This document shows, in pieces, positions 1 to 62,042 of a stretch of 62,042 nt of DNA. The position numbers and the translations under genes are program-made. Every line of letters starts with the position of its first letter. Within the stretch, counting starts at the first letter, position 1. The notes beneath the pieces were generated by a model that saw only the letters and a list, made by a program, of their open reading frames with translations, was not told the origin of the DNA and ran no database searches. The DNA comes from an uncultured delta proteobacterium (GTDB lineage: Bacteria; Desulfobacterota; Syntrophia; Syntrophales; Smithellaceae), in the NCBI GenBank assembly GCA_903907985.1, contig CAIVQG010000025.1:1-62042 (forward strand). Reading direction: 5' to 3'.

Positions 1-255
1 CCTATTATGGTTCACAGAGGCTTGGGACATACTGAAATGAGGGCTCTATCGCCCAGGAAGCACTGAGTCCTCCTGCCTTCCTATGAATAACAAAACCATT
101 ATACATTATTCTATATACGAATTCATGGTAGGAGGAAGGAGTGATTGCTGTGGAAGACACACTCATCCACCTTAGAATGTACTTGTCATGTTGGGGCTGC
201 TGCTGCCGCCAACGAGCGGCGCATCATGGAATGCATTTGAAAATAATCTTATAAA
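1..255. other. left edge without recognised gene
   Basis: No open frame here is convincing. One plus frame entering from the left ends within the first 40 bases and could be the tail of a gene outside the window, but too little remains to name it. The rest is non-coding downstream sequence of the toxin gene that converges from the right. Confidence 0.3.
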
Positions 256-525
256 TTAATACACCTCATCGTGACTACCGATATCGATCAATAATACTTC
301 ATGATCGTTAATAAAACGAAATATAACACGACAGTCATACGAGACAGAAAACGACCAGAGACCTTTGAGCTTACCGGTGAGCTTGTGTGAGCGTAATTTG
401 GGATCAAATGGATTTTGAGAAAAGCTTGACATTGCTTCCCAAAAGCTTTTCTTGAGTTCGGTATTAAGGGTGAATATTTTTTTGTATTTTCTTTTGAATG
501 CCTGATCCCAGACAAGATTAACCAT
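256..525 (-). CDS. RelE/YafQ-type mRNA interferase toxin
   Basis: Small 89-residue basic protein of the RelE/ParE toxin superfamily, expected to cleave mRNA and to be neutralised by the protein encoded just upstream. The fold is suggested by HKLTGKLKG (about residues 47-55), the core strand with YDCRVIF (63-69) and the C-terminal IGSHDEVY (82-89), which resembles the GTHDEVY tail common in this superfamily. I chose the internal ATG at 525 because it overlaps the antitoxin stop by 8 bases, the usual arrangement in such pairs, and because the longer frame would run backwards into the antitoxin. Family membership is solid; the exact subfamily (RelE, YafQ or HigB-like) is not resolved. Confidence 0.8.
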   Translation of the reverse strand: MVNLVWDQAFKRKYKKIFTLNTELKKSFWEAMSSFSQNPFDPKLRSHKLTGKLKGLWSFSVSYDCRVIFRFINDHEVLLIDIGSHDEVY

Positions 526-730
526 TTTCAAGATCCTTATACAAATCTTTTGCAGAACCTTTTTTAATTGCGCCCTTTTTAAGATTTGATGAAGCTGCAT
601 TTGCACGCTTTGCTATGGCATCTCTTCTGGCATCGATAAGCTGTTTTTTTACAATATCAACGACATATTCCCTGTCATCTAAAGGAAGATGAGCGAAATC
701 TTCAATAATGTGCTGCACAGTCGCTTTCAT
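518..730 (-). CDS. antitoxin partner of RelE-type toxin
   Basis: Seventy-residue charged protein encoded immediately before the toxin with an 8-base overlap, preceded by a strong AGGAGGTGA ribosome binding site. The N-terminal half (LPLDDREYVVDIVKKQL) looks helical and may form the dimerising part; the C-terminal third is lysine-rich and probably wraps the toxin. No ribbon-helix-helix or HTH signature can be named with certainty. The antitoxin role is inferred from position, size and overlap, not from strong sequence similarity. Confidence 0.65.
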   Translation of the reverse strand: MKATVQHIIEDFAHLPLDDREYVVDIVKKQLIDARRDAIAKRANAASSNLKKGAIKKGSAKDLYKDLENG

Positions 731-833
731 GATTCATCACCTCCTGCTTATTAACTCTTTGCCTAGAAAAGAATATACCAGAGTTTCTATATCCGGGTAA
801 GCATTTTGTTTGCCTGACTTTTGGCAATTTTGT

Positions 834-3476
834 CTACCTCGTCAATATTTTTTCTAAAGCCGGAAAAACTTTCCCCAGATTATCCGGTTGTGTTCCGCCG
901 GCCTGGGCCATGTCGGGACGACCGCCGCCGCTGCCGCCTACTAGTGGCGCAAGCTCCTTGATGATGTTTCCGGCATGATACTTTCCGGCCAAGTCCTTGG
1001 TAACCATGCAAAGCAGAAATACTTTTTCGCCGGTTTTGCTGCCTAACAAGATTACGCCCGATGCCATCTTGTCGCGGATTTTGTCGCCGAAATCACGCAG
1101 CGTCTTGGCATCGCTGATATTCACTTCCGTTGCCAGTACTTTTACGCCGTTGATTTCCTTGATCTGACTTAATAAATCACCGGAGTCTTTGGCGGCCAGT
1201 TTCCCTTTGAGCGCTTCAATTTCTTTTTCCAAATCCTTGGTGTGCTTGAGCAGTTTTTCGGCGCGATCTGCAAGCTCCAGAGGACTGGTCTTAAATAAGC
1301 TGGCGGCCTTTTTCAATTCTTCTTCCGCCTGCTGCACATGTACCAATGCCTGTTTGCCGGTGACGGCTTCGATTCTGCGGACGCCTGCGGCGATTGCTGA
1401 TTCATGTAGAACCTTCAATAAACCGATATCGCCGGTGCGGTTAACATGCGTGCCGCCGCAGAGTTCCTTGCTCATTTCACCCATTTTCACGATCCGCACG
1501 GTGGCGCCGTACTTCTCATCAAATACCGCTGTTGCCCCGGTTTTGAGGGCGTCTTCCAGAGCGCATACTTCCGTTACCACTTCGATATTTTTTCGAATTA
1601 TGTCATTGGCAATTTCTTCAATTCGACTTAGTTCTTCGTCGGTGATTTTGGAAAAATGAGAAAAGTCGAAACGCAACCTTTCGGTATTAACCAGTGAACC
1701 GGATTGTTTGATATGATCGCCCAAAACGGCTTTGAGTGCCGCCTGCAAAATGTGCGTACCGGAGTGGTTGGCCTGAATTGCTTTTCGTTTTTCCAGGTCC
1801 ACAATCAAATGAACTTTATCGCCGGTTTTAATTTTCCCTTTTTGGACAATGCCCTTATGCACGAAAAGTTTTTCGACAGGTTTTTTTGTATCCTGAACGG
1901 CAAAAACAAAATCCTTTCCTTCCAGATAGCCGGTATCGCCAATCTGGCCGCCGGATTCACCATAAAATGCCGTTGTCTCTAAAACAATTTCCGCTTCCTG
2001 CCCATCAGACAGGGATTCGACTGTTTTACCGTCCACAATGATGGTGATAATTTGAGAGTCGGCCTGAGTGACTCCTTCATAACCGCAGAAGTCAGTGGCA
2101 ATCCCTGAACTGGACAATTTTAAATAGCATTCTCCAATGGCTTCCTCACCGCTGCCCTTCCAGGCGCCGCGGGCTCTTTCTCGCTGCTGCTCCATCTCGG
2201 TTTCAAAGCCGTCATTGTCCAGTGTCAGGCCATCGCGTTTGACGATGTCCGCCGTCAAATCCGTAGGGAAGCCGAAAGTATCATAGAGCTTGAAGATCAG
2301 TGAGCCGGGGAGAACTGTTTTGCCTGCTTTTTTCAGCGCCGCAGTTTCTTCCTGCAGAATGCGCAGACCGGCATCGAGTGTTTCCATGAAACGCTGCTCT
2401 TCGTTGACAATAACCTTCGTAATAAAAGAGGCCTTGGATTCGAGATCGGGATAAACATCTTTCATCATGTCGATGACAACTTGGGCGCACTGATAAAGAA
2501 AAGGCTTATTAATTCCCAGCATCTTGCCATGACGGGCCGCCCGGCGTAGAATGCGCCGCAGGACATATCCCCGGCCTTCATTGCTGGGCAGAATGCCGTC
2601 ACCGATTAAAAACGTCACAGCCCGGCTATGGTCGGCAATAACCCGAATGGAGGTATCGTCGTCGGCATTTGCCCGATATGTTTTTCTGCTGATTTTTTCC
2701 ACAAAACTGATGATCGGGGCAAACAGGTCGGTGTCGTAATTGCTTTGCACACCCTGAATAACGGCGGTGAGACGCTCAAGCCCCATACCGGTATCGATGT
2801 TGGGCTTGGGTAACGGTGTTAATTTCCCTGTCTCGTCGCGGTCGAATTGCGTGAAGACGTTGTTCCAGATTTCCAGGTGGCGGTCGCAATCACAATAAAT
2901 ATCGCACTCCGGACGGCCACAGCCCGTGCCTTTGCCCTGGTCGTAAATTATTTCGGAGCAGGGGCCGCAGGGTCCGGTTTCTCCCATCATCCAGAAATTG
3001 CTTTTTTCTCCCATGCGGACAATACGCTCGGCGGGAACGTTCATTTTCTTTTTCCAGATGTCGTAAGCTTCATCGTCATCTTGGAAAACTGTCACCCAGA
3101 GCTTTTCTTTAGGCAGTTTGGCCACATCAATTAAATATTCCCACGCCCACGCAATGGCTTCTTCCTTGAAGTAGTCGCCGAAGGAAAAATTGCCGAGCAT
3201 TTCGAAAAAAGTATGATGGCGGGCGGTAACGCCGACATTTTCCAGGTCGTTATGTTTGCCGCCGGCGCGGACGCATTTCTGTGATGATGCCGCACGGGTG
3301 TAGCCTCTGTTTTCCAGGCCTAAAAAGGCGTTTTTAAATTGCACCATGCCCGAATTGGTAAACATCAACGTTGGATCGTCTTTGGGAATCAGGGATGAGC
3401 TGGCTACACAGGTATGCCCTTTCCCTATAAAATATTTTAAAAAACTTTCCCGAATTTCACTGCCCATCTTCGCCAT
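834..3476 (-). CDS. alaS: alanyl-tRNA synthetase
   Basis: Class II synthetase that charges tRNA-Ala and edits mischarged Ser/Gly. Its 880 residues match the usual bacterial length of about 875. The catalytic domain shows the HHTFFEMLGN block (about 87-96), and GMGLERL lies further on. The editing domain carries the HxxxH zinc site NHSGTH near residue 568 and CGGTH near 672. The C-terminal DHHA1-type domain ends with the GGSGGGRPDMAQAGG block. The ATG at 3476 is preceded by GGAGGAAT at good spacing; an ATG three codons later is possible. It lies downstream of recX, as in many Deltaproteobacteria, separated by a palindromic element. Confidence 0.97.
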   Translation of the reverse strand: MAKMGSEIRESFLKYFIGKGHTCVASSSLIPKDDPTLMFTNSGMVQFKNAFLGLENRGYTRAASSQKCVRAGGKHNDLENVGVTARHHTFFEMLGNFSFGDYFKEEAIAWAWEYLIDVAKLPKEKLWVTVFQDDDEAYDIWKKKMNVPAERIVRMGEKSNFWMMGETGPCGPCSEIIYDQGKGTGCGRPECDIYCDCDRHLEIWNNVFTQFDRDETGKLTPLPKPNIDTGMGLERLTAVIQGVQSNYDTDLFAPIISFVEKISRKTYRANADDDTSIRVIADHSRAVTFLIGDGILPSNEGRGYVLRRILRRAARHGKMLGINKPFLYQCAQVVIDMMKDVYPDLESKASFITKVIVNEEQRFMETLDAGLRILQEETAALKKAGKTVLPGSLIFKLYDTFGFPTDLTADIVKRDGLTLDNDGFETEMEQQRERARGAWKGSGEEAIGECYLKLSSSGIATDFCGYEGVTQADSQIITIIVDGKTVESLSDGQEAEIVLETTAFYGESGGQIGDTGYLEGKDFVFAVQDTKKPVEKLFVHKGIVQKGKIKTGDKVHLIVDLEKRKAIQANHSGTHILQAALKAVLGDHIKQSGSLVNTERLRFDFSHFSKITDEELSRIEEIANDIIRKNIEVVTEVCALEDALKTGATAVFDEKYGATVRIVKMGEMSKELCGGTHVNRTGDIGLLKVLHESAIAAGVRRIEAVTGKQALVHVQQAEEELKKAASLFKTSPLELADRAEKLLKHTKDLEKEIEALKGKLAAKDSGDLLSQIKEINGVKVLATEVNISDAKTLRDFGDKIRDKMASGVILLGSKTGEKVFLLCMVTKDLAGKYHAGNIIKELAPLVGGSGGGRPDMAQAGGTQPDNLGKVFPALEKILTR

Positions 3477-3511
3477 GAAAATATTCCTCCGGTATCTTTC
3501 CTAATTTAATT

Positions 3512-3559
3512 AGGAGCCGTTACGAAATAACGTGTTTTTTGTATTTCGTTACGGCTCCT
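3512..3559. repeat. palindromic intergenic element, copy 1
   Basis: An 18-base arm starting AGGAGCCGTTACGAAATA is followed 12 bases later by its inverted copy ending GGCTCCT, with one T-T mismatch. It lies between recX and alaS. The same arms, with base changes that keep pairing, recur at 42466-42524, and both copies are followed by TTATGCCG. No U-run follows on either strand, so an ordinary terminator is unlikely. Confidence 0.8.
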
Positions 3560-3576
3560 TATGCCGTTCTCAGTAT

Positions 3577-4167
3577 TTATTCAACCAAGATATTTCCTAA
3601 ACGGCTTAATATCAAGCCTGCCGGGAATCCTCTGCCCCGCAGATTTTGAAATATTCTTTTCTTTTCTTTAATGTCCTGCAAGTCGATCTTTCTTCCGGCC
3701 ATCTTTTTCTTAATTAAAACGGCAATGGCTTCTTCTTCCGGAATTTCCTGCCGTACTTCTTCTATCGCCTTGTCGATCAAATGCGCGGCGATGCCTTTTT
3801 CCTTTAAGCTCGCGATAATTTTTCGATTTCCCCAGAGTTTATTAACCGCAAGATTACGCGCCCATTGGGAGGCAAAAGATGAATCATTGAGATACTTCAA
3901 ATCGAAGAGTTTTTCCAGTGCTTCTTTAATAACGGCTGCAGGAAATCCCTTCTCCCGCAGCTTTTTTTCTATTTCTCCGGCGCTGCGCGGCCGCACCGAC
4001 AAAAGGCGATATGCTTTTTGCCGGGCAGAAGGCAAATCCAGATAATCAGCCGTTTTTGCCGGGATGACTGCATTATCAGAATCAGAATCATCCGGCAAGG
4101 CATTATTATTCAAAGACTTATTATTGCCGCGGTAGCTTTTATGACGCGAATGGGAATAGCGAATCAC
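3577..4167 (-). CDS. recX: regulatory protein RecX
   Basis: RecX binds RecA filaments and modulates their extension. The 196-residue protein has a polar N-terminal tail (about 1-45) and then three-helix repeats typical of the family: [32 protein letters not shown], and a final repeat ending [10 protein letters not shown]. The start is a GTG that shares four bases with the recA stop (GTGA), indicating translational coupling and a recA-recX operon. The N-terminal extension of about 45 residues looks low-complexity, so a later start cannot be fully excluded, but none has better context. Confidence 0.93.
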
Positions 4168-5186
4168 TTAGCCTCTTCCAGTTCGACAATCTTTATGCCC
4201 AGCTTATCCTTAACTTCGCTTTCCACTTGTTGCATAATATCCGGATTTTCTTTCAGGAAAGTACGGGAATTATCGCGTCCTTGTCCCATTCTGTCGCCTT
4301 TGTAGGAATACCAGGCGCCGCTTTTTTCAATGATGCCCTGCTCGGCGGCCAAGTCCAGAACATCACCTTCGCGGGAAATCCCTTCGCCAAAAATAATATC
4401 GAATTCCGCTTCCCGGAAAGGAGGCGCTAATTTATTTTTAACTACCTTAACTCTTGTCCGGAAGCCTATTACATCCTGACCGGTTTTCAGTGAGGTCATT
4501 TTACGAATGTCCAGACGCTGAGATGCGTAGAATTTCAAGGCATTGCCGCCTGTCGTCGTTTCGGGGTTGCCGAAAAAGACCCCGATCTTCATGCGCAGTT
4601 GATTGATAAAGATTACGGTTGTTTTGGATTTACTGATGCTGCCGGTAAGCTTGCGCAGCGCCTGGGACATGAGTCTGGCCTGCAAGCCCATCTGGGCATC
4701 GCCCATATCTCCTTCGAGTTCCGCTTTGGGAACCAGTGCGGCAACGGAGTCAACTACCAGAACATCCAGCGCGCCACTGCGCACCAGTGTTTCGGCAATT
4801 TCGAGGGCCTGTTCGCCCGTGTCCGGCTGGGAAATGAGCAGGTCATCAGTATTGACACCGATTTTCTTGGCATAGGTCACATCAAGAGCATGTTCAGCAT
4901 CAATAAAAGCAGCCAGGCCATTGGCCTTTTGTGCTTCGGCAACAATGTGCAGAGCCAGCGTTGTTTTGCCCCCGGATTCCGGTCCGTAGATTTCGACAAT
5001 TCTGCCGCGCGGAACACCCATAGTGCCCAGAGCTATATCCAAGCTCAGCGAGCCGGTAGATATCGCGGGAACATCGGCAACACGCTCTTTGCCACCCAAT
5101 CTCATTATTGATCCCTTGCCGAACTGTCTTTCGATTTGGGTTATGGCCAATTCAACCGCTTTCGATCTGTCTAAATCTGCGCACAT
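4164..5186 (-). CDS. recA: recombinase RecA
   Basis: ATP-dependent strand-exchange recombinase and coprotease for LexA-type repressors. The 340 residues include Walker A GPESGGKT (68-75), the LVVDSVAAL Walker B region near 142-150, the L2 loop around [19 protein letters not shown], and a C-terminal acidic tail. The ATG at 5186 has GGAGG nine bases upstream. It is translationally coupled to recX. It would be the natural trigger for self-cleavage of the LexA-like repressor encoded at 8011. No GAAC-N4-GTTC operator like the one before that repressor is visible upstream of recA. Confidence 0.98.
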
Positions 5187-5207
5187 ATGAAACCTCCATT
5201 AAATTAT

Positions 5208-5236
5208 TTATAAAATACCAGGTAATTATTTTGCAA
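5208..5236 (-). promoter_or_regulatory. candidate recA promoter
   Basis: On the minus strand TTGCAA (5231-5236) is separated by 17 bases from TTATAA (5208-5213), leaving a leader of roughly 20 bases before the recA ATG. The boxes are reasonable sigma-70 matches in an AT-rich stretch; no experimental support. Confidence 0.4.
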
Positions 5237-5285
5237 CTTTACATTTGACGTTAAAGCTTCATTCTACATTTTTCCAAATTATGTC

Positions 5286-5349
5286 ATTGCCTAGCTTGAC
5301 GCCTGACCTTCAGGTTATTGGGCAATCCAGTAGTGTTTTTCTCTGGATT
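5286..5349. repeat. hairpin-forming intergenic segment
   Basis: Between thpR and recA there are overlapping inverted repeats: ATTGCC/GGCAAT enclosing CCTGA/TCAGG, and AATCCAG/CTGGATT with a 12-base loop. The outer stems share bases and so would be alternatives. A terminator for thpR is possible, but no clear U-run follows on the minus strand. Confidence 0.35.
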
Positions 5350-5415
5350 CCCTTATATCATTGTCATTCGCAAGGTACTGTCAACCTGGCTGGTCACGAA
5401 ACTGAACAACTTTTC

Positions 5416-6000
5416 TTATAACTCACCCAGCGGAATTGTTTCCAGCCTTGTATAAATCGCTCCCTGAGAAGTGAGATTGCTCTGGAATAAAATCAATTCG
5501 TGAGCGTGGAATTCTCCCGCCGCAAAACCGCTATGCTTTTTTATCGCTGCGTCGATTCCTGCTGTGGCCCGGCTATCCTTGATGCGCGCCAGAGTGAGGT
5601 GAGGACGAAAGGGGCGGTTTTCCCGCGGAAAGCCTAGTGTTTCGAAGTCCGCTTCCAGCTTGTTTTGCAGCAGGGCCAATTTCCCACTATTCTCAGTTGT
5701 GCCCACCCAGAGGACGCGAGGCTTTCTTAAATCGGGGAAAACTCCCATCTTTTCAATTTTCAGCAATAGGGGTGGTATTGTTGCCGCCTGCTTTTTTACG
5801 GCAGTGCAAATTTTTTCGACAGCGTTGGAATCAATATTGCCAAAGAACTTCAATGTCAGGTGATTGCCCTGCGGGCGTGTCCAGCTGATCGCGCCGCTGA
5901 TTTCCTTTTTGAGCTTCTCCTGCAAGCGGGCAATGGCTGCCAATATTTCCGCGGACGGTTCGATAGCTAAAAATGCCCGTATATTTTTTCCCGCATCCAC
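5416..6000 (-). CDS. thpR: RNA 2',3'-cyclic phosphodiesterase (LigT/ThpR)
   Basis: Two-histidine phosphoesterase superfamily protein of 194 residues that opens 2',3'-cyclic phosphates on RNA ends and may act on tRNA half molecules. Both HxTx motifs are visible: HLTLKFFG around residues 47-54 and HLTLARIK around 133-140, with the N-terminal RAFLAIEP strand. Its start codon shares one base with the cinA stop, so the two genes are probably co-translated. The pgpA-cinA-thpR-recA order is a recurrent cluster in Deltaproteobacteria. Confidence 0.93.
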   Translation of the reverse strand: MDAGKNIRAFLAIEPSAEILAAIARLQEKLKKEISGAISWTRPQGNHLTLKFFGNIDSNAVEKICTAVKKQAATIPPLLLKIEKMGVFPDLRKPRVLWVGTTENSGKLALLQNKLEADFETLGFPRENRPFRPHLTLARIKDSRATAGIDAAIKKHSGFAAGEFHAHELILFQSNLTSQGAIYTRLETIPLGEL

Positions 6001-7253
6001 TATGGCTTATCCTTCCCCTCTAAATAGTTTTTCAGCAGCAGCAGCGCCGCCTGGGAGAAAATCAGTTTGTTTCTTTTCCTGTCCCACCGGTAAGCATAAT
6101 GGCGGCAGATAGTTTGCGCCGTATCACTCAAGGCCAGATAAACAGTGCCGGTGGGCTTTGCCTCACTTCCGCCGGAAGGTCCGGCAATACCGGTAGAGGA
6201 AAGACCCAGATCGGTGCCGGCCATTTTGCGCACGCCTTCGGCCATCAGACGGGCCGTTTCTTCACTTACCGCGCCATGCTTTTCAATTATGGCCGCCGGG
6301 ACGTTAAGCAGGCTGACTTTGGCCGCGTTGCTGTAAGTGACTACGGATCGTTCCAGATATTCGGAGCTGCCGGCAACATCGGTCAACCGGTCGGTGATTA
6401 AACCGCCGGTGCAGGATTCCGCCACGGCTATCGTCAATTGTTTTTCTTTCAACAGGTCTGCTACAATTTCTTCCAGAGTTTTTTCGCCATAGGAAAAAAT
6501 GTATTTATTCAAACGGGCAGTAACTTCGTCACAAGCCAGTTTTAATTTTTCCTCGGCAGCCTCTTTAGTTGTCTGTCGTGAGACCAGAACAAGATGGTTT
6601 TCGGGGAAAATAGGGTAAAAGCCGATATTGACACCAAGGGCGGCAAAATCAACATCCGCCAGAGTTTTATCAACGGCACCTTCGCCGAGCCCAAAAGTCT
6701 TGATGGTTTGTTTGGCAATATACTGCTCATTTTCCGGGAATTCCCTTCGCAAAATCGGGATAACACCTTCTGGAAACATTTTTTGCGTCTCCCGGGGAAC
6801 TCCGGGAATGACAAAAATCCATTTTCCGAAGATATGTAGCGCAAAGCCTGCCGCCGTACCCACCGGATTGGCAATGACTTCCGCCCCCTGGGGAAACATG
6901 GCCTGCTTTGTATTGTTTTCTATCCAAGTCAGATTGAATTTGATAAAGATTTCTTTAATGTGGTTTAAAACTTTTTCATCGGTATATAGCGGCAATCCAA
7001 AAGCCTGAGCGATGGCCTCGGTAGTGATGTCGTCGGCAGTCGGACCCAGTCCGCCGGTGCAGATAACAACATCGGCCAGCCCCAGCAGATAATTTAAGCG
7101 GCTCTTGATGGAAGCAAAATTGTCTTCTACCGACAGCATTGCTTCCACGCTCCAACCTTGCAGGTTAGCTTCCCTCGCAATAAAAGAAGAATTGGTGTCC
7201 GCAGTCCGCCCGCTCATCAGCTCATTGCCGATGGTTAGAATAGCTATTTTCAT
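6000..7253 (-). CDS. cinA: CinA family protein (NMN amidohydrolase / competence-damage protein)
   Basis: About 417 residues with two domains: an N-terminal MoCF-type domain (IAILTIGNELMSGR, then CTGGLGPTADDIT) that in related proteins hydrolyses ADP-ribose or NAD-type dinucleotides, and a C-terminal CinA domain (AVAESCTGGLITDRLT, then GIAGPSGGSEAKPTGTV) that deamidates nicotinamide mononucleotide. I place the start at 7253 rather than four codons upstream because AAGGA abuts the upstream ATG but is suitably spaced from this one. Likely role: recycling pyridine nucleotide breakdown products. It is coupled to thpR by a one-base overlap. Confidence 0.93.
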   Translation of the reverse strand: MKIAILTIGNELMSGRTADTNSSFIAREANLQGWSVEAMLSVEDNFASIKSRLNYLLGLADVVICTGGLGPTADDITTEAIAQAFGLPLYTDEKVLNHIKEIFIKFNLTWIENNTKQAMFPQGAEVIANPVGTAAGFALHIFGKWIFVIPGVPRETQKMFPEGVIPILRREFPENEQYIAKQTIKTFGLGEGAVDKTLADVDFAALGVNIGFYPIFPENHLVLVSRQTTKEAAEEKLKLACDEVTARLNKYIFSYGEKTLEEIVADLLKEKQLTIAVAESCTGGLITDRLTDVAGSSEYLERSVVTYSNAAKVSLLNVPAAIIEKHGAVSEETARLMAEGVRKMAGTDLGLSSTGIAGPSGGSEAKPTGTVYLALSDTAQTICRHYAYRWDRKRNKLIFSQAALLLLKNYLEGKDKP

Positions 7254-7308
7254 AAACGTTCGCATTCCTTTATGGTTAAGTTAAGCACTTTATCACCCGC
7301 CCCTTAAT

Positions 7309-7380
7309 CCCCTCCCGTCAAGGGCGGGGAATTAAATTAATTAATCCAATCTTTTCCCCTCCTCTGGCAGAGGTGAGGGG
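7309..7380. repeat. two GC-rich hairpins, dispersed-repeat type
   Basis: Two imperfect palindromes lie between pgpA and cinA: 7309-7329 (CCCC...GGGG arms, one mismatch, loop GTCAA) and 7356-7380 (CCCCTC...GAGGGG arms around CTCT/AGAG). They share the CCCCTC style and an AT-rich linker, like REP-type intergenic repeats. They may stabilise or terminate the pgpA transcript. Confidence 0.5.
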
Positions 7381-7407
7381 GCAAAACTAAATGAAGCTTA
7401 ATTTATA

Positions 7408-7863
7408 TCACACAATGCCAAACCAGCCGAAAAAGAAGAGTAATGCCCCGGCATAAATACCGGCTCCAACATCGTCGAGAACAACACCCCAGCCACCCGG
7501 CAGCCTCTGTAAATTATTGAGCGGAAAAGGCTTTAAAATATCGAATAGCCGGAACAGAACAAAGGCAACGCCTAGATGAAGGCCGGTAATTGCCACCGGC
7601 AGCATCGCCACCTGAAAGCCAATGATTTCGTCAATAACAATGCGCTGGTCATCTTTTCTCTGATAAATTTCTTCGGCGCGTCCGGTAATATAGACGGATA
7701 AAGCCATTAAGGCCAGTACAAACAGCAGGCGCAAAAACCAGGGTAGTGGCAGGCAAAGCAGGCAAATCGGAACACCGGCTAAAGTGCCGAATGTTCCGGG
7801 AGCAACCGGCAATAAACCGGAACCAAAACCGCTGGCCAGAAACTTGATGGTTTTTTCTTTCAA
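7408..7863 (-). CDS. pgpA: phosphatidylglycerophosphatase A
   Basis: Inner-membrane phosphatase that converts phosphatidylglycerol phosphate to phosphatidylglycerol. The 151 residues include the family hallmark APGTFGTLAGVP near the N-terminus, RIVIDEIIGFQVA with its acidic pair near 74-86, and the FRLFDILKPFPLNNLQ segment, plus several hydrophobic helices. The start is a TTG with a purine-rich upstream stretch (GAGGGATGGG), so the exact start is less certain than the identity. It is transcribed away from the LexA-like gene, leaving a divergent control region at 7864-8010. Confidence 0.93.
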   Translation of the reverse strand: MKEKTIKFLASGFGSGLLPVAPGTFGTLAGVPICLLCLPLPWFLRLLFVLALMALSVYITGRAEEIYQRKDDQRIVIDEIIGFQVAMLPVAITGLHLGVAFVLFRLFDILKPFPLNNLQRLPGGWGVVLDDVGAGIYAGALLFFFGWFGIV

Positions 7864-7974
7864 AACCCATCCCTCAATCGTGTAAAACAGAAAATATTGC
7901 CTTTATTCAATCAGTTAAGTTTGTGCAAGCTATCTTCTTTTTGCCGTTGTGTCAAACTTTTTCCACAAAAATAC

Positions 7975-8003
7975 TTGACAGTAGAACGATCGTTCTATAT
8001 CAT
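7975..8003 (+). promoter_or_regulatory. promoter with LexA-type palindromic operator
   Basis: TTGACA (7975-7980) and TATCAT (7998-8003) are exactly 17 bases apart. The spacer holds a perfect 16-base palindrome, TAGAACGATCGTTCTA (7982-7997), whose core GAAC-N4-GTTC matches the operator class known for LexA/DinR of Gram-positive bacteria. A repressor bound there would block RNA polymerase directly. Transcription should start near 8010, at or next to the ATG at 8011. Confidence 0.75.
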
Positions 8004-8010
8004 ACCTTCC

Positions 8011-8598
8011 ATGAAAGTCAAGCGAACTTTAGAAGACGTGGAAAAAATAATTGCCATTTTTTTCCGGGAAAACAGACGCATGCCGTCTTATTCGGAAATG
8101 GCCAATATTATTGGTGTTCGCTCCAAAAGCGTTGTTCACTTCTGGGTAAAAAAACTGATTGCCGCCGGAGTTATGCATAAAGACGCGAAAGGCTTTCTGG
8201 TGTTGGCTCGCCAATCGCTGGCTTTGCCCCTGGCCGGAGAAGTTTGCGCCGGGTTTCCATCGCCCGCGGAAGAAGAGCTGCGGGACATTGTCTCCTTCGA
8301 TGAATACCTGGTGGCGCATCCGGAGAAATCATTTTTGCTTTCCGTTACCGGTGATTCCATGATTGGCGCCGGAATCATGGATAAAGACCTGGTAATTGTC
8401 GAGCGGGGCCGGGAGCTGAAAAACGGCGATATAATTCTGGCCGAAGTTGATAGCAACTGGACGATTAAGTATTTCTGTAAAAAAGGAAAAACGGTAACGC
8501 TGCAAGCGGCCAATCCCAAATATCCGCCGATCATCCCGCAGACCGAACTGCGCATTGCCGGTGTGATAACTGCGGTGGTGCGGAAATATAACAAATAA
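8011..8598 (+). CDS. LexA/UmuD-type self-cleaving transcriptional repressor
   Basis: A 195-residue protein with an N-terminal winged-HTH LexA-like domain (about 1-65; MPSYSEMANIIGVRSKSVV is the recognition region) and a C-terminal S24 peptidase domain. Predicted residues line up well: scission at Ala80-Gly81 (CAGF), nucleophile Ser116 in GDSM, and general-base Lys153 in TIKYF. It probably represses itself and the polymerase gene downstream, and is cleaved when RecA filaments form. The ATG at 8011 is chosen because the HTH begins directly there; an upstream in-frame extension would start before the promoter. No Shine-Dalgarno is visible, consistent with a leaderless mRNA. It may be the genome's lexA or a second, cassette-specific repressor. 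Confidence 0.88.
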   Translation: MKVKRTLEDVEKIIAIFFRENRRMPSYSEMANIIGVRSKSVVHFWVKKLIAAGVMHKDAKGFLVLARQSLALPLAGEVCAGFPSPAEEELRDIVSFDEYLVAHPEKSFLLSVTGDSMIGAGIMDKDLVIVERGRELKNGDIILAEVDSNWTIKYFCKKGKTVTLQAANPKYPPIIPQTELRIAGVITAVVRKYNK

Positions 8599-8723
8599 GG
8601 CCGAAGGCTGAAGGAAAAGCATTTATCTGTTTACGGTTCACAGGTAGAGACGGGTCTTGATGCCCTCAAACTTCGCTTCAACCCTCGGCCTTCAGTCATC
8701 AGCCTATAGTCTATTGTGTTTTT

Positions 8724-10037
8724 ATGACCGATCTTATCTTTAGTATCCAGTCCTGGCCGCGGGCTATTGCCCATATTGACGGCGATGCCTTCTTCACTTC
8801 CTGCGAAGAGGCCATTCATCCGGAACTCAAAGGAAAGGCGCTGATTACCGGCGGTGAGCGCGGCATTGTCGCCTGTGCCAGTTATGCCGCCAAAAAAATG
8901 GGAATTAAGCGCGGCGTTCCGCTGCAGGAGGCAAGAAAAATCTGTCCCGGATTAATCATCCTGCCTTCCGATTACGAAACCTACAGCTTGTTTTCCCGGC
9001 GGATGTTCGGCATTATGCGGCGCTTCACACCCGACGTGGAAGAATATTCCATTGATGAAGCTTTTGCCGATATCACCGGCATGCGCCGTGCCCTGCACTC
9101 ATCATACGAAGAAATTGCCCTTCGGATGAAAAAGGAAATTGAAAGAGAGCTGGGCATTACCGTTTCCGTGGGCCTGAGCATCACTAAAGTATTGTCAAAG
9201 GTTGCCTCCAAACACCTTAAACCGGCAGGTATGACGGTAATTAAGGGGAGGGATATTGCCCAATACCTGTCCAATCTGCCTGTGGGAAAAGTCTGGGGTA
9301 TCGGCCCTGCCACAACCAGCTATCTGGCCAAGATGAATATTTCCTATGCGCTGGAATTTGCCCGGTTGGCCGAAAAAACAGTGCTGGATAAATTCACCAA
9401 ACCCGGCGTGGAAATATGGCAGGAGTTGCGCGGTAAATCGGTTTATCCGGTAACAGCCGAAGACAAAAGCTCCTATGCCTCGATCAGCAAGACAAAAACT
9501 TTTGCTCCAGCCACAAACAATGCCGAGTATCTTTTTGCCCACCTGATGCGCAACATGGAATCGGCCTGTATCAAGGCGCGGCGCTACCAGCTTGCTCCGC
9601 AGAAAATCGCCGTCTTCCTGAAGAAAAACGATTTTGAGACGCAAGGCGGCGAAGCTGTGCTTTCCCGCCCCTGTGCCTGCCCGCTGGAATTTTCGCCAAT
9701 TATCCGCAATCTTTTTGCTGCCTGTTTCCGGCCGGAGGAAATTTATCGCGCTACCGGAGTTATCCTGCTTGACCTTCAACCGGATACCGGCACTCAATAT
9801 TCTCTTTTTGACGATCCACCGCAGGCGGAAAAAATAAAGGAGCTCTACGGTGTCGCCGACGAGCTGGGGAAAAAATTCGGTAAGCACACTTTGTATCTGG
9901 GCGCTTCCCATCCTATTGAGAAGTTGGGCAAAGGACGCCGGGGCGCTCCCACTGTGCGCGAGCAAACACGCCTGACGGGAGAAACCCGCCGCCGCCATCT
10001 GGGGTTACCCTTGATTCATGTCAAGACGCAAGGCTGA
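8724..10037 (+). CDS. dinB: Y-family translesion DNA polymerase (DinB/UmuC)
   Basis: A 437-residue translesion polymerase. The catalytic acidic residues lie in HIDGDAFFTSCEEA (about 18-31) and YSIDEAFADITG (about 109-120); the helix-hairpin-helix region follows (VGKVWGIGPATTSYL), then the little-finger domain. A beta-clamp binding motif, QYSLFDD, sits near residue 355, followed by a basic tail rich in Arg (GKGRRGAPTVRE). It lies 125 bases after the LexA-like repressor, in the same direction, so an SOS-induced mutagenesis pair like umuDC is likely. Whether it is closer to Pol IV or UmuC cannot be decided by eye. No strong ribosome binding site precedes the ATG. Confidence 0.92.
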   Translation: MTDLIFSIQSWPRAIAHIDGDAFFTSCEEAIHPELKGKALITGGERGIVACASYAAKKMGIKRGVPLQEARKICPGLIILPSDYETYSLFSRRMFGIMRRFTPDVEEYSIDEAFADITGMRRALHSSYEEIALRMKKEIERELGITVSVGLSITKVLSKVASKHLKPAGMTVIKGRDIAQYLSNLPVGKVWGIGPATTSYLAKMNISYALEFARLAEKTVLDKFTKPGVEIWQELRGKSVYPVTAEDKSSYASISKTKTFAPATNNAEYLFAHLMRNMESACIKARRYQLAPQKIAVFLKKNDFETQGGEAVLSRPCACPLEFSPIIRNLFAACFRPEEIYRATGVILLDLQPDTGTQYSLFDDPPQAEKIKELYGVADELGKKFGKHTLYLGASHPIEKLGKGRRGAPTVREQTRLTGETRRRHLGLPLIHVKTQG

Positions 10038-10317
10038 TAACGGTTCGCCGGCGAAGAATAACGAAAATAAAGGAGGCGGCCAGCCCCCAATGTTCGCCGT
10101 TTGTTCCGCGAGGTATAAAAGAGGCGACCGGATGCAAACAAAAGATATTGACAGACGAAGGTGCGGAGTGCTTTTATCCGGGAAATTCTTTTGATTTTTC
10201 AGGTCCAAGTTGGGACATGCATAATAATTATCTGGGGAAATTATTCTGCAAAACGGAGGGGTGAATACCGATGGTACGGAATTCATATAAACATTATTCG
10301 GTTTTCAGGATAGCAGG

Positions 10318-10767
10318 ATGAAAAGGATACTGACGACAGCCCTCTGTGTAATGGCAATATTCTCTTCAGCTTTTTCCGGTTACGCACAAGAGCCGGTATT
10401 AATGGTGCTTCCGGCACTGATGAAACAAGTCAACTCCGAGATAGAAGGCCAGCGGATACCATGGTTCCAAGGACAAGGGAAGCATGACGTGAAAGTTGCC
10501 GCCATCTTCTCCGAGGAAAGCACACTGGTCAAGACCGTTAAAGGTGATTATTCTTATACACTCTATCGATTCACGTACAAAGTGGACAAACTTCTGGAGG
10601 GTGAACTGCCGGAGAAGAAGCTGATGTTCTATGTCGAGAGGCGATTCCCGACGCGTGAATCGGGGATCAAGTTCAAGGAACTCTGGCCTTTCCACAAGGA
10701 CAAGACATTGATATTCAAACTCCGGAAGGGATCGGAACGGTTTCTGATCGTGTCAATTGAACAATAA
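10318..10767 (+). CDS. secreted hypothetical protein
   Basis: 149 residues with a clear signal peptide (MKRILTTALCVMAIFSSAFS, cleavage probably after GYA). The mature part is a mixed alpha/beta chain with no motif I recognise; the middle (YSYTLYRFTYKVDKLLEGEL) and the end (KTLIFKLRKGSERFLIVS) look like strands of a small beta-rich domain. It probably acts in the periplasm or outside the cell. The weak context before the ATG (CAGGATG) gives little help on the start. It stands alone, with 280 bases before it and about 190 after it in which I see no gene. Confidence 0.6.
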   Translation: MKRILTTALCVMAIFSSAFSGYAQEPVLMVLPALMKQVNSEIEGQRIPWFQGQGKHDVKVAAIFSEESTLVKTVKGDYSYTLYRFTYKVDKLLEGELPEKKLMFYVERRFPTRESGIKFKELWPFHKDKTLIFKLRKGSERFLIVSIEQ

Positions 10768-10960
10768 ACCGCTCGAGTCAATCCCACCGGATCTTTGAAT
10801 TGGCTGCTGTTTTTTATGTTCGGTGATATGAGCCATTCTAAAGAACAGGCCATACATTCTGTTGTTGGAAACTACATTGAGGACCGCCGATAAATAGTTC
10901 TCACGGCTGATAATGGCGCTGTGTATATGTTAACTTGATAATATTTCGGGAGAAGAAAAC

Positions 10961-12382
10961 ATGGATTTAAGAAGCTTGCTGTTGGTGCTTTTCATCGGCG
11001 GTTTCCTTTTATTAAGTCAGGGAATTGTTTACGCTGAATATCCTGCGGATTTATCAAAGTGGCAAGCATGTCAATCAAATGATGACTGCACGATCAGCAA
11101 AGATCCCTGCAAGAACTATGTTGGGGTAAACAAAAAATATTTTAAAGAATACAATAATTGGTCAGAAAAGGAACGCTGGCATTGCAGAATGCTTGCCGAC
11201 AAAAGTATTAGCGAGGATACACAAATATTGTGCCTCGATTATAAGTGTCATGCGGGGACGTCAACAGGAACGCAAACAGTACCTTCCCCTCTTGTTGCAA
11301 AGACAAAAAAGGGGCTGACCTGGGGCCTTGTATCTCACAACGAGGAATTCGGTATTGATCGCGTCGGCTGCTATGGGAAACCACGCGTTGATGGTTCTTC
11401 TGACGGGCAGGCCTGTGACCCGTATCAGGGAGACACAAGTTGTTCCATAGTATTACCAATCTTATGCCTCAAAGCTGCGAACTTGAATCGCCCCAATTAC
11501 GCCGTCACCGGCAAGGGACATGCCATGCCGGTGGAGTACTATAATGGATGGACAGGCGGCCATATCGGGCTGACGCAACCGGTGCGGGGTGATAAGCTGA
11601 CTGGTGTGCAAGCAGCAAATAAAATTTGCGAGGCGGCGCTGGGCGATGGTTATCGTATGGCTGAGCATCACGATGGCAAGTATGTGACAGGGATGAGCAA
11701 GAACAAATATTATGGAGAAACCTGGCCTTCGGAAAATATGTTATTGCCTGGAGGATGGCACTGGTACGCCTATGGCAACATTCCCGGTGAGACGCGGTTT
11801 GGGGTTTACATCAACGACCAGCAACTGGGTAACTGTTGGGACAAGATAACAACACCTGCAGATTACAGCGCGCCATTAGATTCGAGTGCTGCAAAACCAG
11901 ATGCGGTTTTGAAGATTGCGCGAAACGATACTATCGATGCCATGTCGGCTTTCTCGGCGGAGCCTTTCCAAAGTGTAAAGCAAGAGGCAGTGAAGATTAT
12001 CCGGACAAAGTACCTCGATGCTGATTTTGAAAACGATAAGAATGATCCTTCCCTGCTTATCTTCCGGCGCGCCATGCGGGAATTCGTCATTTACAGACTG
12101 AACAAAACCGGTGACTGGCAGAAATCTATGACCGTACCAGGGCCGGACCGGGGCGGGTTGTCCGTGCGGTACTGCATCAGAAGGGGAACATGGGAAGGGG
12201 CTTTGGTTGTTCCTTATAGCGGAACAAACGATATTCATGTCTTCAGAGAAACGCACATTGTGAAAAATTCGGCAGATGGAAACTGGCACCTCTGGGCAGA
12301 AATCCTGACCCCGCTGGTGGATGCCCCCGAAGAAGTGAAGAACAAGCTTGTCCAGCTTTTCCAGAACTGGGAAAAATACTAA
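10961..12382 (+). CDS. secreted multidomain hypothetical protein
   Basis: 473 residues with a signal peptide (hydrophobic 4-20, cleavage near YAE). Residues about 26-95 form a Cys-rich module (CQSNDDCT, KDPCKNY, WHCRMLA, CLDYKCHAG) suggesting disulfides. The centre (about 190-300) is rich in Trp, Gly and Tyr (YYNGWTGGHIGLT, YRMAEHHDGKYVTG, GGWHWYAYGNI, ENCW-like GNCWD), a pattern recurring in secreted bacterial proteins of unknown function. The last 160 residues are a separate alpha/beta region. A GGGAGAAG ribosome binding site precedes the ATG. No catalytic motif is evident. Confidence 0.7.
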   Translation: MDLRSLLLVLFIGGFLLLSQGIVYAEYPADLSKWQACQSNDDCTISKDPCKNYVGVNKKYFKEYNNWSEKERWHCRMLADKSISEDTQILCLDYKCHAGTSTGTQTVPSPLVAKTKKGLTWGLVSHNEEFGIDRVGCYGKPRVDGSSDGQACDPYQGDTSCSIVLPILCLKAANLNRPNYAVTGKGHAMPVEYYNGWTGGHIGLTQPVRGDKLTGVQAANKICEAALGDGYRMAEHHDGKYVTGMSKNKYYGETWPSENMLLPGGWHWYAYGNIPGETRFGVYINDQQLGNCWDKITTPADYSAPLDSSAAKPDAVLKIARNDTIDAMSAFSAEPFQSVKQEAVKIIRTKYLDADFENDKNDPSLLIFRRAMREFVIYRLNKTGDWQKSMTVPGPDRGGLSVRYCIRRGTWEGALVVPYSGTNDIHVFRETHIVKNSADGNWHLWAEILTPLVDAPEEVKNKLVQLFQNWEKY

Positions 12383-12507
12383 AGTGATGCTAACAACTGA
12401 AACAAAAGTAGTTTAGCGTTTCTTGAAAACGGAGACCGAATAGCATCACCCACCGGATGGCTGCCATTCGGCCTCTCTAGCGGAAATTGCCTCCATATGG
12501 AGAAAAA

Positions 12508-12831
12508 ATGCATCGACGCCGAACACTGTCTACTCTCGGAATTGGTTGGCTGCTTCTAATCGGACTTATTGCCGTTTGCACAGCGGGAGCATCGTCGCAA
12601 GTCATGCATCCTCGGGTTTCGATTCGAGATGCCATCGGGGTCGCAGAGAATCATGTCAAACTGAAGCAAATCCATGTTGCTGGTATGCACATCGCTTCGG
12701 CGGTCTATCATTCAGAGCCGGAACATCCTCACTGGGCAATTACTTGGAAATCAAACGAGATGGTAAAAGGGGGATGGTTTGTCGTCCTGGTTCAAACAGA
12801 TGTGAGTTGTAAGGTGGAGTATGGCGAATAA
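12508..12831 (+). CDS. small secreted hypothetical protein, PepSY-like
   Basis: About 107 residues: Arg-rich start, hydrophobic stretch (LGIGWLLLIGLIAVCTAGA) acting as signal or anchor, then a compact domain beginning VSIRDAIGVAENHVK and ending with strands around GGWFVVLVQTD. The order helix then strands resembles PepSY-type inhibitory domains, but this is only a suggestion. I start at the ATG at 12508 with TGGAG six bases upstream; a TTG seven codons earlier is open but lacks a ribosome binding site. Confidence 0.5.
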   Translation: MHRRRTLSTLGIGWLLLIGLIAVCTAGASSQVMHPRVSIRDAIGVAENHVKLKQIHVAGMHIASAVYHSEPEHPHWAITWKSNEMVKGGWFVVLVQTDVSCKVEYGE

Positions 12832-13076
12832 TAAAAGGTCTAACCCTTCTTACACCCCGGATATTCTCTCTGCGGGGCACCGTCGTTCCTTCCGCGTCGC
12901 TTTGGTAACTCCAATCGCTTAATTTGACCTGTGCGAATAGCAAAAGCCTATCAGTTTAATAAGACTCGTAAAAACATCATGTCCTCAATATGCGGCCTGC
13001 CACCGTGAGAAATCGGGTGGATAATCTCTAGTAATGTGCCGGGACATGCTATAATATATACCAGCTTTATTGAGCC

Positions 13077-13418
13077 ATGGAGAACCTTATGTTAAGCGAG
13101 ATATGTAAAAAATGTGCTGAATGCTGTAAGCATTATCCTTATATAGAATTATCTCAAAATGAAATTAGTGAGTTAGGAAAGGTGACGGGGTTGCGTTTTG
13201 ATGTGTTTGCAAACCCCAAAGGCAAAGCAGTTGAAGAATATTTTTTACAATTCAAGGAAAACGGAGATTGCTTCTTCTTAAATGAGAATAATGGTGACTA
13301 TTCTTGTGGCGTATATGAAGCAAGATCGGTAATTTGTAGAAATTATCCAGCAAAACCCCGACAGCATGAAGTCTGTGATGCAAAAAGGGAAATGTTTCTG
13401 CGTAATAATTCCGGTTGA
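13077..13418 (+). CDS. YkgJ-type CxxCxxCC cysteine-cluster protein
   Basis: 113-residue protein with the metal-binding Cys pattern of the YkgJ family: CKKCAECCKHYP near the N-terminus, later C in GDCFFL, C in YSCGVYEARSVICRNYP and C near the end (EVCDAKR). The family is thought to bind zinc or an iron-sulfur centre; its function is not established. The start could be 13077 or the ATG four codons later. It is isolated, with hypotheticals around it, and is followed by a weak terminator-like hairpin. Confidence 0.75.
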   Translation: MENLMLSEICKKCAECCKHYPYIELSQNEISELGKVTGLRFDVFANPKGKAVEEYFLQFKENGDCFFLNENNGDYSCGVYEARSVICRNYPAKPRQHEVCDAKREMFLRNNSG

Positions 13419-13463
13419 CGATATGCCGCATGTTCCACCCGCCCCGCAGTTTTTCGGTTTTTG

Positions 13464-13498
13464 TGGCAATCTGTCATTTTTCTCTTGCCAGATTTTTT
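13464..13498 (+). terminator. weak terminator-like hairpin
   Basis: TGGCAA (13464-13469) pairs with TTGCCA (13485-13490) across a 15-base loop and is followed by GATTTTTT. The short stem and long loop make it marginal. It lies 46 bases after the CxxCxxCC gene. Confidence 0.35.
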
Positions 13499-13558
13499 CC
13501 TGGTGGGTGCAAGCGAGCTTTGAGTTAGCCAAACCATAAGAAAGGAAGTTCCCTTTAA

Positions 13559-14094
13559 ATGAAACCCGCTAAAGATTTTTTAGAAAAGAGCTAATGGCGT
13601 ATTAAACCTATTCCCTTTCGTGATCCCTCTGCCATGATGGGAACGAATTGGGGAGCACTTCTCGGAACACTACTATTCGTTGGTGGAATCTTTGCCGGCT
13701 TCAAAGTAAACGCCCTGTTTTCAATTTCTGTCTTGGGACTGGTTCTTATGCTGGTAAACATTTTTTTTCGGGGTCGAATTGTTCGCAGAAACTGGAAAAA
13801 GTATTAGCCCAATGCACAGACGAGGAATGGAAAAGCATTCTAGGGGCAGTTGGCCCAAAGGGTGGGGTAAGGATGACTTGGGCTTTTCAACTTCTTTGCG
13901 AGTTCGAAATGGATGGAAAACGGTACAGAGTTGCTCCCGGATATTGGTCTACTTTTATCTCAGAGGACCGACTCCCAAAATTCCTGGATAAGGCGATCTC
14001 GCCTGATGGAAGGTGTCAACTCTGGGTAAACCCCGAGAACCATCTGAAAGCGGAACTCGTTGCAAATGACATCAAAGACTTTCTCCTGCACTAG
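13559..14094 (+). pseudogene. broken DUF3592-like membrane protein gene
   Basis: A gene with start ATG 13559 (AAGGAAG upstream) reads MKPAKDFLEKS, meets an in-frame TAA at 13592, and continues in the same frame as WRIKPIPFRDPSAMMG and two hydrophobic segments (GALLGTLLFVGGIFAG and ISVLGLVLMLVNIFF) plus RGRIVRRNWKK before a stop at 13805. One base back, from 13801, the frame continues VLAQCTDEEWKSILGAVG and a soluble part with GKRYRVAPGYW, AISPDGRCQLWVNPEN and a final helix, the layout of DUF3592-type proteins. So there are two lesions: a nonsense codon and a -1 shift at the A5 run 13796-13800. The shorter frame from 13634 might still be translated. Sequencing error could explain the frameshift, less easily both lesions. 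Confidence 0.65.
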
Positions 14095-14933
14095 CTTGAA
14101 AGCCAACTGACTATATAATCCAGGGAACTTGTTTTAGGGGCATTTACACTAATCTGCCATTTACCACTGATGCCCTGCTCGTGGGCTGTTAGCTCAAAAT
14201 GGCTCATGGCAATACCCAGATCAATATCCTGCAAGGCGCCCATCCCCATTAATTTATAACTAAAAGTTCGCGCCAGGAAGAAATGAAAGACGTTTCGCTT
14301 CGTGTCATATAAAACGCGCCAGGGCTGTTTGTTGGCAGCAGAAGGGGCAATGCGGATATTTTCCAGCGCTTCGGCGTATATTCCCGCCTGCTTTGGCGTC
14401 AGAGGTGTGGAAAAATTATCCGCAAAGAATAGTTCCGACCACGGTTTTCGCTTATCGGAGCCGGCAACGCCGCGCATCATTTTTTCGGCCAAAGCTTTTT
14501 TCTGTGCCGGATAGCCGATAGGAGCTACGGTAGGGAGTGATTCGCCCTCCTGCAGATTAATTGCCTTAGCAAAACTGCCAGAGCTGAAAGTTCCACCCAG
14601 CCAGCAAGTTCCCAATCCCAGTTGGGTTGCCCGTAAAACCAATAATTCCTTGCAGTAGCCGTAATCTTCCATGGCGTTGGCCGTGTCTTTGATTGCGCCC
14701 ACGACAAATAGGCGGGCATTTTTGATAACGCCGTAGGTGCCTAATTTTTTCCATTCCTGCGGAGACGTAGAAGCGGCGTTAACCAGAGTGATGCGGGGTT
14801 TCCCGCCAAACGGACCGGCAGGCAGAGAATTAATGATCTCTTTTAGTTTTTTCAGCGTTTCCTCATCAATTGGTTTATCCGCGTAAGTGCGGCAGGAAAA
14901 GCGCTTTTTGATGATCTCAGTTATTGCCGCCAT
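14091..14933 (-). CDS. nitroreductase family protein
   Basis: FMN-dependent oxidoreductase of 280 residues. The FMN phosphate-binding signature KKRFSCRTY stands at residues about 9-17; the second half carries IRIAPSAANKQPWRV, and the middle has LGLGTCWLGGTF. Two nitroreductase halves in one chain point to the TM1586-type branch. The frame is open far upstream, but GGGGA eight bases before the ATG at 14933 and the start of homology there favour this start. It is divergent from nnr with 111 bases between them. Substrate unknown; ferredoxin- or NAD(P)H-linked reduction of small compounds is plausible. Confidence 0.85.
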   Translation of the reverse strand: MAAITEIIKKRFSCRTYADKPIDEETLKKLKEIINSLPAGPFGGKPRITLVNAASTSPQEWKKLGTYGVIKNARLFVVGAIKDTANAMEDYGYCKELLVLRATQLGLGTCWLGGTFSSGSFAKAINLQEGESLPTVAPIGYPAQKKALAEKMMRGVAGSDKRKPWSELFFADNFSTPLTPKQAGIYAEALENIRIAPSAANKQPWRVLYDTKRNVFHFFLARTFSYKLMGMGALQDIDLGIAMSHFELTAHEQGISGKWQISVNAPKTSSLDYIVSWLSS

Positions 14934-15044
14934 AAAAAACATCCCCAAATTTTTATTTGCAAATATGCTGTGGAAATGTACTATAAACAAACGAAAAATG
15001 GAACGTGTTTTGCAAAAAGCGTATACAATTAAAGAGGTGCATTT

Positions 15045-16610
15045 ATGAAACTGGCTCATGTTGATGAAATGCGTTTTATGGATCATTTCGCCATGGAAAA
15101 ACTGGGCATCAGCGAAGAAATCCTGATGGAAAATGCCGGTCTGGCGGCGGTCAATTTGCTGCAAAAAGAAATCGGTATCCGTGATAAAAAATTTGTCATC
15201 TTTTGCGGCTCCGGCAATAATGGCGGTGATGGTCTGGTCGTTGCCCGCCTGATCCATTCTAATGGCGGCATGGCCAAAGTATTTTTACTCGGCGACAGGA
15301 AAAAGTACCGCGGTGCGGCCAAAACCAATCTGAATATTATCGGGGAATTATCTATTGATGTGATCAAACTCGGTGCAGCGGCAGAAGCGCGCAGGGAAGT
15401 AATGCACTGCGACGCCGTCATCGATGCCATATTCGGCACCGGGCTTGACCGTGAAATAAAGGGCTTGCCTGCTGATGTTATTGAACTCATCAACTCTTGC
15501 CGGCGTAAAGTTATATCACTGGATATTCCTTCGGGGATCAACGGTAATACCGGAATCATTATGGGCGTGGCGGTCAAGGCGGATTACACCGTTACTTTCG
15601 GTCTGCCGAAAACCGGCAATATGCTTTATCCCGGTTACGAACATTGCGGGAAACTTTTTATTTCGCATATTTCCTTTCCTCCCACCCTTTATGACCGCAG
15701 TGAGATTAAAGTGGAAACCAACAAGCATTTGGTTTTGCCGCCGCGTCCGGCGGAAGCCTATAAAGGATCGATGGGCGATGTGCTTTTCATTGCCGGCGGA
15801 GCCGATTACTTTGGCGCCCCTTTTTTTTCAGCTATGTCGTTTTTGAAAGCAGGCGGTGGCTATTCGCGTCTGGCCGCACCGGAATCAATGATTCCTTTTA
15901 TCGCTGAGGGCGGCCGCGAAATTGTCTATCTGCCGCAGGAAGAGACGGTTGCCGGAAGCATTGCCCTGAAGAACAAAGAGCAATTACTGGAGGCGGCAGC
16001 AGGCGTTGATATGGTGGTCATCGGACCGGGCCTCTCCTTGAATAAGGAAACAATTCGTCTGGTGCAAGAACTTGCCCACAGAATCAAAATTCCTCTTTTG
16101 ATTGACGGTGACGGCCTTACTGCCATCGCTGCTGATCTTTCAATTCTCCGGAAGCGTAAAGCGCCGACGATCCTGACGCCGCATTTAGGTGAAATGGCGC
16201 GGCTTACAGCAAAACCAGTTTCCGAGATCAATGCCCATAAAATTTCCATTTTGCAGGAAACGGCAAAACAGCTTCAGGCAATAATTGTTTTAAAGGGCGC
16301 TCATTCTTTGATCGGTTTGCCGGAGGGCAATGTCTATGTGAATTTGAGCGGTAATTCCGGTATGGCTACCGCCGGTTCCGGCGATGTCCTTACCGGCTGC
16401 ATTGCGGCAATGTTCGGCCTGGGGTTAAAGTCGGAAGAGGCAGCGCGCAAAGGAGTTTTTCTGCATGGTTACGCCGGTGATCTGGCCGCTGCCGAAAAAG
16501 GCGCAGACGGCATTACGGCGAAGGATATTATGGATTTCCTTCCGCAGGCCATGAAAAATGACCGGGCCGGAGGTATTGGGGAAAACTACTTTGTTCCACC
16601 AGTTATATAA
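15045..16610 (+). CDS. nnr: bifunctional NAD(P)H-hydrate epimerase/dehydratase
   Basis: Repairs hydrated NADH and NADPH. The 521 residues combine an N-terminal YjeF_N epimerase domain (about 1-215; GSGNNGGDGLVVARLI, DAIFGTGLDREI, SLDIPSGING) and a C-terminal carbohydrate-kinase-like dehydratase (about 225-510; YKGSMGDVLFIAGG, VVIGPGLSL, TPHLGEMARL, SGNSGMATAGSGDVLTG with the catalytic Asp). AGAGGTGC precedes the ATG at good spacing. Full length, no anomalies. Confidence 0.96.
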   Translation: MKLAHVDEMRFMDHFAMEKLGISEEILMENAGLAAVNLLQKEIGIRDKKFVIFCGSGNNGGDGLVVARLIHSNGGMAKVFLLGDRKKYRGAAKTNLNIIGELSIDVIKLGAAAEARREVMHCDAVIDAIFGTGLDREIKGLPADVIELINSCRRKVISLDIPSGINGNTGIIMGVAVKADYTVTFGLPKTGNMLYPGYEHCGKLFISHISFPPTLYDRSEIKVETNKHLVLPPRPAEAYKGSMGDVLFIAGGADYFGAPFFSAMSFLKAGGGYSRLAAPESMIPFIAEGGREIVYLPQEETVAGSIALKNKEQLLEAAAGVDMVVIGPGLSLNKETIRLVQELAHRIKIPLLIDGDGLTAIAADLSILRKRKAPTILTPHLGEMARLTAKPVSEINAHKISILQETAKQLQAIIVLKGAHSLIGLPEGNVYVNLSGNSGMATAGSGDVLTGCIAAMFGLGLKSEEAARKGVFLHGYAGDLAAAEKGADGITAKDIMDFLPQAMKNDRAGGIGENYFVPPVI

Positions 16611-17407
16611 TCCTGCCGAGACTTTGCCCGCAAAGTTTATATGTATTGCCGGTTATATTCTGCTGGCGAGAACGTAATGAACCAGCGCGGTAAGATGATT
16701 AATTCCTTAACGCTTATCGCTAAAGGCTTATAGCAGGGCTTCATTACAAATAATACCCAGTTGCATTTAAAAGATAACGCGGCGGCAAGGAGGATGCTCC
16801 ACAGGCGTATTTTACATACGCTGAGGAAGCCGACGATAATGCCCGCAAAGTTAGCTAAAGAATGCGACTTGGTATTAAGTTAGTCTACGAGCGCGAATTG
16901 GGATCAATATAAAGGGAATACAGATTCAGTCTGAGGCATTTGTTACAAGTCAAGTGTTTTAGATTTGGCATTATGGTGAGGATTACCACTTCAAATATCC
17001 CCAAAAACAACATACTGCCTGCCGGAAAGCCAGGATTGGTGATGGTTTGTGTTTTACTTTTGTGTCAATTTTCAAGTTAAAAGATTTGATCCCAGTTTTT
17101 TCCGGGATCTTCCACTTCCCGGGATGATGCCTACCACCAGGGGACGGCATGGCCGTGGCTCCTTGGTCATTTTTGAGAGTCCCGCCTCAAGGTCGCCGCA
17201 GACCGTGAGGAAACAAGGGACTTCCTGTGCCTTTATCTGCAGACATTCCTGCGCTGGCATCGGTTGCGTCTCCGAGATATTCGACGGGGATTCACCGCAC
17301 CGCCTCAACGGCTGTGTCTCCAAGGCTTGGAGTGTGGCGGAGCTTATTCGCTTATACGCTCTCATAAGATAAACCGGCGATATAATGGCTCATCTGTCCC
17401 CGGATTT
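16611..17407. other. 800-base intergenic stretch without a gene
   Basis: No frame looks protein-like. The first third holds a repeat-like segment (see the entry at 16759). The stretch at about 17090-17370 is open on both strands without codon character, probably because it is GC-rich and stop-poor. Both neighbours end toward this region, so it is a convergent boundary. Confidence 0.5.
16759..16877. repeat. probable dispersed intergenic repeat
   Basis: The segment contains GGCGGCAAGGAGGATGCTCC, an inverted pair GCGTA (16805-16809)/TACGC (16817-16821) with partly complementary flanks, then GAGGAAGCCGACGA, GCCCGCAAAG and TGCGACTTGGTATTAAG. This composition resembles intergenic repeats I have seen in Deltaproteobacteria, but only one copy lies in the window, so repetition is recalled, not shown. 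Confidence 0.4.
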
Positions 17408-18751
17408 CTAACGCCTCGCGCTAAGCAATGTCCCGACGACCCTTTCCAAATGGACTAACGTATTACATTCCTGCAATAGATGGCAATAAGGCGCGTAGGT
17501 CTTGATTTCGGAATCGCCGGTACCCCAGAAAGGTTTGGTCTCAGGGTTAAGCCAGATCAACCGTTTGCATCTTTCCCCGATGGCCTTGAGAACCTCGGCG
17601 CGAGGAGGGTTGAAATTGTTTCTGGCGTCCCCGAGGATAACTACGGTGGTATTTTTGGTTACCAGGTGCAGGTGGTGATCTCTGAAGTTGGTGAACATAG
17701 TATTGTAATCGCTTTTTCCCCTTATAATCGGGAGGCTCGGATCGGTCGTGATTTTTGACAAGGCTTCTTCGATGCAGTACCTGTCGAAGATATAGCTGGC
17801 ATCGATCATGTTCGAATAGAAGATGAAGGTGTGAATCTTGCCGATTCGCTTATTGAGGCCGTAAATAAAAAGCATCAAAAAACGCACCGTCCGCAAAACC
17901 GAGCGGCTGATGTCGCAGATTACGATTACATCGGGGCGGTTCTCCTTTTTCTTTTTCCACAGCGGGGCAAATAAAAAACCGCCGTAGGAAACACTTTTTC
18001 GCAGAGTTTTTTTGTAGTCCAGTTTGCCGCGGTTTGCGGTCTTCAATCTTCGCGAATGTCTGTCTTCGAGCTGCCTGATGAGTTTCTGAATCAGCCCGTC
18101 CATCCGGTGAAAATGGCGCAACTCGATTTGGGACAGGGGCGTTGTTTGCAGAAACTGGTCCTTGGAATCCACGCCGTCGGCGTTCAGTTGAAGCTGCTGC
18201 TCCACATACTCTTTTACGGTTTGCACCAGATCATCGCGGCCCTTTTCCAGCAGCTCCGCGGTCTGCTGGGAAAGACCAGATCCGGTGGAGTTTTTTATCT
18301 GCGCAACCATCGCCTCCATGCCCGGCATTCCCATTTGATTCAGGATTTTCATGGTGAAAAGGCTTTTTTGCATGGGATTTTTGATGGAGGAGACATTTGC
18401 CATCCGGCCGGCTTCCGTCATCAACGCGGCAAGCTGCCCCTTATCGTCCTTTAAGACCAGGGCGGAAAGCTGGTCTTTCAGAGCTTCCGGGTAAGCCTCC
18501 GGATTGTGGGTGTTTGCCTTTTTCGGGGACTGGAAAAAGTTGAAAGAAAAAAAACTGTCAAAACAGGAATCGAAAATGTTCTTTTCCGCATGGCTTTTGG
18601 CAAGCGATGCGGACAATGCCTCTTTAAACAGGCGGCGATTATCATAGCCCATGATCTGTGCGGCTGCCACCGCATCGAGACTTTCGGATATCGATACCCT
18701 CACGCCCGCCCTGCGCAAGACGGTTATGAAATCTCCCAAAACGCCTTCCAA
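17408..18751 (-). CDS. VWA-domain protein, CoxE-like
   Basis: 447 residues. The C-terminal half is a von Willebrand A domain of CoxE type: VIVICDISRSV supplies the DxSxS metal-site motif, and VVILGDARNN the downstream Asp. The N-terminal half is helical (SESLDAVAAAQIMGYDNRRLFKEAL) with an amphipathic, Gln/Leu-rich middle. MoxR/VWA pairs act as chaperones that insert or activate metal cofactors or remodel protein complexes. The start is a TTG with AGGAG five bases upstream, just past the end of the ATPase gene, so the two are coupled. No CO dehydrogenase or other molybdoenzyme lies nearby, so the client is unknown. Confidence 0.85.
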   Translation of the reverse strand: MEGVLGDFITVLRRAGVRVSISESLDAVAAAQIMGYDNRRLFKEALSASLAKSHAEKNIFDSCFDSFFSFNFFQSPKKANTHNPEAYPEALKDQLSALVLKDDKGQLAALMTEAGRMANVSSIKNPMQKSLFTMKILNQMGMPGMEAMVAQIKNSTGSGLSQQTAELLEKGRDDLVQTVKEYVEQQLQLNADGVDSKDQFLQTTPLSQIELRHFHRMDGLIQKLIRQLEDRHSRRLKTANRGKLDYKKTLRKSVSYGGFLFAPLWKKKKENRPDVIVICDISRSVLRTVRFLMLFIYGLNKRIGKIHTFIFYSNMIDASYIFDRYCIEEALSKITTDPSLPIIRGKSDYNTMFTNFRDHHLHLVTKNTTVVILGDARNNFNPPRAEVLKAIGERCKRLIWLNPETKPFWGTGDSEIKTYAPYCHLLQECNTLVHLERVVGTLLSARR

Positions 18752-18752
18752 A

Positions 18753-19712
18753 TCATTCTCCTGTCATGCCGCCATCTGCCTTTAGCGCCGCCGCGGTGAG
18801 GCTGACAAGCTTCTCCTCGGCCACTTTTATGTCTTCTTCGTGTTTTAAGATAACATTCAGGGTTTTGCCGACAAGCTCTCTGTTCAGGCTCTCAGCATGC
18901 ATAAGCAACAATACCCTTGCCCAGTCGATGGTTTCACTGATGGAGGGGGGTTTTCTGATATCGAGTGTGCGGACAGCCTGAATAAAAGCGACCAGCTGCT
19001 TTCTCAACTTTTCTCCGATCTGCGGAAGGCGGGTCTTTATAACCTCCCTTTCCAGCGCGGCGCTCGGGTACGGGATATATAGATGGAGGCAGCGTCTTTT
19101 CAGCGCCTCGCTAAGTTCCCTGGCGTTGTTGCTGGTGAGAAAAACCAGCGGTTTGCGTACGGCTTTTATCGTGCCGATTTCCGGAATCGAGACCTGAAAA
19201 TCAGACAGCACCTCCAGCAGGAAAGCCTCAAACTCCTCATCGGCTTTGTCTATCTCGTCTATGAGCAGCACCACCCCCTCCGGCTGTTCCAGAGCCTTCA
19301 GAAGCGGCCTGGGTTCGAGAAAATGGGGGGAGAAAAAGATGTCGTCGTATTGATGGAGCTTTTCGATTGAATCTGCAAGCTTGTCCTGCTTGTTCATGAT
19401 CGTGTCGAGCTTGTCTTTCAGAAGCTGGGTGTAAAGGAGCTGCTTTCCGTATTTCCATTCGTATAACGCCTTTGATTCATCGAGCCCTTCATAGCACTGG
19501 ATTCTGATCAGCGGCACTTCAAGATACTCGGCAATGACCTTTGCCAGTTCGGTCTTCCCGACACCCGCCGGACCTTCAACCAGGATTGGCTTTTCTATAT
19601 TACCGGCAAGATATATTGTGGTTGCGACCTGCGAATCGCAAATATAATGGGCGGCCTTCATACCGTCCATAACCTGTTCTACGCTGGAGAACTTATCGGC
19701 TTTCCAATCCAT
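18753..19712 (-). CDS. MoxR-family AAA+ ATPase, CoxD-like
   Basis: 319-residue AAA+ ATPase: Walker A GPAGVGKT at 47-54, Walker B VVLLIDEIDKAD around 167-178, sensor 1 FLTSNNARELSEALKRRC with the Arg finger region, and the lid domain with SISETIDWARVL. It ends one base before the VWA gene start. The pair should work as one machine, the ATPase driving rearrangement of a client held by the VWA protein. GAAAGG precedes the ATG. A promoter at 20029-20057 could serve both genes through a leader of about 310 bases. Confidence 0.92.
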   Translation of the reverse strand: MDWKADKFSSVEQVMDGMKAAHYICDSQVATTIYLAGNIEKPILVEGPAGVGKTELAKVIAEYLEVPLIRIQCYEGLDESKALYEWKYGKQLLYTQLLKDKLDTIMNKQDKLADSIEKLHQYDDIFFSPHFLEPRPLLKALEQPEGVVLLIDEIDKADEEFEAFLLEVLSDFQVSIPEIGTIKAVRKPLVFLTSNNARELSEALKRRCLHLYIPYPSAALEREVIKTRLPQIGEKLRKQLVAFIQAVRTLDIRKPPSISETIDWARVLLLMHAESLNRELVGKTLNVILKHEEDIKVAEEKLVSLTAAALKADGGMTGE

Positions 19713-19998
19713 GCTTATAACCTTTCACGAGGAGATCATCTCCAATTATTTGTTGTTAACTCAACTTTCGCACATGTTCAAGTTGTCCTATATACCTGTT
19801 CTTTAACGATAAGCGGCTTTATTTGTCATGCAATTAGCCACCGTGTTCCGTAAATTGGCGGTAGCTCACTGAGAAACCGATCAATGAAGGATAGGATCAG
19901 GCTCCTGGTCATTTCCGAGGCGGCGCCCAAGGTCTGTCCCAAAATAGTCAGAACAAGGGCAAGTGCTTCAGCAAAGGTTGTCTGCTGGAGTTTTTTTG

Positions 19999-20142
19999 AT
20001 TTGATAAGAACTTCCTTTCTGTGGGGGAAGTATAGGAAACGCGGACTTGTATGTCAAGGAAATACACCGCAAAATATGTGGTGTGCTGTTGATGTTTATC
20101 GTAGGACTGGGATTGTGTTTAGTAATGATTGAAGTCTTGCAT
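19999..20142 (-). repeat. repeated promoter cassette, copy A
   Basis: About 145 bases align, by eye at roughly 70 percent, with 21113-21255 in the same orientation. Shared blocks in reading order on the minus strand are GCAAxACTTCAA, the CACACC..ATATTTTG region with flanking inverted CCACA/TGTGG-like arms, CCTTGAC, GTTTCCTATACT and AAGTTCTTAT. The conserved part includes a complete promoter. Confidence 0.7.
20029..20057 (-). promoter_or_regulatory. promoter of the moxR/VWA operon (cassette A)
   Basis: On the minus strand TTGACA (20052-20057) is 17 bases from TATACT (20029-20034), a near-consensus sigma-70 promoter directed at the MoxR gene. An inverted repeat ACACC/GGTGT just upstream of the -35 box could bind a regulator. 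Confidence 0.6.
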
Positions 20143-20242
20143 CTTCTTTGATGTTGTAGTTTTGTGGAAGCAGTCAGTCGCCCTCTCCATTTTCTTGCAG
20201 TAAGTATTTCTCAAGATAGTGAAAAGGTTTGGTCCTCCTTTT

Positions 20243-20950
20243 TTATCGGGTGTCTTGCGACGGTGGTATTGGTTTTTCCCCAAACAGCCGCCAAGCGGAA
20301 ATGCCGCTAATGATAAGCAGTGCGGCAACCAGCCCCACAGGGACAACCATCTTCAAGGTGAACAGGGTATCAGTTGATTGTAAAACTGCGATGGAATCAG
20401 CAAAATAGCAGGTAATGGCAATACCCGGAATAACACCCAATGCAGAGCCGGCAACGTATTGGCAAAGCCGTACCTTGGTCAGGCCAATAGCCCAGTTGAG
20501 GGGTGATGCTACAAAAAAAACAAGGCGCAGCATCAGTACTGTCAGAAACCCATTCTCTGCAAGGCGCTCATCAAAAGCCCGCAGGTGACGGAAACGACTC
20601 TCCAGTGATGCTTGAAAAACATCACGTAAAATATATCGTACACAGAGAAAGGTTCCTGTTGAACCAACGACTACACCAATCCATCCGTAAATAAAACCTT
20701 TTATGCCTCCGAAAAGCAAGCCTCCCATTGCAATCAGCACAATCTCAGGCAGATGCAGGAAGATACCTGCAATGCACAGGACAATAAATACAATAGAGCC
20801 ATAGGTGCCGAAAGAATCTATGAGCACCCTCATTTCATTAACTTTTGTGTATGTAGAAAAATCATAGGTGCTGTAAATCCAGAGAATCACTCCTGCCAGA
20901 AGAAGACCGATACAAATCTTAATGTACTTTTTTACCATGGAGTAACTCAT
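20243..20950 (-). CDS. TVP38/TMEM64 (VTT-domain) membrane protein
   Basis: About 235 residues with five or six membrane segments. The VTT domain is visible from ICIAGIFLHLPEIVLIAMGG through LLFGGIKGFIYGWIGVVVGS to RLVFFVASPLNWAIGLTKV and the GSALGVIPG segment. The family is related to DedA and is linked to lipid scrambling or membrane homeostasis. The start could be the TTG at 20956, ATG 20950 or ATG 20938; 20950 is a compromise without a strong ribosome binding site. It follows a truncated alpha/beta-hydrolase frame with two bases between them, so it is probably read from the cassette B promoter. Confidence 0.82.
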   Translation of the reverse strand: MSYSMVKKYIKICIGLLLAGVILWIYSTYDFSTYTKVNEMRVLIDSFGTYGSIVFIVLCIAGIFLHLPEIVLIAMGGLLFGGIKGFIYGWIGVVVGSTGTFLCVRYILRDVFQASLESRFRHLRAFDERLAENGFLTVLMLRLVFFVASPLNWAIGLTKVRLCQYVAGSALGVIPGIAITCYFADSIAVLQSTDTLFTLKMVVPVGLVAALLIISGISAWRLFGEKPIPPSQDTR

Positions 20951-20952
20951 GA

Positions 20953-21075
20953 TCAAGTTCTTCGGATGAATGCCACCACCACTTGCGCGAGCTCTTCTCC
21001 GCAGTCCTCCTGAATAAAATGCCCACCCATTAGTAAATCTATTGATGTTTGTCTTAATCGAGCATACTTATCCAT
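20953..21075 (-). pseudogene. alpha/beta-hydrolase C-terminal remnant with intact start
   Basis: A 40-codon frame with a strong AAAGGAGAG ribosome binding site. Its last 23 residues (GHFIQEDCGEELAQVVVAFI) match the C-terminal end of haloalkane-dehalogenase-like alpha/beta hydrolases, including the catalytic His region, while the first 16 residues look like an unrelated gene start. A deletion seems to have fused a gene start to the hydrolase tail, removing the fold's core. It may still be translated and couple to the downstream membrane protein. Confidence 0.55.
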
Positions 21076-21112
21076 CTTCTCTCCTTTGTTTTTCAAATTG
21101 TACAGAAAAGTT

Positions 21113-21255
21113 AATAAGAACTTGCTTTTAATGGGAGACAGTATAGGAAACACATTCTTGTTCGTCAAGGGAATCTTGGCCACAAAATATAGGGTGTGGT
21201 ACCGATGTCTATCATCGAGTGTGAATTCTGTTTATTACTCTTTGAAGTTTTGCAT
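21113..21255 (-). repeat. repeated promoter cassette, copy B
   Basis: Partner of 19999-20142. It precedes the hydrolase remnant and VTT gene on the minus strand at the same relative position that copy A holds to its leader. CCACA/TGTGG arms around CCCTATATTT lie upstream of the -35 box. Confidence 0.7.
21140..21168 (-). promoter_or_regulatory. promoter in cassette B
   Basis: On the minus strand TTGACG (21163-21168), a 17-base spacer and TATACT (21140-21145). The leader to the ATG at 21075 would be about 60 bases. Confidence 0.6.
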
Positions 21256-21274
21256 TTTCATCGGGTTTTACTTT

Positions 21275-21575
21275 AAGGTGGGAACACTGCAACTGGCCAT
21301 CAGCGTCCGTCATTACGGGATTCCCTTTTACATTTCTCGGATACGGCGGCCCTGACCGTTGTACCTTAAAAGGCGAAGATATCCCTATGGAAGAGAGGAA
21401 CGCGCAGGAAGTTCTTGAGTTTCAGGGGATCTCGATCAGCAAGCCCAAAGTGAAAGGATTCTATCCGGCCTTTGACCTCGCCTCGCCGGAATTGATCAGC
21501 GTTTTCATCACGACGGCCGGTATAGAGAAAGGGTCAAATCGGAAGAAGGGGTCAGGTAAAATAGTGTCCCGTTAG
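21275..21575 (+). pseudogene. MtnA/eIF2B-alpha-like isomerase fragment, frameshifted
   Basis: Plus-strand remnant of the C-terminal part of a methylthioribose-1-phosphate isomerase-like protein. The first frame gives KVGTLQLAISVRHYGIPFYIS; after a shift around 21330-21345 another frame gives GEDIPMEERNAQEVLEFQG and FYPAFDLASPELISVFITT, the usual order in this family (IPFY, then DIPxEER, then PAFDxxxPELI). The N-terminal two thirds are missing, and the fragment abuts cassette B. The tail after TTAGI is unrelated low-complexity sequence ending at 21575. Confidence 0.6.
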
Positions 21576-21583
21576 TGAATGGC

Positions 21584-21784
21584 CTATGTGACGGACTCCG
21601 GATTTTTCTTTTCCAGGCGCAGAATGGATTCAGGGACAAGATAGCTTCTCATTTTCGAAGCAATGTAGACCAGAATCCAGAGATCATCCAGTGTCCTGTT
21701 TCCCCGCCTTCCTACGATCCTTCCCATGCAACCATTTAAAAGGTGTCGGGGATGATCAATGATGACGTTATCTCCTAATTCCAT
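21584..21784 (-). CDS. small hypothetical protein, possible KOW-like fold
   Basis: 66 residues with a good ribosome binding site (GAGGAG, 8 bases before the ATG). The start MELGDNVIIDHPRHLLNGCMG and the end MRSYLVPESILRLEKK have the rhythm of a small SH3/KOW-like beta barrel, as found in short RNA- or ribosome-associated proteins, but I do not recognise a family. The mtnA-like remnant on the other strand ends 9 bases away. Confidence 0.5.
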   Translation of the reverse strand: MELGDNVIIDHPRHLLNGCMGRIVGRRGNRTLDDLWILVYIASKMRSYLVPESILRLEKKNPESVT

Positions 21785-21987
21785 CTCATGTTCTCCTCTT
21801 TTTTCTCGTGTTCGTGATGTGAAGAGCGGGTCATGTTACGGATTATTCTGGTCAGGACCTCAATTCCGGCCCACCCACTTTTGCTGATAGTGTATCACAG
21901 GGAGGACGGTAATGCACGACAATCTGGATAATGATATGAAAACATGCTATAAGGAACCCGCTTTTAAAATATCAAGGAGAAGTTTCG

Positions 21988-22287
21988 ATGGAAATAAAAA
22001 TGCCGATCAAATTTCATGGAAATTATGTGGTTTCGATCAGTTCCGGTGACACAGAAAACCGGGAACGATGTCAGAAGCTGACGATACGGGCGTTGGCTGC
22101 GGAAGAGCAGGCACACGCCTATAAAGGCATCGATGAAAACGACATGCCCAGCCATCAAATTACCTTTTATGATTTTGGCTGCAAAAGAATCGTGGAAGGA
22201 AAACTGATTGAGAATAACGAGGAGCGCGTGGTATTCCGGGTCAAAAACAAGGAGTACGGGTTTTCACCGTTCAAACCGAAGAGCTGA
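21988..22287 (+). CDS. hypothetical protein
   Basis: 99 residues with AAGGAGAAG before the ATG. The sequence is polar, with likely strands (HGNYVVSISSG, HQITFYDFGC, RVVFRVKNKEYGF) and one helix (LTIRALAAEEQAHAY). No family recognised; cytoplasmic by composition. Its 3' end overlaps the converging broken membrane-protein gene by 121 bases, which is unusual for two live genes and fits decay of the other one. A short frame from ATG 21912 with GGGAGG upstream overlaps its start; I do not call it. Confidence 0.5.
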   Translation: MEIKMPIKFHGNYVVSISSGDTENRERCQKLTIRALAAEEQAHAYKGIDENDMPSHQITFYDFGCKRIVEGKLIENNEERVVFRVKNKEYGFSPFKPKS

Positions 22288-22621
22288 AAGGGCTTGCTCC
22301 TCTTGTATACTTGCCTTTGTCCGTTTTCCATCCAGGTTGCTTCATAAGTTGCGTAATCGTAATGAAATCCCTTCTTGGCCGCCAACCTCCAAGAATAATG
22401 GTACAAACTTCTCCGATGAGTCCCAGGCCAACCAGTACTGCTATCAGAAGGAGTTGGAGTGCTTGGAAAGTGCCGACAGATCGTCGGTATAAAAGATAGG
22501 CACATACGATGGCGAGTAGGAGGAGGCCAATGAAACTCAGTATCTCGGCTATGCCGTGAAGTTTGTGCCCGAGCGGTGTACACTTCTGCTTGCCGATACG
22601 TTGACTTTCGTGATCCCACAT
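22167..22621 (-). pseudogene. frameshifted small membrane protein gene
   Basis: In one frame the minus strand reads MWDHESQRIGKQKCTPLG, then two membrane segments (ILSFIGLLLLAIVCAYLLY and LQLLLIAVLVGLGLIGEV). In the next frame it continues YHYSWRLAAKKGFHYDY and TWMENGQRQVYKRS to a stop at 22167. Adding one T to the TTT run at 22405-22407 would join them seamlessly as LIGEVLYHYSWRL. This is either a one-base mutation or a sequencing error. Open sequence with family-like character (GFNPFVFIYP) lies before 22621, inside the end of the polyprenyl synthase gene, so the true start may be upstream. Function unknown. Confidence 0.6.
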
Positions 22622-22643
22622 TGGATATATGAATACAAAAGGA

Positions 22644-23621
22644 TTAAATCCGGCGGGCGAGGACGTACTGTGCCACTGCATTAAGATGCTCGATTTCGGG
22701 CCGATAACCGCTGAAAATACGCAGCAGGTCCTGGGCATCTTTTATATATTTTGCGGCACTCTGCAGAGAATAATCAATTCCCTTATATTTTTGAATCAGA
22801 CTTAAAATCACCGGGATGACTTTTTGATTGCCTTCCTTGCCGGCAATCAAATCTATGGCTTGGTCTCTTTCTTCTTTTGTAGCACTCCTGAGGGCAAAAA
22901 TGAGTGGCAGAGTCATTTTGCCTTCTGCCAGGTCTTTGCCGATGGACTTGCCGAATTCCTGTTCCTGTGCCATGTAATCCAGCGTGTCGTCGGTGATCTG
23001 AAAAGCCATGCCGATCTTATAACCAAACTGATACAGGGCGTCGATTTTCTCCTCAGATGCCGAACCAAGAATCGCTCCGGCGGCACAGGCGGCGGACAAC
23101 AACACAGCCGTCTTTTTTTCAATAATGTTTAGGTATTCTTCTTCCGTGATATTGACATCACCGCACTTCATAAGTTGAAAAACTTCGCCCTCCGACATGA
23201 CGTTGGTGATCCCGGACATAAGTTTGATCAGGGCGATATCGCTGATTTCGGAGAGCAACTTGAATGCCTTGGAATAGAGAAAATCACCCACCAGAACGCT
23301 GGCGGCATTTCCCCAGATGTTGTTGGCGGAAGTTTTGCCGCGCCGAATTGTCGCCTGATCAATGACATCGTCATGCAGCAGGGATGCAGTGTGGATAAAT
23401 TCCATAACGGCAGCCATCGGAAAGCGGTGGTCGCCATCGTAACCGCAAAGCCGGGAACTGATGAGAAGCAAAAGGGGACGGAATCTTTTCCCGCCACTGT
23501 CAATCAGATGGTGGGCGACTTCGGGGATTAATTTAACTTCCGAAGTTAAATATTTATCCAGGTATTTTTCCATCTGCTGCAGGTCGGTTTTATAGGCGGT
23601 AAAAACATCTTGAATTTGCAT
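22644..23621 (-). CDS. ispB: polyprenyl diphosphate synthase (trans, long-chain)
   Basis: Condenses isopentenyl diphosphate onto allylic diphosphates to make the quinone side chain. About 325 residues. First Asp-rich motif LLHDDVID (near 85) and second motif QITDDTLDY (near 212) are both intact, as are GGKRFRPLLL and the RRGK after the first motif. I prefer the ATG at 23621 (AAGG 10 bases upstream) over the TTG seven codons earlier. Chain length (octa- or heptaprenyl) cannot be told from sequence. Single gene, transcribed in the direction of its neighbours. Confidence 0.92.
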   Translation of the reverse strand: MQIQDVFTAYKTDLQQMEKYLDKYLTSEVKLIPEVAHHLIDSGGKRFRPLLLLISSRLCGYDGDHRFPMAAVMEFIHTASLLHDDVIDQATIRRGKTSANNIWGNAASVLVGDFLYSKAFKLLSEISDIALIKLMSGITNVMSEGEVFQLMKCGDVNITEEEYLNIIEKKTAVLLSAACAAGAILGSASEEKIDALYQFGYKIGMAFQITDDTLDYMAQEQEFGKSIGKDLAEGKMTLPLIFALRSATKEERDQAIDLIAGKEGNQKVIPVILSLIQKYKGIDYSLQSAAKYIKDAQDLLRIFSGYRPEIEHLNAVAQYVLARRI

Positions 23622-23720
23622 TGAATAAATACCTTGTCTCAATAAAAATTTGAAAAACTATATTTTAAATTAATGGTGCTTGTCAAATGACAATTAAGCC
23701 GCGATCTATTATAATTAAAT

Positions 23721-25070
23721 TTAATCAATGATTCGAGCAAACAAGTCGTAATCATCAGCGTCAATGATTTTGCATTGGACCATTGAGCCGGTTTTGGCTT
23801 GTTTACCTTTAACGTAGGTTACGCCGTCGATTTCGGGAGCCTGTCTGCGGCAGCGACCGCCATAGGAATAATCACTGCGGTCGCTTTTCCCTTCAATCAG
23901 GACTTCCTGAATACTGCCGATCAAGCCCTGATTAATCTTATTCGAGATTGCCGCCTGCTCATTCATAATGATATCGCGACGGCGTTCTTTTTCCGCCTCC
24001 GAAATGCGTGATGAAAGGAGCGCGGCTTTTGTTCCTTCCTCCCGGGAATAGGGAAAAACGCCGAGGTGATCGAATTTTGTATCCACAATGAAATCGAGCA
24101 GCCGGTCAAATCTTTTTTGTGTCTCCCCGGGGAAGCCCACTATGATGGATGTGCGTAAAGCGACATCGGGAATAATCTCTCTTGCTTGAGCAATGATTTT
24201 TTTAATGTGGCTGCTGGTTGCTTTGCGGTTCATCGACTTTAAAATGTCATCATCAATATGCTGAATGGGCAGGTCAATGTAGCGGCAGATTCTTTTGTTT
24301 TTGGCGATAGACTTCATCATTGCGGCAGTTGTGTGTGTCGGATGCGCATAAAGAAGCCGGATCCATTTAATGCCCCTTATTTCGGCCATGTCGGTTAATA
24401 AATCCGATAGTTGGGGATGGTCTGGTAAATCCCGGCCGTAAGCTGTTGTATCCTGGCCGGTAATAATAATTTCCTTGATGCCGCGGGTGGCAAGCATTGC
24501 CGCTTCCTGCAGAATATCAGCCGGATTCCGGCTGCGGGCTTTACCGCGAATGGCCGGAATTACACAATAAGTGCAGCAATTGGAACAGCCATCGGAAATT
24601 TTTAAATAAGTGCTCACCGATGTGCTGGAGAGAACCCGTGCATGCTGCGAAGTCATTAAAAAATCGGGTTTAGTGATGATGGCAGCTTTCTTTGTTTTCG
24701 GCCTATCCAGTTTGCTCAGATGCAGGGCAATATTGCCTACTTCGCCCGTACCGATAAATAAATCAACTTCGGGTATCTCGGCAAGAAGCTTACGGCCATA
24801 ACGCTGCGCCAGACAACCGGAAACAACAAGGCGAAAAGGATGACTGCCTGTTTTTTTTTCGTGGGCAAGCTGTAATATTTCTTCGAGAGCTTCTTCCTTG
24901 GCAGGGTTAATAAAGGCGCAGGTATTGACAATGACGATATCAGCCAGCTCGCGGCGGTTGACGAGTTGCATGCCGGATTGACTGAGCAGCCCGCCCATTA
25001 CTTCCGAATCGACTAAATTCTTCGAGCAGCCTAAACTGATAATATGAACTTTGGTATTGTTTTGTTTCAC
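23721..25070 (-). CDS. rimO: ribosomal protein S12 methylthiotransferase RimO
   Basis: Radical SAM enzyme that methylthiolates the conserved Asp of ribosomal protein S12. 449 residues: the N-terminal domain carries Cys15 (SLGCSKNLVDSE), Cys51 (NTCAF) and Cys86 (SGCLAQRY) for the auxiliary cluster; the radical SAM motif CxxxCxxC is CSNCCTYC near 160; a TRAM domain forms the C-terminus. SLGCSKNLVDSE separates RimO from MiaB. The GTG start shares four bases with the ftsK stop, so the genes are coupled. The S12 substrate gene rpsL is in this window at 54362. Confidence 0.96.
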   Translation of the reverse strand: MKQNNTKVHIISLGCSKNLVDSEVMGGLLSQSGMQLVNRRELADIVIVNTCAFINPAKEEALEEILQLAHEKKTGSHPFRLVVSGCLAQRYGRKLLAEIPEVDLFIGTGEVGNIALHLSKLDRPKTKKAAIITKPDFLMTSQHARVLSSTSVSTYLKISDGCSNCCTYCVIPAIRGKARSRNPADILQEAAMLATRGIKEIIITGQDTTAYGRDLPDHPQLSDLLTDMAEIRGIKWIRLLYAHPTHTTAAMMKSIAKNKRICRYIDLPIQHIDDDILKSMNRKATSSHIKKIIAQAREIIPDVALRTSIIVGFPGETQKRFDRLLDFIVDTKFDHLGVFPYSREEGTKAALLSSRISEAEKERRRDIIMNEQAAISNKINQGLIGSIQEVLIEGKSDRSDYSYGGRCRRQAPEIDGVTYVKGKQAKTGSMVQCKIIDADDYDLFARIID

Positions 25071-27286
25071 TGGGGCAGCTTTCTAATTAAGACTTTGCGG
25101 GGTTTGGCGCCATCTGATGGGCCGACGACACCTTCGCGTTCCATCTGTTCGATCATACGAGCCGCCCGGTTATATCCGATTTTCATATAACGTTGAACCA
25201 GTGAGATGGAGGCGTGACCCAGTTCGCCGACGAGGGCAACGGCTTCATCGTATTTCTCATCGAAATCTTCTTCGCTTTGCTTATCCTGGGACGCTTCCAA
25301 GGCAAAATTTTCAATGGAGGCGTCATAGGCCGGTTGTGCCTGCATCTTAATAAAATCAACAATACGGTCAATTTCCTTATCGGAAACATATGCACCATGG
25401 ATACGCGATAACTTGGAAGTGCCCGGCGGGATAAAGAGCATATCCCCGGCACCGAGTAGTTGCTCGGCGCCAGGCTGGTCGATAATCGTCCGGGAATCGA
25501 TCTTGGAGGAAACCTGAAACGACATGCGCGTCGGGAAGTTCGCTTTAATCAAACCGGTAATGACATCCACCGATGGCCGCTGAGTAGCGATGATTAAATG
25601 AATTCCGGCCGCTCGTGCCATTTGCGCCAGGCGGGTTAGTGATTCTTCCACGTCCCGCGAAGCCACCATCATCAGGTCGGCCAGTTCATCGATTATTACC
25701 ACTATGTAAGGAAGCCGGGCATGGTTTATCTGGTGAGAGTGTCTATCTCCAATTGTTGCGGAGGAGTCTTTGTCAGAGATCTCGGCCAATTCTTTGGTTG
25801 CCGCTTTGCCCTTCGGATTTTTCAGAAGCAGCTCATTGTAAGCGTCGATGCTTTTTACTCCCAGATCACTGATGACACGGTATCGCCTTTCCATCTCTTC
25901 CACAGTCCAGCGTAATACTTGAGAGGCTTTTTTGGGATCAACGACAACAGGATGCATCAAATGCGGGATGCCTTCGTAGGAAGATAATTCCAGCCTTTTG
26001 GGATCGACCATGAGAAATTTTACATCATCGGGCTGAGCTCTAAAAAGAATACTGCAAATCATCGCATTTAAAGCGACGCTTTTACCGGAGCCGGTAGTTC
26101 CCGCAATCAACAGGTGCGGCATCTTCGTTAAATCGGCGATGACCGGTGTTCCTACAAAATCAACACCAAGAGCAATGGGTAGCCGCAATGACGAACTCGT
26201 GAAAGAATCATGATCGAGCACGTCTTTGAGAAAAACAGATTCCCTTTTCAGATTTGGTATTTCAATACCAATTACTGATTTTCCCGGAATTGGTGCGATA
26301 ATACGGATGCTCGGCGCCATGAGTGCCAGCGCCAGATCATCGGAAAGGTTGGTAATTTTATTTATTTTTACTCCGGGCGCCGGTTCCAGTTCGTACATTG
26401 TAATTACCGGGCCGGGTGTTACTTCCACCACGCGTCCATCTACCCCGAAATCAGCTAACTTTTTTTCCAGGATACGGGAATTGGTGATGAGGTGATCACG
26501 CTTAATGCGCGTGTCTTTGTGCTGAGATTCCTCCAGCAGAGTAAAGGGCGGCAGTTGAAATTTGCCGTCAGCTTTGGTGAATTCAAAATGCGTCTGTTCC
26601 GGTTTTTTAATTTTTGCTTTTTTGGGTATTGTTACATTGTCTTCAATAACCAGCGTGGGTTTTCGTTCTGCTTTAATTTTGCTGATGGCCAAGGAAGTAA
26701 GGGCTGTAATTCTGGTTTTCATTGTCTGGAAAATGGTCCGGAAATTTTGGGATAATTGTCCGGTAACTGTAACTATTGAGAATTCGATCATAAAAATCAA
26801 TGAGACAATTAAACTGAGAATCAGAAGAATATATGTCCCGGCAATGTTAAAATAATTGAGCAATATTTGGACTGCCGCCGCCCCGATTAATCCGCCGACT
26901 TTTAATTTTTCGCCATAAACGGTAACTGTTTTAACAATTGCGGCCATCAGACCGGCAAAGGAAATAGCAAAAAACACAATGCCCAAAAATTTGCTTTTGC
27001 TGAGTGCAAATTCTTTCCTTAATAAATATTGAAAAGAGAAAAACAAGAAAATTAGTGGTAAAAAAAACGAACTGATTCCCAATAAACGAATAATGGAATC
27101 AGCTGTGTAGGAACCAACCGGACCGATAAAATTGTGTGCTGCCTTTCCTTCGGCGACAAAACGTGTAAAGGAGGGATCTTGTGGATGGTAGGAGATCAGG
27201 CACAAAAACAAAAAAACAGCCATGGCGAGACACACCACACCTTTGATTTCCCGCATTCGTTTATGATCAGTTTGTTTTTCTTCCAT
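25067..27286 (-). CDS. ftsK: DNA translocase FtsK
   Basis: 739-residue septal DNA pump that segregates chromosome termini and activates XerCD recombination. Four N-terminal membrane helices (about 15-160) are followed by a short linker, the motor domain with Walker A AGTTGSGKS near 388 and Walker B YIVVIIDELADLM, ATQRPS, and the C-terminal gamma domain (DEAVALVGELGHASISLVQRY, then RMIEQMEREGVVGP) that reads polar sequences. The linker is short compared with E. coli FtsK, as in SpoIIIE-like forms. Weak ribosome binding site. Confidence 0.96.
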   Translation of the reverse strand: MEEKQTDHKRMREIKGVVCLAMAVFLFLCLISYHPQDPSFTRFVAEGKAAHNFIGPVGSYTADSIIRLLGISSFFLPLIFLFFSFQYLLRKEFALSKSKFLGIVFFAISFAGLMAAIVKTVTVYGEKLKVGGLIGAAAVQILLNYFNIAGTYILLILSLIVSLIFMIEFSIVTVTGQLSQNFRTIFQTMKTRITALTSLAISKIKAERKPTLVIEDNVTIPKKAKIKKPEQTHFEFTKADGKFQLPPFTLLEESQHKDTRIKRDHLITNSRILEKKLADFGVDGRVVEVTPGPVITMYELEPAPGVKINKITNLSDDLALALMAPSIRIIAPIPGKSVIGIEIPNLKRESVFLKDVLDHDSFTSSSLRLPIALGVDFVGTPVIADLTKMPHLLIAGTTGSGKSVALNAMICSILFRAQPDDVKFLMVDPKRLELSSYEGIPHLMHPVVVDPKKASQVLRWTVEEMERRYRVISDLGVKSIDAYNELLLKNPKGKAATKELAEISDKDSSATIGDRHSHQINHARLPYIVVIIDELADLMMVASRDVEESLTRLAQMARAAGIHLIIATQRPSVDVITGLIKANFPTRMSFQVSSKIDSRTIIDQPGAEQLLGAGDMLFIPPGTSKLSRIHGAYVSDKEIDRIVDFIKMQAQPAYDASIENFALEASQDKQSEEDFDEKYDEAVALVGELGHASISLVQRYMKIGYNRAARMIEQMEREGVVGPSDGAKPRKVLIRKLPQ

Positions 27287-27392
27287 TATTCGCCGTTTTA
27301 AATAAACTTTATCGTCCGCTTTTATTTCAGAAAAAAGATGATTTCACAAGTAAAGTAAAAAAACCTGTCCATAAGCAGCAGGGCGAAAAGAT

Positions 27393-28148
27393 TTAACAAG
27401 AAGGGTTATCTTCTATGTCTTTAATGTTGGAGGTGCCGGCTTCTTTCCAGTAGTCATGATTTGCAATAATGACTTTTCTGACTTTATCGATCAGCTCGTG
27501 GCGCGTTTCAACAGTATAGCTTTTCACATCAACAGGTTTACCAATGACCATCTTCACTCTGCCCGGAGTTATTTTAAGGGATCGTTTGGGCATTATCTGC
27601 CCGCTTCCTATAATTGATACAGGAATAATGGGTACGCCTGATTTGATGGCGAGATGAAATATCCCCTGTTTAAAAGACTTGATTTCTCCGTAGCGGCTCC
27701 TTGTGCCTTCGGGAAAAGACATTACCGATTTGCCTTCTCGGATGCGCAACGCCGCTTCATCGAGGCTTTGCATTGCCTTTTCGTGATTGTCCCGGTCAAT
27801 TTCAATATATCCGGCAGTTTTCATGGCGGCGCCAAAAATCGGAATAGAGAAAAGTTCCTTTTTGGCGATCCAACGGAATTGACCTGGTATATGGCCAAGA
27901 ACAATCAAAATATCAAAATCACTTTGATGATTCGCCATAAAAATTTGCGGTTTGCCGCGGAGAGCATTTTCTTTGCCGATAACCTCTACCTTCGTATTGG
28001 ACATTAAAAGTAATATTCTTGCCCAGAGCGTGGCGATTTTATGAATTCTGTTTTCGGAATTGGGAATAATGGATATGATTACACACCAAAAGGAGATAAA
28101 GCCGGTAATGGCGACACCTAAAGTAACAAGCAGCGCAGAACGTATCAT
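27393..28148 (-). CDS. plsC: 1-acyl-sn-glycerol-3-phosphate acyltransferase
   Basis: Adds the second acyl chain in phosphatidic acid synthesis at the inner membrane. 251 residues with an N-terminal membrane helix, the acyltransferase motif NHQSDFD near 73-79, FPEGTRSR near 145-152 and the VPIIPVSIIGSG block. AAGGAAG lies at good spacing before the ATG. Divergent from rfaE1 with about 200 bases between them. Confidence 0.94.
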   Translation of the reverse strand: MIRSALLVTLGVAITGFISFWCVIISIIPNSENRIHKIATLWARILLLMSNTKVEVIGKENALRGKPQIFMANHQSDFDILIVLGHIPGQFRWIAKKELFSIPIFGAAMKTAGYIEIDRDNHEKAMQSLDEAALRIREGKSVMSFPEGTRSRYGEIKSFKQGIFHLAIKSGVPIIPVSIIGSGQIMPKRSLKITPGRVKMVIGKPVDVKSYTVETRHELIDKVRKVIIANHDYWKEAGTSNIKDIEDNPSC

Positions 28149-28241
28149 CGATCACTTCCTTATAATGTTAAATTTGTTGGTAAATTTTTACTTGATAATG
28201 CTAATGAAGTCAATAATGAATAACAAAAACATAGAAAATAT

Positions 28242-28270
28242 TTGACAAATTGCGACCTAGGTAATAACAT
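28242..28270 (+). promoter_or_regulatory. candidate rfaE1 promoter
   Basis: TTGACA (28242-28247), 17-base spacer, TAACAT (28265-28270). Expected start near 28277, leaving a leader of about 78 bases that contains a terminator-like hairpin. Confidence 0.55.
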
Positions 28271-28292
28271 CACCAAAATTTTTGATAGCTTA

Positions 28293-28312
28293 AGCGCTGC
28301 CAGCGCTTTTTT
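28293..28312 (+). terminator. terminator-like hairpin in the rfaE1 leader
   Basis: AGCGCT-GCC-AGCGCT followed directly by TTTTTTC. No plus-strand gene lies upstream for over 5 kb, apart from remnants and small hypotheticals, so the hairpin sits between the rfaE1 promoter and its start codon and may act as an attenuator. Confidence 0.55.
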
Positions 28313-28354
28313 CATTTGTAGAATTGAATCACTAACATTGTTGGTTTTGGGAAA

Positions 28355-29344
28355 ATGCATAGTATTTTAAAAAGAAAAAGGGCTTTGGAAATTATCAATA
28401 ATTTCGAAGGTGCGGGCGTTCTGGTCGTCGGCGATATAATGGTTGACCATTTTATCTGGGGCAAGGTATCCCGCATTTCACCGGAAGCACCTGTTCCGGT
28501 AGTGGATGTGCAAAAAGACAGCATTTTACTTGGTGGTTGCGCTAATGTGCTCAATAGTATTTATGCCATGGGTGGTCAAGTCTATGTGGCGGGAGTTATC
28601 GGTGCCGATAATATCGGAAAACTGCTGCTGGAAGAATTGCGGCAACGGGAGATTGAGACAAGCGGTATCGTAGTAGAAAAAGGGCGGCCAACGACTTTAA
28701 AAACGAGAATCGTTGCTCATGGTCAGCAGATGGTACGTTTCGATCAAGAAAGCAGAAAGCCGATTCCTCAGACCAGCACCAGGAAAATACTGGAATATGT
28801 AAAATCGCTACGGAAGAAAATTGGTGCCGTGGTTATTTCCGATTACAGCAAGGGTGTGATTTCGCGGGAGCTCATCGAGGGAATTAGAAAAATTGTACAG
28901 GATGCAAAAATTTACATCTGCCTCGATCCGAAACAAAGTGATTTTTCCATATATGAAGGAGCTTATGTAATTACACCCAACCATCATGAAGCACAGCGCG
29001 CTGCCGGGATGGATATAACCGATGAGAATGATCTGCGGCAAGTGGGGGAAGCGCTTTTAAGCAAATACAATTTTCAGGCGCTGCTGATTACGCGGGGCGA
29101 AGAAGGCATGAGTCTTTTTGAACGAGGTCAGAAGATTAACCATACCAATTTTTCGGCTCAAGCCAAAGAAATTTATGATGTTACCGGTGCCGGTGATACT
29201 GTTATCGGCGTGCTTGCGCTGAGTCTGGCCGCTTGTGCCAATCTGAAGGAAGCGACCTGTCTGGCTAATCATGCCGCAGGCATTGTGGTTGGGAAAGTAG
29301 GAACCGCCACAGTTTCGCAGGAAGAATTAATACGGGTTTTATGA
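28355..29344 (+). CDS. rfaE1: D-glycero-beta-D-manno-heptose-7-phosphate kinase
   Basis: PfkB-fold kinase for ADP-heptose synthesis (LPS inner core). 329 residues correspond to the kinase half of HldE alone; no nucleotidyltransferase domain is attached. Seen are VGDIMVDHFIWGKVSRISPEAPVP-type N-terminal block, GGCANVL, the anion-hole motif DVTGAGDTV near 279-287 and NHAAGIVVGKVGT at the end. It overlaps the next gene by ATGA, so both are co-translated. Presence of this gene supports a heptose-containing LPS. Confidence 0.93.
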   Translation: MHSILKRKRALEIINNFEGAGVLVVGDIMVDHFIWGKVSRISPEAPVPVVDVQKDSILLGGCANVLNSIYAMGGQVYVAGVIGADNIGKLLLEELRQREIETSGIVVEKGRPTTLKTRIVAHGQQMVRFDQESRKPIPQTSTRKILEYVKSLRKKIGAVVISDYSKGVISRELIEGIRKIVQDAKIYICLDPKQSDFSIYEGAYVITPNHHEAQRAAGMDITDENDLRQVGEALLSKYNFQALLITRGEEGMSLFERGQKINHTNFSAQAKEIYDVTGAGDTVIGVLALSLAACANLKEATCLANHAAGIVVGKVGTATVSQEELIRVL

Positions 29345-29880
29345 GCAAACCGACTCCCGCTCAGCCGGTAAAATTGATATTCAGTGTTTTAGCGGCAACT
29401 GCTGAGAAATTAGATGAAACCATAACAAAGTTGACCGTGCTTTACGGAAAACCTGATTTTCTCAGCGATCCGGTGACTTTTGATTATACGGATTATTACT
29501 GCCGGGAAATGGGTGCAGGTTTAGTCCGGCGTTTTTTGTCGATGGAAGAACTGGTAAGGCCGGAATCATTGCCTGATATTAAGCTTGCCACCAATAATAT
29601 CGAAAACGAATTTACATTAGAAGGTAAGCGTCTGGTAAACATTGATCCCGGTTATGTATCCAAGGCTAACTTAATCCTGGCTACCGGTAAAGGTTATGCG
29701 CACCGGCCTTATTTACGCGACGGCATCTATGCCGATTTGACGTTGTTCTACCAGAACAAGACGTTTTGTTCTTTGCCGTGGACGTATCCTGACTATGCGG
29801 ATGAAAAGCAGCTTTTAATGCTTGATAAAATAAGAACAACATATTTGTTGCAGTTAAAAGCAAAGGATTGGAATCAATGA
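29341..29880 (+). CDS. DUF4416 family protein
   Basis: 179 residues matching the DUF4416 pattern as I know it: PVKLIFSVLAA near the N-terminus, DYTDYYCREMG, LVNIDPGYVSKANLILATGK and PYLRDGIYADLTL. The aromatic, acidic DYTDYY and NIDPGY motifs are the family's most conserved features. Function unknown; it is often found near heptose or nucleotide-metabolism genes in Deltaproteobacteria. Start overlaps the rfaE1 stop by four bases. Confidence 0.8.
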   Translation: MSKPTPAQPVKLIFSVLAATAEKLDETITKLTVLYGKPDFLSDPVTFDYTDYYCREMGAGLVRRFLSMEELVRPESLPDIKLATNNIENEFTLEGKRLVNIDPGYVSKANLILATGKGYAHRPYLRDGIYADLTLFYQNKTFCSLPWTYPDYADEKQLLMLDKIRTTYLLQLKAKDWNQ

Positions 29881-29918
29881 CACTCGCCGAAAACGAGCGC
29901 GGCAAAGCCTGAGGCGGA

Positions 29919-29994
29919 AGTGGAATTGATCCCGAAAGCGACGTCCTGTAGATGCAGGGCGAAGTTATTCGGGAACTCTGGGCTGATGTTTCCC
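29919..29994. repeat. dispersed intergenic repeat, copy 1
   Basis: AGTGGAATTGATCC followed by CGAAAGCG (29919-29940) recurs with one change at 37705-37726; TTATTCGGGA and TCCCGCT farther on also recur. TCCCGAA/TTCGGGA arms can pair. Copy 1 has about 25 extra bases between the two blocks. Confidence 0.65.
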
Positions 29995-30057
29995 GCTAAA
30001 GCTTGCGGAAAAGTTCCCTCGTGGGATTTGTTTTATTAACATAGATTAGGTGTAAAA

Positions 30058-30936
30058 ATGATCAAAAGCATGACCGGTTATGGACGGGTGGAAACCACAG
30101 GACAAGACAGAAATATTGTTGTGGAAGTTAAATCCGTAAATCACCGTTTTCTGGAAATATCATTGCGCATGCCGCAGGCTCTTTTTCCCCTGGAGTTGGA
30201 ATTTAAAAAGAAAATCGGTGAGAAAGTAAAGCGGGGAAGAATAGAAATATTTATCCGTCTGGAAGCGCAAAGCACTAATGCTCCGGAGGCGATCGTCAAC
30301 CTGGAAATTGCGCGGAATTATTTTGCGGCTTTGCAGCGCTTAAAAGACGAGTTTGGCCTGACTGAGGAAATTGGATTAAAAACTCTGGTCGGATTTCGTG
30401 ATATTTTTTCTCAGCCTGCCGAAACCGAAATTAAGCCGGAGATTTTAAAACAGATTGCCGAAGCTCTGGAAGAAGCTCTGAATATGCTTGTTCAGATGAG
30501 GCAGGAGGAAGGTGGCGCCATTTATCGGGATATGGAGCAGCGGTTGGATTCCATCAGAAGCATTCTGGAGACGATTAATGTCCGATCGCCGCAGGTCATT
30601 GTTGAATATCAAAGGCGTTTGACAGAAAGAATAAAGGAACTGACAGCAGGATTTACATTGGATGACTCACGTCTGGCGCAGGAAGCAGCAATCCTCGCGG
30701 AGAAAAGCGATATAACCGAAGAAATAGTGCGGATGAATAGTCATATTGACCAGTTTGTTGCTTTGTTGCAGAGTGTCGAGGCCGAAGGCAAAAAGATTGA
30801 TTTCCTCTTGCAGGAAATGAACCGGGAAATTAATACGATAGGTTCGAAAAGTAACGATGCGGAAATCGCCCGTCAGGTGATTGAAGCTAAGAGTGAGTTA
30901 AGTCGGTTACGCGAACAGGCACAAAACATAGAGTAA
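30058..30936 (+). CDS. yicC: YicC/YloC-family endoribonuclease
   Basis: 292 residues. MIKSMTGYGRVE at the start, VEVKSVNHRFLEISLRMP, and the C-terminal DFLLQEMNREINTIGSKSND block are signature stretches of the family, whose members are reported to cleave RNA and affect sRNA turnover. The middle is strongly helical (residues about 125-230). It lies two bases ahead of gmk, a pairing conserved in many bacteria. Confidence 0.93.
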   Translation: MIKSMTGYGRVETTGQDRNIVVEVKSVNHRFLEISLRMPQALFPLELEFKKKIGEKVKRGRIEIFIRLEAQSTNAPEAIVNLEIARNYFAALQRLKDEFGLTEEIGLKTLVGFRDIFSQPAETEIKPEILKQIAEALEEALNMLVQMRQEEGGAIYRDMEQRLDSIRSILETINVRSPQVIVEYQRRLTERIKELTAGFTLDDSRLAQEAAILAEKSDITEEIVRMNSHIDQFVALLQSVEAEGKKIDFLLQEMNREINTIGSKSNDAEIARQVIEAKSELSRLREQAQNIE

Positions 30937-30938
30937 TT

Positions 30939-31544
30939 ATGGATAAAGGAACATTTATAGTTGTTTCAGCGCCCTCCGGTACCGGGAAGAGCAGTATTTG
31001 CAAGCGCTTTTTACAGGCCTATCCGGAAATACAGTTTTCTGTTTCTTATACTACCCGTTTGCCGCGGCCCGGCGAAGTGAATGGCAAGGATTATTTTTTT
31101 ATTTCCCGTGAAGAATTTCAAAAACGCCGCAAACAGGGTGATTTTGCGGAATCGGCGGAAAATTACGGCAATTTGTATGGCACATCCATCCGGGCGATGA
31201 AAGAATCTTTAGCAAAAGGGACGACTGTTTTGCTGGATATTGAACCGCGCGGCGCAAAAAAAATAAAAGAGAATTTCCGCGGAGGTGCCTTTGTTTTTAT
31301 TCTGCCGCCATCGCGCGAAGAGCTTCTAAAGCGCCTGGAAGGACGTGGGCATGAATCTGCCGAGATCATCAGGGCCAGATATGACCGGGCGGAAAGCGAG
31401 TTGAAGGAAATTTCCTGGTATGATTATGTTATTTTCAACGATGATCTGGAAACGGCTGTCCATCAATTGAGCTCGATTTATATTGCCCAAAGGTGTAAAA
31501 GAAGCAAATTACAGACTAAGATTAAAAAATTTATGAATAAATAA
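30939..31544 (+). CDS. gmk: guanylate kinase
   Basis: Phosphorylates GMP to GDP. 201 residues with the P-loop SAPSGTGKSS (10-19), the GMP-binding SYTTRLPRPGEVNGKDYFF stretch, and DIEPRGAKK in place of the usual DIDVQGA. The lid region and RYDRAESE helix are present. Follows yicC by two bases and precedes rpoZ by 30, a standard operon layout. Confidence 0.96.
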   Translation: MDKGTFIVVSAPSGTGKSSICKRFLQAYPEIQFSVSYTTRLPRPGEVNGKDYFFISREEFQKRRKQGDFAESAENYGNLYGTSIRAMKESLAKGTTVLLDIEPRGAKKIKENFRGGAFVFILPPSREELLKRLEGRGHESAEIIRARYDRAESELKEISWYDYVIFNDDLETAVHQLSSIYIAQRCKRSKLQTKIKKFMNK

Positions 31545-31574
31545 AAAAGTAGTTGCAGGGAGGTTGTAAAAAAT

Positions 31575-31844
31575 ATGGCCAGAATTACTGTGGAAGATTC
31601 TTTATTGGTTGCCAAGACCAGGTTTGGTCTGGTATCGCTGGCATCAAAACGGGCACGTCTTTTGCTAAAGGGAGCAAAGCCTTTGCTGGATAGCAGAAAC
31701 AGGGAAGTTGTGGTGGCTCTGCGCGAAATTGCCGCAGGTAAGGTAACCTATGCCCATCCTGAATATCTGGAAGGGACAAAAGAAGATTTCAAACCAATAC
31801 CTGATAATACTGAGTTCATCGGCGATGAAGAATATCTCGAATAA
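31575..31844 (+). CDS. rpoZ: RNA polymerase omega subunit
   Basis: Small subunit that aids assembly of beta-prime. 89 residues beginning [10 protein letters not shown], with [12 protein letters not shown] (the conserved A-x-R-A-R-x-L helix) and [19 protein letters not shown] lies upstream at good spacing. The last seven codons overlap the pyrF start, suggesting coupling. Its partner rpoC is at 50159. Confidence 0.95.
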
Positions 31845-32574
31845 TAAAGCCAGCGATAAATTAATCTTTGCACTTGATGCCGCGAGTTTAGACGAAGCAT
31901 TGTCCTGGGTCGAGCTCTTATCCGGGCATGTCGGCATGTTTAAAGTCGGCAAGGAATTATTTACAGCTGTCGGTCCGCAAATAGTCGATTGCATCAAACT
32001 GCGAGGCCAGCGGGTTTTTCTGGATCTTAAATTTCATGATATTCCCAATACGGTTGCCCGTGCTGCCGAAGCTGCTGTTAAGTTGGGCGTTGATATGTTT
32101 AACGTACATGCTTCCGGCGGCAGCAAAATGATCCAGGAAACAGTTAAGGCTGCCCAGGTGTTTGCCTTGAAAAATGGTCAGGTTAAACCAATTGTTCTGG
32201 CCGTTACTGTATTAACCAGTCTCAATGATGACGATCTTCACGAAATAGGATTCGCAAAAGGTACCAATGACCAGGTTCTGCATCTGGCTTCCTTAGCTAA
32301 AGCAGCCGGTGCTGACGGTGTCGTTGCATCGCCGCAGGATATTGCGGCATTGCGTGCCCATCTCGGGGATGATTTTATTCTGGTGACACCGGGCATTCGC
32401 AGTTCGCTAGAAATGTCAAAAGATGATCAGAAAAGAACTCTCAGCGCGCAGGAAGCGGTAAAATTGGGAGCTGATTATATAGTTGTCGGTAGGCCGATTC
32501 GGCAGGCCGCCGATCCCCTGGCAGTTTGCCGGAATATTGTTCAGGAGATTGCCACTGGAATGGCTGCCGGATAA
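31825..32574 (+). CDS. pyrF: orotidine 5'-phosphate decarboxylase
   Basis: Last step of UMP synthesis. 249 residues from the ATG at 31825; [15 protein letters not shown] is the first strand, [13 protein letters not shown] carries the catalytic DxKxxD, and VTPGIRS and DYIVVGRPI close the phosphate site. A longer in-frame extension into rpoZ exists but lacks homology. The start lies inside the end of rpoZ (20-base overlap) without a strong ribosome binding site, so translation probably follows terminating ribosomes. Confidence 0.94.
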
Positions 32575-32603
32575 CCTTTCAGGGTGGAGAGTAAGAATAG
32601 CGC

Positions 32604-33353
32604 ATGGAGATAATTTACGGTATAAATCCGATCAAGATTCTCCTCCGGCAGCAACAAACAGGATTGGAAAAAGTAATTGTAGCTTCGGGTAAAAGCGGAT
32701 CTGCCCTTACGGAAATAATCGAAACTGTCCGGCAAAAAAAAATCCCCGTAGAATTTCAAACTCGGCAATATCTTGATGAATTGGTTGGCAACAGCGATCA
32801 TCAGGGGGTTGCAGGTCTGCGCCTCGCTTTTGTTTATTCAGACTTGGATGATTTATTGATAAACCGCAGTCCGTCATTTAACTTTGATTTGATCTTAATT
32901 CTCGATAGTATTATGGATCCTCAGAACCTAGGGGCAATAATTCGAACATCATATTGCCTCGGGGCAAACGGAGTAATTATCCCGTCTGATCGGGCTGCAT
33001 CCGTTACTGCAGCAGTGATTAAATCTTCAGCCGGCAGTACCGAGCAAATGCCCATTGCCCGGGTAACTAACTTATCCCAGACCATTGATTATTTGAAAGA
33101 AAGAGGCTTTTGGGTTTTTGGCGCAGATGCGCATGAAGGCGGTAATTTGAAAGAAATGGATTTTAATTGTAATGTGGCTCTAGTATTAGGTGGTGAAGCA
33201 AAAGGAATCCGTCCCCTCGTGAAAAAGAAATGTGACTTTTTGTTATCTGTTCCTCTGCAACGAAGCTTCGATTCCCTGAATGTCTCTGTTGCTGCCGGGA
33301 TTATTCAGTACGAAATATTCAACCAGCGCAGCCGGTCAAAGGTAATTTGTTGA
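32604..33353 (+). CDS. rlmB: 23S rRNA (guanosine-2'-O)-methyltransferase RlmB
   Basis: SPOUT-class methyltransferase, 249 residues. N-terminal substrate-binding domain starts MEIIYGINPIKILLR; the SPOUT knot is seen as LILDSIMDPQNLGAIIRTS, VALVLGGEAKGIRPLV and SLNVSVAAGI, the three family motifs. The related TrmH and YfiH-type enzymes are possible but the size and N-terminal domain favour RlmB. The pilC promoter begins inside its stop codon region. Confidence 0.9.
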   Translation: MEIIYGINPIKILLRQQQTGLEKVIVASGKSGSALTEIIETVRQKKIPVEFQTRQYLDELVGNSDHQGVAGLRLAFVYSDLDDLLINRSPSFNFDLILILDSIMDPQNLGAIIRTSYCLGANGVIIPSDRAASVTAAVIKSSAGSTEQMPIARVTNLSQTIDYLKERGFWVFGADAHEGGNLKEMDFNCNVALVLGGEAKGIRPLVKKKCDFLLSVPLQRSFDSLNVSVAAGIIQYEIFNQRSRSKVIC

Positions 33354-33390
33354 ATTAACATGGTATATGGTTTATAATATGCCGTGTTAA
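33350..33390 (+). promoter_or_regulatory. pilC promoter with flanking inverted repeat
   Basis: TTGAAT (33350-33355), 17-base spacer, TATAAT (33373-33378). TTAACATGG (33355-33363) and CCGTGTTAA (33382-33390) form an inverted repeat, 8 of 9 bases, that brackets the -10 box and could be an operator or start-site hairpin. Confidence 0.55.
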
Positions 33391-33421
33391 TACTGCCCGG
33401 TTAAGAAAGGATATTTTTAAT

Positions 33422-34630
33422 ATGCCAGTTTTTATTTGGGAAGGTACGACCAGAAAAAACGAAGTTAAAAAAGGAGAGCTGGATGCAGTAGATGAACTGG
33501 CTGTTCGCGGCCAGTTGCGCCGACAAGGTTTTAAATCGATTACCATTAAAAAGAAACCAAAAGATATCGCGGAATATTTACCTTTTTTAAAGGGAAAAGT
33601 TCAAGAGAAAGACGTTGTTATTTTTTGCCGCATTTTTTCGACAATGATCAATGCCGGCTTGCCGCTTATTCAATGTCTGGATCTCTTATACCAGCAGGAG
33701 CAAAACAAAGCCTTTCAAGAAGTTATTAAGAAGGTAAAAGAGGATGTCGAAGGCGGCAACAGTTTAACCGAAGCATTAAGGAAGCACCCTGCTGTTTTTG
33801 ATGATCTTTTTGTCAATCTGGTTGCTGCCGGCGAGGCCGGTGGTATTTTGGATGTTATATTGGGACGGCTTTCCAGTTATATGGAAAAGGCAATGAAATT
33901 GAAAAGCCAGGTTAAGGGAGCAATGACTTATCCGGCATCCGTTCTTGTTATTTCGGTTGCTGTTGTCGCCTTACTCCTTCTCAAAGTCATCCCCGTATTT
34001 CAGAAAATGTTTGAGGGTATGGGGGGAGAGCTTCCCGGTCCCACACAGTTTTTGGTAAATGCCAGCGAATTTATGCAGAGTTATTGGTGGATAATGGCGG
34101 GCATTATAGTTGCTTTTTTTATTGCTTTAGGCAGATTTTATAAAACGGAAAAAGGGCATTGGATAATAGATTCTCTGCTACTCAAAGCTCCTGTTTTTGG
34201 TCCACTGTTGAAAAAAGTTGCTGTGGCGAAATTCTCCCGGACGCTTTCCACGATGATGAATTCCGGTGTTCCCATTATGGAAGGTTTATCCATTGTCAGC
34301 AAGACTGCCGGCAATGTGGTGGTTGAAGCCGCCCTGGTAAAAACACGCCAGAGTATCAGTGAAGGACGGACAATTGCGGAGCCTTTAATGGAAACCGGCA
34401 TTTTCCCGCCCATGGTGGTGCAAATGATCGCTGTTGGTGAGGCGACAGGGGCTTTGGATACTATGCTCAGTAAGATTGCCGATTTTTACGATGACGAAGT
34501 AGATGCGGCAGTAGCAGCAATGACGGCCCTTTTAGAGCCTATCATGATGGTTTTTTTGGGGGGGGTTGTTGGCGGCATGATTATCGCGATGTATCTGCCG
34601 ATATTTAAGATGGCTTCTGTCGTTGGTTAA
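33422..34630 (+). CDS. pilC: type IV pilus / type II secretion inner-membrane protein PilC (GspF family)
   Basis: 402 residues with two T2SSF domains: VIFCRIFSTMINAGLPLIQ near 60-78 and KFSRTLSTMMNSGVPIMEG near 275-293 start the duplicated halves, each with EAGGILD or EATGALD motifs. Three membrane segments (about 170, 222 and 375). It forms the platform that links the assembly ATPase to the pilus. It stands alone here: no pilB, pilT, pilin or gsp gene is next to it. It has its own promoter. Confidence 0.9.
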   Translation: MPVFIWEGTTRKNEVKKGELDAVDELAVRGQLRRQGFKSITIKKKPKDIAEYLPFLKGKVQEKDVVIFCRIFSTMINAGLPLIQCLDLLYQQEQNKAFQEVIKKVKEDVEGGNSLTEALRKHPAVFDDLFVNLVAAGEAGGILDVILGRLSSYMEKAMKLKSQVKGAMTYPASVLVISVAVVALLLLKVIPVFQKMFEGMGGELPGPTQFLVNASEFMQSYWWIMAGIIVAFFIALGRFYKTEKGHWIIDSLLLKAPVFGPLLKKVAVAKFSRTLSTMMNSGVPIMEGLSIVSKTAGNVVVEAALVKTRQSISEGRTIAEPLMETGIFPPMVVQMIAVGEATGALDTMLSKIADFYDDEVDAAVAAMTALLEPIMMVFLGGVVGGMIIAMYLPIFKMASVVG

Positions 34631-34670
34631 TTGATAGAACTTAAGCTTGGCTGATTCCGGGACAAAAAAA

Positions 34671-34747
34671 TGGTCGGGATGGCGCGATTTGAACGCGCGA
34701 CTCCTGCGTCCCGAACGCAGTGCCCTACCAAGCTGGGCCACATCCCG
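34671..34747 (-). tRNA. tRNA-Pro (CGG)
   Basis: 77 bases including encoded CCA. Acceptor CGGGATG/CATCCCG, anticodon stem CTGCG/CGCAG with loop TTCGGGA (anticodon CGG), T-loop GTTCAAATC. A T7 run follows directly after the CCA and may terminate transcription. It lies between two plus-strand genes on the opposite strand. Confidence 0.95.
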
Positions 34748-34834
34748 ACGTGGCACGGACGATATAAAATTTATTTCTAAATGTCCACTATTTTTATTAG
34801 ATTTCCAATTTATTATTAAAAAAGGTGATAAACA

Positions 34835-35251
34835 GTGATAATCTTTGACTTGAAATGTGAAAAGGGGCATAAATTCGACGGCTGGTTTAAAGACCGACAG
34901 GCCTTTATTGATCAAAATTCCCAAAAGCTTGTAGCTTGTCCGATTTGTAATAACTCTAATGTTGATATAGTCCCTTCTTCGGTTGCATTTGTAGGAAAAG
35001 ATTCACGCGGGGCCGGTAAGATCGGGGAAAAGGAAAATTCTCCGTTAAAAGTCTTGCAGGCCTTTCATCAATTCATAGATAAAAACTTTGAAGATGTGGG
35101 CAATCAATTTGCCGAAGTTGCCTTAAAGATTCATTTCGGGGAAGAAGAAAAACGCAATATCAAAGGAACAACTACTCCTAGTGAAGAGGCCAGTTTAAAA
35201 GATGAAGGTGTTCAGTTTATAAAAATCCCTGTTCCTAAAATGGATAGTTAG
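34835..35251 (+). CDS. DUF1178 family protein
   Basis: 138 residues beginning with the family's MIIFDLKCEKGHKFDGWF and a second CxxC (CPICNN), which with Cys8 and nearby residues suggests a zinc ribbon. The middle is helical and acidic; function unknown. Starts at a GTG preceded by AAAGGTGATA. It sits ahead of the cysK-cysS fusion with a 95-base gap. Confidence 0.85.
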   Translation: MIIFDLKCEKGHKFDGWFKDRQAFIDQNSQKLVACPICNNSNVDIVPSSVAFVGKDSRGAGKIGEKENSPLKVLQAFHQFIDKNFEDVGNQFAEVALKIHFGEEEKRNIKGTTTPSEEASLKDEGVQFIKIPVPKMDS

Positions 35252-35346
35252 CTTCTGAGTGTTTCGTGTCTTAAAACCGGAATTATTTCAGTAAATTGTA
35301 ATAGGCAATTCTTCGGGGTCTTTTATTTTCAGGCAATTAATAATTT

Positions 35347-37698
35347 ATGCAAAAATATTATAAAAGCATCATTGATAGTGTCGGCAATACACCACTTATC
35401 GAAATTAGCCGGCTTAATCCCAATAAAAAGATAAAGATTCTGGCAAAAATCGAGAGTGCCAATCCCGGTGGATCGATTAAGGATCGCACTGCATTGTTTA
35501 TGATTGAGCAGGCGGAGAAAAGAGGAGAGCTAACTCCTGATAAAATTATACTGGAGGCGACGAGTGGCAATACGGGTATTGGTCTGGCCATGATTGCCGC
35601 TGCCAAAGGATATAAATTATGCCTGACGTTGCCGGAGTCGGTAAGTGAAGAGAGGAAGAAAATTCTGCGCGCTCTGGGCGCCGAGCTGTATTTTACACCG
35701 GCCAATTTGGGGACTGACGGTGCTATTGAAGTAGCATACAAAATGCTCCGCGAAAATGCCGGCAAATATTTCGGCACCGATCAATTCAATAATGAAGATA
35801 ATATAGCCGCTCATTACTATGGAACAGCTCAAGAAATCTGGGATCAAACTGATGGTGCTGTTACGATGGTGGTATCAACCCTCGGTACTTCCGGTACTGC
35901 TATGGGAATTTCCCGCAGGCTCAAAGAATTAAATCCGCAAATTGAAATTATCGGTGTTGAACCGTATTTGAAGCACAAGATCCAGGGACTGAAGAACATG
36001 CGGGAGTCTTACCGGCCAGGCATATTTGATAAGAAGTGCCTCGATGAAAAGGTGAATATCCTCGATGAGGATGCCTTTGCCATGGCACGCCGGTTAGCCC
36101 GTGAAGAGGGAATTATGGCCGGGATGAGTTCCGGCGCGGCGATGTTTATTGCCGCTCAAAAGGCATTGCAAATGCAGGAAGGCCTGATTGTTGTAATTTT
36201 CCCGGACAGCGGAGAGCGGTATTTAAGTACGGAATTGTTTGCTGTCAAAGAGGAAGCATCTACTTTCAGTCTTTACAATATTTTGCAACGCCAGAAATCG
36301 TTTTTCAAACCTGTTAATTCCGGAGAAATTCTCATGCATACGTGTGGGCCTACTGTCCACGACGCACCTCATATGGGTAATTACCGGCGCCTGGTAGTGG
36401 CCGATTTGGTATGCCGCTATTTGATTTATCAGGGTTACTCGGTCAAGCATATAGTAGATATTGTTGATCTCACCGATAAATCCGTAAAAGGTGCAGAAAA
36501 AGAAGGTATGGAACTTGCCGATTATACGAATAAATATTTACAAGTATTTTTACAGGATGCGGAATCTTTGAATATTCGCCAGGACAATATTTACATTAAA
36601 GCATCGGAAAATGTTGATGAGATGCTCAAAATCGTCGAAAAATTAGTCGATAAAAATTACGCCTATGAAAAGCTGCATTCGGTTTATTATGATATTTCCA
36701 AATTAACCGATTACGGGCTTCTTTCCAATGTTAATATACGAAAAACCAGACAGACCAAAACCATTGACCTGGATGATTACGAAAAAGATAGCCCTATGGA
36801 CTTTGCCCTTTTAAAAAGGGCCAGTTTAGGAGAATTAAAAAGAGGTATATATTACAAAACTAAATGGGGTAATGTCCGGCCCGGTTGGCATATCGAATGT
36901 GCCGCGATTTGTCATAAATACCTGGGGGCGCTTTATGATATTAATATTAGCGGGGCAGATGAAGTTTTTCCGCATTGCGAAAATATTTTAGCTATCAACA
37001 AAGCTTTTTCCGGAAGGAGCGGTGCAAATTACTGGCTGAATGCCGAATTGGTGATGGTTGCCGGCCGGAAGATGTCTCGTTCGTTAAATAATGCCCTGCC
37101 TTTGTCGCAATTGTTCCAAAAAGGTTATTCGGGCAGGGATGTGCGTTTTTTCTTGTTGGGGGTGCATTATCGTAAGCCGCTCAACTATTCTGAAGAGGCA
37201 ATGGAGACCGCAAGGAATAATGTAAAAAGACTCGATATGTTTGTATGCCGGCTCAATGCTGTGACTGCTGATGGCAGTGGCTATGCAGAGGTGGATCAGC
37301 TGATTTACGATCTTAAAAACGGATTTGCTGCCGCCTTGGCTGATGATTTGAATATAGCCGTTGCACTGGCTGTTCTTTTTGATTTTGTCGGTAAAATAAA
37401 TTCTCCTTTAAACCTGGGCGCAATAAATAAAAAAGATAGCCGTAAGATATTGGCAGCACTGGAAAAAATAAATGAAATTATTGGAGTGATGTATTTTGAG
37501 GTATTGCCAGCCTCGAAAGAAATACAAGATTTGATTGAGAAGAGAGAAGTCGCGCGAAAAGCGCATAAGTGGCAGGAGGCCGATGATTTGAGATCTCAGC
37601 TAGCTTTGCTCAATATTGAGGTGCTGGATATGCCGCAAGGGACAATCTGGCATTTTAAGTCCATGATAACCGCTGAAAACAAGTTTAACGAAAGTTAA
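35347..37698 (+). CDS. fused cysteine synthase - cysteinyl-tRNA synthetase
   Basis: A 783-residue single frame. Residues 1-300 are an O-acetylserine sulfhydrylase: PLP lysine Lys45 in GGSIKDRTA, SGNTGIGLA, STLGTSGTAMG and GMSSGAAM are intact. Residues about 310-783 are a class I CysRS: CGPTVHDAPHMGN with Cys333, VRPGWHIECAA with Cys518, FPHCENILA with His543, KMSRS at 575-579, and a helical C-terminal domain. Deviations: HIGH reads HMGN, the usual FPHHENE reads FPHCENI, so the fourth zinc ligand (Glu) is Ile and Cys544 replaces a His. The enzyme could make cysteine and load it on tRNA-Cys. No internal stop or frameshift; the linker has no extra domain. Confidence 0.93.
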   Translation: MQKYYKSIIDSVGNTPLIEISRLNPNKKIKILAKIESANPGGSIKDRTALFMIEQAEKRGELTPDKIILEATSGNTGIGLAMIAAAKGYKLCLTLPESVSEERKKILRALGAELYFTPANLGTDGAIEVAYKMLRENAGKYFGTDQFNNEDNIAAHYYGTAQEIWDQTDGAVTMVVSTLGTSGTAMGISRRLKELNPQIEIIGVEPYLKHKIQGLKNMRESYRPGIFDKKCLDEKVNILDEDAFAMARRLAREEGIMAGMSSGAAMFIAAQKALQMQEGLIVVIFPDSGERYLSTELFAVKEEASTFSLYNILQRQKSFFKPVNSGEILMHTCGPTVHDAPHMGNYRRLVVADLVCRYLIYQGYSVKHIVDIVDLTDKSVKGAEKEGMELADYTNKYLQVFLQDAESLNIRQDNIYIKASENVDEMLKIVEKLVDKNYAYEKLHSVYYDISKLTDYGLLSNVNIRKTRQTKTIDLDDYEKDSPMDFALLKRASLGELKRGIYYKTKWGNVRPGWHIECAAICHKYLGALYDINISGADEVFPHCENILAINKAFSGRSGANYWLNAELVMVAGRKMSRSLNNALPLSQLFQKGYSGRDVRFFLLGVHYRKPLNYSEEAMETARNNVKRLDMFVCRLNAVTADGSGYAEVDQLIYDLKNGFAAALADDLNIAVALAVLFDFVGKINSPLNLGAINKKDSRKILAALEKINEIIGVMYFEVLPASKEIQDLIEKREVARKAHKWQEADDLRSQLALLNIEVLDMPQGTIWHFKSMITAENKFNES

Positions 37699-37704
37699 GG
37701 CGTT

Positions 37705-37765
37705 AGTGGAATTGATCCAGAAAGCGCAGCTATTCGGGATCTCGCAGGTCATCATCCCCGCTGTT
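37705..37765. repeat. dispersed intergenic repeat, copy 2
   Basis: Second copy of the element at 29919, shorter by about 25 bases; shares the AGTGGAATTGATCC block, the AAAGCG end, TATTCGGGA and a CCCGCT tail. It lies between the cysK-cysS fusion and the MEMO1 gene. Confidence 0.65.
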
Positions 37766-37802
37766 TTTGTGAGTTGGGGGTCCGTTAAAATGGAGGTGCC
37801 CT

Positions 37803-38624
37803 ATGAAAAATCTGCGAAAATCGGCGATAGCGGGTTCCTGGTACCCCGGTAAATCTGCAACCCTGAGGCAGGAAATCGAAAAGTATTTTGCTTATGTGCC
37901 GGATTTATATCTGGAAGGAGAGATTGCCGGCATTGTTGCTCCTCATGCCGGTTACCTTTATTCCGGGCAAGTGGCGGCCTATGCCTACAAGCTCATTCGT
38001 GGTAAAAAGTACGATGCTGTTGTTATCGTTGGTCCCAGTCATCATGTAGCTTTTCCCGGTGTGTCTGTTTTCAGCCGGGGAGGATATGAGACACCTTTAG
38101 GGATAGTGTCTATTTCCGAAGATTTGGCAGAAAATATTAAAAATTTCAGTGGGATTGTTAAGGATATTCCGGTCGCACATTTACAGGAACATTCTTTGGA
38201 AATTCAGTTGCCTTTTTTGCAAGTTGCTTTAGGCGATGTTCCCTTTGTGCCCCTGGTAATGGGAGATCAGAAGGCCGATACCTGTTACGAATTAGCTGAG
38301 GCAATTTATTCGGCTCTACAAGACAAGAAAGTATTGATTGTGGGCAGTTCCGATTTGTCGCATTTCCATAATTACAATGTGGCTTCGCAGATGGATGCCG
38401 TAGCTTTAAAACATTTACAAAGTGGTGATGCCGCCGGGCTTTTAAAAAGCCTGAATAGCGATATTTGCGAGGCTTGCGGCGGCGGGCCCATGGCCGTTGC
38501 CATGCTGGTCGCGAAAAAGATGGGAGCGGAGAAGGCGCAACTGTTGAAATATGCCAATTCCGGAGATGTAACCGGTGACAAAAGTTCCGTAGTCGGCTAT
38601 GCGGCAGCAGTATATTATTCCTAG
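37803..38624 (+). CDS. MEMO1 family protein (AmmeMemoRadiSam system protein B)
   Basis: 273 residues with the MEMO1 His pattern: APHAGYLYSGQVAA near 42-55, VGPSHHVAFPGVSVF near 78-92, EHSLEIQLPFLQ near 128-139 and CGGGPMAVAM near 224-233, related to extradiol dioxygenases of the LigB fold. Animal MEMO1 binds iron; the bacterial role is not established. GGAGGTGCC precedes the ATG. The AMMECR1 gene follows 14 bases later. The radical SAM member usually seen with these two is not next to them. Confidence 0.9.
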   Translation: MKNLRKSAIAGSWYPGKSATLRQEIEKYFAYVPDLYLEGEIAGIVAPHAGYLYSGQVAAYAYKLIRGKKYDAVVIVGPSHHVAFPGVSVFSRGGYETPLGIVSISEDLAENIKNFSGIVKDIPVAHLQEHSLEIQLPFLQVALGDVPFVPLVMGDQKADTCYELAEAIYSALQDKKVLIVGSSDLSHFHNYNVASQMDAVALKHLQSGDAAGLLKSLNSDICEACGGGPMAVAMLVAKKMGAEKAQLLKYANSGDVTGDKSSVVGYAAAVYYS

Positions 38625-38637
38625 GAGGATTGCTTAA

Positions 38638-39189
38638 ATGGAATTGACCCCAAAAGAAAAAGAGATTCTACTGGATATTGTAAAAAAAACTATTATCGGC
38701 AAAGTCAATAATAAAAAAAATCTTCCCAAGATAACAGTAGATTCGGAAACACTTCAGGAAAAAAGAGGTGCGTTTGTTACTTTAAAAAAGAAAGGTCATT
38801 TGCGGGGGTGTATTGGTTATATCAAGGCGGTTAAGCCGCTCTGGGAAACAGTCCAGGAAATGGCTTTGGCTGCTGCTTTTCATGATCCGCGTTTTCCTTC
38901 ATTACAGGCGGAGGAACTTAAAGATTTGTCATTGGAAATATCCGTATTGAGCCCGCTGCAACGTATAAAAAATATTAATGAAATTGAAGTAGGAAAACAC
39001 GGATTATATATTGTCCGGGGATATAATTCGGGTCTGCTGCTGCCGCAAGTGGCAGTGGAGTATTGCTGGGACAGGGAAACCTTTCTGCGGGAAACTTGTT
39101 ATAAGGCCGGTCTGCCATCTGAGGATTGGATGGATAAAGAAACAGAAATTTATATTTTTTCAGCGGATTATTTTGGTGATACTGATTAG
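38638..39189 (+). CDS. AMMECR1 domain protein (AmmeMemoRadiSam system protein A)
   Basis: 183 residues. GAFVTLKKKGHLRGCIGY contains the family-defining LRGCIG; AFHDPRFPSL and LEISVLSPLQRI follow in the expected order, and PQVAVEYCWDRETFL is near the end. Function unknown; often fused or adjacent to MEMO1. TAGGAGG precedes the ATG at 9 bases. It is the last gene of the rightward run that starts at cysK-cysS. Confidence 0.92.
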   Translation: MELTPKEKEILLDIVKKTIIGKVNNKKNLPKITVDSETLQEKRGAFVTLKKKGHLRGCIGYIKAVKPLWETVQEMALAAAFHDPRFPSLQAEELKDLSLEISVLSPLQRIKNINEIEVGKHGLYIVRGYNSGLLLPQVAVEYCWDRETFLRETCYKAGLPSEDWMDKETEIYIFSADYFGDTD

Positions 39190-39219
39190 CAGGCCGCTTT
39201 TTCAGGGTACTTTATTTTC

Positions 39220-39247
39220 TTGACATTGATGAAGTGTGGAGTAGAAT
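39220..39247 (+). promoter_or_regulatory. candidate promoter of the outer-membrane protein gene
   Basis: TTGACA (39220-39225), 16-base spacer, TAGAAT (39242-39247). Leader of about 140 bases to the ATG at 39396. Confidence 0.5.
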
Positions 39248-39395
39248 TGCCGATAACGAGGGTTGTAATTTTCTGTATAACTTACTCCGACTTTTCTTTT
39301 TAATATTCCCAGTCTACCTGTCACAATTGATCTCAGCCCCCGATTATGAAATAATTATATATTTTAACACAATCTAATGAAGAAAGGAGTTTGTC

Positions 39396-40286
39396 ATGAA
39401 AAGAAAAAGTATCGTGATTGTTTTTGGCATTTTCCTGTTTTTTGGGTTGTTGGCATCAAATCTGTTTGCTCAGGATAAACCGATTGCCCCGGATAAGCCG
39501 GCTGTCCAGGAACAACCAATTGTTCAGGAGCAAACAAGAGTTATTGAGGAAGCATTGGTTTTAAGCGACCCCACGGTTGCTCAGCCCAAGAAATGGCTTA
39601 TCGGTGCCACTGGTGAGTGGTGGTATATTAGAGGAACATATACCAGAACTTATAATGACGGAACCGTTTACTCTAGGGGGGATATAAATGGCAGTATGCC
39701 CGGTGGCACGATTACTTTGGGTTATGATGCTTTTACGCTGGCCTACTCCTACCGCAAAGGCAGCTGGGATATTGATTCCACATTTGCCTCTGTCTCCGGA
39801 GCTTCGTCTGTAATGACTCAGGACCAAGCCGAACATGAAATAACAGCGCGCTGGCTATTTAGATTGCATCCCCATTTTAATCCTTATGTTATGGTCGGAT
39901 ATAACCAAACGATCAGGAAGGACACTGAAACTCTAGATGCCGGACATATTTGGAGTTATAACTCAAACCGGGTGAGCATAGTTGACCGAACATACAAATC
40001 ACCATTAATCGGTCTTGGAGCGATCGTTCCCTTTAACAAATATATTGGATTAAGGGCTGATGGCCGACTCATCTATTCCTGGGCAGATTGGAAAAGGGAC
40101 GACGGGTCTACTATGACAGGTTCCGGTGTGGGCGGCGCTCTGGTGGGAACGCTTTACTGGAATATATGGGAAGGTCTTAACTTGCAAATTGGCGGTAAAT
40201 ATCAGTATCTGAATGGCGGCAGCGATATCGGCTATAGTGCAAAATTGGGTGCCTTTGGTATGCTGGGCTATACATATAAGTTTTAA
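39396..40286 (+). CDS. outer-membrane beta-barrel protein
   Basis: 296 residues: signal peptide (MKRKSIVIVFGIFLFFGLLA, cleavage after LFA), then a Pro/Gln-rich linker with PDKPAVQEQPIVQEQ (about 27-50), then alternating strands typical of a small barrel (GEWWYIRGTYTRTY, GGTITLGYDAFTLAYSYRKG, PYVMVGYNQTI, YIGLRADGRLIYSW) and a terminal aromatic residue (GYTYKF), the signal for BamA. The linker repeats DKP/QEQP units. Ligand unknown. AAAGGAG lies 8 bases before the ATG. The secreted caspase-like protein follows. Confidence 0.8.
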   Translation: MKRKSIVIVFGIFLFFGLLASNLFAQDKPIAPDKPAVQEQPIVQEQTRVIEEALVLSDPTVAQPKKWLIGATGEWWYIRGTYTRTYNDGTVYSRGDINGSMPGGTITLGYDAFTLAYSYRKGSWDIDSTFASVSGASSVMTQDQAEHEITARWLFRLHPHFNPYVMVGYNQTIRKDTETLDAGHIWSYNSNRVSIVDRTYKSPLIGLGAIVPFNKYIGLRADGRLIYSWADWKRDDGSTMTGSGVGGALVGTLYWNIWEGLNLQIGGKYQYLNGGSDIGYSAKLGAFGMLGYTYKF

Positions 40287-40328
40287 AAATTGCCGGGTTT
40301 TTCTTTAGCCGGCGGCAAAGAAAAAATT

Positions 40329-40368
40329 ATGCCTCAGGCGGCCTGATAAATATGGTCGTCTGAGGCAT
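40329..40368. repeat. strong hairpin after the barrel gene
   Basis: Arms of 15 bases (ATGCCTCAGGCGGCC and GGTCGTCTGAGGCAT) pair around a 10-base loop with two G-T positions. A run of Ts lies only on the minus-strand 3' side, so it resembles a terminator read leftwards, although no minus-strand gene approaches from the right. It more likely protects or ends the barrel mRNA together with the smaller hairpin at about 40290-40318. Confidence 0.55.
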
Positions 40369-40432
40369 GATAATCAAGGATAAAAAACATTGACTATGCT
40401 GTGTTACAGGGATTGTCAGTGAGAATCAATGT

Positions 40433-41893
40433 ATGAAGATAATTGCAGCATATCTATCTTTGTTCTTCCTCGGAGTTTTCTTTTTTTGCCCCAATGCAGT
40501 TGCCCAAAACAATAACAAAGCCATTCTGATCGGCATCAGCCAATATGCGGATATCGATGGTCTGCGGTATGCCGACGAGGATGTCCGGATGTTACACGCA
40601 ATGCTGACAAATTATGCCGGATATCGTTCGGCTGATATTGTTTTACTGTTAAACAGCGAGGCCACCAAGCAGCGGATTATCAATGCCATAATGGACTTGG
40701 TCAGACAGAGTCAGAAAAAACCGCTGGATCATGTGATGTTTATGTTTGCCGGACATGGCCTACCCCCCAATATTAAATCAAGCACCAGCAACGCTTTTCT
40801 GGCTCCCTACGATGCCCAGATAGTTACTCCAAATGGGAAAAGTGCCTTTTATAAAGAGTCCGGTGGGCTGATCAATAACGAGACATTCATCAACAAAGCG
40901 TGGCTTATCAAACAGCTTTCTGATGTCCAAGCCAAGGAAATTGTTTTGATTCTGGATTCCTGTTACAGCGGAGCCAAAAACTTCGGTGCACTGTTTGCAG
41001 AGAATTTGGGCTTCACCGTTGAACTGGAAGGGGGGAGCGGCGAGCAGAGAGGTGTGGTAATTGTACAGAAGAAAAGCGCCGTGGATTTAAGCCAAACCAA
41101 AATAGCCTTTATTGCTTCCAGTAATGAAAACCAGCCTTCGGCGGAATATGCTGAACTGAAGCACGGTGCTCTGAGCTATTGTATTTTTGAATATATCAAC
41201 ACTGTGCGGAAGAATACCGATGTCTCGGACATGCGAGAAATAACGGTTAGCGGTATGTACAGCAATGTAACTAAACTGTTTGATCAGGTGGAAGTCAGAG
41301 GCGCTTCGCTTTCTTCCCGGCACCAACCGGTACTATTTGCAATACCGAGCTACGATACTATAATCGGGATGAAATTTGTTTCCGTCAATGGCAATAAAAA
41401 ACCACGGATTAAAACAGGAACAATCGAAATTATATCCGACCCGGAGAATGCGGAAGTTTCCATTGACGGTGTCAGTACAGGTAAGCGTTCCAACTGTTCT
41501 CTGGAACTTACCGAAGGCAAACACATGGTTTCCCTGTTTCTCAGGGAAACAAATTATATGTACAGTCTTATGGTTGATATTAAGGATGGTCAGCATCAAC
41601 AAGAAACAATCTCGTTGAGGGGTGCTTTGGCAGTTGAGTCTTTTTCGGATAACCCTTCTATGAAATTGCCCAAGCTGAAGGCATATCTAGATAATCAAGA
41701 GGTTGAAGTATCCGGAAAGCAAATGAAAAACATTATTGCCGGAACGCATTCTCTGAAAGTCCTTGTAGAAAATGTCGAAAAGACAAGACAGATTGAAATC
41801 AGGCCGAGATCACCATTGCTCGTCCGTTACAAAATTATCAGAGAAGCTCCTAAGCCGCCGCCAAATAACAATGCTGATAATGTTTCTTTCTGA
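40433..41893 (+). CDS. secreted caspase-like (C14) protease with PEGA domain
   Basis: 486 residues. Signal peptide ends near VAQ (about 25). The caspase-like domain follows: KAILIGISQYADIDGLRYA, catalytic His108 in FAGHG and Cys177 in DSCYSG, then SSNENQPSAEY. Residues about 328-370 form a PEGA domain (GTIEIISDPENAEVSIDG, LTEGKHMVSL), a surface or cell-wall associated module, and a second PEGA-like segment with AGTHSLKVLVEN follows near 430. It likely acts in the periplasm or on the surface. Substrate unknown. ATG context is weak. Confidence 0.88.
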   Translation: MKIIAAYLSLFFLGVFFFCPNAVAQNNNKAILIGISQYADIDGLRYADEDVRMLHAMLTNYAGYRSADIVLLLNSEATKQRIINAIMDLVRQSQKKPLDHVMFMFAGHGLPPNIKSSTSNAFLAPYDAQIVTPNGKSAFYKESGGLINNETFINKAWLIKQLSDVQAKEIVLILDSCYSGAKNFGALFAENLGFTVELEGGSGEQRGVVIVQKKSAVDLSQTKIAFIASSNENQPSAEYAELKHGALSYCIFEYINTVRKNTDVSDMREITVSGMYSNVTKLFDQVEVRGASLSSRHQPVLFAIPSYDTIIGMKFVSVNGNKKPRIKTGTIEIISDPENAEVSIDGVSTGKRSNCSLELTEGKHMVSLFLRETNYMYSLMVDIKDGQHQQETISLRGALAVESFSDNPSMKLPKLKAYLDNQEVEVSGKQMKNIIAGTHSLKVLVENVEKTRQIEIRPRSPLLVRYKIIREAPKPPPNNNADNVSF

Positions 41894-41946
41894 TCGTATT
41901 TGCCAACCCTGCATTAGCTTTTTTATAAAAAATATTAAAATTTACC

Positions 41947-41975
41947 TTGACAAACACAACCATAAAAATTAGAGT
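41947..41975 (+). promoter_or_regulatory. candidate promoter of the tRNA cluster
   Basis: TTGACA (41947-41952), 17-base spacer, TAGAGT (41970-41975), about 90 bases before tRNA-Thr. The -10 box is imperfect. Confidence 0.35.
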
Positions 41976-42063
41976 CGGCAATTCGCGCGGATATGTGCTA
42001 TTGTCTATTCGCGCTTGAATTCATAAGTTATTGATATAAAAGGGTAAGTTTAGTAAAGGGTTC

Positions 42064-42139
42064 GCTGGCGTAGCTCAATCGGTAGAGCAGCTGATTTGTA
42101 ATCAGCAGGTTGCGGGTTCGAGTCCCATCGCCAGCTCCA
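42064..42139 (+). tRNA. tRNA-Thr (TGT)
   Basis: 76 bases with CCA. Acceptor GCTGGCG/CGCCAGC, anticodon loop TTTGTAA (anticodon TGT), T-loop GTTCGAGTC. First of four tandem tRNA genes in the order known from E. coli thrU-tyrU-glyT-thrT. Confidence 0.96.
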
Positions 42140-42161
42140 GTTCCGATATAAATTATATGCT

Positions 42162-42246
42162 GGAGGGGTTCCCGAGCGGCCAAAGGGAGCAGACTGTAAA
42201 TCTGCCGGCGAAGCCTACGGAGGTTCGAACCCTCCCCCCTCCACCA
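42162..42246 (+). tRNA. tRNA-Tyr (GTA)
   Basis: 85 bases with CCA and a long variable arm, as expected for bacterial tRNA-Tyr. Anticodon loop CTGTAAA (anticodon GTA), acceptor GGAGGGG/CCCCTCC, T-loop GTTCGAACC. Confidence 0.96.
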
Positions 42247-42267
42247 GTATTATTGAAGTGCAAATTA

Positions 42268-42343
42268 GCGGGAGTAGCTCAGTGGCTAGAGCGTCAGCCT
42301 TCCAAGCTGAGGGTCGCGGGTTCGAATCCCGTTTCCCGCTCCA
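42268..42343 (+). tRNA. tRNA-Gly (TCC)
   Basis: 76 bases with CCA. Acceptor GCGGGAG/TTCCCGC (one mismatch), anticodon loop CTTCCAA (anticodon TCC), T-loop GTTCGAATC. Confidence 0.96.
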
Positions 42344-42386
42344 AGCGTTTTTAGTAAAATTGGAGGCGAAAAGCCTCGGCAATTGC

Positions 42387-42462
42387 GCCCACGTAGCTCA
42401 GTTGGTAGAGCACATCCTTGGTAAGGATGAGGTCACCAGTTCAATCCTGGTCGTGGGCTCCA
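42387..42462 (+). tRNA. tRNA-Thr (GGT)
   Basis: 76 bases with CCA. Acceptor GCCCACG/CGTGGGC, anticodon loop TTGGTAA (anticodon GGT), T-loop GTTCAATCC. In many proteobacteria a tuf gene follows directly; here a palindromic element and rpmG do. Confidence 0.96.
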
Positions 42463-42465
42463 GTT

Positions 42466-42524
42466 AGGGGCCGTTACGAAATGACCACCCATGCGGGTGG
42501 CAAGACAATTTTGTTATGGCCCCT
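42466..42524. repeat. palindromic intergenic element, copy 2
   Basis: AGGGGCCGTTACGAAAT at the left and ATTTTGTTATGGCCCCT at the right pair with Watson-Crick and G-T positions; an inner hairpin CCACCC-ATGC-GGGTGG (42485-42500) adds to it. The left arm differs from copy 1 (3512) by one base that is matched by a change in the right arm. TTATGCCG follows as in copy 1. Confidence 0.8.
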
Positions 42525-42577
42525 TATGCCGGTTAAGATGTTATAGTTATTGTTTGACAACGGCTTAAGGGAGAGTT

Positions 42578-42727
42578 ATGCGGAATAATATCATTTTGGC
42601 TTGCACGGAATGCAAGCAAAGAAATTACACGACAACAAAGAATAAGCGCACCATGCAAAACCGCCTGGAGATGAAGAAGTACTGTAAGTTTTGCCGGGGA
42701 CACAAGTTGCACAGGGAAACCAAGTAA
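42578..42727 (+). CDS. rpmG: 50S ribosomal protein bL33
   Basis: 49 residues, [17 protein letters not shown] at the start and two CxxC pairs (CTEC and CKFC) that mark the zinc-binding form of L33. The TTKNKR and RLEMKKYC blocks are family-typical. TAAGGGAGAG precedes the ATG. It lies between tRNA-Thr and tRNA-Trp, its usual place ahead of secE. The zinc-containing form suggests no zinc-independent paralogue at this locus. Confidence 0.95.
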
Positions 42728-42745
42728 AGTTTGCATAAAGCAAAC

Positions 42746-42822
42746 AGGCCAGTAGCTCTAATGGATAGAGCGCCGGACTCCAAATCCGGATGCTGGGGGT
42801 TCAAGTCCCTCCTGGCCTGCCA
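42746..42822 (+). tRNA. tRNA-Trp (CCA)
   Basis: 77 bases with CCA. Acceptor AGGCCAG/CTGGCCT, anticodon loop CTCCAAA (anticodon CCA), T-loop GTTCAAGTC. Immediately before secE, the common arrangement. Confidence 0.96.
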
Positions 42823-42850
42823 GTTTTCCCTTTTATTAAAGGTTTAAAAA

Positions 42851-43054
42851 ATGGAAAAAATAAAGTTATTGATGCAAAAGATAAAGCAATTTCTGATTGA
42901 TGCCAAGGCCGAGCTAAAGCGAGTTACTTGGCCGTCACAAAAGCAAACTATGGCATCCACACTGGTCGTAATAATTATCGTTTTCGTCATGGCGATTTAT
43001 TTCGGTATAATTGATTTCGGTTTAGCTAAACTGATTAAATTAATTTTAGGTTAG
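42851..43054 (+). CDS. secE: preprotein translocase subunit SecE
   Basis: 67 residues with one membrane helix (STLVVIIIVFVMAIYFGII), preceded by the amphipathic helix with the conserved ELKRVTWPS motif. This is the minimal single-span SecE, shorter than the three-span E. coli protein. It clamps SecY in the translocon. nusG starts four bases after its stop. Confidence 0.95.
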   Translation: MEKIKLLMQKIKQFLIDAKAELKRVTWPSQKQTMASTLVVIIIVFVMAIYFGIIDFGLAKLIKLILG

Positions 43055-43058
43055 CAAA

Positions 43059-43589
43059 ATGGCTTTTAAATGGTACGTTGTTCATACCTATTCGGGATAT
43101 GAAAATAAAGTAAAAGTGAGCTTGCAGGAAAGAGTTGAACTCGCTAATGCCCAGGCTTCTTTTTCTGATATCCTGATTCCGGAAGAAGACGTTGTGGAAT
43201 TGATTTCGGGAGAAAAGAAAACTTCCAAGCGCAAATTCTTTCCCGGCTATATTCTTGTCCGGATGGAAATGAATGATGAAACTTGGCACATTGTTAAGGA
43301 CACTCCCAAAGTTACCGGTTTTATCGGGAGTAAAGATAAGCCTTCGCCAATTTCGGACAAAGATGTCGAAAATTTAAAGGTCAGAATTGATGAAGGAACT
43401 TTAAAGCCCAAGCCGAAGTTCAAATTTGACGTCGGCGACCATGTAAAAATAATTGACGGACCATTCACCAACTTTGATGGTGTCATTGATGAAGTAAAAC
43501 CGGAAAAAGGGAAACTGCGTGTTATCGTAAGTATTTTTGGCCGGCCGACACCAGTAGAGTTGGATTTTATTCAGGTAATGCAGGGATAA
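43059..43589 (+). CDS. nusG: transcription termination/antitermination factor NusG
   Basis: 176 residues: NGN domain from KWYVVHTYSGYENKVK with FFPGYILVRMEMND, linker, then a KOW domain (VGDHVKIIDGPFTNFDGVIDEV). Binds RNA polymerase and couples to S10 or Rho. Standard length and order ahead of rplK. Confidence 0.97.
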   Translation: MAFKWYVVHTYSGYENKVKVSLQERVELANAQASFSDILIPEEDVVELISGEKKTSKRKFFPGYILVRMEMNDETWHIVKDTPKVTGFIGSKDKPSPISDKDVENLKVRIDEGTLKPKPKFKFDVGDHVKIIDGPFTNFDGVIDEVKPEKGKLRVIVSIFGRPTPVELDFIQVMQG

Positions 43590-43648
43590 TTAATTTATTT
43601 TAGGCTTTTATATAAGCCTGAAAAATTCTTAAGATCAAGGTGATCATC

Positions 43649-44074
43649 ATGGCAAAAAAGGTTATTGCAAATATTAAACTGCAGATTAAAGCGGGAAAGG
43701 CAACGCCATCGCCCCCGATTGGCCCGGCGTTAGGGCAGCACGGTGTCAATATTATGGAATTTTGCAAGGCTTATAATGCATTGACACAAAAGCAGGAAGG
43801 GATGATTATTCCTGTTGTAATTACTGTTTATGCCGATAGGTCATTTACCTTTATTACTAAAACGCCACCGGCTTCAGTATTGCTCAAGCAAGCAGCGAAA
43901 ATTGCCAAAGGGGCAAGTGATCCCAAGAGGGAAAAAGTAGGAATAGTTACGGCCGAACAGGTTAAAGAAATTGCCGAATTAAAATTTAACGACTTGAATG
44001 CCGTAAATATCGAAGGTGCCATCAAAATAATTGCCGGTACGGCTAGGTCGATGGGAATCGAAGTCGCAGGTTAA
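43649..44074 (+). CDS. rplK: 50S ribosomal protein uL11
   Basis: 141 residues, the usual length, from the ATG at 43649 ([18 protein letters not shown]); a GTG three codons earlier is less likely because AAGGTGATC serves as ribosome binding site. [19 protein letters not shown] and the C-terminal RNA-binding domain with [10 protein letters not shown] are present. Part of the stalk base that stimulates GTPases. Confidence 0.97.
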
Positions 44075-44092
44075 TAAAAACGAGGTTTTATC

Positions 44093-44791
44093 ATGTTAAG
44101 AAGAGGGAAACGTATATTAGCAGCAAAAGCAAAGGTCGAGCCCACGAAGCGTTACACGCTGAAAGAGGCTACGGAAATGGTTGTATCGATGGCAGGCGCC
44201 AAATTTGATGAAACAGTGGATGCAGCTGTTCGTTTGGGAGTTAATCCTGCTCATGCCGATCAAATGGTCAGGGGAAGCGTCGTTTTGCCCAATGGCCTTG
44301 GTAAAACTGTGAAGGTGCTAGTTTTTGCCAAAGGTGAAAAGGAAAAAGAAGCCCTTGATGCCGGAGCCGACTTAGTTGGAAATGATGAAGTTATTGAAAA
44401 AATAAAAGGTGGCTGGTTTGAATTTGATCGTGTTGTTGCTACGCCTGATATGATGGGTGCGGTCGGCAAAATCGGTAAGATTTTAGGACCCCGAGGACTC
44501 ATGCCCAATCCCAAAGTCGGTACTGTAACTTTTGATGTGGCCAATGCCGTAAAAGAACTTAAAGCCGGTAAAGTTGAATTCCGTGTGGAAAAAGCCGGAA
44601 TTGTCCATTCTCCTGTGGGGAAAGTTTCTTTTGGCGCCGAAAAATTACGCGAAAATATTCAAGCTGTAATAGAAACAATTATCAAATTAAAACCGTCCGC
44701 CAGCAAAGGGATCTATATTAAAAGTGTCTCTCTTTCCAGCACAATGGGTGCCGGTGTGAGAATCGATCCTCTCGATATTAAGAACGCATAA
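44093..44791 (+). CDS. rplA: 50S ribosomal protein uL1
   Basis: 232 residues. [12 protein letters not shown] start, [42 protein letters not shown] hallmark and a [15 protein letters not shown] end. Forms the mobile L1 stalk at the E site; in related bacteria it represses its own operon mRNA. Follows rplK by 18 bases. Confidence 0.97.
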
Positions 44792-44820
44792 TGTGCAGCA
44801 GTTAACATATTAAGATAAAA

Positions 44821-44875
44821 GGTCGAAGATAGCAGGTACGGAAGTTTAAACGTAAGGCGGCCTGCCGAGACTCGT
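44821..44875 (+). ncRNA. ribosomal protein L10 leader
   Basis: GGTCGAAGATAGCAGGT, then TTTAAACG and CCTGCCGAGAC: the two arms AGCAGG/CCTGCC and the CGAAGA bulge match the conserved L10-leader fold that binds L10(L12)4 to control rplJL. It lies in the 237-base gap between rplA and rplJ, where this leader is expected. Confidence 0.7.
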
Positions 44876-44922
44876 TATAATAAAAAGAGTTGCTTTATTT
44901 TATTAAGGTAAACAATTTTTGG

Positions 44923-44962
44923 AAAACGGGCATCGGATTTTGGGCAAGATTACCGTTTTTTT
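44923..44962 (+). terminator. attenuator-like hairpin before rplJ
   Basis: AAAACGG (44923-44929) pairs with CCGTTTT (44953-44959), followed by further Ts. It follows the L10 leader and may set the ratio of rplJL to rplKA transcripts, or be the regulated terminator of the leader. Confidence 0.5.
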
Positions 44963-45028
44963 ATTCTGTGTGCGGCTATATTCTCCGGCCTCATGATAAT
45001 AAAAAATTATTGAAAGGAGGCTGATATA

Positions 45029-45553
45029 TTGGATCGGAGAACTAAGGAACAAATTGTATCCGAACTGCAGGTAAAACTTAATAAGGCCAATCTCGGCGTT
45101 TTAACCAGTTTTAGCAAGATGAATGTCGAGAAGATGGAAGCACTAAGAAATGTGCTGCGCAAGTCTAATGCTGAGTTGAAGGTTGTGAAAAACACACTTT
45201 TGCACATTGCTGCGAAAGAAACAGCGTTCAGCGTACTTGCCGATCATTTCAAATGGCCTGTTGCCGTTGTTTTAAGCTACAAAGATCCAGTGGAGCCGAC
45301 AAAGGCTCTTATTGATTTCGCCAGGAAAAATCCGGAACTGGAAATCAAGATTGGTGTACTGGATGGCAAAATCTTAAACAAGAGTGATATTACTCTTTTG
45401 GCGGAGTTACCCAGCAGAGAGGTCCTACTTGGGAAATTGGTTTCTGTCATGGCAGCGGTACCGACTTCACTGGTAACAGTGTTAAGTGGAGTGCCGAGAA
45501 ATTTTGTTCAAGTGCTTAATGCCTATTGTGATAAGAAGCAAACCTTAAATTAA
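45029..45553 (+). CDS. rplJ: 50S ribosomal protein uL10
   Basis: 174 residues from a TTG with AGGAGG 8 bases upstream. The RNA-binding N-terminal domain ([20 protein letters not shown], then [15 protein letters not shown]) and the C-terminal helix that carries L7/L12 dimers are present. A non-ATG start with a strong ribosome binding site fits a gene under translational feedback through the leader. Confidence 0.96.
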
Positions 45554-45579
45554 TAAAACATACAGAGAGGTATAGGAAT

Positions 45580-45963
45580 ATGTCAAATCAAATTACAAAA
45601 GAAGATGTAGTAACATTTATTGCAGGTATGACCGTATTAGAGCTTTCTGCTTTAGTTAAAGAATTAGAAGAAAAATTTGGTGTTTCTGCGGCGGCTCCGA
45701 TGATGATGGCGGCAGCCCCGGGTGCAGCAGCGGCAGCTCCGGTAGAGGAACAGACCGAGTTCAATGCCGTTCTCACCAGTTTCGGTGCGGAGAAGATTCA
45801 GGTAATCAAAGTTGTTAGGGCTATTACCGGTTTAGGGCTGAAAGAAGCCAAGGATTTGGTGGAGGGAGTGCCCAAGCCGATCAAAGAAGCTGTTTCCAAA
45901 GATGAAGCTGCAGAAATTAAGAAGAAAATTGAAGAAGTTGGCGGAACAGTCGAGATTAAATAA
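45580..45963 (+). CDS. rplL: 50S ribosomal protein bL12 (L7/L12)
   Basis: 127 residues: N-terminal dimerisation domain, Ala-rich hinge ([17 protein letters not shown]), and the C-terminal factor-binding domain with [19 protein letters not shown]. Present in several copies per ribosome, it recruits IF2, EF-Tu and EF-G. Follows rplJ by 26 bases. Confidence 0.97.
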
Positions 45964-45993
45964 TAATATATAATATATTATTTTAAGGATACT

Positions 45994-48900
45994 ATGGGCA
46001 ATTTTAGAAGAAATTTTGGCCGGGTAAAAAAAGCACTGGATATACCCAATCTAATCGAGATCCAAACACGATCTTATGAAAAATTCCTGCAAAAGGATTT
46101 GCCGCCCACTAAGAGGGCCGATATCGGTTTGCAAGGTGCCTTCAAGAGCGTTTTCCCCATTTCTGATTTTAGCGGAAAATGTTCTTTGGAGTTTGTCAGC
46201 TATAAGATTGGTGATGTCCGGTATGATGTAAGGGAATGCGTCCAAAAAGGAATGACTTATGCTGCTCCTTTGAAAATCGTGGTCAGGCTTGTTGTTTTTG
46301 ATACTGACCGTCTTAATGACGGTAAGATTAACAGGGAATCAAATGAAACAAAGCCGATACGCGATATTAAGGAACAGGAAATTTATTTTGGCGAAATTCC
46401 GTTGATGACGGAAAATGGAACATTTATCGTTAACGGAACGGAGCGGGTTATTGTCAGCCAATTGCACCGCTCGCCCGGCATCTTCTTTGACCATGATAAA
46501 GGTAAAACCGTTGCCAGTGGCAAATTGATTTATTCGGCACGCGTCATTCCCATAAGAGGTTCGTGGCTGGATCTGGAATTTGATTCCAAAGATCTCCTCT
46601 ATATGCGGATTGACCGTCGCCGCAAAATGCCCGTCACTATTTTGCTCAAGGCAATGAACAATTCGACGGAATTTATTCTGAATTATTTTTATACTATTGA
46701 AAAGATAACCATTGAAGGTGAAAAGCTTTGCTTCGCCGTTGATGAGTCTCTGGTCGGTCAAAAAGCACCGGAAGATATCAAGGATCCGAAAAGTGCGGAG
46801 ACTATTGTCAAGAAAGGGCGTAAGCTCACGAAACCCCTTTTGAAGAAAGTAATGGATGCAGGTGTAAAACATATTTCCGTTAAGGAAGCAGATCTTGCGG
46901 GGAAGGTGCTTTCATCTGATATTCGTGATCCGCAAACCGGAGAGATTATTTTCCGTTGTAACGAAGAATTGCCTCTCAATGGTTTGGAAATTGCCAAAGA
47001 GAAGGGCATTTCCGAATTGAAATTCATCCATCTGGATGAAGATTTGGACAATGTTTCCATTCGTGATACTTTGCTGATGGACAAAATCGATACCGCCGAA
47101 GATGCGGTTTTGGAGATATATCGCCGGTTGCGTCCGAGCAACCCGCCAACTCCGGAGACAGCCACAAAATTTTTCAAGAGCCTTTTCTTTGAATCGGAAA
47201 CTTACGATTTGTCGGATGTCGGCCGCGCCAAAATGAATTACAAATTGCGTTTAAATGTGCCGACAAGTATTACGGTTTTACGTAATGATGATATCCTGGC
47301 GGCAGTTAAATATCTGGTTGATTTAAAAAATGGTGTTGGAGAATGCAGCGTAGATGATATCGATCATCTGGGAAACAGGCGCGTGCGTTCCGTTGGGGAA
47401 CTCATTGAAAACCAGTATCGTATTGGTTTGGTGCGCATGGAGCGGGCCATTAAAGAAAAAATGAGTTTGCAGGACATCGAGACGATGATGCCCCATGACT
47501 TAATTAACGCCAAACCCGTCTCTGCCGTAGTTAACGAGTTTTATGGTTCCAGTCAGCTTTCACAATTTATGGACCAGACTAATCCTCTTTCCGAAATTAC
47601 GCACAAGCGCCGTTTGTCGGCATTGGGGCCTGGAGGATTAACGCGGGAGCGCGCAGGCTTTGAAGTAAGAGATGTTCATAATACGCATTATGGCCGTATT
47701 TGCCCGGTGGAAACCCCGGAAGGCCCGAATATCGGCTTGATAGTATCTTTGAGTACCTATGCGCGGGTTAATGAGTTTGGCTTTATTGAAACTCCTTATA
47801 AAATGGTGGAAAATGGTCGTGTAGAGAATGAAATCCGCTTCATGACGGCTATTGAAGAAGAAAACCAGATCATTGCACCTTCTGATCGCCCGTTGGATAA
47901 AAACGGTAAGTTTATGGAAGAACTGATTTCCGTCAGAAAAGGAGATGATTTCATTTCTGTTTTGCCGGAAGATATTAAATTAATGGATGTATCGCCCAAT
48001 CAGCTTGTCTCCGTGGCCGCCGCTCTAATTCCGTTTTTGGAGCATGATGATGCCAACCGAGCGCTGATGGGATCAAATATGCAGAGGCAGGCGGTACCGT
48101 TGATGTGTCCGGAAGTACCTGTTGTAGGCACGGGAATGGAAGCAATTGTTGCCCGTGATTCCGGTGCGGTTCTCTCTGCTCGCAGAGCAGGTATCGTAGA
48201 AAGCATTGATGCCTCGAGAATAATAGTAAGAGCGGATCATCCCGAAGAAGATGGCATTGATACAGGAGTGGATATTTATACCCTGGCTAAATACCAGCGC
48301 TCTAATCAGGATACTTGTTTTAACCAGAAACCGATTGTTGATGTTGGTGAGCGCATTCAGAAAAAAGAAATTCTCGCCGATGGGCCGGCGACAGACAATG
48401 GTGAACTGGCTCTGGGACGCAATGTTATGGTTGCTTTCATGTCCTGGGGTGGCTACAACTACGAAGATTCGATTCTGGTCAGTGAGCGAATTGTTCGAGA
48501 AGACGTTTATACGTCTATACATATCGAAGAATTTGAAACGATGGCCCGCGATACTAAGCTGGGTAAAGAAGAAATTACGCGGGATATCCCTAATGTTGGT
48601 GAAGAATCCCTGCGGAATCTGGATGAAAGCGGTATCATCCGCATTGGAGTTTCGGTTAAACAAGGCGATATTCTTGTCGGCAAGATCACTCCCAAGGGAG
48701 AAACCCAGTTGTCTGCTGAAGAAAAACTGCTACGGGCAATTTTTGGAGAAAAAGCCAGCGATGTGCGAGATACCTCTTTGCGTGTGCCTCCCGGTGTCGA
48801 AGGCACAGTTGTTGATGTCAAGATATTTACTCGCAAAGGCGCCGACAGAGATTTACGTTCCCAGGCGATCGAAGCGGATGCCATCGAACGGTTAACTCAA

Positions 48901-50109
48901 GACAGAGATGATGAAATCAATATCCTGACCGAAACGTTTAGAAAAGATATTACGAAGCTTGTCGTCGGAAAGACGGTAGCTGCAAAAATTATCGATGCCA
49001 AAAAGAAAATCCTTATCAAGAAGGGTGATAAAGTTACAAAAGAAATTTGGGCAGAGATACCTTTTACTTACTGGAAAGAAATTACGCTTGCGGAAAATGA
49101 CAGTTCTGAAGAAAAGTTAACCAATTTGCTTTCTGCTCTCGAGCGCAAAATCGATTTTGTTCAGGCTCATTATGAAGAAAAACTGGAGAAGATTAAGGCC
49201 AGTGATGAGCTTCCTCCAGGTGTGATCAAAATGGTTAAGATTTATGTAGCTATCAAAAGAAAGCTTTCTGTCGGCGATAAGATGGCCGGACGGCACGGCA
49301 ATAAAGGTGTTTTATCCAGAATTCTTCCTGAAGAAGATATGCCGTATTTTGCCGATGGTTCTACCGTAGACATTGTTTTGAACCCTCTGGGCGTGCCTTC
49401 GCGTATGAACGTCGGACAAATTCTAGAAACACACCTAGGCTGGGCGGCGAAAACGATCGGCGAAGGTTTAAATGAGCTTTTAGAAAAAAATAATAGTCTT
49501 AACAGCATTAAGAGTGAGTTGAAAAAAGCATACTCTTCACCTGATTTCGATAAATATATTGATCAAGCTTCACCCGAAGATGCAAAGAAGTTTGTCAGCC
49601 GTCTGAAAAAGGGAATGTTGGTGGCGAGTCCCGTTTTCGATGGTTGTCCGGAAAGCAGGATCAGCGATTTATTAACGATGGCGGAGTTGCCGCAATCAGG
49701 GCAGGCAGTTCTTTTTGATGGAAGAACCGGTGACCCCTTTGATCAGGAAGTTACAGTGGGCATCATCTATATGTTGAAGCTGCACCATTTGGTTGATAAT
49801 AAAATTCACGCTCGTTCCATAGGACCATATTCACTGGTAACACAGCAGCCGCTGGGTGGTAAAGCTCAATTCGGTGGTCAGAGGCTCGGCGAGATGGAAG
49901 TATGGGCAATGGAAGCTTATGGTGCTTCCTATACCCTGCAGGAATTTCTCACAGTTAAATCGGATGATGTGGCGGGCCGGACAAGAATTTACGAATCTAT
50001 TGTCAAGGGTGAGCATACATTTGAACCGGGTTTGCCGGAGTCCTTTAACGTATTAGTAAAAGAACTCCAAAGTCTCGGATTAGATGTGGAATTAGTTGAA
50101 GAACAATAA
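45994..50109 (+). CDS. rpoB: RNA polymerase beta subunit
   Basis: 1371 residues. The rifampicin pocket reads [20 protein letters not shown] with no resistance-type change visible; [25 protein letters not shown] block is seen as [13 protein letters not shown], and the C-terminal [13 protein letters not shown] and [18 protein letters not shown] complete the catalytic side. Length is typical for Deltaproteobacteria. Forms the core enzyme with the beta-prime encoded next. Confidence 0.98.
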
Positions 50110-50158
50110 TTGATATACAAGTTTTACTAAAGTTTTTAATCGGACAGGAGAATAAGCT

Positions 50159-53100
50159 GTGGAAGACGTTTTCAGCTATTTTGAAAAACCAAAAAATCCC
50201 ATCAGATTCAATGCAATGAAGATTTCCATTGCTTCGCCGGAGAAGATTCTTTCCTGGTCTCATGGTGAAGTAAAGAAACCGGAAACAATCAACTACCGGA
50301 CATTTAAACCGGAAAGAGACGGGCTTTTTTGTGCAAAAATCTTTGGCCCGGTGAAAGATTACGAATGCCTGTGCGGTCGCTATAAACGGATGAAGCACAG
50401 GGGTGTGGTTTGCGAAAAGTGTGGTGTGGAAGTCATTCAATCCAAAGTACGTCGGGAAAGGATGGGGCATATTACGCTGGCCACTCCCGTTGCCCATATC
50501 TGGTTTTTGAAAAGTCTTCCCAGCCGTATCGGCAATCTCATGGATTTATCATTGAAGGAACTGGAAAAAGTTCTTTATTTTGAATCATGGATTGTGCTTG
50601 ATCCCAAAGCGACTACTTTAAAAAAGAAAGAACTGCTTACCGATGAAGAGTATAGTGAATGCATAGAACAATATGGAGAGAATGGATTTGTTGTTGGAAT
50701 CGGAGCTGAAGCAGTAAGACAACTGCTGGAAGAAATTGATTTAGAAAAGCTTTATGAAGAATTAAGGACGGAAGTTGTCGGCGTTGTTTCCGAGACCAAG
50801 AAGAAGAAGCTGGTTAAAAGACTTAAGGTCGTTGAAGCTCTGCGCAAGTCAGGAAACAAATCGGAATGGATGATCCTAACGGTTCTTCCCGTTATCCCGC
50901 CGGATTTACGCCCCCTGGTTCCGCTTGATGGTGGCCGTTTTGCCACATCGGATCTCAATGATCTATATAGACGCGTTATTAACCGGAATAATCGCCTGAA
51001 GCGCTTACAGGAATTAAATGCTCCAGAAATTATTATCCGCAACGAAAAAAGAATGCTGCAGGAAGCTGTGGATGTCCTTTTTGATAATGGCCGTCGCGGT
51101 CGCGCCATAACCGGTACCAATAAAAGGCCGCTGAGATCTCTTTCAGATATGCTCAAAGGTAAACAGGGCCGTTTCCGCCAGAATTTGCTGGGCAAACGTG
51201 TTGATTACTCCGGCCGTTCCGTTATTACCGTAGGACCGGATTTAAGGCTGCACCAATGCGGTTTGCCCAAGAAGATGGCGCTCGAACTCTTCAAGCCATT
51301 TGTTTATAACCGCCTGTTGGAAAAAGGATATGTTACTACAGTAAAAAGCGCCAAGAAAATGGTGGAGCGGGAAACAGCCGAAGTATGGGATGCGCTTGAC
51401 GAAGTTGTGCGTGAATATCCTGTTATGCTCAATCGTGCGCCAACACTGCACCGCCTCGGTATGCAGGCGTTTGAACCGGTATTGATTGAAGGCAAGGCCA
51501 TCCGTTTGCATCCGTTAGTTTGTACGGCTTTCAATGCCGACTTCGACGGTGATCAAATGGCTGTCCATGTTCCTTTATCCATCGAAGCTCAAACAGAGTG
51601 CCGAGTGCTCATGATGTCAACCAACAATATTTTATCCCCGGCCAATGGAAAGCCGATTATTATTCCCAGTCAGGACATCGTTTTGGGTATCTATTATCTG
51701 ACTCGAGCGAAAAACGATGTCAAAGGCGAAGGAATGATTTTTGCCGATCCGGGTGAAGTTCGTTGCGCTCTTGATGCCGGCGTAATCGATTTGCATGCTA
51801 AAATTAAAGTGCGGATCGATTCCGAATTAAAAGACACAACGGTAGGACGAATTATTCTTTCGGAAATTGTTCCCCCGGAAATTTCTTTTGATGCCGTTAA
51901 TAAGCTGATGAACAAGAAGGAACTGGCTAATTTAATCGACCATTGTTACCGTTTATGCGGTGATAAAACAACGGTGCTGCTTGCAGACAGGCTCAAAGAT
52001 TTAGGATTCAAATATGCGACAGTTTCCGGAATCTCTTTTGCCGTTGGCAATATGATTATTCCGGAAAATAAAAAGCACATTGTTTTACAGGCTGAAAAAG
52101 ATGTTTTAAAAATTCAAAAGCAGTACATGGATGGTTTAATCACTGATGGTGAGCGTTACAATAAAGTTATCGATATTTGGGCGCAATCTACTGAGAAAAT
52201 AGCAACCGAAATGGTGAACGGTATCAGCACGGAAGAAGTAACCGGTGCCGACGGCAAGAAACGGAAAGTGGAGAGTTTCAATCCGATTTATATGATGGCT
52301 GATTCCGGCGCCCGGGGTTCAGGCGTGCAATTAAGGCAATTGGCCGGTATGCGCGGATTAATGGCCAAGCCCTCGGGAGCAATTATTGAAACACCGATTA
52401 CGGCAAACTTCCGCGAGGGATTAACCGTTCTGCAGTACTTTATTTCTACTCACGGTGCCCGTAAGGGTCTGGCTGATACCGCCTTAAAAACAGCCAACTC
52501 CGGGTATTTGACTCGAAGATTGGTTGATGTGGCGCAGGACTGCATAATTACGGAGCGGGATTGTGAAACAGTTGACGGAATTTTTGTTTCCGCATTGATG
52601 GAAGGTGGCGAAATCATTGAAACTGCCGGAGAACGCGTATTGGGTAGAGTTGCCCTGCAGGAGATAAAAGATCCGTTTACCGGTGATGTTATTGTTCATG
52701 CTAATGAGGCTATTGACGAAGCTTTGGCGGAAAAAATTGATCATTCCGGCATTGAACAAGTTAATATTCGATCTGTTTTGAGTTGCCGGGCCAAACACGG
52801 CGTTTGCGCTATGTGTTACGGACGCGACCTAGCTCATGGCCATTTGGTTAACATCGGTGAAGCTGTCGGTATTGTTGCGGCGCAATCTATTGGTGAGCCG
52901 GGTACACAGTTGACCATGAGAACATTCCATATCGGTGGTACGGCTAAATTTGACGAGCATTCCACTCTGGAAGCGCGCCATGACGGTCTGGTCAAATTCG
53001 TGAATTTGAATACAGTCAAAACCAGAGAAAATGACTTTGTGGTTATGAACCGTCATGGTGAAGTACACGTTCTGGATGAACAACAACGGAGCCGTGGTAA

Positions 53101-54253
53101 ATATACGGTTCCTTACGGTGCTCATTTAAAAGTTAGTGATAGCAGCACCGTAAAGCGAGGGCAATTGATGGCGGAATGGGATCCTTTCTCCATACCAATC
53201 CTCGCGGAAGTTGACGGAACAATCAAATTCGGTGACATCATTGAAGGAAAAACCATGCAGGAACAGGTGGACGAAGTTACCGGTCTGTCCCGTAAAGTTA
53301 TTGTTGAATTCAAGGGTGGCGACCTAAGACCGCGTGTTTCGTTGAAAGACAGTAAAGGGAAGACGGCGAAATTGGCAGGCACAAATGCTATGGCCCGCTA
53401 TCTTTTGTCGGTTGGAATCAATATTGTAGTTTCTGAAGGAGACGAAGTCCGAGCCGGAGATATTATTGCGAAGATTCCGCGGGAAACCACTAAAACAAAG
53501 GATATCACGGGTGGTTTGCCCCGTGTTGCCGAATTGTTTGAGGCTCGCAAGCCCAAAGATTTTGCCGTTATCAGCGAAATTGATGGTGTGGTCTCTTACG
53601 GGAAAGATGCCAAAGGTAAACGTAAAATAATCGTTACACCGGAAATTGGTGAAGAAAAAGAATATCTGATTCCGAAAGGTAAACATATCAGTGTCCAGGA
53701 AGGTGATCGCGTTACTCCAGGTGATGCCCTAATGGATGGCATGAACAATCCCCATGACTTACTGGCCATTAAGGGCGAAAAAGAGCTGGCCAGATACCTG
53801 GTTGATGAAGTGCAGGAAGTTTATCGTTTGCAAGGTGTTAAGATCAACGATAAGCATATGGAAGTTATTGTTCGCCAGATGTTGCGCAGGGTTCGGGTGA
53901 CCGATCCCGGTGATACTTTATTCATAGCTGATGAGCAGGTTGAGCGTTATCGTTTCCAGGAAGAAAATGATAAGGTTATGGCTCAGGGTGGCCGCCCGGC
54001 AATTGGTGATCCTTTGCTTCTTGGTATTACCAAAGCTTCGCTCAGTACGCAGAGCTTCATTTCTGCTGCATCGTTTCAGGAAACGACAAGAGTCCTTACC
54101 GAAGCATCTCTTTCCGGTAAGACTGATTACCTAAGAGGCTTGAAAGAAAACGTTATTATGGGTCGTCTGATACCTGCTGGTACCGGTCTGGTTATGTACC
54201 GGAAACTGGGCATTCAGGTCGATGAGCATAATACGGGAATGAATGTTGAATAA
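50159..54253 (+). CDS. rpoC: RNA polymerase beta-prime subunit
   Basis: 1364 residues from a GTG with GACAGGAG upstream. N-terminal zinc site [11 protein letters not shown] and CEKCGV; the catalytic [12 protein letters not shown]; bridge helix and trigger loop around [19 protein letters not shown]; second zinc site [15 protein letters not shown]. The 50-base gap to rpoB and the same strand show the usual rpoBC operon. Confidence 0.98.
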
Positions 54254-54361
54254 AGTTTAAGAAAGCTGAGAAAAAGCTTGACATCTGAGCGCTGAGTTGA
54301 TAGTTAGCAACGCTTTGCTGCTGCTGAGAAATTAGCAGGAAAAGTTAGATCGGGAGGAAAA

Positions 54362-54733
54362 ATGCCGACGATAAGTCAATTGGTTCGCAAAGGCAGAAAC
54401 AAGATACAGAAGAAAACAAATACACCGGCACTGGGAGCTTCACCTCAACGTCGCGGCGTTTGTGTCCGGGTTTATACGACGACCCCCAAGAAGCCTAATT
54501 CGGCTTTGCGCAAAGTTGCGCGAGTTCGTCTCACCAGTGGTTATGAAGTTACCTCTTACATACCGGGTATCGGGCATAACCTTCAGGAACATTCAGTTGT
54601 TCTGGTGCGTGGAGGCAGAGTGAAGGATTTGCCAGGTGTAAGGTATCATATTGTTCGAGGTACACTTGATGCTGTTGGTGTTGCCGATCGCAAACAGAGC
54701 AGGTCAAAGTACGGTGCGAAAAAGCCAAGTTAG
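54362..54733 (+). CDS. rpsL: 30S ribosomal protein uS12
   Basis: 123 residues. Streptomycin-site residues are wild type ([11 protein letters not shown] and the GVRYHIVRG-type loop with DLPGVRY); the Asp of VKDLPGV is the RimO methylthiolation site, and rimO is at 23721. GGGAGG lies before the ATG. Head of the shortened str operon, 108 bases after rpoC. Confidence 0.98.
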
Positions 54734-54747
54734 ACGGAGATAGTTAA

Positions 54748-55218
54748 ATGCCAAGAAGACGGGAAATAGTAAAAAGGGATGTTTTGCCCGATCCGAAGTT
54801 CAATAATAAGCTGGTGGCGAAATTTGTCAATTCCTTATTAAAACGGGGTAAAAAGAGCACTGCGGAAAGTATTCTTTATGGTGCTTTTGACATTATTGAA
54901 AAGAAAGTAAAAGAGCAGCCGGTTGAACTTTTCGAGAAAGCATTAAGTAACGTAAAGCCGGTTATCGAAGTTAAATCAAGACGCGTTGGTGGTTCTACTT
55001 ATCAAGTTCCGACGGAAGTTGTCCCCGCCAGACGCACAGCTCTGGCAATTCGCTGGTTGATTACCAATGCTCAGGATCGGACGGAAAAAACAATGCGGGA
55101 AAAGCTGGCCGGTGAATTGATTGATGCCGCCAATAACCGCGGTGGAGCGATTAAAAAGAGAGAAAGTGTGCATAAAATGGCGGAAGCAAATAAAGCTTTT
55201 GCACATTACAAATTTTAA
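54748..55218 (+). CDS. rpsG: 30S ribosomal protein uS7
   Basis: 156 residues: [18 protein letters not shown], the [20 protein letters not shown] loop, and [13 protein letters not shown] end, all typical. Primary binder of the 16S 3' domain. In most bacteria fusA follows directly; here tuf is the next gene after 66 bases. Confidence 0.98.
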
Positions 55219-55284
55219 TTATAGTGTAGATTGCTTAAACGACAAGAGAGAAGCAACCATTTAAAGTTAAGGAGGTAGATTAAC

Positions 55285-56478
55285 ATGGCAAAGAAAAAAT
55301 TCGAAAGGACTAAGCCCCATTTAAATGTCGGAACCATTGGTCACGTAGATCACGGTAAGACTCCATTAACCGCAGCAATTACCAAGTATCTGGCAAAAAA
55401 GGGATTTGCGGAATTCCGGGCTTTTGATTCCATTGATAATGCACCAGAAGAAAAAGAAAGAGGTGTTACCATTAACATCTCTCATGTTGAATATGAAACA
55501 GAAAAAAGGCATTATGCTCACGTCGATTGTCCGGGCCACGCCGACTATATCAAAAACATGATTTCCGGTGCCGCCCATATGGATGGAACCATCCTTGTTG
55601 TTGCTGCCTCTGATGGTCCTATGCCGCAAACTCGCGAGCATATCCTCCTTGCCCGTCAGGTTCAGGTTCCCTCTGTTGTAGTTTTTCTCAATAAAGTAGA
55701 TCTGGTCGATGACCCCGAGCTTCTTGATCTGGTTGAACTGGAATTAAGAGAGCTTTTGAGCCAATATGAATTTCCCGGTGACGATATTCCCATCATTCGT
55801 GGTTCGGCGCTGAAGGCGCTCGAAGCCGAGGATAACAATTCTCCCGATGTTAAATGCATTGCCGAGCTTATGGATGCAGTTGATTCCTACATTCCGCAGC
55901 CCAAACGTGATACCGATAAGCCCTTCCTAATGCCGGTCGGTGATGTTTTCACCATCTCCGGTCGTGGTACGGTTGTGACCGGTCGTGTGGACAGGGGTAT
56001 TGCGAAGGTAGGCGAGGAAGTGGAAATTATCGGTATTCGTCCCACCTTTAAAACAGTTGTTACCGGCGTGGAAATGTTCCGTAAGACCCTTGATGAAGCC
56101 CGTGCCGGTGATGATGTCGGCTTGCTTATAAGAGGTATTAAGCGTGAAGAAGTGGAAAGAGGCCAGGTTATTGCCAAGCCGGGTTCCATTACTCCGCACA
56201 CAAAATTTGACGCAGCTGTTTATATTCTCACCAAGGAAGAAGGTGGTCGTCATACACCGTTTTTCTCCGGTTATCGTCCGCAGTTTTATTTCCGGACAAC
56301 AGATGTGACCGGTGTCGCGACGTTACCGGAAGGCGTGGAAATGGTTATGCCCGGTGATAATGTTAACATGCGTATAGAATTGATTACCCCCATCGCCATG
56401 GAAGAACAATTAAGATTCGCTATTCGCGAGGGTGGTAGAACAGTAGGCGCTGGTGTCGTAAGCAAGATTGTTGAATAG
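55285..56478 (+). CDS. tuf: elongation factor Tu
   Basis: 397 residues, full length. G-domain motifs: GHVDHGKT at 19-26, [14 protein letters not shown] switch I, DCPGH switch II, NKVD in the place of NKxD, and SALKALE. Position 27, right after the P-loop Thr, is Pro where almost all EF-Tu have Thr (codon CCA; ACA would be Thr). Domains 2 ([13 protein letters not shown]) and 3 ([13 protein letters not shown]) are normal. AAGGAGGT precedes the ATG. It is the only tuf in the window and stands without fusA. Confidence 0.97.
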
Positions 56479-56503
56479 AAACAGGAAAAAGGTTATCCGA
56501 TCA

Positions 56504-56812
56504 ATGAAAGACCAAAAGATTAGAATTCGTCTCAGAGCTTACGACTATAAATTGCTGGATCGTTCGGTTGAAGAAATAGTAGAAACGGCAAAAAGGACCG
56601 GTGCACGCGTCGCCGGTCCCATTCCTCTTCCTACGGAGATCAACAAGTATTGCGTAAATCGGTCACCTCACGTAGATAAAAAATCCCGTGAACAGTTTGA
56701 AATCAGAACACATAAAAGACTGATTGATATTGTCGAGCCTACGCAAGCGACGGTGGATGCCTTGATGAAATTAGATCTATCTGCCGGAGTGGATGTCGAG
56801 ATAAAAGCGTAA
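56504..56812 (+). CDS. rpsJ: 30S ribosomal protein uS10
   Basis: 102 residues starting [19 protein letters not shown]; the [11 protein letters not shown] and [20 protein letters not shown] blocks are typical. I take the ATG at 56504; the frame is open upstream into the tuf end but has no homology there. First gene of the S10 operon and, through NusB/NusE, a transcription factor partner of NusG. Confidence 0.97.
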
Positions 56813-56905
56813 GTTCAAATTCGGGTGTTGGGAGATGGTCAGAATTACTGCCATTCTTCAAAATGTAGGTTATTGGCTTTATATTTTATAAAAAGTTGGA
56901 AGATA

Positions 56906-57538
56906 ATGAACAAGGGAATCATTGGGAAAAAACTAGGAATGACTCAAGTGTTTGATGAGGATGGCGCTGCAGTTGGAGTTACTGCCATCGAGGTTGAGCC
57001 TTCCGTTGTCGTTCAGGTAAAGACCAAAGCCAAAGAAGGATATGATGCTATCCAACTTGCTTACGGCCGGAAAAAACAAAAGAACGTGACAAAACCATTG
57101 CAAGGCCATTTCAATAAGGCCAACAAAGGATTTTTCCGGAAGCTCAAGGAATTTGAGCCTGATGGCGAAGTGCATGAAATTGGTCAGGAAATAACCGCAG
57201 ATATTTTTAAGGCGGGGGATTTTGTTGACATAGTGGGAACATCCAAAGGCAAGGGGTTTCAGGGAGTTGTTAAGAGGCATGGTTTTGGGGGTGGCCGGGC
57301 CACACACGGTTCCATGCATCATCGGGCGCCAGGATCAATCGGTGCCAGTGCCGATCCTTCGCGAGTATTTAAAGGTACGAAAATGGGTGGTCACATGGGC
57401 TGTGTCCGTAAAACAATCCAGAATCTGCAAATATGGCAAGTTCGCGCGGATAGAAATTTGATCCTGTTGAAAGGCTCAATTCCGGGAAGTAAAAACGGTT
57501 TTGTACTGATTAAGCAAGCAAAGAAAATAAGTGTTTAA
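56906..57538 (+). CDS. rplC: 50S ribosomal protein uL3
   Basis: 210 residues from ATG 56906 (MNKGIIGKKLGMTQVFDEDG, GGAAGA upstream). GFGGGRATHGSMHHRAPGSI and FKGTKMGGHMG are the family core near the peptidyl transferase centre. An upstream in-frame extension to 56825 lacks similarity and is rejected. Confidence 0.97.
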   Translation: MNKGIIGKKLGMTQVFDEDGAAVGVTAIEVEPSVVVQVKTKAKEGYDAIQLAYGRKKQKNVTKPLQGHFNKANKGFFRKLKEFEPDGEVHEIGQEITADIFKAGDFVDIVGTSKGKGFQGVVKRHGFGGGRATHGSMHHRAPGSIGASADPSRVFKGTKMGGHMGCVRKTIQNLQIWQVRADRNLILLKGSIPGSKNGFVLIKQAKKISV

Positions 57539-57559
57539 GTCACATCTGGAGTTATAAAC

Positions 57560-58183
57560 ATGGCAGTAGCAGATGTTTTTGATATCGAAAAAAAGAAAGT
57601 TGCTCAAGTTGAGTTAAATGATGCTGTTTTTAGCGCCGAACTCAATGAGGCAGTTGTTTATGATGTCGTAAAGATGCAAATGGCAGCACGCCGTTCCGGG
57701 ACATCTTCTACCAAAACAAGATCCGATGTTCGAGGTGGCGGAAAAAAGCCGTGGCGGCAAAAAGGAACAGGTCGGGCCCGCGCGGGAACAACAAGATCAC
57801 CCATTTGGCGGGGAGGCGGAATCGTTTTTGGTCCTCATCCACGCGATTACTCCTTCAATGTGCCGAAAAAGGTGCGGAAAAAAGCATTAATATCTGTACT
57901 GAGCATGAAGCTCAAAGAAGATAAGATGTTAATCCTTAGAGATTTCCCGATGGAAAAAATCAGTACCAAAGCATTTAAAAATGTTGTTGATCTCTTTGGC
58001 TTTAAAAAAGTACTTTTTGTTTTAGATGTGAATAATGAAGTTTTGTTAAAGTCTTCACGGAACATAAGGAACATTAAAATGATCAGGTCAGAGGGTATTA
58101 ATGTTTATGATATTTTAAATTGTGAGCATTTAGTTCTTCTTGAACCCTCCGTAAAAAAGATAGAGGGAGCATTGCTGGCATAA
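57560..58183 (+). CDS. rplD: 50S ribosomal protein uL4
   Basis: 207 residues. The tunnel loop is seen as [18 protein letters not shown] followed by [14 protein letters not shown]. In many proteobacteria L4 also represses the S10 operon; no leader hairpin for that is evident here. It shares one base with the rplW start (TAATG). Confidence 0.97.
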
Positions 58184-58470
58184 TGGAAGTATATAAGATT
58201 ATAAAAAAATTGCTGGTTACAGAAAAGAGCACTGTGGCCCGGGAAGAATCAAATAAGTATGTTTTTGAAGTCGACCGGAAAGCCAACAAGGTGGAAATTG
58301 GCCAAGCAGTGGAAAAGCTGTTTAAAGTTAAGGTTATCGATGTCCACGTAATGCATGTTTTAGGTAAAAAGAAACGAACAGGCAAGGTTGTGGGACAGAA
58401 GAACTCCTGGAAAAAAGCAATAGTAACATTAACTGACGGTAACCGTATAGAGATTAGTGAAAGCTTATAA
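58183..58470 (+). CDS. rplW: 50S ribosomal protein uL23
   Basis: 95 residues: VYKIIKKLLVTEKSTVAREE, YVFEVDRKANKVEIGQAVEKLF, VNVxxxxGKKKR-like VLGKKKRTGKVVG. Docking site for trigger factor and SRP at the tunnel exit. Coupled to rplD by a one-base overlap. Confidence 0.97.
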   Translation: MEVYKIIKKLLVTEKSTVAREESNKYVFEVDRKANKVEIGQAVEKLFKVKVIDVHVMHVLGKKKRTGKVVGQKNSWKKAIVTLTDGNRIEISESL

Positions 58471-58492
58471 GCGCTAGTTAAGGATTAGAATA

Positions 58493-59314
58493 ATGGGAAT
58501 TATTAAGTATAAGCCAACATCACCAGGAAGAAGATTTCAAAGTGTCTCCGATTTTGAGGAAATCACTTCCTCCGAGCCGGAAAAAAGCCTTTTGAAACCG
58601 TTAAAGAGGACGGGCGGGCGAAATAGTTACGGTCGTATCACCGCCAGATTTATTGGTGGAGGACACAAAAGAAAATATCGGATAATCGATTTTTGCCGTA
58701 ATAAGGCCGACATTCCGGCAAAGGTTGCTGCCATTGAATATGATCCCAACCGAACGGCCAGAATAGCTCTTTTAAATTATCGTGACGGCGAAAAGCGATA
58801 TATAGTCGCTCCCGCGCAGTTGAATGTAGGTGACATCATAGTTAGTGGTGAGAAAGCTGATATCAAGCCGGGCAATGCTGTGCCTTTAAAATCAATTCCG
58901 CTGGGCTCATTGATTCATAATGTTGAATTGAAAGTAGGCCGGGGTGGTCAGTTGATTCGTTCCGCCGGAGCTTACGGGCAGTTGATGGCCAAAGAAGGCG
59001 ATTATGCCCAGGTGAGGCTTCCTTCCGGTGAAGTGCGCAAGGTGTTTATTGAATGCATGGCTACAATTGGTCAGGTAGGCAACAACGATCATGAAAATAT
59101 CAGTATTGGTAAAGCCGGCAGGAAAAGATGGATGGGTAAAAAGCCCCATAACCGTGGCGTAGTAATGAACCCGGTTGATCATCCGATGGGCGGCGGCGAA
59201 GGCAAGTCTTCTGGTGGCAGGCACCCCTGTACTCCATGGGGTGTACCGACAAAAGGTCACAAAACCAGAAAAAACAAGAACACTGATAAATATATTGTGA
59301 AGAGAAGGGGTTAA
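58493..59314 (+). CDS. rplB: 50S ribosomal protein uL2
   Basis: 273 residues. [22 protein letters not shown] near the start, [19 protein letters not shown], and the conserved C-terminal [20 protein letters not shown] with the functional His. Full length, standard place before rpsS. Confidence 0.98.
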
Positions 59315-59320
59315 AAAAGC

Positions 59321-59602
59321 GTGGCACGTTCGATTAAAAAAGGTCCGTATATCGAGGAAAGATTGCTTGCCAAAGCCCGTAAGATGGAGGCGGAAGGCAG
59401 TAAAAATGTTATTAAAACTTGGTCGCGGCGTTCAACCATAACACCGGAACTCATTGGCTACACATTTGCAGTGCATAACGGGAAAAAGTTCATCCCGGTT
59501 TATGTGACGGAGAACATGGTGGGGCATAAGCTTGGTGAGTTTTCACCGACAAGGACTTTTTATTCCCATTCGGGTGATCGAAAAACGAAAGTCCGTAAAT
59601 AA
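59321..59602 (+). CDS. rpsS: 30S ribosomal protein uS19
   Basis: 93 residues from GTG 59321: [37 protein letters not shown] and [15 protein letters not shown]. Six bases separate it from rplB, so the GTG is supported by position as well as homology. Confidence 0.97.
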
Positions 59603-59639
59603 ACTTACGCTCTGGCGAATGCGTTTGAGGTTAACAAAA

Positions 59640-59972
59640 ATGGAAGCGAAAGCAGTTGTAAAATACATCAGGATGTCACCGCAGAAAGTCAGGCTGGTGG
59701 TAGATTTAATTAGAGGGAAGAAAGTGCAGGAAGCACAGAATATTCTCCTTTACACCAGAAAATATGCGGCAGGTATAGTTTCTAAGGTTCTCAAGTCTGC
59801 TACGGCAAATGCTGCTCAGAACCCCAATATCGATGAAAACATTCTTTATGTTAAGGAAGTGTTCGTTGATCAGGGTCCGGCGCTGAAGCGCTGGAGGGCT
59901 CGTGCGCAGGGAAGAGCGGCAGGGATCAAGAAAAGAAGTTCACACATTACAGTCGTCTTGGATGAAAAGTAA
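59640..59972 (+). CDS. rplV: 50S ribosomal protein uL22
   Basis: 110 residues from ATG 59640 ([20 protein letters not shown]), with GAGGT 8 bases upstream. The [18 protein letters not shown] helix and the tunnel beta-hairpin near [14 protein letters not shown] are present. An in-frame extension upstream overlaps rpsS and is unlikely. Confidence 0.97.
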
Positions 59973-59984
59973 GGAGGAACGATA

Positions 59985-60629
59985 TTGGGTCAGAAGGTTA
60001 ACCCGGTAGGATTACGATTAGGTTTCATTAAGAAGTGGCAGTCGGTTTGGTTTGCCGACAGAACCTATAGTGAAATGTTGCATGAAGACTTGAAGATTAG
60101 AAAATACCTCAAGAAAAAACTCTATCATGCCGGTATTTCGAAAATTGAGATTGAACGCGCTGCCAACAAAGCGAAAGTGAATATTTATGCAGCGCGGCCA
60201 GGCGTGATTATTGGCAAAAAAGGCTCGGAAATTGAAAAGCTGAAGGCGGAGATTGAGAAATTTTCCCAGGCTGAAATAATCATAAATATTTTAGAAGTGC
60301 GTAAACCGGAAATAGATGCCCAACTTGTTGCCGAAAATGTAGCTATGCAATTGGAAAGAAGAGTTGCTTTCCGCCGGGCAATGAAAAAGTGTGTAGGTTA
60401 TGCTCTGAAGTTCGGAGCTAAGGGAATAAAGATATCCTGCTCCGGCCGGTTGGCTGGATCGGAAATCGCCCGTTCAGAATGGTATCGTGAAGGAAGGGTT
60501 CCCTTGCATACCCTGCGGGCCGACATTGATTATGGATTTATTGAAGCCCACACTGCTTATGGCTTGATTGGTGTTAAAGTTTTGATTTTCCACGGTGAAG
60601 TATTACCGGTAAAGAATAATAAGCAGTAG
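59985..60629 (+). CDS. rpsC: 30S ribosomal protein uS3
   Basis: 214 residues from TTG 59985 with AAGGAGG upstream: [20 protein letters not shown] domain with [17 protein letters not shown], and C-terminal [15 protein letters not shown]-type block ([16 protein letters not shown]). Part of the mRNA entry tunnel helicase. Confidence 0.97.
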
Positions 60630-60707
60630 TTAATGCGCCGGTCGGTTTTCCTTGGGCTGGTATTTGAGTAAGGAATTTCGTTGTAAGAGCAACAGGAGTT
60701 TTAGATT

Positions 60708-61130
60708 ATGTTAATGCCTAAAAGGGTGAAATACAGGAAGCTGCATAAAGGTCGCATGGGGGGCAAGGCTACCAGGGGAGGTTCGATATCTTTTGGTGAG
60801 TTTGGGCTACAAGCGGCAGAATGCGGCTGGATTACAGCGCGGCAGATTGAAGCAGCCCGTATTGCCATGACACGTCATGTCAAGCGGGGAGGCAAAATTT
60901 GGATCAGGGTATTCCCTCATAAGTCGGTTACTCGGAAACCAGCTGAAACACGTATGGGTAAAGGTAAGGGAGCGCCGGAAGGATGGGTGGCAGTAGTTAA
61001 ACCCGGTTCGGTTCTTTATGAAATGGAAGGTGTAACCAAAGAAGTGGCTAAGGAAGCCTTTCGCTTGGCAGCGCACAAGTTGCCGATTGCCACAAAATTT
61101 TTAGCAAGGGAGATATCTGATGAAAATTAA
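60708..61130 (+). CDS. rplP: 50S ribosomal protein uL16
   Basis: 140 residues. [17 protein letters not shown] fits the family start with ATG 60708 (AGGAG 9 bases upstream). [24 protein letters not shown] and [14 protein letters not shown] follow. Organises the A-site of the large subunit. The 78-base gap after rpsC holds nothing else visible; the end overlaps rpmC by 11 bases. Confidence 0.97.
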
Positions 61131-61314
61131 AGAAATCAGAGATCTCGGTATTCACGAGCTCAAACAAAAAAATAGTGAATTGGTAGAAGAACTTTTTAAG
61201 TTGCGGATACGTCATGCATCAGGCCAGTTGGAGCCAACGGCAATGCTGGGTCGTCTGAGGAAAGACATCGCCCGCGTTAATACGGTGTTGAAGGAAAAGG
61301 AGGCTGCAGGTTAA
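61120..61314 (+). CDS. rpmC: 50S ribosomal protein uL29
   Basis: 64 residues, two-helix protein: [53 protein letters not shown]. Located at the tunnel exit. Start lies within the end of rplP. Confidence 0.96.
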
Positions 61315-61315
61315 C

Positions 61316-61573
61316 ATGGCTGAGCAGGGAAATAAGCGCACAATTAAGGGCGTAGTTACTAGTGATAAAATGGATAAGACGATTGTCATCAGAGCGGAAC
61401 GTTTGGTGAAGCATTCTGTTTTTCATAAGTATGTGCGCAAACATGTGAAATACAAGGCCCATGACGAGCAAAACCAGTGTAAAGTGGGAGATACGGTTCT
61501 GATTATAGAGGCGCGTCCGATGAGTAAAGATAAACGCTGGCGGATGCTCGAAATTCTGGAGAGAGCAAAATAA
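61316..61573 (+). CDS. rpsQ: 30S ribosomal protein uS17
   Basis: 85 residues: [38 protein letters not shown] and [19 protein letters not shown], the complete OB-fold pattern. One base after the rpmC stop. Confidence 0.97.
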
Positions 61574-61617
61574 CAACTTGTTTTTGTAAAGCGAGTTGTT
61601 TTGATGGGGTTTTATTT

Positions 61618-61986
61618 ATGATTCAGATGCAGACCATACTAAATGTTGCGGACAATTCCGGCGCCAAAAAGGTAGCTTGTATTAAGGTACTGGGTGGATC
61701 GAAGCGCCGGTATGCAAGTTTGGGTGATGTAATTGTTGTTGCAGTAAAGGAAGCAATTCCCAATTCCAAAGTTAAAAAGGGTGACGTAATGAAGGCTGTC
61801 ATCGTGCGCACGGTCAAAGAAGTAAAAAGGCCGGACGGATCTTATCTGAAGTTTGATGACAACTCGGCTGTTTTGATTTCCAATCAGATGGAACCCATTG
61901 GAACAAGAATTTTTGGACCAGTTGCCCGCGAATTGAGAGCAAAACAATTTATGAAGATTATCTCTCTGGCACCAGAGGTTTTATAA
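61618..61986 (+). CDS. rplN: 50S ribosomal protein uL14
   Basis: 122 residues: [66 protein letters not shown]. Full length; lies at the intersubunit face. Follows rpsQ by 44 bases. Confidence 0.98.
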
Positions 61987-62008
61987 ACCTGTTTCGAAGA
62001 GGAAGAAG

Positions 62009-62042
62009 ATGAGCTTAAGCAGATTGAAAAAAGGGGATGTAA
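62009..62042 (+). CDS. rplX: 50S ribosomal protein uL24, 5' end only
   Basis: Eleven codons, MSLSRLKKGDV, before the window ends; AGAGGAAG lies upstream. Position after rplN and the KKGD motif that opens L24's KOW domain support rplX. Identity rests mainly on operon order. Confidence 0.75.
   Translation, partial: MSLSRLKKGDV

Follow-up and report, generated by a model that had tools for sequence, protein, structure and literature searches.

A fused cysteine synthase and cysteinyl-tRNA synthetase-like protein widespread in Desulfobacterota, and its possible role as a tRNA-Cys-reading cysteine synthase

The fusion gene and its predicted protein

The window, the whole 62,042-nucleotide stretch of DNA analyzed here (contig CAIVQG010000025.1 of assembly GCA_903907985.1, from an uncultured delta proteobacterium placed in the order Syntrophales of the phylum Desulfobacterota), carries on its plus strand a gene in which a cysteine synthase is joined to a protein resembling cysteinyl-tRNA synthetase (CysRS). 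The original prediction was that one uninterrupted frame links an intact PLP-dependent cysteine synthase, with Lys45, to a class I CysRS. These structural claims were confirmed: the frame at 35347-37698 runs for 783 codons, the synthase half scores above its family cut-off and has a Lys45 that is invariant among the fusion proteins compared, and a full-length CysRS-like half follows, itself above the cut-off of TIGR00435. The features of the gene are as follows, with positions in the CysRS-like half matched to the E. coli enzyme by residue comparison.

35347..37698, plus strand: cysteine synthase/CysRS-like fusion gene, 783 aa, ATG to TAA with the stop included and no internal stop
35374..36240, plus strand: the half that forms a CysM-type, PLP-dependent cysteine synthase, residues 10-298, above the TIGR01136 cut-off and, among solved structures, nearest in sequence to CysM chains (2v03/2bhs)
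35479..35481, plus strand: Lys45, the PLP lysine, invariant in 61/61 fusion proteins
36241..36267, plus strand: linker, residues 299-307, between the two family matches, with pLDDT <50 at 301-303
36268..37653, plus strand: CysRS-like half, residues 308-769, TIGR00435 score 376.7 bits
36343..36345, plus strand: Cys333, equivalent to E. coli C28, kept
36370..36381, plus strand: HIGH motif, present as HMGN at residues 342-345, kept
36463..36465, plus strand: Val373, equivalent to E. coli T68, changed
36898..36900, plus strand: Cys518, equivalent to E. coli C209, kept
36973..36987, plus strand: HCENI, residues 543-547, equivalent to E. coli HHENE 234-238, with H234 kept, H235 replaced by C (C544) and E238 by I (I547)
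37069..37083, plus strand: KMSKS motif, present as KMSRS at residues 575-579, kept
37543..37584, plus strand: R733, R737, W742 and D746, equivalent to E. coli R423, R427, W432 and D436, all kept (positions from the G34-contact list in the accessible text of PMC12684709)

Four Pfam models match the protein above cut-off: PALP at residues 10-287 (234.6 bits), tRNA-synt_1e at 320-623 (274.1), DALR_2 at 660-714 (39) and CysS_C at 723-766 (24.9). By Pfam and NCBIfam the CysRS-like half is full-length: it comprises a catalytic domain, a DALR domain and, at the C-terminus, an anticodon domain. The NCBIfam scores exceed the cut-offs of the cysKM model TIGR01136 (364.2 vs 344.15 bits) and of the cysS equivalog TIGR00435 (cut-off 340), and fall below those of the exact cysM equivalog TIGR01138 (361.8 vs 394.2) and of the exact cysK model. 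Ten fusion proteins chosen from the family all scored above the TIGR01136 cut-off, and four of the ten scored below that of TIGR00435. The synthase half has the fold, PLP lysine and loops of CysM and CysK (O-acetylserine sulfhydrylases B and A), but unlike them it carries a CysRS half and lies below the exact-model cut-offs.

An AlphaFold2 model of the protein had a mean pLDDT of 90.2 and a pTM of 0.77. Both halves were predicted confidently, with pLDDT <50 only at residues 301-303, 475-479 and 774-783. In a Foldseek search the model matched solved CysRS structures (8qhp, 1u0b) as well as cysteine synthases, and structure alignment of the synthase half with solved CysM (2bhs) gave 44% identity. 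A tandem-repeat scan found no repeats, and scans for promoters and terminators returned about as many hits as expected by chance (10 vs 7.4 and 6 vs 3.9, respectively).

Distribution and tree position

Fusions of this kind had been predicted to be rare, which did not hold. In a sample of 149 genomes from the order, 124 had a fusion-type CysRS match, 112 of them in frames ≥700 aa and the remaining twelve in frames <700 aa; because 112 genomes show the family in such long frames, the fusion is no accident of assembly. At least 146 of 395 genomes in a phylum sample, from 46 families, also bear it, counting the matches listed, in frames ≥700 aa and down to about E 1e-85, a count that leaves out, for example, G162 and G219. 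(The order-sample counts and the phylum cross-table below were compiled by hand-copying from search listings.) Together the order and phylum counts rule out a rare or accidental fusion. Among the matches listed for named loci, at least 11 of 80 held the fusion; the search patterns were all taken from the synthase half, and the figure is no census. Nine of these 11 are filed under Thermodesulfobacteriota, including Desulfobacterales, Desulfobulbus, Desulfocapsa, Desulforapulum, Desulfobacula and Caldimicrobium, and the other two are 'Deltaproteobacteria' filed under Myxococcota, again among the matches listed.

The CysRS half in the window is ~33-38% identical to canonical CysRS, among the matches listed. 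A tree was built from the CysRS halves of 36 fusion proteins, a distant MetRS and 22 canonical CysRS, of which 21 came from the order and one from E. coli; in it, a single branch with support 98/89 separated the fusion halves from the canonical enzymes. The fusion is real, old and widespread in the phylum, and the window's copy is an ordinary member of the family.

Canonical CysRS in fusion-bearing genomes

The genome from which the window comes (3.4 Mb in 83 contigs, rated 100% complete and 4.5% contaminated) encodes a canonical CysRS as a 500-aa frame on another contig (G000:C43), so the fusion is not its sole CysRS. A separate cysS had been named beforehand as one half of what would count against the original prediction, the other half being a fusion with no charging activity. 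The search for a separate cysK likewise succeeded, with a stand-alone cysteine synthase on G000:C56. In the order sample as a whole, canonical CysRS occurred in 128 of the 149 genomes: both types were present in 110, the canonical type alone in 18, the fusion type alone in 14 and neither in seven. One genome bearing both types has a further CysRS, a 474-aa frame ~52% identical to the canonical query (L080, at G018:C222), which is counted among the 21 canonical CysRS from the order.

The 14 fusion-only genomes (G025, G056, G066, G071, G077, G083, G088, G090, G109, G115, G116, G140, G141 and G148) are all drafts of 150-610 contigs, and draft gaps are a likely explanation for the missing canonical CysRS. 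A more sensitive search of these 14 found canonical pieces in three (G025, G141, G148) and none in the other 11. For those 11, the result would be accounted for by gaps in the drafts or, alternatively, by tRNA charging through the fusion in these lineages. Three of them, G071, G077 and G083, are rated 93-99% complete (and 6-7% contaminated), so that a charging role is possible there.

These genomes bear on the main rival to the interpretation developed below, namely that the fusion is a true second CysRS whose charging site receives cysteine directly from the synthase to which it is attached. The 11 order drafts without any canonical piece favor this, as does a TIGR00435 score above cut-off, and it is strongest within the order. 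The coexistence of canonical CysRS in 110 of the 124 fusion genomes there, and in the window genome, argues against it. Taken with the residue evidence, which cuts both ways, we consider a second CysRS unlikely, though deserving of serious weight.

Residues kept and lost

Residues were compared, in E. coli numbering, between 21 canonical CysRS and 102 distinct fusion proteins, 62 from the order and 40 from outside it; the set omits identical copies and two proteins cut by contig ends (L030 and L066). The accessible text of PMC12684709 names R423, R427, W432 and D436 as the residues that contact G34 of tRNA-Cys. Of these, R423 and D436 were present in 102/102 fusion proteins, R427 in 100/102 and W432 in 89/102, the remaining 13 carrying F or Y. 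Also unchanged in 102/102 were R439 and D451 in the anticodon region and W205, H206, D69 and H234 in the catalytic domain, which indicates that the catalytic domain is still constrained and that the CysRS half is no bare tRNA clamp.

The ATP motifs behaved differently inside and outside the order. Inside it, HIGH was intact in 62/62 proteins and KMSKS in 61/62, suggesting that the ATP site is live; outside it, HIGH was intact in 23/40 (lost in 17) and KMSKS in 11/40 (lost in 29), with both motifs present in 11 of the 40 and neither in 17. When 49 proteins (all 40 from outside the order and nine from within) were placed on a tree, well-supported branches forced at least six changes in HIGH and seven in KMSKS, the best counts being 9 and 10. 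In the 21 canonical CysRS of the order there was no variation at sites 37, 39, 266-268, 270, 423, 427, 432 and 436.

Over all columns that are invariant in canonical CysRS, mean retention in the catalytic, middle and anticodon regions was 0.61, 0.53 and 0.76, respectively, outside the order and 0.57, 0.51 and 0.78 within it. Anticodon-region positions 405, 409 and 456 were mostly lost outside the order. Given this uneven retention, the case for tRNA reading rests on the G34 contacts as against the ATP motifs, and not on the domain as a whole.

The amino acid pocket was altered too. At C28, C209, H234 and E238, which we take to be the four zinc ligands of CysRS, the canonical residue occurred in 95, 99, 102 and 30 of the 102 fusion proteins, respectively. 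The window protein keeps C, C and H and has I in place of E238, and so lacks the complete set. Within the order, in a set of 63 proteins of which two are incomplete, T68 was replaced by V, I or M, H235 by C or G, and E238 by V, I or L, each in 63/63. The CysRS-like half shares full-length domain order and anticodon residues with bacterial CysRS (1li5/1u0b, 8qhp), and differs from it in the zinc/cysteine pocket in the order and in the lost ATP motifs elsewhere. For a second CysRS, then, the evidence is divided: the window protein keeps HIGH, KMSKS, C28, C209, H234 and the anticodon residues, and nearly all 62 order members retain the ATP motifs, but the three pocket replacements are universal in the order and many relatives have no ATP motifs.

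On the synthase side, K45, SGNT 73-76, G180, T181, G183, T184 and S261 were invariant in 61/61 fusion proteins. These presumably comprise the PLP lysine and residues with substrate- and phosphate-loop roles. K216 was likewise invariant in 61/61, and may be linked to phosphate binding. An invariant synthase site, together with repeated loss of the ATP motifs, is consistent with a CysRS half that serves as a mere scaffold or is a remnant in slow decay, such that the synthase alone matters. We regard this as quite improbable in view of the eight positions (R423, D436, R439, D451, W205, H206, D69 and H234) that are unchanged in 102/102; moreover, the CysRS half of the window protein is predicted with high confidence to fold over its full length.

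Relationship to CysRS paralogs

Two CysRS relatives with roles of their own were considered as possible identities for the CysRS half. The first, CysRS* of Desulfobacterales, is a second CysRS that has no anticodon domain and is associated with SelC*/SelB* (accessible text of PMC9437257). The fusion instead keeps the anticodon region (CysS_C, DALR_2) and has an attached synthase, and its anticodon domains rule out identity with CysRS*. The second, the mycothiol cysteine ligase MshC, is a CysRS paralog according to the same text. The window protein scores 185.3 bits against TIGR03447, far below the cut-off of 485.1, and has DALR_2 and CysS_C domains; on this score, identity with MshC is likewise ruled out.

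A broader possibility is amino acid activation by the CysRS half for a purpose other than translation, or of an amino acid other than cysteine, as in an MshC-like ligase or in a synthetase for another beta-substituted alanine that the synthase half would make. The intact ATP motifs and systematically changed pocket of the order fit this reading, and CysM is described, in the accessible part of PMC9855970, as also taking thiosulfate as sulfur donor. It is nevertheless distinctly improbable, given the low MshC score, the retention of G34-reading residues that a tRNA-free ligase would not need, and the finding that no fusion neighbor recurs beyond 8 of 40 phylum loci.

The cysteine pathway in bearers

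The window genome has a serine-acetyltransferase (SAT)-like gene on contig C12, which at 160.8 bits lies below the TIGR01172 cut-off of 210.65. Eighteen near-complete genomes, 17 of them with the fusion, fell into two groups. Nine (one without the fusion) had an extra cysteine synthase above cut-off, and each of them also gave a SAT-like match with an E value of 2e-45 or lower; in the nine that have the fusion as lone synthase there was no SAT match better than 2.5e-21. The SAT-like match was above the curated cut-off in 1/18.

The same association appeared among the phylum bearers. Here a synthase was scored as the only one if the genome had a single TIGR01136 match with an E value of 1e-60 or lower, with at most five candidates scored per genome, and a gene as SAT-like if it matched TIGR01172 at E 1e-30 or better, a definition that covers the CysE-type fold only. 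Among the matches listed, 69/146 bearers had the fusion alone and no SAT-like gene, 3/146 the fusion alone with a SAT-like gene, 4/146 an extra synthase and no SAT-like gene, and 70/146 an extra synthase with a SAT-like gene; this table counts related genomes, so that the p-value computed from it is an overstatement, and both main states occur together in 9 of the 46 families. The 69 bearers without a CysE-type acetyltransferase set the fusion further apart from CysM and CysK. Overall, 73/146 bearers had no CysE-type source of O-acetylserine among the matches listed, which leaves a gap in their pathway annotation.

Outside the order, HIGH was kept in 15/19 proteins from genomes without a SAT-like gene and in 8/21 from genomes with one (Fisher p 0.012, relatedness ignored), and both ATP motifs were kept in 8/19 and 3/21, respectively (p 0.078). 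The commoner retention of HIGH where no SAT-like gene was found is a hint that a lone fusion synthase may depend on ATP chemistry.

No SepCysS was found above cut-off in 15 genomes, including the nine with the fusion as lone synthase, and a Sep-tRNA route to cysteine was rejected on this basis. O-phosphoserine was considered as a possible donor: among 15 genomes serC (TIGR01364) was above cut-off in two, and the remaining 13 gave weak matches. Absence of serC is no proof that the pathway is absent: in the accessible text of PMC7311316, two Desulfovibrio vulgaris strains are thought to make serine although no standard SerACB pathway was found in them. For lineages in which the fusion is the lone synthase detected and no CysE-type enzyme turned up, it is conceivable, but very improbable, that the CysRS half holds tRNA-Cys while the synthase acts on a tRNA-activated or tRNA-bound serine derivative. 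Were this so, it would be a third tRNA-linked route to cysteine, besides free synthesis followed by CysRS, and SepRS-SepCysS.

A putative tRNA-Cys-reading cysteine synthase

A synthase site that looks intact, tRNA-reading residues that are nearly always retained, ATP motifs that are dispensable in many lineages and the presence of a separate CysRS are together best explained by a cysteine synthase that adjusts its output through tRNA-Cys bound to its CysRS-derived half. We put this forward tentatively, as a reading of sequence data that may be right but is far from secure. The CysRS half would bind tRNA-Cys, uncharged or charged, and pass its charging state to the attached synthase, so that cysteine would be made when uncharged tRNA-Cys accumulates. 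Control at this point would matter because 69 of the 146 bearers listed showed no cysteine synthase apart from the fusion. In the window's order the ATP site is intact and the cysteine/zinc pocket is changed, so the CysRS half there may have kept amino acid activation at a slow rate or with a different specificity. That intact ATP site, along with the hint from HIGH and SAT-like genes, is the weakest point of the tRNA-Cys-reading proposal. The original prediction that the fusion hands newly made cysteine to its own charging site appears unlikely to hold for the family as a whole, because the ATP motifs are missing from many members outside the order.

HisZ, a class II protein on a separate chain, offers the closest parallel, and the fusion would work as HisZ does on HisG, with tRNA the likely signal. 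HisZ is a paralog of HisRS that has no adenylation activity, regulates HisG and mediates inhibition by histidine (accessible text of PMC9437257). In both cases a synthetase paralog is linked to the pathway that makes its cognate amino acid, the regulatory role being, for the fusion, a proposed one. The fusion differs in being class I and a single chain and in keeping tRNA-reading residues. Its ATP motifs are intact in the window protein and lost in many relatives.

If the proposal is correct, cysteine supply in many bacteria of the phylum would be set by tRNA-Cys charging at the enzyme itself, a control beyond gene regulation or the usual acetyltransferase-synthase complex, and the protein would correspond to HisZ-HisG in fused form. 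The route from synthetase paralog to regulator would then be testable, as intact, pocket-altered and motif-less members lie on one tree. Naming the gene by the cysS model, whose curated cut-off the window protein passes, would mask these peculiarities.

The fusion was not named in the titles and abstract beginnings of the open-access literature searched; most subscription papers lay outside this scope, and a report elsewhere is possible. Nor is it described in the accessible portions of PMC5424206, PMC2922099, PMC9437257, PMC8762117, PMC12684709, PMC9855970, PMC12910592 or PMC7311316. The proposed role of a tRNA-Cys-reading cysteine synthase would be new within this literature.

Gene neighborhood and RNA elements

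No T-box or other Rfam family except tRNA reached its gathering score in 34600-37900, which gives no support to control by such an RNA element. The idea that an odd tRNA-Cys adjoins the gene was also discarded, as no such tRNA-Cys lies beside the fusion in the window or in 40 order loci. The usual neighbor is tRNA-Pro(CGG), found near the fusion in 36/40 order loci; in the window its gene lies upstream of DUF1178 at 34671-34747 on the minus strand, the opposite strand to that of the fusion.

Among 41 order loci, the DUF1178 cluster occurred in 33, MEMO in 18 and AMMECR1 in 16. The window's neighbors had no relative in 40 phylum loci (39 with fusion context), so that DUF1178, MEMO and AMMECR1 carry no functional weight, and a functional tie between them and the fusion was ruled out. 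In the window, MEMO (37803-38624) and AMMECR1 (38638-39189) stand in tandem directly downstream of the fusion. Two other loci (L038 and L043) instead have there a single frame of 473-474 aa with a MEMO-like start, and our guess, from its length, is that this frame also contains AMMECR1. About 2.7 kb downstream of the fusion, at 40433-41893, the window also encodes a caspase-like (Peptidase_C14) protein with a PEGA domain.
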